Below, in pieces: positions 1-29,378 of a stretch of 29,378 nucleotides of DNA. The notes under the pieces are model-generated. The model saw nothing but the letters and a program-made list of their open reading frames with translations, was not told the origin of the DNA and ran no database searches. The stretch covers positions 1 to 29,378 of the forward strand of contig NZ_RCYB01000023.1 of assembly GCF_004168205.1 (NCBI RefSeq). Reading direction: 5' to 3'. Numbering within the stretch: position 1 is the stretch's first letter; each line of letters begins with the position of its first letter. The stretch is from Catenibacterium sp. co_0103 (GTDB lineage: Bacteria; Bacillota_I; Bacilli_A; Erysipelotrichales; Coprobacillaceae). The position numbers and the translations under genes were made by a program.

Positions 1-4
1 AAAA

Positions 5-46
5 GACAATATAAGAATGTAGGAAAACCTACATTCTTATATTGTC
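5..46. repeat. Perfect 19-bp inverted repeat with 4-nt loop
   Basis: Positions 5-23 (GACAATATAAGAATGTAGG) and 28-46 are exact reverse complements separated by AAAA. A third copy of the right arm follows at 52-70 with two mismatches, so it is more than one simple hairpin. Read on the minus strand the hairpin is followed by TTTT at 4-1, so it could act as a second minus-strand terminator. The extra direct copy instead suggests a repeated palindromic or MITE-like element. No ORF lies in 1-235. Confidence 0.75.
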
Positions 47-198
47 CTAAACCTACATTTTTATATTGACTTTTGCAATATTGTACATCTACAACGCTAC
101 TTTTATACATGATATTTAATGCACCATTTACTCTTGCTATTCTTAATATAAAAAGACATGAATTGAAAACAGTCTAAAATATGGTAATAAAAGCGCAG

Positions 199-228
199 AA
201 AAAAAGTCATACACATTTGTGTATGACT
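199..228 (-). terminator. Intrinsic terminator of the L,D-transpeptidase gene
   Basis: On the minus strand a perfect 10-bp stem (arms 205-214 and 219-228) with a 4-nt loop is followed by a run of seven T (199-205 region). It lies 8 bases after the stop codon of the L,D-transpeptidase gene. Confidence 0.85.
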
Positions 229-235
229 CATGTTT

Positions 236-1699
236 TTATCCATTTAATGTATAGCCCTGTGAGTAGTAAACGACTACTGGCATACCAGTTGTAATAGTAT
301 TGTACATAGTACCTGCAAAACTTACTGGAAGGTTAACACATCCATGAGAACCACTAGACACATAAAGATTGCCACCAAAACTAGATCTCCAGTTTGCATC
401 ATGGAAACCAATACCTCTGTTAAATGGCATCCAATAACTTACAGGAGATTCATAAGGATACTTACCTGTAGCAGGATCCTTAGTACCTCTTAATACTCTA
501 TTACGTTCTTTAGAATAAATATAATATGTACCAGCTGGAGTATAACGATCTTTTGTCATCTTACCTGATACACAATCTGACTGAAGAACACACTGACCAT
601 TCTTATAAATCCATAGATGCTGACGAGATAAGTCAATTTCAACATAGTTACCACCAAGACCATAATTCTCAGTAGACTGTTCTTTAGCACTATAAGCAGG
701 AGCTCTCTTAACAGCCTTACCAGCATTTAAATCTTCTTTAATCTTTGTGATTTCTTCTGTCTGATTCATCTTATAACCATAAGTACCACCATCTACAGTT
801 CTTACACCTAAACCTGTTGCATTAAATGTATGTGTCTTACCAACAGTATTGGCTTTAGCTGCAAGTGTATAAACAAAGCTCTTCATACGTTTATTCCAGA
901 TTTCTTCGTTATAGCTATAAGTACCATCTTCATTCTTAACAAGCCATGTTAACATCTTTTCACTATTTAAGACTTCACTCAGATTGTTAGGTAGTTCATA
1001 AGTAATAGAAGTCTTTAAATATTTCTTTAATGTTTCAGCTTCAGCTTTAACAGTTTCAGTTGTTTTTCCAGGAACCTTATATGCATCCTTTACTTTAGCA
1101 ACATTTAAACTAGTTTTCTGAAGACCAACAGCTTTATTCACTGCTTCATAAACAGTTTCCTTATTTAAGCTATTTCCAGCTTTTTCCTTTTCTACAGTAA
1201 AAGTACCATTTTCATACTTCATACGTGCATCTGTAGGAGCTATCTGGTTTTCATCCTTTAACTGATTCTTTCCATAAAGAACAGTCTTTAACTTATTTTC
1301 ATCATAAGAAGTTTTAGTCTGAATAGTTTTCTTATTTCCCTTATGATTAAATAAGTAGTTCTTGAACCATGTGAATGAATCCTGTTTCTTCAACAACGCT
1401 TCAACCTGTCCATCAGGAACATAACTCATATTGATTTCTTTTGCTGAAATAGTTTCGGTAGTCTTATTTCTAAACTTCATTTCTAAAGTGTAGTTTAACT
1501 GATTTTCAGCAATCTTCTTTTCTGCATCTGCAACACTTAACTTACCTACATTTACATTATTAATATAAGTAGAAGGTAAGAAGCGATCACTATAAGCTGT
1601 ACTCATATGATGAATATAGAGGAATACTGATAATCCAAGAATCACGAGTACAGATACAATAATTACAATAATCTTATTTCTTTTCTGCATATTTGTCAT
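236..1699 (-). CDS. Membrane-anchored L,D-transpeptidase (YkuD domain)
   Basis: This is a 487-aa protein predicted to form 3-3 peptidoglycan cross-links or attach proteins to peptidoglycan outside the membrane. Residues 9-29 form a single N-terminal membrane anchor. Residues about 45-330 look like the peptidoglycan-binding (PG_binding_4 type) repeats that precede YkuD in Gram-positive enzymes. The YkuD domain runs from about 351 to 478. It has the HDANW histidine (His433) and the SHGCVN catalytic motif with His452 and Cys454 intact, so the enzyme should be active. The ATG at 1699 follows a GGGAGAG ribosome site at about 8 nt. The gene is monocistronic, with its own promoter (1741-1769) and terminator (199-228). 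It is related to the Enterococcus Ldt-fm group by architecture; the exact cross-link type is not visible. Confidence 0.93.
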   Translation of the reverse strand: MTNMQKRNKIIVIIVSVLVILGLSVFLYIHHMSTAYSDRFLPSTYINNVNVGKLSVADAEKKIAENQLNYTLEMKFRNKTTETISAKEINMSYVPDGQVEALLKKQDSFTWFKNYLFNHKGNKKTIQTKTSYDENKLKTVLYGKNQLKDENQIAPTDARMKYENGTFTVEKEKAGNSLNKETVYEAVNKAVGLQKTSLNVAKVKDAYKVPGKTTETVKAEAETLKKYLKTSITYELPNNLSEVLNSEKMLTWLVKNEDGTYSYNEEIWNKRMKSFVYTLAAKANTVGKTHTFNATGLGVRTVDGGTYGYKMNQTEEITKIKEDLNAGKAVKRAPAYSAKEQSTENYGLGGNYVEIDLSRQHLWIYKNGQCVLQSDCVSGKMTKDRYTPAGTYYIYSKERNRVLRGTKDPATGKYPYESPVSYWMPFNRGIGFHDANWRSSFGGNLYVSSGSHGCVNLPVSFAGTMYNTITTGMPVVVYYSQGYTLNG

Positions 1700-1740
1700 G
1701 TTATCTTTCTCTCCCTTACACTACTCCTTCTAATGCATTG

Positions 1741-1769
1741 ATTATAGCAAACATTTGTAAAAAGGTAAA
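1741..1769 (-). promoter_or_regulatory. Sigma-70 type promoter for the L,D-transpeptidase gene
   Basis: On the minus strand TTTACC (1769-1764) and a perfect TATAAT (1746-1741) are separated by 17 nt. The -10 is about 40 nt upstream of the ATG at 1699. The remainder of 1770-1990 is AT-rich intergenic DNA without a recognisable gene. Confidence 0.65.
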
Positions 1770-1999
1770 TCAAGATTTGTGAAATGACTTAAAAATACAC
1801 CACTTGTACAAAAGAAATTAGTTTTAACTTATTTATTTGTGAATAAATATTGCATAAATAGTGAGGTGTGATTGTTAGTACGTTGTGTGTAGTGACAAAG
1901 AATGTACAGAAATGTGTGTAGGTGATTCGAAAATAGTCTCTCTTAAATAAGCAATTCTTCAAATATTGGAGTATTAAATAGTATGGAGGATGTGACTAT

Positions 2000-2386
2000 A
2001 TGGCAATACCAACAAGTATTAAAACATTATTATCTGGCGATGTTGTTGAATGGGCAAGAATTGAATTAAAACAAACTTGGGATCCAGCAGCATCTTTGAA
2101 AACTATATGTGCATTTGCGAATGATCTTGATAATTGGGGCGGTGGATATATTATTGGAGTGCAAGAGGTTAATGGAAGACCCATTTATCCTTTAAAGGGT
2201 GTGCAACCAGAAAAGCTGGATTCTTTTCAAAAAAGTATTTTTGCGAAATGTAAGCTTCTTAGACCATCGTATACACCTATAATCAGCGTAGAAAAATATC
2301 AAGATAAGTATTTTATCGTTATATGGTGTCCAGGTGGAGATAATAGACCATATTCATCACCGAAAACGATGGAGAGAAATGATTAG
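2000..2386 (+). pseudogene. N-terminal fragment of an AlbA_2 (Schlafen-type) DNA-binding protein
   Basis: The 128-aa ORF has a GGAGG site 10 nt before the ATG. It contains most of an AlbA_2 domain: the ELKQTWD start, the CAFAND segment and the GGGYIIGV glycine-rich strand around residues 48-54. Such domains head transcriptional regulators or RecG-like ATP-binding proteins of roughly 400-500 aa that end in a winged helix. Here the ORF stops just after residues SSPKTME, where relatives continue. A matching C-terminal winged helix lies at 4418-4606, beyond the IS607-like element. The middle of the protein is missing, so the gene is broken by insertion plus deletion. That the two fragments were one gene is inference from their order and domain type. 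Confidence 0.75.
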
Positions 2387-2472
2387 GAGAAAACTATAAG
2401 TAACTGAATATATTGACTGTTATGTTTAAATATACTCATGGAAGAAGTGTTAAAATGAACACATCAATATCA

Positions 2473-3097
2473 CAAATTATAAATCAAAAGATTTTGCTGA
2501 ACTTCTTGGTGTATCTGTTAAGACATTATAACGTTGGGGCAGAGAAGGAACTTTAAAAGCGAACTGAACTCCAACTAATAGGCGTTATTACACATATGAT
2601 CAGTATCTTCAATTCAAATGTACAAATATTGAAAATGATAAACATTAGGTGGTTATTTATGTCAGAGTGTCTACGAAGAATCAAAAAGATGATTTAATAA
2701 ATCAAGTTGCATTTTTAAGACGGTTTTGTAATGTACAAAAGAGGAATTCTTGTAGAGCAGTGTATTGAAGAATATGGAAACTGTGTAACGATTTATTAGA
2801 TGAAGTAATGAAACTAAAATCAAAAGCATAATTTGAATACCCACAAACCATAGGTTAGTGAAAATTAAATTTTATTAACGCCTAATAAACGGCGTTCATG
2901 AAGATGAACTTAATGCATAGATTTTCCATTTGTTCTATAATTAGATTAGAAATCAGATGAAGAACTCATGCAGGATATTGTTTCAATACCTCATGTGTTC
3001 TCCTGCAGGCTGCAATGGGTATCGTAAGTATAAAAAACTGTAGAAAGGGATGAGGAAATTGCTGAAGAGCTTCAAGACGGAAATAAATCCGACAGAT
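2473..3097 (+). pseudogene. tnpA: Decayed IS607 tnpA (serine recombinase)
   Basis: Reading the frame that begins at 2477 gives a MerR-like helix-turn-helix (KDFAELLGVSVKTL, then RWGREGTLKAN). A TNRRYY segment follows, then the serine-recombinase start VVIYVRVSTKNQKDDL with its catalytic Ser in YVRVST, near 2650-2700. This frame is broken by in-frame TAA, TGA and TAG codons, several explicable as C-to-T changes of Gln or Arg codons. Similarity then fades, with an apparent deletion. A remnant resembling the recombinase C-terminus (EELMQDIVSIPHVFSCRL) appears near 2960-3010 and runs into the tnpB start. The protein cannot be made, so the element is not self-mobile unless TnpA is supplied in trans. 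Confidence 0.7.
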
Positions 3098-4213
3098 GAG
3101 CAGAAAGTCAAGATTCGTAAAACAATAGGTACTTGCAGATTTATCTATAATTTCTATCTTGCTCATAATAAGGAGCTTCATGAAAATGGGGAAAAGTTTA
3201 TGAGCAGCAGCCAATTCAGGGTATGGCTCAACAATGAGTTTCTTCCGAGCCATCCAGAATATTCATGGATCAAGGAGGCTTATTCAAAATTGGTAACACA
3301 GGCAGTAAATGACGGACAGAATGCATTTAAAAGATTCTTTGATCACAAGAGCGCCTTTCCAAAATTTAAGAAGAAAGGCAAATCTGATGTGAAAATGTAT
3401 TTTGTAAGGAATAATCCAAAAGATTGCCTTTGCGAAAGACACAGACTCAAGATTCCGTCACTTGGCTGGGTCCGCATCAAAGAGAAAGGATATATTCCCA
3501 CTACAAAGGATGGATACGTAATTAAAAGCGGTCATGTCTCAATAAAAGCTGACAGATACTATGTTTCAGTTCTTATAGAAATCAAGAATAAAAGGATAGC
3601 CAGTCATTCCAGTAAAGGAATTGGCATTGACCTTGGATTAAAGGACTTTGCGATTGTTTCTAATAGAAAGACTTATAAGAATATCAATAAATCTGAAAAA
3701 TTAAGGAAGCTTGGAAAGAAGCTTATTCGAGAACAGAGAAGTCTTTCTCGAAAGTATGAAAATCTGAAGAAAGGAGGGTTCACTCAAAAAAGAAATATAC
3801 AAAAACAAAGGCTTAAGATACAGAAACTTCATCATAGAATTGACAATATTCGTACTGACTACATCAATAAGATAATCGCAGAGATAGTGAAAACCAAGCC
3901 ATCTTATATAACGATTGAAGATCTAAACGTATCAGGAATGATGAAGAACAAGCATCTTTCAAAGGCAGTTGCTTCGCAGAAGTTTTATGAATTTAGAACA
4001 AAACTTCAAGCTAAATGCAGGGAGAACGGAATTGAACTTCGAGTTGTAGATAGATGGTTCCCATCATCTAAGACTTGTCACTGCTGCAAACATATCAAGA
4101 AAGATTTAAAGCTTTCAGATAGACTTTTCAAATGTGATTGTGGCTATATCGAAGACAGAGATTTCAATGCTGCACTTAATCTGAGAGATGCTACAACCTA
4201 CGAAGTTGCATAA
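3050..4213 (+). CDS. tnpB: TnpB RNA-guided nuclease of IS607-type element
   Basis: This 387-aa protein has the full TnpB layout: an N-terminal helix-turn-helix/OrfB region (residues 1-60), a wedge-like central part, and a split RuvC nuclease with a zinc ribbon. All three RuvC acidic residues are visible: Asp194 in GIDLGLKD, Glu290 in ITIEDLNV and Asp371 (or Asp369) in EDRDFNAALNL. The zinc ribbon has Cys343, Cys346, Cys362 and Cys364. Known TnpB proteins are guided by an RNA from the 3' end of their own gene and cut DNA next to a short adjacent motif. This helps retain the element after excision. The ORF is intact although its tnpA partner is decayed. The ATG at 3050 follows GAAAGGG closely. 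Confidence 0.93.
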   Translation: MRKLLKSFKTEINPTDEQKVKIRKTIGTCRFIYNFYLAHNKELHENGEKFMSSSQFRVWLNNEFLPSHPEYSWIKEAYSKLVTQAVNDGQNAFKRFFDHKSAFPKFKKKGKSDVKMYFVRNNPKDCLCERHRLKIPSLGWVRIKEKGYIPTTKDGYVIKSGHVSIKADRYYVSVLIEIKNKRIASHSSKGIGIDLGLKDFAIVSNRKTYKNINKSEKLRKLGKKLIREQRSLSRKYENLKKGGFTQKRNIQKQRLKIQKLHHRIDNIRTDYINKIIAEIVKTKPSYITIEDLNVSGMMKNKHLSKAVASQKFYEFRTKLQAKCRENGIELRVVDRWFPSSKTCHCCKHIKKDLKLSDRLFKCDCGYIEDRDFNAALNLRDATTYEVA

Positions 4214-4417
4214 ATGAACGCAAACGTAGGTATGTACCGAAGGCTATTTCGGGAATTTACGACTATGGAGTGTACTAGGACCTGTGAGTAGATATGATTT
4301 CGGTCAATCCAAAGCATACACGATGATATAGTAAGTAATGTTCGTGAGAACTTACATTATCTCGATGTGAGTATATTTAATCACATTTCGAGTGGCAGCC
4401 GAAGTTGAGCAAAAAAA
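4150..4417 (+). ncRNA. Probable TnpB guide RNA (omega RNA/reRNA) region
   Basis: The tnpB 3' end and the 204 bases after it carry no ORF but several hairpins. ACCTACG (4195-4201) pairs with CGTAGGT downstream, spanning the stop codon. CCGAA/TTCGG lies at about 4238-4253, and GTTC/GAAC nested in GTAAG/CTTAC at about 4331-4355. A TGTGA/TCACA stem with flanking TCGA arms lies at about 4362-4391. TnpB guide RNAs are known to span the tnpB 3' end and end at the element boundary. The guide would then be read from the flanking AlbA_2 C-terminal sequence just after about 4417. Exact ends are not visible. Confidence 0.55.
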
Positions 4418-4606
4418 GGAACTGAAAGAAGTTTAGAGATACTTGATAAAATGAGAGAAAATCCTTTTGTAACACAGGTTAAGCTAATGGAAGAATTCAA
4501 TCTAACCAGAAAACAGATTCAAAACATCATTCAATACTTGCGTTTAAATGGGTTAGTAGAAAGAGAAGGCTCTAATAGAAGTGGTAAATGGATAGTGAAG
4601 AAATAA
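4418..4606 (+). pseudogene. C-terminal winged-helix fragment of the AlbA_2 protein
   Basis: An open frame of 62 codons ending in TAA at 4606 has no start codon at its beginning. It encodes a winged helix: ERSLEILDKMRENP, then TQVKLMEEFNLTRKQIQNII, then RLNGLVEREG and SGKWIVKK. Such domains close AlbA_2/RecG-like regulators. It lies immediately after the IS607-type element, in the same orientation as the N-terminal AlbA_2 fragment at 2000-2386. It is therefore best read as the other end of that disrupted gene. Confidence 0.65.
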
Positions 4607-4738
4607 TATATTACCACATTTCCTGCACTGTATGATATTAGAAAAACATTGTATATATCAATGTTATTTTGATTGCTGATGAGAGTAACTGTTAAACACA
4701 TTAACAAGTCACTTTTTTCATAGTTATTCAATATGTGT

Positions 4739-4744
4739 TATAAT
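4739..4744 (+). promoter_or_regulatory. Extended -10 promoter of the hydrolase-aroD-bgl operon
   Basis: TATAAT at 4739-4744 is preceded by TG one base upstream (TGTTATAAT), an extended -10. The -35 match is weak (TTTCAT at 4716-4721, 17-nt spacing). It lies 22 nt before the operon's first ATG at 4767. It also overlaps the upstream alternative start at 4743, which argues against that start. Confidence 0.6.
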
Positions 4745-4766
4745 GTGGTCAAAGCGAGGTAATGCT

Positions 4767-5453
4767 ATGAAAATATATTATGAAGTACATGGAAATGGTT
4801 ACCCAATTATCTTATTACATGGTAATCAGGAAAATAGAAAAATATATGATCAATTAATCAAAGATTTAGAAAACGATTATCAATTAATCGCAATGGATTC
4901 ACGTTATCATGGTAAATCTATTAAGAGTGGGCCTTTAACACTAGACCGTATGGCTCAGGATGTAATGGATGTCGCAAATGAACTAGATTTAGAAGAATAT
5001 GATGTCATTGGCTTTAGTGATGGTGCGAATATCGCACTTACACTTGCAGGTAAAGATGACCGTTTAAAACATATGGCACTTCTTTCACCTAATGCCACTC
5101 CTCAAGGCATTAAATGGTATTATCGTCTCCATATGTATATGACATTACTCTTATTGCCAATATTCTGTATATATGATAAGAGATCAAGAATACGTTTTAA
5201 GCTCATTTCGTTTATGACAAAAGAGCCACATTTTACTGCAGATTACTTATCAGAACTTAAGATTCCAGCTTTATTACTATCTGGTGAACATGATGTAATC
5301 AAGGATTCTGATTTCACATTTATTCAGTCATCATTGCCTTATTGTGTACATAAGGTGATTAAAGGTTCACCACATTTCTTATTAGGTGATCAATATGATA
5401 AAACATTAAGAGAAATAAGGGGGTTTTTATATGCCTGTCATCACGAAGCATAA
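4767..5453 (+). CDS. Alpha/beta-fold hydrolase
   Basis: This is a 228-aa serine hydrolase of the alpha/beta fold. The oxyanion-loop motif LLHGNQEN lies at about residues 19-26, the nucleophile elbow is GFSDG, an acidic SGEHD motif follows, and the catalytic His is in SPHFLLGD near the C-terminus. The full triad is visible; the substrate is not. The ATG at 4767 is chosen because a GAGG site lies 8 nt upstream and the -10 promoter overlaps the earlier start at 4743. It is the first gene of a four-gene operon, and its end overlaps aroD by 23 nt, implying coupled translation. Relatives are annotated as carboxylesterases or non-heme chloroperoxidase-like hydrolases; I cannot choose. Confidence 0.85.
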   Translation: MKIYYEVHGNGYPIILLHGNQENRKIYDQLIKDLENDYQLIAMDSRYHGKSIKSGPLTLDRMAQDVMDVANELDLEEYDVIGFSDGANIALTLAGKDDRLKHMALLSPNATPQGIKWYYRLHMYMTLLLLPIFCIYDKRSRIRFKLISFMTKEPHFTADYLSELKIPALLLSGEHDVIKDSDFTFIQSSLPYCVHKVIKGSPHFLLGDQYDKTLREIRGFLYACHHEA

Positions 5454-6184
5454 TGTATTAGATATAAATAATGTTGTATTTGGAGATGGAACACCTAAGA
5501 TTTGTCTTCCTATTGTAGATACAACTAAAGAAGATATTATTGATACTTTAGATTCTTATAAGGATTTAGATTATGATGTAGTAGAAATTAGACTTGATTT
5601 CTATGAAGGATTAAAAGAAGGACATTTGACAGATGCATTAGAAGAAATTAAGAAACATACAGATAAACTTGTATTAGGTACAATCCGTACTGTGAGTGAA
5701 GGAGGAGAAGGAGAACTTACTTCTCTAGAGTATATACATTGTATTAAAGAAATCTGTGATGCACATGTAGATCTAGTAGATATTGAGTTATCACAGGGAT
5801 ATGAATCTGTGATGGAACTTGTTCAGTATGCTCATAAGAAAGGTGTTCATGTTATTATGAGTGAACATCATTTTGAGGAAACACCATCAAGAGAAGATAT
5901 GCAGGAAACACTAGAAAAGATGGAAATATTAGGGGCTGATTTACCTAAACTTGCTGTTATGCCTGAAAGTAAAGAAGACCTATTAACACTTCTAGAAGCC
6001 ACTCTTTATTCAAGTCAGCGTTTAGGAAAACCTATTATTACTATGTCTATGGGTAAACTAGGACGGTTGTCACGTATGATGGGGGAATACTTTGGTTCAT
6101 GTATGACCTTTGCGACAGCCAAGGATGAGAGTGCACCAGGACAGGTTCCTCTTGATGATTTAAAGAAAGTATTAGAGGTTCTAC

Positions 6185-6192
<8 letters not shown>
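5431..6192 (+). CDS. aroD: Type I 3-dehydroquinate dehydratase
   Basis: The 253-aa protein catalyses dehydration of 3-dehydroquinate to 3-dehydroshikimate in the shikimate pathway, through a Schiff-base lysine. The (beta/alpha)8 features are seen: EIRLDFYEG at about 52-60 (substrate-binding Glu and Arg), GTIRT at about 83-87, the His in SEHHFEETP (146/147) and the Schiff-base Lys173 in LPKLAVMP. Length equals the usual family size. The ATG at 5431 follows an AAGGGGG site. It overlaps the hydrolase before it and the HD gene after it (8 nt). It is not beside other aro genes, so its place in an operon with a phospho-glucosidase is unusual. A catabolic quinate/shikimate role cannot be excluded. 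Confidence 0.95.
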
Positions 6193-8388
<2,196 letters not shown>

Positions 8389-8414
8389 TTCGCTTTCAAC
8401 ATTGCGAAAAAAAG

Positions 8415-8455
8415 AAACCCATGAGAAATGCTTGACATTAGGCTCATGGGTTTTT
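8415..8455 (+). terminator. Terminator after the GH1 gene
   Basis: An 11-bp perfect stem (AAACCCATGAG, 8415-8425, with 8443-8453) encloses a 17-nt loop and ends in a T run. It lies 27 nt after the GH1 stop codon. Confidence 0.8.
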
Positions 8456-8467
8456 ATACTGTTTAAG

Positions 8468-8649
8468 GGTAAACATTCTTTATGTTTATCAATAATTAAA
8501 AAAACGTTGATATATTCAACATTTTTTCGTGTTAATAAATTATTTGTGAGATATTTTTTTATCTCAAGCATATTAGTTGCATGTGCAACTAATTTAGACT
8601 AATATAGAATTAGAAAAAATCTATTAGGTATTTCATCCTAATAGATTTT
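8468..8649 (+). promoter_or_regulatory. Hairpin-rich nrdD upstream region with palindromic operator candidate
   Basis: Five inverted repeats lie in 180 bases: 8468-8490 (9-bp stem), 8506-8520 followed by six T, 8548-8565 (GAGATA/TATCTC), a 22-base palindrome at 8572-8593 (arms ATTAGTTGCA), and 8616-8649 (13-bp stem AAAATCTATTAGG). The last ends just before the GAGGAGGG ribosome site of nrdD and resembles an attenuator. A promoter candidate TTGCAT (8577-8582), 17 nt, TAATAT (8600-8605) places the -35 inside the palindrome. That is consistent with repressor binding. No clear NrdR box or known riboswitch was recognised. Confidence 0.5.
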
Positions 8650-8670
8650 CTTATGAGGAGGGTAAATAAC

Positions 8671-10839
8671 ATGGAGGTAATCAAGAGAGATGGCTCAAAG
8701 GTAGCTTTTGATGGAAGTAAGATTGAAAATGCGATTTTAAAGGCTATGCGCTATGGCAGCGGTATTGTGAAACCTGAAATTGCATCTAAAATCTCACATG
8801 AAATTGAAGACTGGCATAAATCAAGTGGAGCAGCATCTATCAGCATTTATCGTATTGAAGGACAGGTTTTTGAAAAGTTAATTGAAAAAGGAGAAGTACT
8901 TACTGCCAAGGCTTATGAAGGCTATCGTAGGGTAAGAGAATTCCAGAGAGAAACTAATACAATTGATAATGCGATTTATGGTATTGTCAATCAGACTAAT
9001 AAAGAAGCAATGGATGAAAACTCTAATAAAGATGCGACTGTATTAGCTACTCAGAGAGACTTAATTGCTGGTGAATTCTCTAGAGACTATTGTCGCCGTT
9101 TATTATTACCACCAAAGATTGTACAGGCACATGATGATGGTATTATTCATTTCCATGATATGGATTACTATATCCAGAAGATGCATAACTGCGATCTAGT
9201 AAACTTAAAGGATATGTTTGCGAATGGCACAGTTATTAATGATAAATTGATTGAAACACCTAAGTCTTTACAGACAGCATGTACTGTTGCAACTCAGATT
9301 GTTCAGCAGGTTGCTAATGGTCAGTATGGAGGACAGACAATCTCTATCTCTCATTTAGCACCTTATGTACGTGTATCATATAAGAAACATTTAAAGGCTG
9401 TAAGAAAAGAAGGCAAAGAAGTAGGTATTGATTATACAGAAGAACAGATTGAAAAGATTGCAAAGTCTCGTCTTCATGAAGAAATCAAAGCAGGTGTACA
9501 GACTATCCAGTATCAGATCAATACATTCTCTACAACTAATGGTCAGGCTCCATTCTTATCTATTTTCATGTATTTAAGAGAAGAACCAGACTATATTGAA
9601 GAAACAGCTTTATTAATTGAAGAAATCTTAAAACAGAGATATATCGGTATGAAGAATCCTGTGGGTGCTTATGTCACTCCAGCATTCCCTAAATTACTTT
9701 ATGTATTGGATGATAATAATGTGCCTGATGATTCACAGTATCGTTATTTAACAGATTTAGCGGTTAAATGTGTATCTAAGCGTATGATGCCTGATTTCAT
9801 CAGCGCAAAGATCATGAGAGAAAACTATGAAGGACAAGTATTCCCTTGTATGGGATGTCGTTCATTCTTATCTCCATGGAAGAATGAAAAAGGTGAATAT
9901 CAGTGGTATGGTCGTTTTAACCAGGGTGTAGTTACACTTAACTTAACTGATGTTGGTTTATCAGCTAACAAGAATATGGATTCATTCTGGAAGATTCTAG
10001 ATGAACGTTTAGATTTATGTTATGAAGCATTAATGTTAAGACATGAAAGCTTAAAGGGTACTCCTTCAGATATTTCTCCAATTCATTGGCAGTATGGTGC
10101 CATCGCAAGATTAAAACCAGGAGAAAAGATTGATTCATTATTAGATACTTGTTATTCTACATTATCATTAGGTTATATTGGTTTATATGAATGTGTAGTG
10201 GCATTAATTGGTCAGTCTCATACTACTGAAGAAGGCGATGCATTAGCTCTTGAAATTATGCAGAAATTAAGAAATGCATGTGATAAATGGAAGAAGGATA
10301 CAGGTTTAGGATTTGCCTTATATGGTACTCCTGCAGAATCAACTACTTATACATTAGCACGTGCATTAAAGAAGAGATTTGGAGTCGTGCCTGGTGTAAC
10401 AGATAAAGACTATATTACTAACTCTTATCATGTCAATGTAAGAGAACATATTGATGCATTCTCTAAATTAGGCTTTGAAGCAAAGTTCCAGAAGATTTCT
10501 TCTGGAGGAGCTATTAGTTATGTAGAAGTGACTAATATGACAAATAACTTTGATGCCATGAAAGAATTAATTAACTATATGTATGAAACAATTCAATACG
10601 CTGAAATCAATACTAAGTCTGACTATTGTCAGGAATGTGGTTTCTCTGGAGAAATCTTATTAGATGAAAACAATGAATGGTATTGTCCTAACTGTGGTAA
10701 TAGAAACCATAAGACATTAAATGTATGTCGTAGAACATGTGGTTATCTTGGTGATAACTTCTGGAATAAGGGACGTACACAGGAAATCAAAGAACGTTTT
10801 GTACATTTAGATAATAGAGTATATCAGGAAAATAACTAG
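8671..10839 (+). CDS. nrdD: Anaerobic (class III) ribonucleoside-triphosphate reductase
   Basis: The 722-aa glycyl-radical enzyme reduces ribonucleoside triphosphates to deoxyribonucleotides without oxygen. Residues 1-90 form the ATP-cone allosteric domain (VIKRDGSKVAFDG). The catalytic barrel includes the cysteine-bearing segment FPCMGCRSFLSPW. A C-terminal zinc site has CQECG and CPNCG, and the glycyl-radical motif RTCGYLG carries Gly at about residue 691, close to the C-terminus. ATG 8671 is chosen because GAGGAGGG lies about 9 nt upstream; the ORF also opens further upstream at 8653. Activation needs NrdG, found at 28734-29240 rather than next door. A terminator follows directly, so the gene appears monocistronic. 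Confidence 0.97.
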   Translation: MEVIKRDGSKVAFDGSKIENAILKAMRYGSGIVKPEIASKISHEIEDWHKSSGAASISIYRIEGQVFEKLIEKGEVLTAKAYEGYRRVREFQRETNTIDNAIYGIVNQTNKEAMDENSNKDATVLATQRDLIAGEFSRDYCRRLLLPPKIVQAHDDGIIHFHDMDYYIQKMHNCDLVNLKDMFANGTVINDKLIETPKSLQTACTVATQIVQQVANGQYGGQTISISHLAPYVRVSYKKHLKAVRKEGKEVGIDYTEEQIEKIAKSRLHEEIKAGVQTIQYQINTFSTTNGQAPFLSIFMYLREEPDYIEETALLIEEILKQRYIGMKNPVGAYVTPAFPKLLYVLDDNNVPDDSQYRYLTDLAVKCVSKRMMPDFISAKIMRENYEGQVFPCMGCRSFLSPWKNEKGEYQWYGRFNQGVVTLNLTDVGLSANKNMDSFWKILDERLDLCYEALMLRHESLKGTPSDISPIHWQYGAIARLKPGEKIDSLLDTCYSTLSLGYIGLYECVVALIGQSHTTEEGDALALEIMQKLRNACDKWKKDTGLGFALYGTPAESTTYTLARALKKRFGVVPGVTDKDYITNSYHVNVREHIDAFSKLGFEAKFQKISSGGAISYVEVTNMTNNFDAMKELINYMYETIQYAEINTKSDYCQECGFSGEILLDENNEWYCPNCGNRNHKTLNVCRRTCGYLGDNFWNKGRTQEIKERFVHLDNRVYQENN

Positions 10840-10864
10840 GAAAGCCTTGTGTCATTAAGGGTTT

Positions 10865-10895
10865 AAGAGATAACCGTGATTGGTTATCTCTTTTT
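10865..10895 (+). terminator. Terminator after nrdD
   Basis: The stem AAGAGATAACC (10865-10875) pairs with 10882-10892 around a 6-nt loop, then T to 10895. It lies 26 nt beyond the nrdD stop. Confidence 0.85.
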
Positions 10896-10900
10896 AATTT

Positions 10901-10923
10901 AAAAGACTGTGAAAACCACAGCC
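10901..10923 (-). terminator. Terminator of rpoN
   Basis: On the minus strand GGCTGTG pairs with CACAGTC (one G-T pair) around GTTTT, followed by TTTT. It begins one base after the rpoN stop and stands back to back with the nrdD terminator. Confidence 0.7.
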
Positions 10924-12147
10924 TTATTTAAGAACCTTACGTTTTGTAGACGAAGGAATATTTAATTGTTGTCTATATTTGACAATGACTCGACGTGAAC
11001 AATGTAGTTCTAGCTCTTCTAGTTTCTTTAGAATTTGGTTATCCGAAAGTGGATGTTCTTTATCTTCACTATCAACTAATTCAACAATAGCCTTTTTAAT
11101 AGAATCGCTACTATCTCCTGAAGCAGTTTGAGAAACAAGAAGTTGTTTAAGAGGATAAACCTCACCATTAAAGCTGTAGTACTTATTATTTAATGTACGT
11201 GAAATAGTAGATTCATGGAATCCTGTTTCACTTGCAAGTTGTGATAAAGTACATGGATATAATTCATCATCGTATAAGAAATAACCACTCTGGATATCAA
11301 CTAAAGCATTTGCGACAAATAATACTGTTTGATTTCTCTTTGTGAGATTTTCAATTAAGAAATGTGCATCATTAAAATAAGATTTCATATTTTCATCATT
11401 CTTTACCTTCTCATAAAGAAGATCATTTACGATGAGTTCAGGTTGATTGATAGGAGTAATCATAATATTAGAATCTTCTACCTCTATTAAAATATCTGGG
11501 GAGATATAATCATCCTGGGATGAACTATACATATTACATGGGAATGGATTACAAGAACGTATTTCATAAAATAAATGGTCTATCTCTTCTTTTTTTAATC
11601 CTGTTTTCTGTTTAATAAGTGAATAGTTCTGAGTTAAGATAACATCCTGATAATCTCTAAATAGTGTATAGCTTTTTGTTTTATTATTATTTTTTAATTG
11701 AATGATAATTGAATCAATAGCATCAGTAGCTCCAACACCATTTGGTTCAAAAGAACGTAATATATCTAAATGAGCATCAAGCATTTCTCTGTCTATATCT
11801 AAATCAGTGAGATATTGATTAATAGGGTAGGATAAGAACCCACTATCATCTAATGATTCAATCAAATAATCCATCAAATCTTCATTATATGGACGAGTAC
11901 ATGCACTTAACTGTAAATAGAGATCATCTTTTAAAGAACGTTTATTAGAAATACTTTCAATAAATTGCTGAGTATCATAGTTTTTAGGTGATTTTAGTTC
12001 TAAAAAAGGATTTGTTTCTAATACTTGTTGAACAACTTTATTGATATCATCAATGTTGTCAGTAAGGAAATCTAACGATTTTAAAAGTTTTTGATTTAAT
12101 TTTAATGTTTGTTTTAATGTTTGAATATATTGCATTTTTTGTTTCAT
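10924..12147 (-). CDS. rpoN: RNA polymerase sigma-54 factor
   Basis: This is a 407-aa sigma-54 (SigL/RpoN). The N-terminus is the glutamine- and leucine-rich region I (QKMQYIQTLKQTLKLNQKLL) that contacts activators. The core-binding region follows, with a helix-turn-helix near LASETGFHESTISRTL. The C-terminus has the RpoN box, here SRRVIVKYR, that reads the -24 element. ATG 12147 is preferred over GTG/ATG at 12156-12151 because GAGGGG is 8 nt from it but only 2 nt from the earlier ATG. The gene faces away from its apparent activator, and its promoter is a perfect sigma-54 site (12187-12172). It is shorter than proteobacterial RpoN (about 480 aa), as usual in Firmicutes. Confidence 0.96.
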   Translation of the reverse strand: MKQKMQYIQTLKQTLKLNQKLLKSLDFLTDNIDDINKVVQQVLETNPFLELKSPKNYDTQQFIESISNKRSLKDDLYLQLSACTRPYNEDLMDYLIESLDDSGFLSYPINQYLTDLDIDREMLDAHLDILRSFEPNGVGATDAIDSIIIQLKNNNKTKSYTLFRDYQDVILTQNYSLIKQKTGLKKEEIDHLFYEIRSCNPFPCNMYSSSQDDYISPDILIEVEDSNIMITPINQPELIVNDLLYEKVKNDENMKSYFNDAHFLIENLTKRNQTVLFVANALVDIQSGYFLYDDELYPCTLSQLASETGFHESTISRTLNNKYYSFNGEVYPLKQLLVSQTASGDSSDSIKKAIVELVDSEDKEHPLSDNQILKKLEELELHCSRRVIVKYRQQLNIPSSTKRKVLK

Positions 12148-12171
12148 ATTCATCACCCCTCACTATTATAT

Positions 12172-12187
12172 AGCAAAATCCGTGCCA
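12172..12187 (-). promoter_or_regulatory. Sigma-54 (-24/-12) promoter of rpoN
   Basis: The minus strand reads TGGCACGGATTTTGCT, matching TGGCACG-N4-TTGCW with no mismatch and the invariant 12-bp GG-to-GC spacing. The predicted start is near 12161, about 14 nt before the rpoN ATG. The ribosome site lies at the very 5' end of the transcript. It implies that sigma-54 transcribes its own gene. Confidence 0.75.
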
Positions 12188-12281
12188 ATTAATGTATGGA
12201 TATTTAATAGAAAAGTATAACGAATAACGATTGTTGCACACAAGTTTTATTTGTTTTATCATGAACGATGAGGTGATTTCA

Positions 12282-14960
12282 TTGAAAGAAAAAATAATGT
12301 TGTTGATTAATGGAAGAATGGATCAAAATTCATATGAAGAATGTCAATCCATCCAATTATCAAAAGAATTAAAACTAAGTAGAAATCAAGTGACTAGATT
12401 ATTAAATGAACTATTTAATGACAAGAAGCTTATTAAAATCAAGACAAGCCCTGTTTTATATCTTTCAAGAGGTTCTCTTGAAAGTAAGTATAAGAAGAAG
12501 CTCTCATCAGATGAATACAAATCATTAGATGAATTGGAAGCTGAATTAAACAATCAGACAGAATTAAAGAACTTCGAAAAGCTTATTGGGTCTAATGAAA
12601 GCATGTATCAGATTGTAGAGAAGATTAAGGCAACAGTATCTTACCCTCCAGTAGGATTACCTATGTTGTTTTATGGACCAACTGGTACAGGTAAATCATT
12701 TATGGCTAAACTTACGTATGAATATTGTGTAGACACAGGCTTAATTGATGCATCTAAGAATTTTGTACAGGTGAACTGTTCAGAGTATGCTAATAACCCA
12801 GAACTACTCACAGCGAATCTGTTTGGCTATAAAAAAGGTGCTTTTACAGGTGCAGAAAGTGATAACTTAGGTTTATTACATTTTGCGGATGGTGGAGTAT
12901 TATTCTTAGACGAAGTGCATTGTTTAAATGCTGAATGTCAGGAAAAATTATTCCTTTATATGGACCAGGGAATCTATCACTTAGTAGGTGATAATAATAA
13001 GTGGTATAAATCTAAATGTAGAATTATATTTGCGACAACAGAAGTTCCACAAAAAGCATTATTAAAAACATTCCTCAGACGTATTCCAGTTATTCTTACA
13101 ATTCCATCTCTTGCACAAAGAGGAGAAAATGAAAAGCTAGAACTCATGTATAGCTTTTTGAAGAACGAAGAGAAGCGTGTTGGTAAAACAATTCTTATTT
13201 CATCTAACGTTTATGAGTTGTTACTGAATCACACATTTGTAGGTAATATTGGTGAACTGACTAATACTATTCAGGCAAGCTGTGTGAGTGCATTATATAA
13301 AAGTAATTCAGATACGTTAGAAATACATGCTTATGATTTACCTGACAGTATTAGAAATAGTATAGATGTTTCCTCTATGATTATGAAGAAGCATAAACTT
13401 GTGTCTCTTAACACACTTCTTCCTGTATCAGATCAGGGGATCATTAAAGATTTTTATCAATCATTAATTAATCTTAAAAGAGATCAGTCATTTGCAGTAA
13501 ATGCACAGAATACTGTAGATAGATATTTTGAGAAGCTTATATTTAATGATAATCGTGCAGATTCAATTGATTATCTTACAAACTATCTAGAAAAGATATT
13601 TAATAATATCACTGAACATTATGGCTTTAGGACTTCACATAATGAGTTGATTGCACTTGCGACATATGTCTCAGAATTCTCTAAGAATACATATCTCACA
13701 AATAACTGGATCAATGAGAATTATGATGAAGTAAAAAACTTAAAGAAATATCTAAAACTAGAATTTCATCGTGAATATGAAATAGGACAGGAAGTTTCTC
13801 ATTACTTAAAGAATAATATGAATCAGGATATTGATGAGTTTGTAGAATGTATTATCTGTATTTGTATGATTAAGTATTTTGCACATTCTGGTGAAGATCT
13901 CACAATTGCGGTTATTATTGCGCATGGTTATTCAACTGCAAGTTCTATTGCAGAAGCAGCCAATAGAATGTTGAATAGTTATATATTTGATGCGATTGAT
14001 ATGCCGTTAGATGTGGATGTACAAATTATTACAAGAAAGATCAATGATTACATTGCACATGTTGGAAATATCTCAAAACTTTATTTATTAGTTGATATGG
14101 GTTCTCTTGAAGAAATATATCAGGGATTAGATACAAGTAATGCAGATATTGCCTTAGTAAACAATATTAATACTAAATGTGCGTTAGAAATAGGACAGGG
14201 AATTAAACTCAATAAAACAGTGACTGAAGTAATTGATTCTATTCTTAAGGAAAACATCTATAAAACGCATATAGAACTTAAGAAAAAGAAAGACCCTATT
14301 GTAATCTGTTCTTGTGCATCAGGAGTTGGTACAGCGAATAAGATCAAAGAAATCTTATTCAATTCTTTACCTGAAGATTCTAATTTAAAGATTATTACTT
14401 ATGATTATCCTGCTTTAATACGTAAACAGGTCTGTGATCAGTTAATGAATGATTATGAGGTTGTATGTGTCATTGGAACACTTGATCCAAATATTGAATC
14501 TATGAAATATATAGGTATACAGGAATTGATTATTAATGAGGGTCAGAATGCGATAGAAGTATATTTTGGAAAGTATATGACTCAAGCTCAGATGGAGGTA
14601 TTCGAAAAGAATATCTTACGTAATTTCACATTATCCAATGTTATGAATAACTTAACTATATTAAATCCAGATAAACTACTAGAACATGTAGCGAAAGCAA
14701 TTGATCATCTACAGAATATCTTACATAAGAGATTTAAGAATAGAACATGCTTTGGATTATATGTTCATATCTGTTGTCTTGTAGAAAGATTAGTTACAAG
14801 ACAAGCTATTTCAAACTTTACTGATCAAGACTTTAAAGAAAAGCATCAAGAGTTTATAGATCAAGTAAATATCTCAATGAAAGAAGTTAAAACATACTAC
14901 AATGTTGAGATTCCAGATGAAGAAATAGAATATATATACAACTATATTATTAATGATTAG
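12282..14960 (+). CDS. LevR-type sigma-54-dependent PTS transcriptional activator
   Basis: The 892-aa protein has the LevR/ManR layout: an N-terminal winged helix (1-60), then an AAA+ sigma-54 interaction domain with Walker A GPTGTGKS (about 132-139), the sigma-54 contact loop GAFTGA (186-191) and Walker B VLFLDE (about 206-211). PRD1 follows (about 400-500, His453 a candidate), then a mannose-type EIIA-like domain with His548 in IIAHGYS. An EIIB-like domain has CSCASGVGTA (about 676-685), and PRD2 closes the protein with His829. Such proteins are controlled by PTS phosphorylation on these domains. TTG 12282 is chosen because GAGGTG is 6 nt upstream; the ATGs at 12261 and 12231 lack a ribosome site. 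It precedes the promoter array and PTS genes it should activate. Confidence 0.93.
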   Translation: MKEKIMLLINGRMDQNSYEECQSIQLSKELKLSRNQVTRLLNELFNDKKLIKIKTSPVLYLSRGSLESKYKKKLSSDEYKSLDELEAELNNQTELKNFEKLIGSNESMYQIVEKIKATVSYPPVGLPMLFYGPTGTGKSFMAKLTYEYCVDTGLIDASKNFVQVNCSEYANNPELLTANLFGYKKGAFTGAESDNLGLLHFADGGVLFLDEVHCLNAECQEKLFLYMDQGIYHLVGDNNKWYKSKCRIIFATTEVPQKALLKTFLRRIPVILTIPSLAQRGENEKLELMYSFLKNEEKRVGKTILISSNVYELLLNHTFVGNIGELTNTIQASCVSALYKSNSDTLEIHAYDLPDSIRNSIDVSSMIMKKHKLVSLNTLLPVSDQGIIKDFYQSLINLKRDQSFAVNAQNTVDRYFEKLIFNDNRADSIDYLTNYLEKIFNNITEHYGFRTSHNELIALATYVSEFSKNTYLTNNWINENYDEVKNLKKYLKLEFHREYEIGQEVSHYLKNNMNQDIDEFVECIICICMIKYFAHSGEDLTIAVIIAHGYSTASSIAEAANRMLNSYIFDAIDMPLDVDVQIITRKINDYIAHVGNISKLYLLVDMGSLEEIYQGLDTSNADIALVNNINTKCALEIGQGIKLNKTVTEVIDSILKENIYKTHIELKKKKDPIVICSCASGVGTANKIKEILFNSLPEDSNLKIITYDYPALIRKQVCDQLMNDYEVVCVIGTLDPNIESMKYIGIQELIINEGQNAIEVYFGKYMTQAQMEVFEKNILRNFTLSNVMNNLTILNPDKLLEHVAKAIDHLQNILHKRFKNRTCFGLYVHICCLVERLVTRQAISNFTDQDFKEKHQEFIDQVNISMKEVKTYYNVEIPDEEIEYIYNYIIND

Positions 14961-14985
14961 TGTGCTATTAATTGGCACACTTTTT
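14959..14985 (+). terminator. Terminator after the LevR-like gene, overlapping a sigma-54 motif
   Basis: AGTGTGC (14959-14965) pairs with GCACACT (14975-14981) and is followed by TTTT. The stem starts inside the stop codon. Its right arm is part of a sigma-54 promoter match at 14973-14988. Confidence 0.7.
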
Positions 14986-14988
14986 GCT
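14973..14988 (+). promoter_or_regulatory. Outermost sigma-54 promoter motif, inside the terminator
   Basis: TGGCACACTTTTTGCT has the -24 TGGCAC and -12 TTGCT with the correct 12-bp GG-GC spacing, though the flank differs from the array units. It could be a founding promoter or a chance product of the terminator's GGCACAC-TTTTT sequence. Confidence 0.4.
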
Positions 14989-15014
14989 TGTTTAAAAGTG
15001 GAAGTTAGTTGTAC

Positions 15015-15368
15015 AGATTGAGCGTAAGAATCTATAAACTGGCATGAAGCTTGCTTGAGTATAAGTGGAAGCTGGTTATGCAGATCAAGCGTAAAGATCT
15101 GTAAACTGGCACGAAGCTTGCTTGAGTATAAGTGGAAGTTAGTTGTACAGATTGAGCGTAAGAATCTATAAACTGGCATGAAGCTTGCTTGAGTATAAGT
15201 GGAAGCTGGTTATGCAGATCAAGCGTAAAGATCTGTAAACTGGCACGAAGCTTGCTTGAGTATAAGTGGAAGTTAGTTGTACAGATTGAGCGTAAGAATC
15301 TATAAACTGGCACGAAGCTTGCTTGAGTATAAGTGGAAGCTGGTTATGCAGATCAAGCGTAAAGATCT
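15015..15368 (+). promoter_or_regulatory. Six inverted-repeat candidate activator sites in the array
   Basis: Units 1, 3 and 5 carry AGATT-N9-AATCT at 15015-15033, 15149-15167 and 15283-15301. Units 2, 4 and 6 carry AGATC-N9-GATCT (extendable to CAGATC/GATCTG) at 15082-15100, 15216-15234 and 15350-15368. The spacer core AGCGTAA is constant. The T-A to C-G swap keeps the symmetry. Each site is centred about 42 bp upstream of its own unit's start, but about 110 bp upstream of the next unit's start, a usual distance for a sigma-54 activator site. Unit 7 has only a degenerate copy. Binding by the LevR-like protein is inference. Confidence 0.6.
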
Positions 15369-15390
15369 GTAAACTGGCACGAAGCTTGCT
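15040..15390 (+). promoter_or_regulatory. Six upstream sigma-54 promoters, units 1-6
   Basis: Matches of TGGCAYGAAGCTTGCT lie at 15040-15055, 15107-15122, 15174-15189, 15241-15256, 15308-15323 and 15375-15390. Units 1 and 3 have TGGCATG; the others have the consensus TGGCACG. All keep the 12-bp GG-GC spacing. Predicted starts are near 15066, 15133, 15200, 15267, 15334 and 15401. Confidence 0.8.
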
Positions 15391-15442
15391 TAAGCATAAG
15401 TGGAAGCTAGTTCTACAGACTGAACGTAATTGATCTACAAAC

Positions 15443-15458
15443 TGGCACGAAGCTTGCA
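15443..15458 (+). promoter_or_regulatory. Proximal sigma-54 promoter of the PTS operon
   Basis: TGGCACGAAGCTTGCA is a full match to the -24/-12 consensus, and the only copy ending in A. The predicted start is near 15469, just upstream of the GAAAGGAG ribosome site of the EIIA gene, giving a leader of about 24 nt. Confidence 0.88.
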
Positions 15459-15492
15459 TGAACTAAAACGAAAAGAAAGGAGTGCAGAGAAT

Positions 15493-15906
15493 ATGGCAAA
15501 AATCATACTTGCATCACACGGAGGACTATCTAAAGGGATGAAAGATTCAGTTTCTATGATTGTTGGAGATTTAGCTAAGGATATAGAAACATATAGCTTG
15601 CTTCCTGGACAAAATCCTGAAGACTTTTATCAAGAAGTTTTGAAAGAAGTAAAAGAGAGTGATGAACAAATCTTAATCTTGTGTGATATCAAAGGTGGAA
15701 GTGTTCACACAGCTTTATCTAAACTTGCAGTATTAGATAATGTAATGGTCTTCTCAGGAATGAACATGGGATTAGTATTAGATGCAGTAATGAAAGGCTT
15801 GAACGGAAAACTTGAATTAGCAGAAGCAAACGATTTAATCGAAGCAGCTAAAGATGGAATGACTGTTATGAATGGAATAACAAGCGAAGATGATGAAGAT
15901 TTCTAA
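15493..15906 (+). CDS. PTS mannose-family EIIA component
   Basis: The 137-aa cytoplasmic protein carries phosphate from HPr to EIIB. The N-terminus MAKIILASHGGLSKGMKDS is the EIIA-Man fold with phospho-acceptor His9. ATG 15493 is chosen because GAAAGGAG precedes it; the frame is open from 15430, but that start lies within promoter unit 7. Length is normal for a stand-alone IIA domain, so IIA and IIB are separate here rather than fused as in E. coli ManX. The gene is first in the sigma-54 operon. Confidence 0.94.
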   Translation: MAKIILASHGGLSKGMKDSVSMIVGDLAKDIETYSLLPGQNPEDFYQEVLKEVKESDEQILILCDIKGGSVHTALSKLAVLDNVMVFSGMNMGLVLDAVMKGLNGKLELAEANDLIEAAKDGMTVMNGITSEDDEDF

Positions 15907-15921
15907 TAGGAGGAGAAGAAA

Positions 15922-16389
15922 ATGATTAAATTATTAAGAGTGGATCACAGATTGTTACATGGTCAAGTTGCTTTTTCTTGGAAAAATGCAGTTGAAGCAG
16001 ATTGTATCTTAATTGCATGCGATGCAGTTATGAAAGATGATTTAAGAAAAACTTCAATCAAGATGGCAAAACCAAGTGGTGTTAAATTAGTTATCAAAAG
16101 TATGGATGATGCAGTAAAAGCAATCAACAGTGGTGTTACAGACAAATATAAATTATTAACTGTAGTTGAATCTATTAAGGATGCTGAAAGATTGTGTAAA
16201 GAATGCAACATCAAAAAGTTAAATCTTGGTGGTACTAAGGCAACTGCTGAAACTCGTAATATTTCAAAAGCAATGAATATTACACCAGCAGAAGAAACAA
16301 TTTTAAAAGGATTATGTGAATCAGGCGTGGATGTAACAATTCAGATGGTTCCAGAAGATAATCCAGTAAATGTAGAAAAAGTTTTATAG
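15922..16389 (+). CDS. PTS mannose/sorbose-family EIIB component
   Basis: This 155-aa protein accepts phosphate from EIIA and passes it to the sugar during import. The N-terminus LLRVDHRLLHGQVAFSW is the EIIB-Man signature, with phospho-His13 in RLLHGQV. It has a TAGGAGGAG ribosome site and lies 15 nt after the EIIA stop, with EIIC following after 10 nt. Length is normal. The position between EIIA and EIIC/EIID marks a single complete transporter. Confidence 0.95.
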   Translation: MIKLLRVDHRLLHGQVAFSWKNAVEADCILIACDAVMKDDLRKTSIKMAKPSGVKLVIKSMDDAVKAINSGVTDKYKLLTVVESIKDAERLCKECNIKKLNLGGTKATAETRNISKAMNITPAEETILKGLCESGVDVTIQMVPEDNPVNVEKVL

Positions 16390-16399
16390 GAGGAGAAAT

Positions 16400-17176
16400 A
16401 TGTTACTACAAGCAATTTTACTTGGCTTGGTAGCAATGCTTGGAAATGCTGAGTATTTGTTCGGTACAAGTTTGTTGTCAAGACCATTGGTTATGGGTAC
16501 TTTAACAGGTATTGTACTTGGTGATGTGCAAACAGGTGTTACTTTAGGTGCAACATTAGAATTAGCATTTATGGGAGCTTTCTCAATCGGTGCTAGTATT
16601 CCACCTGAAATGATTTCAGGAACTGTATTAGGAACAGCTTTCACAATTACAACAGGAGCTGGGCCAGAAACTGCATTGACTGTAGGTTTACCAGTTGCTT
16701 CATTAGTTTTAATTGCAAAGAACGTTGGAATGGTATTCATCTTACCTCCATTTGTTCATAAAGCAGATAAATATGCGGCTGAAGGAAATATGGCTGGAGT
16801 TGCTAGAATGCACTTATTAGGTGGATTCTTCGGTGTTAACTTAATTATCGGTGTGATTGTAGGATGTGGTTACTATGCTGGTGGACCAGCTGTACAGGCT
16901 TTATTAAATGTCATTCCTAAATGGATTTCAAATGGTTTACAGATCACAATGGGATTATTACCTGCAATTGGGTTCGGTTTATTATTAATGATGATTATGG
17001 ACAAAGAAGTTGCATGTTTCTTCTTCTTAGGATTCGCACTAAGCGTATACTTAAAGATTCCAGTAACAGCAATCGCAATTTTTGGAGTTATCATTGCTAT
17101 CGTATTAACTCAGTTACGTAGTAATTCAACTCAAACAGCAACAGAAGGAGGAGTAGATGAAGATGACGACTTCTAA
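16400..17176 (+). CDS. PTS mannose-family EIIC membrane component
   Basis: The 258-aa polytopic membrane protein forms the sugar channel together with EIID. It has the EIIC-Man glycine-rich N-terminus (LLSRPLVMGTLTGIVLGDVQTG, residues about 25-46), followed by a long series of hydrophobic segments and an acidic DEDDDF tail. AGGAGG precedes ATG 16400. The 3' end overlaps the EIID start by 20 nt, and the AGGAGG of EIID lies inside this gene. Confidence 0.95.
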   Translation: MLLQAILLGLVAMLGNAEYLFGTSLLSRPLVMGTLTGIVLGDVQTGVTLGATLELAFMGAFSIGASIPPEMISGTVLGTAFTITTGAGPETALTVGLPVASLVLIAKNVGMVFILPPFVHKADKYAAEGNMAGVARMHLLGGFFGVNLIIGVIVGCGYYAGGPAVQALLNVIPKWISNGLQITMGLLPAIGFGLLLMMIMDKEVACFFFLGFALSVYLKIPVTAIAIFGVIIAIVLTQLRSNSTQTATEGGVDEDDDF

Positions 17177-17981
17177 TAAATTAACTAAAAAAGAGTTAAA
17201 TCAAGTATTCTGGCGTTCATTCGGTTTGGAATGGTCTTGGAACTATGAAAGACAGATGAATATGTCATACTGCTATAGTATGTTACCAGTTATCAAAAAG
17301 TTATATCCAAATAAAGAAGATCAAGTTGCAGCTATGAAACGTCACTTGGAATTCTTCAACACAACTCCACAATTGGCAACATTAATCTTAGGTATTAGTG
17401 CTGCTATGGAAGAAAGTAACGCAAATGATCCTGAATTTGATACAGAAAGTATCAACAATGTAAAGGTTTCATTAATGGGACCTTTAGCAGGTATTGGTGA
17501 TTCATTCATCTGGGGAACATTACGTATTATCGCTACTGGTGTTGGTTTATCTCTAGCAAATCAAGGAAATATCTTAGGACCTATCTTATTCTTATTAATC
17601 TTCAACCTTCCAGCTCAGGGATTACGTTATTATTTAATGAATGCTGGTTATAAATTAGGTAGTGGATTCTTGGCTAAGATCCAGCAGAATGGATTAATGT
17701 CAAAACTTACTTATGCAGCAAGTGTTTTAGGATTGATGGTTGTTGGTGGTATGACTGCTGAAAACGTATCAATCAGTTTCCCATTGAAGTTTGGTTCTGG
17801 TAATGAAGCAACTACATTGAATTCTGTATTCAATAATATCATGCCTGGTTTAATGCCATTATTATTCACATTACTAGTTTACTACTTATTGAAAAAGAAA
17901 AATGTTAAGACAACTACATTATTGTTAATCTGCGTTGTGATCGGATTAGTCGGAGCATTCTTTGGTATTTTAGGTTGTTAA
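17157..17981 (+). CDS. PTS mannose-family EIID membrane component
   Basis: The 274-aa protein completes the mannose-family permease. It shows the EIID N-terminus (LNQVFWRSFGLEWSWNYERQM, about residues 13-33), the GPLAGIGDSFIWGTLR motif (about 106-121) and C-terminal membrane segments. ATG 17157 lies 5 nt after AGGAGG; ATG 17163 is possible but 11 nt away. It overlaps EIIC by 20 nt. After its stop, an AT-rich direct repeat (17981-18015) separates it from the first deglycase. Confidence 0.95.
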   Translation: MKMTTSNKLTKKELNQVFWRSFGLEWSWNYERQMNMSYCYSMLPVIKKLYPNKEDQVAAMKRHLEFFNTTPQLATLILGISAAMEESNANDPEFDTESINNVKVSLMGPLAGIGDSFIWGTLRIIATGVGLSLANQGNILGPILFLLIFNLPAQGLRYYLMNAGYKLGSGFLAKIQQNGLMSKLTYAASVLGLMVVGGMTAENVSISFPLKFGSGNEATTLNSVFNNIMPGLMPLLFTLLVYYLLKKKNVKTTTLLLICVVIGLVGAFFGILGC

Positions 17982-18015
17982 TAAATTTTAAAAAAATGAT
18001 AAATTTTAAAAAAAA
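17981..18015 (+). repeat. Short AT-rich direct repeat between EIID and the first deglycase
   Basis: ATAAATTTTAAAAAAA occurs at 17981-17996 and again at 17999-18014, a period of 18 bases. It is followed by ACGGAGG, the ribosome site of the next gene. It could act as an A-rich translation enhancer or affect mRNA processing. No function is shown. Confidence 0.8.
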
Positions 18016-18029
18016 CGGAGGAAAAGAAA

Positions 18030-19034
18030 ATGGAAATGATTAAATTTAATGAACAGGAAAAAATCGATAGCGTAAATGGCGCATTAGCTTTACGCCCTCA
18101 GATCAACGAAATCGTTGATGAAATCTGCGAACATGGATATTCAAACATCTGCTGGTTAGGTGTTGGTGGTACTTGGGCAAGTGCTATGCAGGCTACAGTA
18201 CACATGAAAGAAATGAGTGCTATTGAAACTTGGGCAGAAAATGCTGCTGAATACTTAACTACAGGAAACAAACGTATTACTAAAGATACAGTTGTTATTA
18301 TCTCATCTGTATCTGGAAACACTAAAGAAGTCGTTGATGCTATCAAGAAAATCAAAGCTGAAGTTGGTGCTACAGTTATCTCATTTGTTGATGCTAAAGA
18401 AGCTATCTTATTAGATTTAGGAGACTACAAGATCTCTTACCCAATGAACGAACAGTTAAAGTTCTTCATGGTTGCTGACCGTTTCATGTTCAACAATGGT
18501 GAATTAGAAGACTACGATGATATGTATGCTGAATTTGACAAATACTTAGCAGAAGATTTAGTAGAAGTTGAAAAGAAAGCTGAACCATTCGCTATTGAAT
18601 TCGCTAAAAAACACTGGAATGATGAAATGCACTACTTTGTAGGTGCTGGAAACCAGTGGGGTGCTACTTACTCATATGCAATGTGCTATTGGGAAGAACA
18701 GTTATGGTTAAAAACTAAATCAATCACATCAAATGAATTCTTCCATGGTATGTTTGAAATCGTAACTAAAGAAACTCCAGTTACTATCTATATTGGTGAA
18801 GATGCTCAGCGTCCATTATCTGAACGTGTAGCTAACTTTATTCCAAGAATTTGTGCAAACTACACAATCATTGACACTAAAGATTACGAATTAAAGGGAA
18901 TTAGTGAAAAATATCGTAAACACTTATCTCACCATGTAATGCATGCTGTAAACAACAGAATTGATGTTCATATGGAAATCGAAACTCGTCACCCTATGGA
19001 AATCCGTCGTTACTACAGAAGATTAGAATACTAA
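18030..19034 (+). CDS. SIS-domain sugar-amine 6-phosphate deglycase (FrlB/GfrF-like)
   Basis: This is a 334-aa protein with tandem sugar-isomerase (SIS) domains. The first has the phosphosugar-binding GVGGTWASA (about 43-51) and SSVSGNTKE (about 91-99). The second contains NEFFHGMFEIV, matching the FrlB EFRHGPLEIV active-site segment. The C-terminus (HPMEIRRYYRRLEY) resembles that of E. coli FrlB (recalled DERRYYGGLVEY). FrlB and GfrF cleave fructoselysine 6-phosphate to glucose 6-phosphate and lysine. Together with the mannose-type PTS this suggests an Amadori-product pathway; other N-linked sugar substrates remain possible. A strong CGGAGG site and compact codon use suggest high expression. 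Confidence 0.85.
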   Translation: MEMIKFNEQEKIDSVNGALALRPQINEIVDEICEHGYSNICWLGVGGTWASAMQATVHMKEMSAIETWAENAAEYLTTGNKRITKDTVVIISSVSGNTKEVVDAIKKIKAEVGATVISFVDAKEAILLDLGDYKISYPMNEQLKFFMVADRFMFNNGELEDYDDMYAEFDKYLAEDLVEVEKKAEPFAIEFAKKHWNDEMHYFVGAGNQWGATYSYAMCYWEEQLWLKTKSITSNEFFHGMFEIVTKETPVTIYIGEDAQRPLSERVANFIPRICANYTIIDTKDYELKGISEKYRKHLSHHVMHAVNNRIDVHMEIETRHPMEIRRYYRRLEY

Positions 19035-19039
19035 AATAT

Positions 19040-19064
19040 AAAGGGTGGATTTATTCCACCTTTT
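19040..19064 (+). terminator. Intercistronic hairpin between the two deglycase genes
   Basis: A 9-10-bp stem with one G-T pair (AAGGGTGGA, 19041-19049, with 19055-19063) has a 5-nt loop. It ends in TTTT that is itself part of the stem. It could be a weak attenuator or an mRNA stabiliser that protects the upstream gfrF-like message. Confidence 0.5.
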
Positions 19065-19086
19065 ATACCTTAATTGGGGGTATATT

Positions 19087-20166
19087 ATGAATAAATTAAC
19101 AATGCTTGATTATGTTAAAGAAACACCAGGCGTATTAAGAACAAATATTGAACAGTATACTACACTAGTTGATCCATTGATGAAGGAAGTGCAACAAAAA
19201 GAAATCAAACGTATTTTACTTGTTGCTTCTGGATCAAGTCATAATGCTTGTTATTGTGCTAGAAGTTTTGTGGAAAAAGTAAGTGGTTTAGAAGTTAGAA
19301 TCATTACTCCATATACATTTACGTACTATGAAAATGATATTAAAGAGAACGACTTAGTTTTAGTGGTTACACAGAGTGGTTTAAGTACAAATGCAATCGA
19401 AGCATTAAAAATCATTAAGAAAAAAGAATGTAAAGCTATTTGTTTAACAGGAAATAAAAACAGCGATGTAAAAGATGTTGCGGATGTTGTAATTGAATAC
19501 GGTGTGGGCGAAGAATTAGTTGGCTATGTCACAAAAGGTGTTTCTTCACTTGCGCTATTCTTAGATTTATTTGCAATTGCATATTCTGGAAAGACTGAAT
19601 ATTTGGATGAATTAAAGAAAGCAGCTGATTTAAATGAAGAAATGATTGATCAGGCTACAAACTTTATTCAGCGACATTATAAGAATTTCACATCTATGTC
19701 CTGGGTTTACAGTTGTGGAGCGGGTGCCAATTATGGAACAGCACTTGAAAGTGCATTAAAAATGGGTGAAACCATTCATATTCCAAGTTGCTGCTATGAA
19801 ATTGAAGAGTATATTCATGGACCAAACCTTCAATTAACGCCACAATACAATGTGATTTTCTTTGATGGAAACGATAGTGCAAGTCGACGCGTAGAACAAG
19901 TATATAAGGCTACGCGAAAAGTAACTAATCGAGCTTATTTAATTTCAAACAATCCTCAATTATCAAGTGATGATCATGTTTTAAGTTTGAGTGATACTGT
20001 ATCAAGTGAATTATGTCCACTTGTATATCTACCATTTGTACAATTATTAAGCTTTATTGTTTCAAATGACTTACACTCTATTTATCAACATCCATTATTA
20101 AAAGAATTTAAGGCTATTGCAGCTGCTAAAACGGAGAATTTTGTGAATTATGATGGAGACGATTAA
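19087..20166 (+). CDS. SIS-domain deglycase, GfrE/GlmS-isomerase-like
   Basis: The 359-aa protein has two SIS domains in the GlmS isomerase style. ASGSSHNACYCAR and TQSGLSTNA are the phosphosugar-binding loops, and EEYIHGPNLQL contains the catalytic-type Glu and His. It differs clearly from the first deglycase, so this is not a recent duplication. In Salmonella the gfr operon likewise carries two deglycases, GfrE for glucoselysine 6-phosphate and GfrF for fructoselysine 6-phosphate; the pairing here suggests the same. ATG 19087 is chosen because GGGGG ends 6 nt upstream; the frame is open from 19045 without a ribosome site. Its end overlaps the HAD gene. Confidence 0.83.
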   Translation: MNKLTMLDYVKETPGVLRTNIEQYTTLVDPLMKEVQQKEIKRILLVASGSSHNACYCARSFVEKVSGLEVRIITPYTFTYYENDIKENDLVLVVTQSGLSTNAIEALKIIKKKECKAICLTGNKNSDVKDVADVVIEYGVGEELVGYVTKGVSSLALFLDLFAIAYSGKTEYLDELKKAADLNEEMIDQATNFIQRHYKNFTSMSWVYSCGAGANYGTALESALKMGETIHIPSCCYEIEEYIHGPNLQLTPQYNVIFFDGNDSASRRVEQVYKATRKVTNRAYLISNNPQLSSDDHVLSLSDTVSSELCPLVYLPFVQLLSFIVSNDLHSIYQHPLLKEFKAIAAAKTENFVNYDGDD

Positions 20167-20803
20167 AACTGTTATTTTTGATATGGATGGTGTGATCTTT
20201 GATAGTGAAACCATGTATATAAATGATTTGATAAGATTTTTTAAACAGCATGATATAGAAATACAAGTAAGTGATTGTATTCCTCTTATTGGTATTGATA
20301 GTAAATTATATTATGAGCAAGCATATAGAATGTGGAATGAAAAAACTGATTTCATGACATTTAAAAATATGCTTCAAGAATATTTTCGTTCATTTGATTG
20401 TGATTATAAAGCGGTAGTTAGACCTCAGATCTATCCTGTTTTAGAACACTTAAGTAAACATTATAAAATAGCGTTAGCGTCCTCTTCTAGTTTATATAGT
20501 ATTAATAATGCGTTGGATCAGGCTGGTTTAAAAAAGTATTTTTCACTTATAGTAAGTGGTGAACAATTCAAAGAAAGTAAACCAAATCCAGAAATATATT
20601 TATATACAATCAAAGAATTGAATGTGAATAAAGATGAAGCTATTATTATTGAGGATTCATCTAAAGGAATATTAGCTGCAAATAGAGCTGGTATTAAGGT
20701 ATTGGCTTTAAAAGATGATAAGTTTGGCTTAGATCAGAGTCAGGCAGATATAATTATTGATGAATTAAATGATATTATAAAGTTGATTGAGAAAGGGGCA
20801 TAA
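20150..20803 (+). CDS. HAD-superfamily phosphatase/phosphoglucomutase-like hydrolase
   Basis: This 217-aa HAD protein has motif I FDMDGVIFDSE (Asp nucleophile and Asp+2), motif II in LASSSS, the Lys of KESKPNPEIY and the acidic motif VIIEDSSKG. Its helical cap follows motif I, as in the beta-phosphoglucomutase/phosphatase subgroup. It overlaps the second deglycase by 17 nt, so it belongs to the PTS operon. It may dephosphorylate an intermediate or remove a dead-end sugar phosphate; the sequence does not tell which. The start at 20150 or 20153 (adjacent ATGs) is not resolved. Confidence 0.88.
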   Translation: MMETIKTVIFDMDGVIFDSETMYINDLIRFFKQHDIEIQVSDCIPLIGIDSKLYYEQAYRMWNEKTDFMTFKNMLQEYFRSFDCDYKAVVRPQIYPVLEHLSKHYKIALASSSSLYSINNALDQAGLKKYFSLIVSGEQFKESKPNPEIYLYTIKELNVNKDEAIIIEDSSKGILAANRAGIKVLALKDDKFGLDQSQADIIIDELNDIIKLIEKGA

Positions 20804-20807
20804 AAGT

Positions 20808-21443
20808 ATGAATGCTATGTTAATTGTCGCTATAGTGATTGCTATTATTGGTACTATTCCAGTAATCATCAGAAAGAAACTCCTAAAAAATTATCTAACA
20901 TTACTCCAAAACAATGATATCAAGGCAATAAAAGACTTAATGGCAACTCAACTAGCTAAGATATGTATTCCTCTATTTAATAGGGAATATTTACTTTTAA
21001 ATGCTTATCTAAAAGTAAATGATAACAAACAAATAGATACTCAAGTAAACAATATAATGGATCATGTTCCTATGAATTCTAAGCAGAAGTCTGCTCTTGC
21101 AAAATCAGTATTCTATATATATGTAGATAAGAAGAATGCATCTATGATTGATCGTTTGTTGGAAATGGTTAGCACGACAAATGATCATGCCCTATATAGA
21201 CAGATGGATATGGTTAATGATACTTTGATTAGTGGTGGAATTAAGTATTATGATGAATTAAAATCTGATCTAGAAGATGTAGAATATACTAAAAACAATG
21301 AAGATACTCCCTATCTTGAATTCTTATTATCAGTTATCTACAAGAATATGGGTAATGAATCAAAAAGCAAGGAATATAAGAATAAAGCCTTAGAAGACAG
21401 TAAAGGAACTGTATATGAATCTTTAATTAAATCCCAAAATTAA
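20808..21443 (+). CDS. Hypothetical protein with N-terminal membrane segment
   Basis: I do not recognise this 211-aa protein. Residues 3-22 form one strong membrane helix followed by basic IRKKLLKN, so the rest should be cytoplasmic. The soluble part is helical with repeat-like segments (IPLFNREYLLLNAYL; SVIYKNMGNESKSKEYKNKALED) that resemble a TPR-like fold. ATG 20808 follows GAAAGGGG by 9 nt; that site lies within the end of the HAD gene. It is the last gene before the terminator at 21471, hence co-transcribed with the PTS operon. A link to sugar metabolism is only positional. Confidence 0.75.
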   Translation: MNAMLIVAIVIAIIGTIPVIIRKKLLKNYLTLLQNNDIKAIKDLMATQLAKICIPLFNREYLLLNAYLKVNDNKQIDTQVNNIMDHVPMNSKQKSALAKSVFYIYVDKKNASMIDRLLEMVSTTNDHALYRQMDMVNDTLISGGIKYYDELKSDLEDVEYTKNNEDTPYLEFLLSVIYKNMGNESKSKEYKNKALEDSKGTVYESLIKSQN

Positions 21444-21470
21444 TAGGATGATTGAGAAAATCTCGCACTG

Positions 21471-21498
21471 AAAGACAACTTAATGGTTGTCTTTTTTT
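21471..21498 (+). terminator. Terminator of the sigma-54 PTS operon
   Basis: AAAGACAAC (21471-21479) pairs perfectly with GTTGTCTTT (21486-21494) around a 6-nt loop and is followed by T to 21498. Confidence 0.88.
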
Positions 21499-21520
21499 GT
21501 GTTTATCACTATAAATTATC

Positions 21521-21546
21521 TATGTCAAATATATTTGATAGACATA
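21521..21546 (+). promoter_or_regulatory. Nested palindrome upstream of the first XRE regulator
   Basis: TATGTC (21521-21526) and GACATA (21541-21546) form the outer arms; TCAAATATATTTGA (21525-21538) is a perfect inner palindrome. A further TATGACA half-site occurs at 21557-21563. It lies about 46 nt before the regulator ATG and is a candidate autoregulatory operator. Confidence 0.4.
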
Positions 21547-21591
21547 TAAGTAGTTATATGACAAGATAATCACGAAAGGGAGTGGAAAGAT

Positions 21592-21999
21592 ATGGAAATA
21601 GGCAAACAATTAAAAGAAGCACGTATCAAATCTCATCTTACCCAAGAAATGGTGTCAGAAAAAATAAATGTTTCAAGACAGACAATCTCTAATTGGGAAA
21701 ATGAGAAGTCTTATCCTGATATTATAAACATTATAGAACTAAGTAATCTCTATTCTATTACTCTTGATGAACTTATAAAGGGAGATGAAAGAATGATCGA
21801 ACATCTAGAAGAAAGCACAAATATAGTAAGAAGCAGTAAACAACTGATAGGCGCAATATTATTGAATATATTTGTTGTGATTCTATTAATTACATTAGGC
21901 ATGTTCTTGCCAGATAGTAAGTATTATCTAGTTGTTGTATTCTGCTTAGCTGTAGTAAGTTCATCATTATTGTTGTATCAAATTATTAAGTGTATATAA
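21592..21999 (+). CDS. XRE-family regulator with C-terminal membrane segments
   Basis: The 135-aa protein begins with an XRE helix-turn-helix (residues about 5-60: LKEARIKSHLTQEMVSEKIN, SRQTISNWENEKSYPD). It ends in two hydrophobic helices (about 86-106 and 111-132). Small membrane-tethered XRE regulators are common in Firmicutes, often beside a small membrane protein they control or sense. Here that partner is the broken gene 11 nt downstream. GGGAGTGG precedes ATG 21592. The target is unknown; the upstream palindrome suggests autoregulation. Confidence 0.85.
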   Translation: MEIGKQLKEARIKSHLTQEMVSEKINVSRQTISNWENEKSYPDIINIIELSNLYSITLDELIKGDERMIEHLEESTNIVRSSKQLIGAILLNIFVVILLITLGMFLPDSKYYLVVVFCLAVVSSSLLLYQIIKCI

Positions 22000-22009
22000 G
22001 GAGGATTCT

Positions 22010-22330
22010 ATGAATAATATATTATTTGCGATATGTATGGCAATTACTCTTGTAGGAACTATGGAAACAACATATCAAATATATAAGTTGATTGTATTAG
22101 ATGCTTCAGCGTGAGGACTTAAACATCCTAGATTATGGGGTTTACTTGCAATAAATGGAAATAACTCAAGTGGATTATTATTCTATTTACTTAGAAGAAG
22201 AAAATATCCATTAAAGAATATAGATGAACATCAAAGAACACTGATAAGCAAAAGAAAGAAATCAGCAGGTATAGGTCTTCTATTTGTTGTAATAGGTATA
22301 ATTGGACTCATATTATGTTGTAGTTTATAA
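22010..22330 (+). pseudogene. Small membrane protein interrupted by an in-frame TGA
   Basis: After AGGAGG, ATG 22010 opens a frame of 106 codons ending with TAA at 22328-22330, but codon 35 (22112-22114) is TGA. Before it lies one membrane helix (NNILFAICMAITLVGTM). After it follow GLKHPRLWGLLAINGNNSSG, a basic RRRKYP segment and a second membrane helix near the C-terminus. The downstream part has no ribosome site of its own. TGA acts as a normal stop elsewhere in the window (6953-6955, 24275-24277), so reassignment is unlikely. A CGA (Arg) to TGA mutation is the simplest reading. The family was not identified. Confidence 0.7.
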
Positions 22331-22391
22331 AATATTTAACTCCTGCAACCACCGGTTGACATATTTTCAGCCTGAATTGGTAGATGGAAGT

Positions 22392-22405
22392 TACCATAAT
22401 TGGTA
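22392..22405 (+). promoter_or_regulatory. Inverted repeat (possible operator) before the second XRE regulator
   Basis: TACCA-TAAT-TGGTA is a perfect 5-bp inverted repeat 28 nt upstream of ATG 22433. A related TTGGTA half-site lies at about 22376-22381, next to a TTGACA at about 22353. Operator function is inference. Confidence 0.35.
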
Positions 22406-22432
22406 TATTTTGTATGTAAGGAGGAGAAGATT

Positions 22433-23389
22433 ATGATTTTTGCTGATAAGATTATAGAAGAAAGAAAAAAGAATGGCTGGTCACAGGAAGAACTTGCAAG
22501 TAAGTTAGGTGTATCTAGGCAGGCTGTTTCAAAATGGGAAAGTGCAGGATCTATACCAGACCTAAAAAGAATACTTCAGATGTCTGAACTGTTTGGTGTC
22601 ACTACAGACTACTTATTGAAAGATGAAATAGAAGAACCACTCAATGAATATACAGAAACTAATACAATCAAGGTAAGTATGGAAGAAGCCAATCAATATT
22701 TAGATATGAAAAGTAAAGGTTCAAGAATAGTCGCCAATGCGACAAGTCTATGCATATTAAGTTCTGTACCTCTTATAGTATTAGGTACAATGACAGAAGA
22801 TCATATACTTATAGGTTTTAGTTTAGTACTACTTCTTGTATTAGTCGCAATAGCTGTCTATCTATTTGTGAATTATGGATTACGAGAATCTTATATGCAG
22901 CATTTAGAAAAAGAAATCTTTGAGACAGAATATGGTGTATCAGGTATGGTGCGTGAAAGAAGAGATAAGTATGAACCAACATTCACAAGGAATATTGCGA
23001 TAGGAGTAGTACTTTGTATTCTTTCTGTCATTCCTACTATAATGGCAGGTGTAATGGAAGTAGAAGATTATATGAGTGGTATATCTGTAGGTCTATTACT
23101 TATTATTGTTTCTATAGGTGTCAATATTCTTATTCGTGCAGGTATGATCAAGTCTAGCTATGATACTCTATTGCAGGAAGGAGAATATACAAAGGAAGAG
23201 AAACATTTGAAAAAGAAGACAGATTCTTTTTCAGGTGCTTATTGGTGTTTGATAGTCACGATATATCTTGGATGGAGTTTCTGGACAAATAACTGGAAGT
23301 TCACATGGATTATATGGCCGGTGGCTGGAGTATTATATGCTGCAGTGCTTGGCATGGTGAAAATGACTATAGAAGGTAGAAAGAAATAG
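22433..23389 (+). CDS. XRE-family regulator with six-helix membrane domain
   Basis: The 318-aa protein has an N-terminal XRE helix-turn-helix (about 5-60: RKKNGWSQEELASKLGVSRQ, WESAGSIPDL). A linker follows, then about six hydrophobic segments between residues 105 and 315. Such HTH-membrane fusions are widespread in gut Firmicutes, where the membrane part is thought to sense or regulate. The ligand is unknown. ATG 22433 follows AAGGAGGAG; the open frame from 22400 would skip that site. A terminator follows at 23423, so it is separate from the lar operon. Confidence 0.85.
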   Translation: MIFADKIIEERKKNGWSQEELASKLGVSRQAVSKWESAGSIPDLKRILQMSELFGVTTDYLLKDEIEEPLNEYTETNTIKVSMEEANQYLDMKSKGSRIVANATSLCILSSVPLIVLGTMTEDHILIGFSLVLLLVLVAIAVYLFVNYGLRESYMQHLEKEIFETEYGVSGMVRERRDKYEPTFTRNIAIGVVLCILSVIPTIMAGVMEVEDYMSGISVGLLLIIVSIGVNILIRAGMIKSSYDTLLQEGEYTKEEKHLKKKTDSFSGAYWCLIVTIYLGWSFWTNNWKFTWIIWPVAGVLYAAVLGMVKMTIEGRKK

Positions 23390-23422
23390 TTCATTCATTT
23401 TAAAATAATTATTAGAAAAGTG

Positions 23423-23456
23423 ATAGTTTACAAGTTTTCTTGTGAACTATTTTTTT
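23423..23456 (+). terminator. Terminator after the second XRE regulator
   Basis: ATAGTTTACAAG (23423-23434) pairs with CTTGTGAACTAT (23439-23450, one T-G pair) around TTTT and is followed by six T. Confidence 0.87.
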
Positions 23457-23516
23457 CTCATTGTATAATGAATATACAAAACATTTGACACTAAACTAGG
23501 GTTTAATGTTACCCTA
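23440..23516 (+). promoter_or_regulatory. lar operon promoter and leader inverted repeat
   Basis: A perfect TATAAT at 23464-23469 has TTGTGA (23440-23445) 18 nt upstream, overlapping the preceding terminator. The leader then contains the inverted repeat TAGGGT (23497-23502), 8 nt, ACCCTA (23511-23516), just before the AAGGTGGTG ribosome site of larB. The repeat could be an operator or leader hairpin. The known lar regulator of Lactobacillus (LarR) is not present in the window. Confidence 0.5.
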
Positions 23517-23533
23517 ATAAAGGTGGTGATTGC

Positions 23534-24277
23534 ATGGAAACAAAGGAAATACTAGAAAAGGTTAAAACTGGAGAACTATCTGTAGAAGAAGCCGAACAGT
23601 TCTTTAAGAAATCAGCTTTTGAAGAATTAGGTTATGCAAAATTAGATACAAATAGAGAAATACGTTCAGGATTTCAGGAAGTGATTTATTGCCAGGGAAA
23701 AGCAGATGATCACTTAGTCGGTATTGTGAGAAGACTTTATGAGGTGCAGGGAGAAGTATTTGGGACAAGAGCCTCAATACATCAATATGAACTTTTAAGG
23801 GATGAATTTCCTGAACTAGAATATGATCCATTATCACATATTATTAAGATAGAAAAAGAAAAGGAACATAAAGGGAAGATTGTTGTATGTAGTGCTGGTA
23901 CAGCAGATCTTAATGTGGCTGAAGAAGCAGCACAGACAGCTGAATTCTTTGGGAGTCATGTAGAACGTTTGTATGATGTAGGTGTGAGTGGTATTCATCG
24001 CTTATTATCTCAACTAGATATCTTGCAATCAGCACGATGTATTATTGCGGTGGCAGGAATGGAAGGAGCTCTTGCAAGTGTCATAGGTGGTTTAGTAGAC
24101 TGTCCTGTTATTGCAGTACCTACATCAGTGGGTTATGGAGCCAGCTTTCATGGTGTTAGTGCTTTACTTACAATGATTAATTCCTGTGCCAATGGTATTG
24201 CGGTAGTGAATATTGATAATGGCTATGGTGCAGGTTATATCGCAACACAGATTAATAGAACAGGAGAATCAAAATGA
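23534..24277 (+). CDS. larB: LarB, nickel-pincer cofactor biosynthesis (NaAD carboxylase/hydrolase)
   Basis: The 247-aa LarB carboxylates the pyridinium ring of nicotinic acid adenine dinucleotide and releases AMP, the first step of the nickel-pincer nucleotide cofactor. The N-terminal third is helical (EILEKVKTGELSVEEAEQFF, then the GYAKLDTNREIRSGFQEVIYCQGK LarB signature). The C-terminal part resembles the AIR carboxylase (PurE) fold: VVCSAGTADLNVAEEAA, YDVGVSGIHRLL, AGMEGALASVIGG and VPTSVGYGAS. Length matches known LarB. The stop overlaps the larC ATG (ATGA), so it heads the lar operon. Confidence 0.95.
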   Translation: METKEILEKVKTGELSVEEAEQFFKKSAFEELGYAKLDTNREIRSGFQEVIYCQGKADDHLVGIVRRLYEVQGEVFGTRASIHQYELLRDEFPELEYDPLSHIIKIEKEKEHKGKIVVCSAGTADLNVAEEAAQTAEFFGSHVERLYDVGVSGIHRLLSQLDILQSARCIIAVAGMEGALASVIGGLVDCPVIAVPTSVGYGASFHGVSALLTMINSCANGIAVVNIDNGYGAGYIATQINRTGESK

Positions 24278-25510
24278 ATCAATTATATTTAGAATGTTAT
24301 TCTGGAATAAGTGGAGATATGTTTGTCGCAAGCTTACTTGATTTAGGGGCTTCAAAAGAAGTATTAGAAGAAGTTCTTTCATCATTATCTCTTACTGGTT
24401 TTAAAACTGAAATCACAAGAGTCAATAAATCAGGACTTGATGTCTGTGATTTTAATGTTATTTTGGATGAGGATAATCATGATCACGATATGAACTATTT
24501 ATATGGTGAACATACACATCATGAACATCACCATCATCATGAACATCGTCACTTGCATGATATTTTACATATCATTGATCATGCACAAATGACAGATCAT
24601 GCTAAAGAATTGGCTAAAAAGATCTTCACTATTTTAGGTGAAGCAGAAGCCAAAGCCCATGGTACTTCTATTGAAGAAGTCCATTTTCATGAAGTAGGTG
24701 CTGTGGATTCTATTGTAGATATTATTTCTGCAGCGGTATGTTTTGATGATTTAGGTATTGATGAAGTCTATATTCCGGTTATTTATGAAGGAACAGGTAC
24801 TGTGAATTGTGCTCATGGCACTTTGCCTATTCCTGTTCCAGCTGTTAACAACATTGTATCGAGTCATCATTTACCTATTCATATTGATACTATCAAAGGA
24901 GAATTAGTGACTCCTACAGGTGCTGCCATTGCTGCGTCTATTGTGACATCTCATACACTTCCTTCTACCTTCACAATTAAAAAGACAGGTATAGGGGCAG
25001 GTAAGCGTGCTTATGAAAGACCAAGCTTACTTCGTGCAATGTTGATTGAAACAGATCCCAGGCACTGATCAAGTATGTAAGCTAGAAACAAATATTGATG
25101 ATAGTACAGGAGAAGTATTAGGTCATGTGATGGAGTTATTAATGTCTCATGGTGCTAAAGATGTTCATTATATTCCCGTAATGATGAAAAAGAACAGACC
25201 TGCTTACTTACTCAATGTATTATGTGATGAAGAAAAAAGAAAAGAATTAGAAACAATCATCTTCAAAGAAACAAGCACTATCGGTATTAGACGTACTTAC
25301 ATGGAACGTACAGTTCTTACTAGAACCTTTGAAACAATTTCTACGCCTTTTGGTGATGCTGTATTTAAGGTGGTAGATATAGATGGAGAGAAAAGAGCGT
25401 ATCCTGAATATGAAAGTGCGAAGTTATTAAGTGAAAAACATAATTTATCTATTATTGATGTTTATCAATTGCTGGAAAGGAGTTATTATGAATTTAGTCG
25501 CCATCATTGA
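24274..25510 (+). CDS. larC: LarC, nickel insertion (CTP-dependent cyclometallase), split by a +1 frameshift
   Basis: LarC inserts nickel into the pincer cofactor using CTP. Frame 0 (larC1, 24274-25068, 264 aa) has the start YLECYSGISGDMF, the nickel-binding histidine-rich stretch (about residues 68-94), HFHEVGAVDSIVDI and TPTGAA. It ends at TGA 25066-25068. The +1 frame (larC2) continues to 25510 with KLETNIDDSTGEVLG and RRTYMERT, with no ribosome site of its own. CCC AGG at 25057-25062 allows a P-site slip from CCC to CCA, giving TDPGTDQ and a fused product of about 411 aa. In Lactobacillus plantarum larC1/larC2 are likewise joined by programmed frameshifting. An ordinary broken gene is less likely given both intact halves. 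Confidence 0.9.
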
Positions 25511-26288
25511 TCAGTATCTACATGAAGATGTTATGATTGCTTTTTCTGGTGGCGTAGACAGTACACTCTTATTAAAAATGGCAGTTGAAGCATCAAAGAG
25601 ATATCATACGCATGTCTATGCTGTTACTATTCAAACAGCGCTTCATCCTGTGATGGAGGCAGATGAAGCCAAGCAAATAGCTGAAGAATTAGGGGCTATT
25701 CATAAAGTGATTCATGTAGATGAATTAGAAGGTGCAGGAATAGAGAATAATCCTGTAGATCGTTGTTATTTATGTAAGAAGTATATGTTTACTAAAGTGA
25801 AGGAACTCGCACACAGTTTAGGTATTTCTACTATTCTTGAAGGTACAAACGCCGATGATTTAAAACAATATCGTCCTGGTATCAAAGCAATTAAGGAATC
25901 AGGATTACATAGTCCACTCTTAGAGGCTAATATGACTAAAAAAGAAATTAGAGAATTGGCTGCTACTTATGGTTTAAAAGCGGCTAATAAGCCATCTTCA
26001 CCTTGTCTTGCGACAAGATTTCCTTATCATACATTACTTAATTATGAGGAAATGCGTAAAGTAGAAAAGATTGAAGATTATCTTCATACATATGGTTTCT
26101 ACAATGTACGTGCAAGAATACATAATGACATAGTACGTTTAGAAATTGATCAAGATGCTTTTATGAAATGTATGGATAAACGTCAAGAGATTGTCTTATT
26201 TATTGAAGAATTAGGATATGACTATGTAACTCTTGATCTAGAAGGATTTAGAAGTGGTAGTCAAGATATTAAACTGGAGGAAAAATAA
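25488..26288 (+). CDS. larE: LarE, sulfur insertase of nickel-pincer cofactor synthesis
   Basis: The 266-aa PP-loop enzyme adenylylates the LarB product and replaces its carboxylates with thiocarboxylates. The ATP-binding PP-loop SGGVDST is at residues 20-26. NPVDRCYLCK carries two Cys (93, 96), and SSPCLATRFPY carries Cys173. The latter lies close to the sacrificial Cys176 of L. plantarum LarE, so a sacrificial-cysteine mechanism is plausible; a cluster-using variant cannot be ruled out. ATG 25488 follows GGAAAGGAG, whereas the frame opens at 25431 inside larC2. It overlaps larC by 23 nt. Confidence 0.93.
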   Translation: MNLVAIIDQYLHEDVMIAFSGGVDSTLLLKMAVEASKRYHTHVYAVTIQTALHPVMEADEAKQIAEELGAIHKVIHVDELEGAGIENNPVDRCYLCKKYMFTKVKELAHSLGISTILEGTNADDLKQYRPGIKAIKESGLHSPLLEANMTKKEIRELAATYGLKAANKPSSPCLATRFPYHTLLNYEEMRKVEKIEDYLHTYGFYNVRARIHNDIVRLEIDQDAFMKCMDKRQEIVLFIEELGYDYVTLDLEGFRSGSQDIKLEEK

Positions 26289-26289
26289 T

Positions 26290-27276
26290 ATGCATATGGC
26301 TGACGCCTTAGTCTCACCTGCTGTTGCGACAACGATGTATCTGGCATCAGGTGCAATGACTATTTATTCAATTAAAAAACTAGAAGAAGAAAATGATCCA
26401 CAGAAACTCCCAATGATGGGGGTTATGGGTGCCTTTGTCTTTGCGGCCCAGATGATCAATTTCACTATCCCAGGAACAGGTTCTTCAGGACACTTAACAG
26501 GAGGACTCATGTTAACAGCACTACTTGGTCCTTATGCAGGTTTCTTAACGATGGTAGGTATACTGGCAATACAATGTCTGCTTTTTGCGGATGGTGGATT
26601 ACTTGCCCTAGGATGTAATATATGGAATATGGCATTTTATGGATGCTTTATCTCTTCGATGTTGATATTTAAGCCAATAATCAGTAAAAAATTATCTAAG
26701 AAGAATTTGATGATTGCCTCTATCTTAGGTTCTATCATCTCTTTACAATTAGGTGCCTTCTCAGTAGTTGTAGAAACAGAATTATCAGGTATTACAGCAC
26801 TCCCATGGAACTTATTCATTGGTGTGATGCAGCCTATTCATCTTGCGATAGGTGCAGTAGAAGGTATTATTACAGGTTTAGTTCTATCATTTATTTACGA
26901 AGCACGTCCAGAACTCATCTGGCAGGGGCATACAACTAAACTGGCAAAAACATCTAAAAAGAAGCTTCTTGCACTATTTGGTGGTCTCTCTGTCGCAGTG
27001 GCTGGTATTTTATCAATATTCGCTAGTGCTTTCCCTGATGGATTAGAATGGTCTATTTTACAGTTAACTGGTTCTACAGAACTACCACACAAAGGGGCTA
27101 TTTATTCTATGTCTTCGCGTGTTCAGGAATTCACTGCATTATTACCTGACTATAATATTGCAGGACATGAATCAATCTTAGGTGGGATGTTTGCAGGAAT
27201 CGTTGGAGTCTTAGTTGTCATAGGACTCTATATGCTCATTCATCGTTATCATGAAAAACATACAGAAAGCCATTAA
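26290..27276 (+). CDS. larMN: LarMN/CbiM-type nickel ECF transporter substrate-binding and N component fusion
   Basis: The 328-aa membrane protein is the nickel-recognising part of an ECF-type transporter. It must start at MHMADA, because in NikM/CbiM proteins the N-terminal amine and His2 coordinate the metal; GGAGG is 9 nt upstream of this ATG. The NikM domain (about 1-225) has GTGSSGHLTGG and multiple helices. The C-terminal part contains a helix and PDGLEW, the mark of the NikN/CbiN component, plus a final helix. It therefore fuses M and N. Its place after larE identifies nickel rather than cobalt as cargo. The 3' end overlaps larQ by 26 nt. Confidence 0.88.
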   Translation: MHMADALVSPAVATTMYLASGAMTIYSIKKLEEENDPQKLPMMGVMGAFVFAAQMINFTIPGTGSSGHLTGGLMLTALLGPYAGFLTMVGILAIQCLLFADGGLLALGCNIWNMAFYGCFISSMLIFKPIISKKLSKKNLMIASILGSIISLQLGAFSVVVETELSGITALPWNLFIGVMQPIHLAIGAVEGIITGLVLSFIYEARPELIWQGHTTKLAKTSKKKLLALFGGLSVAVAGILSIFASAFPDGLEWSILQLTGSTELPHKGAIYSMSSRVQEFTALLPDYNIAGHESILGGMFAGIVGVLVVIGLYMLIHRYHEKHTESH

Positions 27277-27985
27277 GAAAGTGCATCAAATTGATGCACT
27301 TTCTAAACGTACAACCATTCTTTCTGCCATTCATCCCACTTATAAGATTTTGATTGTATTACTTTATTTGATAATCACTGCTTCTTATTCCATCCATAAT
27401 ATTTATATTGTAGTGATGTTTTTACCTTTACTCTTATTTTCAATGCTTGGAGAAATCAATTTATTCAAATGTCTAGGAGAACTCAAACCATTAGTGGCTT
27501 TATTACTCTTTATGGGAACACCTTTCTTATTCTTTAAGGGATATGGAATCACTTGTTTTATTGTGCTTGCATTAAAAGGAATATTTGCCTTACTATTCTC
27601 TTACATATTGATGACCACAACATCTATGGAGGAACTCTGTATGGGATTATCTAAACTAAAAGTGCCTCAATCTCTTATTGTTGTCATCATGTTAATCCAA
27701 AGATATCTCATTCTTTTCTTTAAAGAAACAGACAAAACTTTGCTTGCCTATAGCTTACGTGCACCAGGTCAGATTGATATTTCTATAAAGACATGGGGAA
27801 CGTTAGTTGGTTCAATGATGCTTCGTTCCATTGATCGTGCTATGAATGTCTATCAATCTATGATGTTAAGAGGTTTTAAAGGTGTAATGCCATTACAACC
27901 ACAAAAATATGATTATAAGTTATCTAAACTTACATTTGGTATTATGTGTATACTATTACTATTCTTAAAAGGGGTGACATTATGA
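27251..27985 (+). CDS. larQ: LarQ/CbiQ-type ECF transporter transmembrane component
   Basis: The 244-aa protein has about five hydrophobic segments and the two EcfT coupling helices in the middle-to-late part, including YSLRAPGQID and YQSMMLRGFKG (the Ala-Arg-Gly type ARG motif region). It couples LarMN to the ATPase. The ATG at 27251 overlaps larMN. No convincing ribosome site precedes it, so a GTG start at about 27281 (VHQIDALSKR) is possible. Next to larE and the M and O components it is best assigned to nickel uptake. Confidence 0.88.
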   Translation: MKNIQKAIKKVHQIDALSKRTTILSAIHPTYKILIVLLYLIITASYSIHNIYIVVMFLPLLLFSMLGEINLFKCLGELKPLVALLLFMGTPFLFFKGYGITCFIVLALKGIFALLFSYILMTTTSMEELCMGLSKLKVPQSLIVVIMLIQRYLILFFKETDKTLLAYSLRAPGQIDISIKTWGTLVGSMMLRSIDRAMNVYQSMMLRGFKGVMPLQPQKYDYKLSKLTFGIMCILLLFLKGVTL

Positions 27986-28710
27986 TTGAACTGAATCATT
28001 TCTCTTTCTCTTATATAGAGAATCGTATTATATTAGATAATTTGAATTTTCATATCCAAAAAGGTGAAAAAGTAGGACTCATTGGCTGTAATGGAGCAGG
28101 GAAATCTACACTTCTTAAAACTATTATTGGAATAGAAAATGGTCAGGGAGAACTGAAAATTACAGATTTAACTATGAACAATCAAAACCTTGCATCTATT
28201 CGTTCCCATATAGGTTATGTCTTCCAGGATTCAGATAATCAGCTCTTTATGTCTTCTGTATATGAGGATGTAGCCTTTGGCCCAATGAATGAAGGATTAC
28301 AGGGAGAAGAATTAGAAGAACGTATCAACAAAGCATTAGATCTTGTACATATGCAGGAAAAGAAGCATGAAAAGATTTATCGCTTATCTGGTGGGGAGAA
28401 AAAAAGAGCTGCCATTGCGACAGTCCTTTCTATGCGTCCAGATATTCTATTATTTGATGAACCTTCTGTTTCATTAGATCCTAGACATCGCCGTGGACTA
28501 ATCAACGTATTAAACGAACTCCCTTATACAATGCTGATAGCGTCCCATGATTTAGATTTTATTTATGATACATGTGATCGTGTTTTATTACTATCTAATG
28601 GAAAACTTGTTGCAGATGGACCAACTCAAGACATCTTAACAAATAAAAAGCTTCTTGAAGAAAATGGTTTAGAGCTTCCTCTTTCATTTAGTAGACAAAA
28701 GAGTATATAA
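27982..28710 (+). CDS. larO: LarO/CbiO-type ECF transporter ATPase
   Basis: This 242-aa ABC ATPase energises nickel uptake. Walker A GCNGAGKST is at about 35-43, the Q-loop is in VFQDSDNQLF, the signature is LSGGEKKRAA, and Walker B ILLFDEPSVSLDP is followed by the switch His in IASHDLDF. All catalytic elements are intact. ATG 27982 follows AAAAGGGGTGA; the open frame from 27946 lies inside larQ. A single ATPase gene is present, so it presumably acts as a homodimer. nrdG begins 23 nt later, on the same transcript as far as can be seen. Confidence 0.93.
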   Translation: MIELNHFSFSYIENRIILDNLNFHIQKGEKVGLIGCNGAGKSTLLKTIIGIENGQGELKITDLTMNNQNLASIRSHIGYVFQDSDNQLFMSSVYEDVAFGPMNEGLQGEELEERINKALDLVHMQEKKHEKIYRLSGGEKKRAAIATVLSMRPDILLFDEPSVSLDPRHRRGLINVLNELPYTMLIASHDLDFIYDTCDRVLLLSNGKLVADGPTQDILTNKKLLEENGLELPLSFSRQKSI

Positions 28711-28733
28711 TAAAACTTTGTGAGGTGAAAAAG

Positions 28734-29240
28734 ATGCGTTATGCACAAATAAGAGAAGTAGATATTGCGAATGGACCAGGTATTAGAGTATCTCTTTATA
28801 CTCAAGGATGTCATCGTCATTGTCCATTCTGTTTTAATCAGGAAACATGGGATTTTAAAGGAGGAAAGGCTTTTACATCTGAATTAGAAGATGTATTAAT
28901 TAAACTTATTAATAAACCCCATATTGCAGGATTCACACTTTTAGGTGGAGAACCTTTTGAAGAAGAAAACAGAGACGATATTTTAGAATTACTCAAACAT
29001 ATCAAAAAAGAATGCCCTACTAAATCTATCTGGGTCTATTCTTCATTCCTTTATGAAGAAATTATGGAATGGAAACAGCCATTACTTGATTATGTTGATG
29101 TATTAGTAGATGGACCATTTGTGAATGAATTAAAAGATGCAAATCTCAAATTCAGAGGTTCCTCTAATCAAAGAATTATTGATATAAAGAAAACAAAAGA
29201 AAATAAAAATATCACTTTAGTTGAGTTCAAAGAGATATAA
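28734..29240 (+). CDS. nrdG: Anaerobic ribonucleotide reductase activating protein
   Basis: The 168-aa radical-SAM enzyme generates the glycyl radical on NrdD. It has the N-terminal MRYAQIREVDIANGPGIR, the cluster motif CHRHCPFC (CX3CX2C, ligating the 4Fe-4S cluster) and the FTLLGGEPFEEEN SAM-binding segment. ATG 28734 is chosen because GAGGTG ends 6 nt upstream; the GTG at 28725 overlaps that site. Length is normal for NrdG. It is unusual to find it last in the lar operon and far from nrdD (8671-10839). Confidence 0.96.
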   Translation: MRYAQIREVDIANGPGIRVSLYTQGCHRHCPFCFNQETWDFKGGKAFTSELEDVLIKLINKPHIAGFTLLGGEPFEEENRDDILELLKHIKKECPTKSIWVYSSFLYEEIMEWKQPLLDYVDVLVDGPFVNELKDANLKFRGSSNQRIIDIKKTKENKNITLVEFKEI

Positions 29241-29288
29241 TAAGAGGCTGTAACGGGTAAATAACTCATTATAGTTTCATAAAAAGCA

Positions 29289-29312
29289 AAAGACGGACCG
29301 AGGTCCGTCTTT
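29289..29312 (+). terminator. Terminator at the end of the lar-nrdG transcript
   Basis: An 11-base arm, AAAGACGGACC (29289-29299), faces its complement at 29302-29312; in practice a 10-bp stem with a CGAG tetraloop forms, ending in TTTT. The last 60 bases of the window contain nothing recognisable. Confidence 0.88.
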
Positions 29313-29378
29313 TGTGGTATATTTAGTTTGCAATGATACACCAACAAGATTATACGGCATATCAGACATATGCGCTAC

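Follow-up and report, generated by a model that had tools for sequence, protein, structure and literature searches.

Eight serial sigma-54-type promoter sites between a LevR-type activator gene and a PTS operon of Catenibacterium, and the variation of their number among relatives

The common picture of sigma-54 control is of a single promoter governed by activators bound at a distance, and a control region in which -24/-12 elements follow one another in series raises the question of whether such a row consists of working promoters or of by-products of repeat growth, and of what the number of its members might do. The window analysed here, a stretch of 29,378 nucleotides from Catenibacterium sp. 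co_0103, contains such a region in front of a PTS operon. Upstream of it lie the divergent genes for sigma-54 (rpoN; 10924-12156, minus strand; Pfam Sigma54_AID, CBD and DBD) and for a sigma-54 activator of 909 amino acids (12231-14960, plus strand; Pfam Sigma54_activat, EIIA-man and PRD). The predicted activator combines an AAA+ domain carrying GAFTGA, whose columns are invariant across a five-sequence alignment, with EIIA-man and PRD domains, and is classed on this domain content as LevR-type. Its Pfam profile holds one PRD, a match to EIIB-Gat is absent from the results, and residues 1-117, the region where an N-terminal DNA-binding domain was sought, have no Pfam match. Assignment to the DagR equivalog (NF047795) was rejected, the activator reaching 466.3 bits against a curated cut-off of 1400. 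The operon begins with the EIIA gene (15493-15906, plus strand; Pfam EIIA-man) and continues on the same strand with EIIB, EIIC and EIID of a mannose-family PTS (15922-17981; Pfam) and with two deglycase-like SIS-domain proteins (18030-20166; Pfam), which score 57.6 and 44.7 bits with NCBIfam fructoselysine 6-phosphate deglycase, below its cut-off of 430. This order fits the content of gfr (fructoselysine/glucoselysine) operons, namely EIIA-EIIB-EIIC-EIID and two SIS-domain deglycases. Note also that the window contains, at 4262-4334 (plus strand), a RAGATH-18 RNA (Rfam RF03064, 65.3 bits).

A scan for TGGCAC-N5-TTGC with zero or one mismatch finds eight -24/-12 sites on the plus strand, between 14973 and 15457. 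Numbered from the activator gene, they are site 0 (14973-14987, TGGCACACTTTTTGC, no mismatch), site 1 (15040-15054), site 2 (15107-15121), site 3 (15174-15188), site 4 (15241-15255), site 5 (15308-15322), site 6 (15375-15389) and site 7 (15443-15457), the last being closest to the EIIA gene and intact in its -24/-12 element. The corresponding starts are predicted near 14999, 15066, 15133, 15200, 15267, 15334, 15401 and 15469, that of site 0 being placed by its distance from the -24/-12 element. GG at -25/-24 and GC at -13/-12 are present at fixed spacing in all eight. The earlier note on this DNA had described seven tandem sites in contiguous 67-bp units, each carrying a consensus element. The array is borne out by the scan and by Tandem Repeats Finder, but its members are eight, the site at 14973, one period upstream, having been overlooked; six spacings are 67 bp, but the last is 68 bp; and every site stays within one mismatch of the consensus, although two of them, sites 1 and 3, read TGGCAT instead of TGGCAC. 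With up to two mismatches allowed, the whole window holds 26 sites, a count that not one of 100 shuffles attained (13.5 +/- 3.5).

Tandem Repeats Finder reports the repeat at 14984-15461 (plus strand) with a period of 67, 7.1 copies and 83% matches, and gives a higher score to a period of 134, at 95% matches; the units alternate between two types that are 9-13 differences apart. Over 67 bp there is no difference among units 2, 4 and 6, and a single base separates unit 3 from unit 5, which indicates recent duplication of two-unit blocks. Such identity also means that short reads could miscount the units, and the array or its copy number might then be an artefact of assembly. We consider this extremely improbable: in G001, the nearest relative compared, an array of the same kind with seven sites and more diverged units lies on one 2.65-Mb contig, and Faecalibacillus has six sites, so that the existence of the array is unlikely to be artefactual, although its precise copy number in the window may be. 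Site 0 overlaps a predicted intrinsic terminator 3' of the activator gene (14959-14981, plus strand; consensus scan); by eye, a sigma-54 site over a terminator-like hairpin after the activator gene is also seen at the loci of G053 and G076. An open frame of 101 amino acids antisense to the array start (14874-15179, minus strand) is without Pfam match and is probably not a gene, and viral contigs searched with one 26-base stretch of the array unit gave no matches.

That the sites are sigma-54 promoters reading into the EIIA gene, as had been proposed, finds support in the neighbouring genes, which encode sigma-54 and the putative LevR-type activator, in the corresponding loci of other lineages, where sites occur in tandem twos or threes, and in the presence of likely start boxes. 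Counting from the first T of TGGCA, a box of the form RDTG, a pattern picked after inspection of the sequences, begins at an offset of 23-25 bases in 19 of the 21 relatives with a single site (24 in 13, 25 in five and 23 in one); the search covered 22-26 bases from this T, a range in which random AT-rich sequence passes in 11.5% of cases. In the window, AGTG stands at offset 24 in seven of the eight sites, the exception being site 7, at 15443, which reads AACGA instead.

The explanation that we favour, with moderate confidence, is that the one PTS operon is served by eight serial sigma-54 promoters, at least seven of them complete (that is, having both a -24/-12 element and a start-site box), which fire in parallel and whose number sets or buffers its output. 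The LevR-type activator encoded just upstream would switch all array promoters on together, sigma-54 would be supplied by the divergent neighbouring rpoN, and the sites would be filled by separate polymerases and opened by the same activator. Tandem sites are spaced 56-75 bp apart, roughly the stretch of DNA that a single sigma-54 polymerase occupies, so neighbouring sites could be filled simultaneously. Against this explanation, stable complexes at downstream sites could block polymerases coming from upstream sites. The further sites would have arisen by duplication in the leader of an ancestral site 0, and their number would change in steps of 67 or 134 bp through unequal recombination. With members that are parallel and individually dispensable, the array would be redundant and its strength would follow the number of intact units; it is in this way that unit number would set or buffer the strength of the operon.

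The distribution among relatives bears directly on this explanation. An order-wide search for the activator covered 315 genomes, 68 of which had a match at E 1e-60 or better; the best match from each of 30 of those 68 genomes was examined, and 29 of these loci were readable, L099 being left out of the counts since an activator frame of 300 codons or more is absent from its piece. By strict scan, at least two tandem sites occur at seven of the 29 (G001, G024, G027, G009, G232, G076 and G199; two or more strict sites per locus are the definition of this set and not a result), one site at 21 and none at one. Uniqueness of the arrangement, for which the earlier note knew no described counterpart, is not supported. 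With degenerate sites included, the window has eight, G001 seven, Faecalibacillus faecis six and Sharpea azabuensis two; the locus of G001, where one of the seven is broken, is about 97% identical in DNA to that of the window. G009, with an activator 77% identical, has a pair of sites at a distance of 68 bp within diverged sequence, and G232 and G076 have three and two tandem sites, respectively, at the same locus as the window's array. Spacings of 56, 57, 65, 68 and 75 bp in the other lineages speak against a strict 67-bp periodicity as the working principle.

Fourteen named loci, several of them from the same genomes as the 29, were scanned as well: those of Faecalibacillus and Sharpea are tandem, 11 of the other 12 have a single site in the 460 bp that follow the activator, and Breznakia has none within that distance. 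A survey of the tandem pattern as such finds it in eight of the 315 genomes of the order, with zero in every row of the reversed-pattern control; in a phylum sample of 392 genomes, all in one class and many very small, it occurs in four, all from the window's family. The tandem pattern of G181, for which no activator locus was seen, was set aside as probably due to chance.

At single-site loci the site lies 27-51 bp past the activator stop in 17 of 21 cases and 120-433 bp past it in the rest; window site 0 lies at 12 bp. Judging from these positions, site 0 is the probable ancestral promoter, and duplications between it and the gene can be taken to have given the array. An alternative is a neutral repeat expansion, with one working promoter (site 0 or the gene-proximal one) and the rest as slippage by-products. 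With a matrix trained on the first site of every locus, the window's included, site 0 scores 28.0 and the array members 14.7-17.8; the identity of units 2, 4 and 6 is compatible with ongoing slippage; and the -24/-12 core is only moderately better conserved than other parts of the unit: among 16 distinct units, 4 of 10 core columns vary against 24 of 57 elsewhere, with 7 minor cells against 83. We nevertheless regard a neutral expansion as unlikely. The gene-proximal site of G001 no longer has a -24 element (TAGCTC), and in G009 the terminator site is without -12, so that neither of these positions can be the universal working promoter; the loss in G001 argues, at least in that genome, against the possibility that the gene-proximal site works alone. 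Furthermore, start boxes at the usual offset are retained in all window sites but one, and G232 and G076 keep intact tandem sites in spite of spacers that are unlike the window's.

Decay of single members is seen elsewhere too: G024 has an altered -12 in units 1 and 2, and in Faecalibacillus faecis two of the six sites read TTTC at -12. Since window site 7 is without a start box and its counterpart in G001 without -24, the gene-proximal promoter seems to be decaying in the window/G001 lineage while the upstream ones remain. The spacers of G232 and G076 cannot be aligned to the 67-bp unit of the window (z 1.1-1.7), suggesting that the shared feature is promoter multiplicity and not the repeat; the spacer of G009 gives no clear alignment to the unit either (z 1.4). 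Spacers of G232 and G076 resemble one another (z 4.2), and that of G199 is similar to the window unit (z 4.2) and to the Sharpea spacer (z 5.4), so that not every one of these lineages need be an independent case. At least three changes of the tandem state fall on the activator tree; support there is by SH-aLRT only, several forks are open, and gains versus losses are not settled by it.

The units also carry a dyad (CAGATC-N9-GATCTG and variants), and it may be asked whether the useful part of the array is this dyad, as a site for binding of the activator, with the cores travelling along. Counted by hand, the dyad centre is some 41 bp upstream of the start predicted for its own unit and some 108 bp upstream of the following one, the latter distance being near the -125 reported for LevR, which binds some 125 bp ahead of the point where lev transcription starts according to the available part of PMC10864463. 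The inner dyad is largely kept in 19 units, the outermost pair excepted, and UAS lie mostly 100-250 bp upstream and are often multiple, as stated in the accessible portion of PMC6615313. An enhancer array is quite improbable all the same: in both the window and G001 the last unit has only a degenerate dyad, inspection by eye revealed no such dyad in the spacers of G009, G232, G076 and G199, and 67 bp correspond to 6.38 turns at 10.5 bp a turn, so that the unit copies would not lie on one face. As a separate observation, the spacer between the first two sites of L087 (G232), otherwise non-aligning, has CAAGCGTAAA, the centre of the window dyad.

The repeat might also act after transcription, as a leader RNA hairpin influencing mRNA stability or translation. 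Each upstream transcript would then start about six nucleotides before a hairpin, the 3' arm of which would reach into the next -24 element. The outer stem pairs in all 19 units if G-U is allowed, and one inner pair occurs as U-A in eight, U-G in six and C-G in five of them. However, 92.0% of cells are paired against 91.9% in shuffles, 295 of 500 shuffles being as high, and a folding z below -2 is reached by two of 25 upstream-start leaders and, in a separate folding test, by one of five stretches. The hairpin was rejected as a conserved function, as the shuffle control gave no covariation support and the folding was unexceptional, and this explanation is very improbable.

Parallel sigma-54 promoters, as we prefer to read the array, may be compared with known systems. 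The lev operon of Bacillus subtilis and the cel operon of Bacillus thuringiensis are alike in having an AAA+/EIIA-man/PRD activator (LevR or CelR) beside a PTS operon with a -24/-12 promoter, and ManR of Listeria is a like case. Differently from the eight serial sites of the window, lev and cel each have a single -24/-12 promoter, served by one UAS or by several, as far as described in the available parts of PMC10864463 and PMC6615313; the latter part mentions, for clostridial sigma-54 target operons, often several UAS and speaks of one sigma-54 promoter per operon. Similarly to the window, GfrR-gfrABCDEF of Clostridium and Clostridioides (same portion of PMC6615313) has a sigma-54 activator, and GfrR-gfr of Salmonella is, from partial descriptions, the same kind of system. 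A single promoter is usual for gfr operons, whereas the window has eight sites, and its SIS proteins fall far below the deglycase cut-off. Promoter VNTRs of M. tuberculosis and of fungal cyp51A, to the extent covered by partial sources, resemble the array in that the repeat number of a control region differs between relatives; they differ in that a complete sigma-54 promoter lies within the repeated unit of the window. Two starts that depend on RpoN are reported for Geobacter pilA. We class the array with the LevR/GfrR kind of control region, multiple serial sigma-54 promoters being the new aspect. In the literature searched, mostly outside subscription papers, no tandem, multiple or repeated sigma-54 promoter array was found: the accessible portions of PMC7045595, PMC6510779, PMC3333781, PMC7962754, PMC12316311 and PMC3162934 hold no sigma-54 promoter array, and the word 'tandem' is absent from that of PMC6615313.

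The gene for sigma-54 is itself preceded by a -24/-12 site (12173-12187, minus strand; TGGCACGGATTTTGC, no mismatch), with a start box at offset 23, making autoregulation of rpoN by sigma-54 probable. By the strict test, a site on the rpoN side is present in the window, at all seven tandem loci and at the single-site locus of G053, and in six of these nine sites (the window's included) a start box stands at offset 24 or one base to either side; none of the other 21 loci passes, though rpoN is near the activator in many. A looser matrix test gives matches, not counted as rpoN-side sites, in the non-tandem G287 (11.5), G152 (17.0, at -362) and G219 (6.4). Tandem loci are accordingly seven of the eight with a strict rpoN-side site and zero of the 21 without, with a hypergeometric probability of 5e-6, or 2.5e-4 over the 18 loci of the activator clade. 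Supported branches of the tree yield three pairs, two in the same direction and one with no difference (p 0.5); as the independent cases on the tree are too few, we treat the co-occurrence of tandem operon promoters with a sigma-54 site at rpoN as a lead. According to the available part of PMC12316311, rpoN autoregulation is enriched in several classes, including Erysipelotrichia; the window is like these cases in that a sigma-54 site precedes rpoN and differs in that this site stands alongside tandem operon promoters. By eye, no motif common to the array and the rpoN side was found. In Sharpea azabuensis (L056 8975-9935), about 960 bp are inserted, relative to the window, between rpoN and its sigma-54 site.

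Compared with Faecalibacillus and Sharpea, protein identity is 90-97% for rpoN, 95-96% for the activator and 90-96% for the two genes after the operon, and only 38-61% from EIIA to SIS1. Window 15505-20252 has 91% DNA identity with Holdemanella, whose activator is just 46% identical, and the edge of this alignment falls 12 bp inside the EIIA frame. It thus seems, from these identities, that the PTS/SIS cassette was replaced and the rpoN-activator-array block kept.

A broader reading, which we put forward tentatively as one possibility, would join these observations: promoter number would be a selected, adjustable quantity at a self-contained, autocatalytic sigma-54 locus retained across lineages. 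With rpoN under a sigma-54 promoter of its own, switching by the activator would raise sigma-54, which in turn would load the bank of parallel promoters, giving an autocatalytic switch whose gain is set by promoter copy number. Several lineages of the order would have evolved, or kept, this arrangement, and the promoter bank would have outlasted the replacement of the PTS cassette that it drives. Promoter number itself may thus be a quantity that evolution adjusts here, and it may be linked, in a testable form, with rpoN autoregulation. At this one locus related bacteria have one, two, three or six to eight sites, a natural series that would allow a direct test of tandem sigma-54 promoters; it could tell apart adding, blocking and competing as modes of their interaction, and it bears on whether bacteria tune operons via promoter copy number.

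We also would like to mention some observations from relatives with more than one such gene pair. G001 and G053 have two rpoN per genome, each near its own LevR-type activator, and these may possibly be dedicated sigma-54/activator pairs. In L081 (142-4012, 9942-10030, 11027), from G001, the second rpoN adjoins a second LevR-type activator; two further sigma-54 sites, in tandem at a distance of 74 bp, precede the EIIA gene of a mannose-family PTS operon there, and pfkB has a site of its own.
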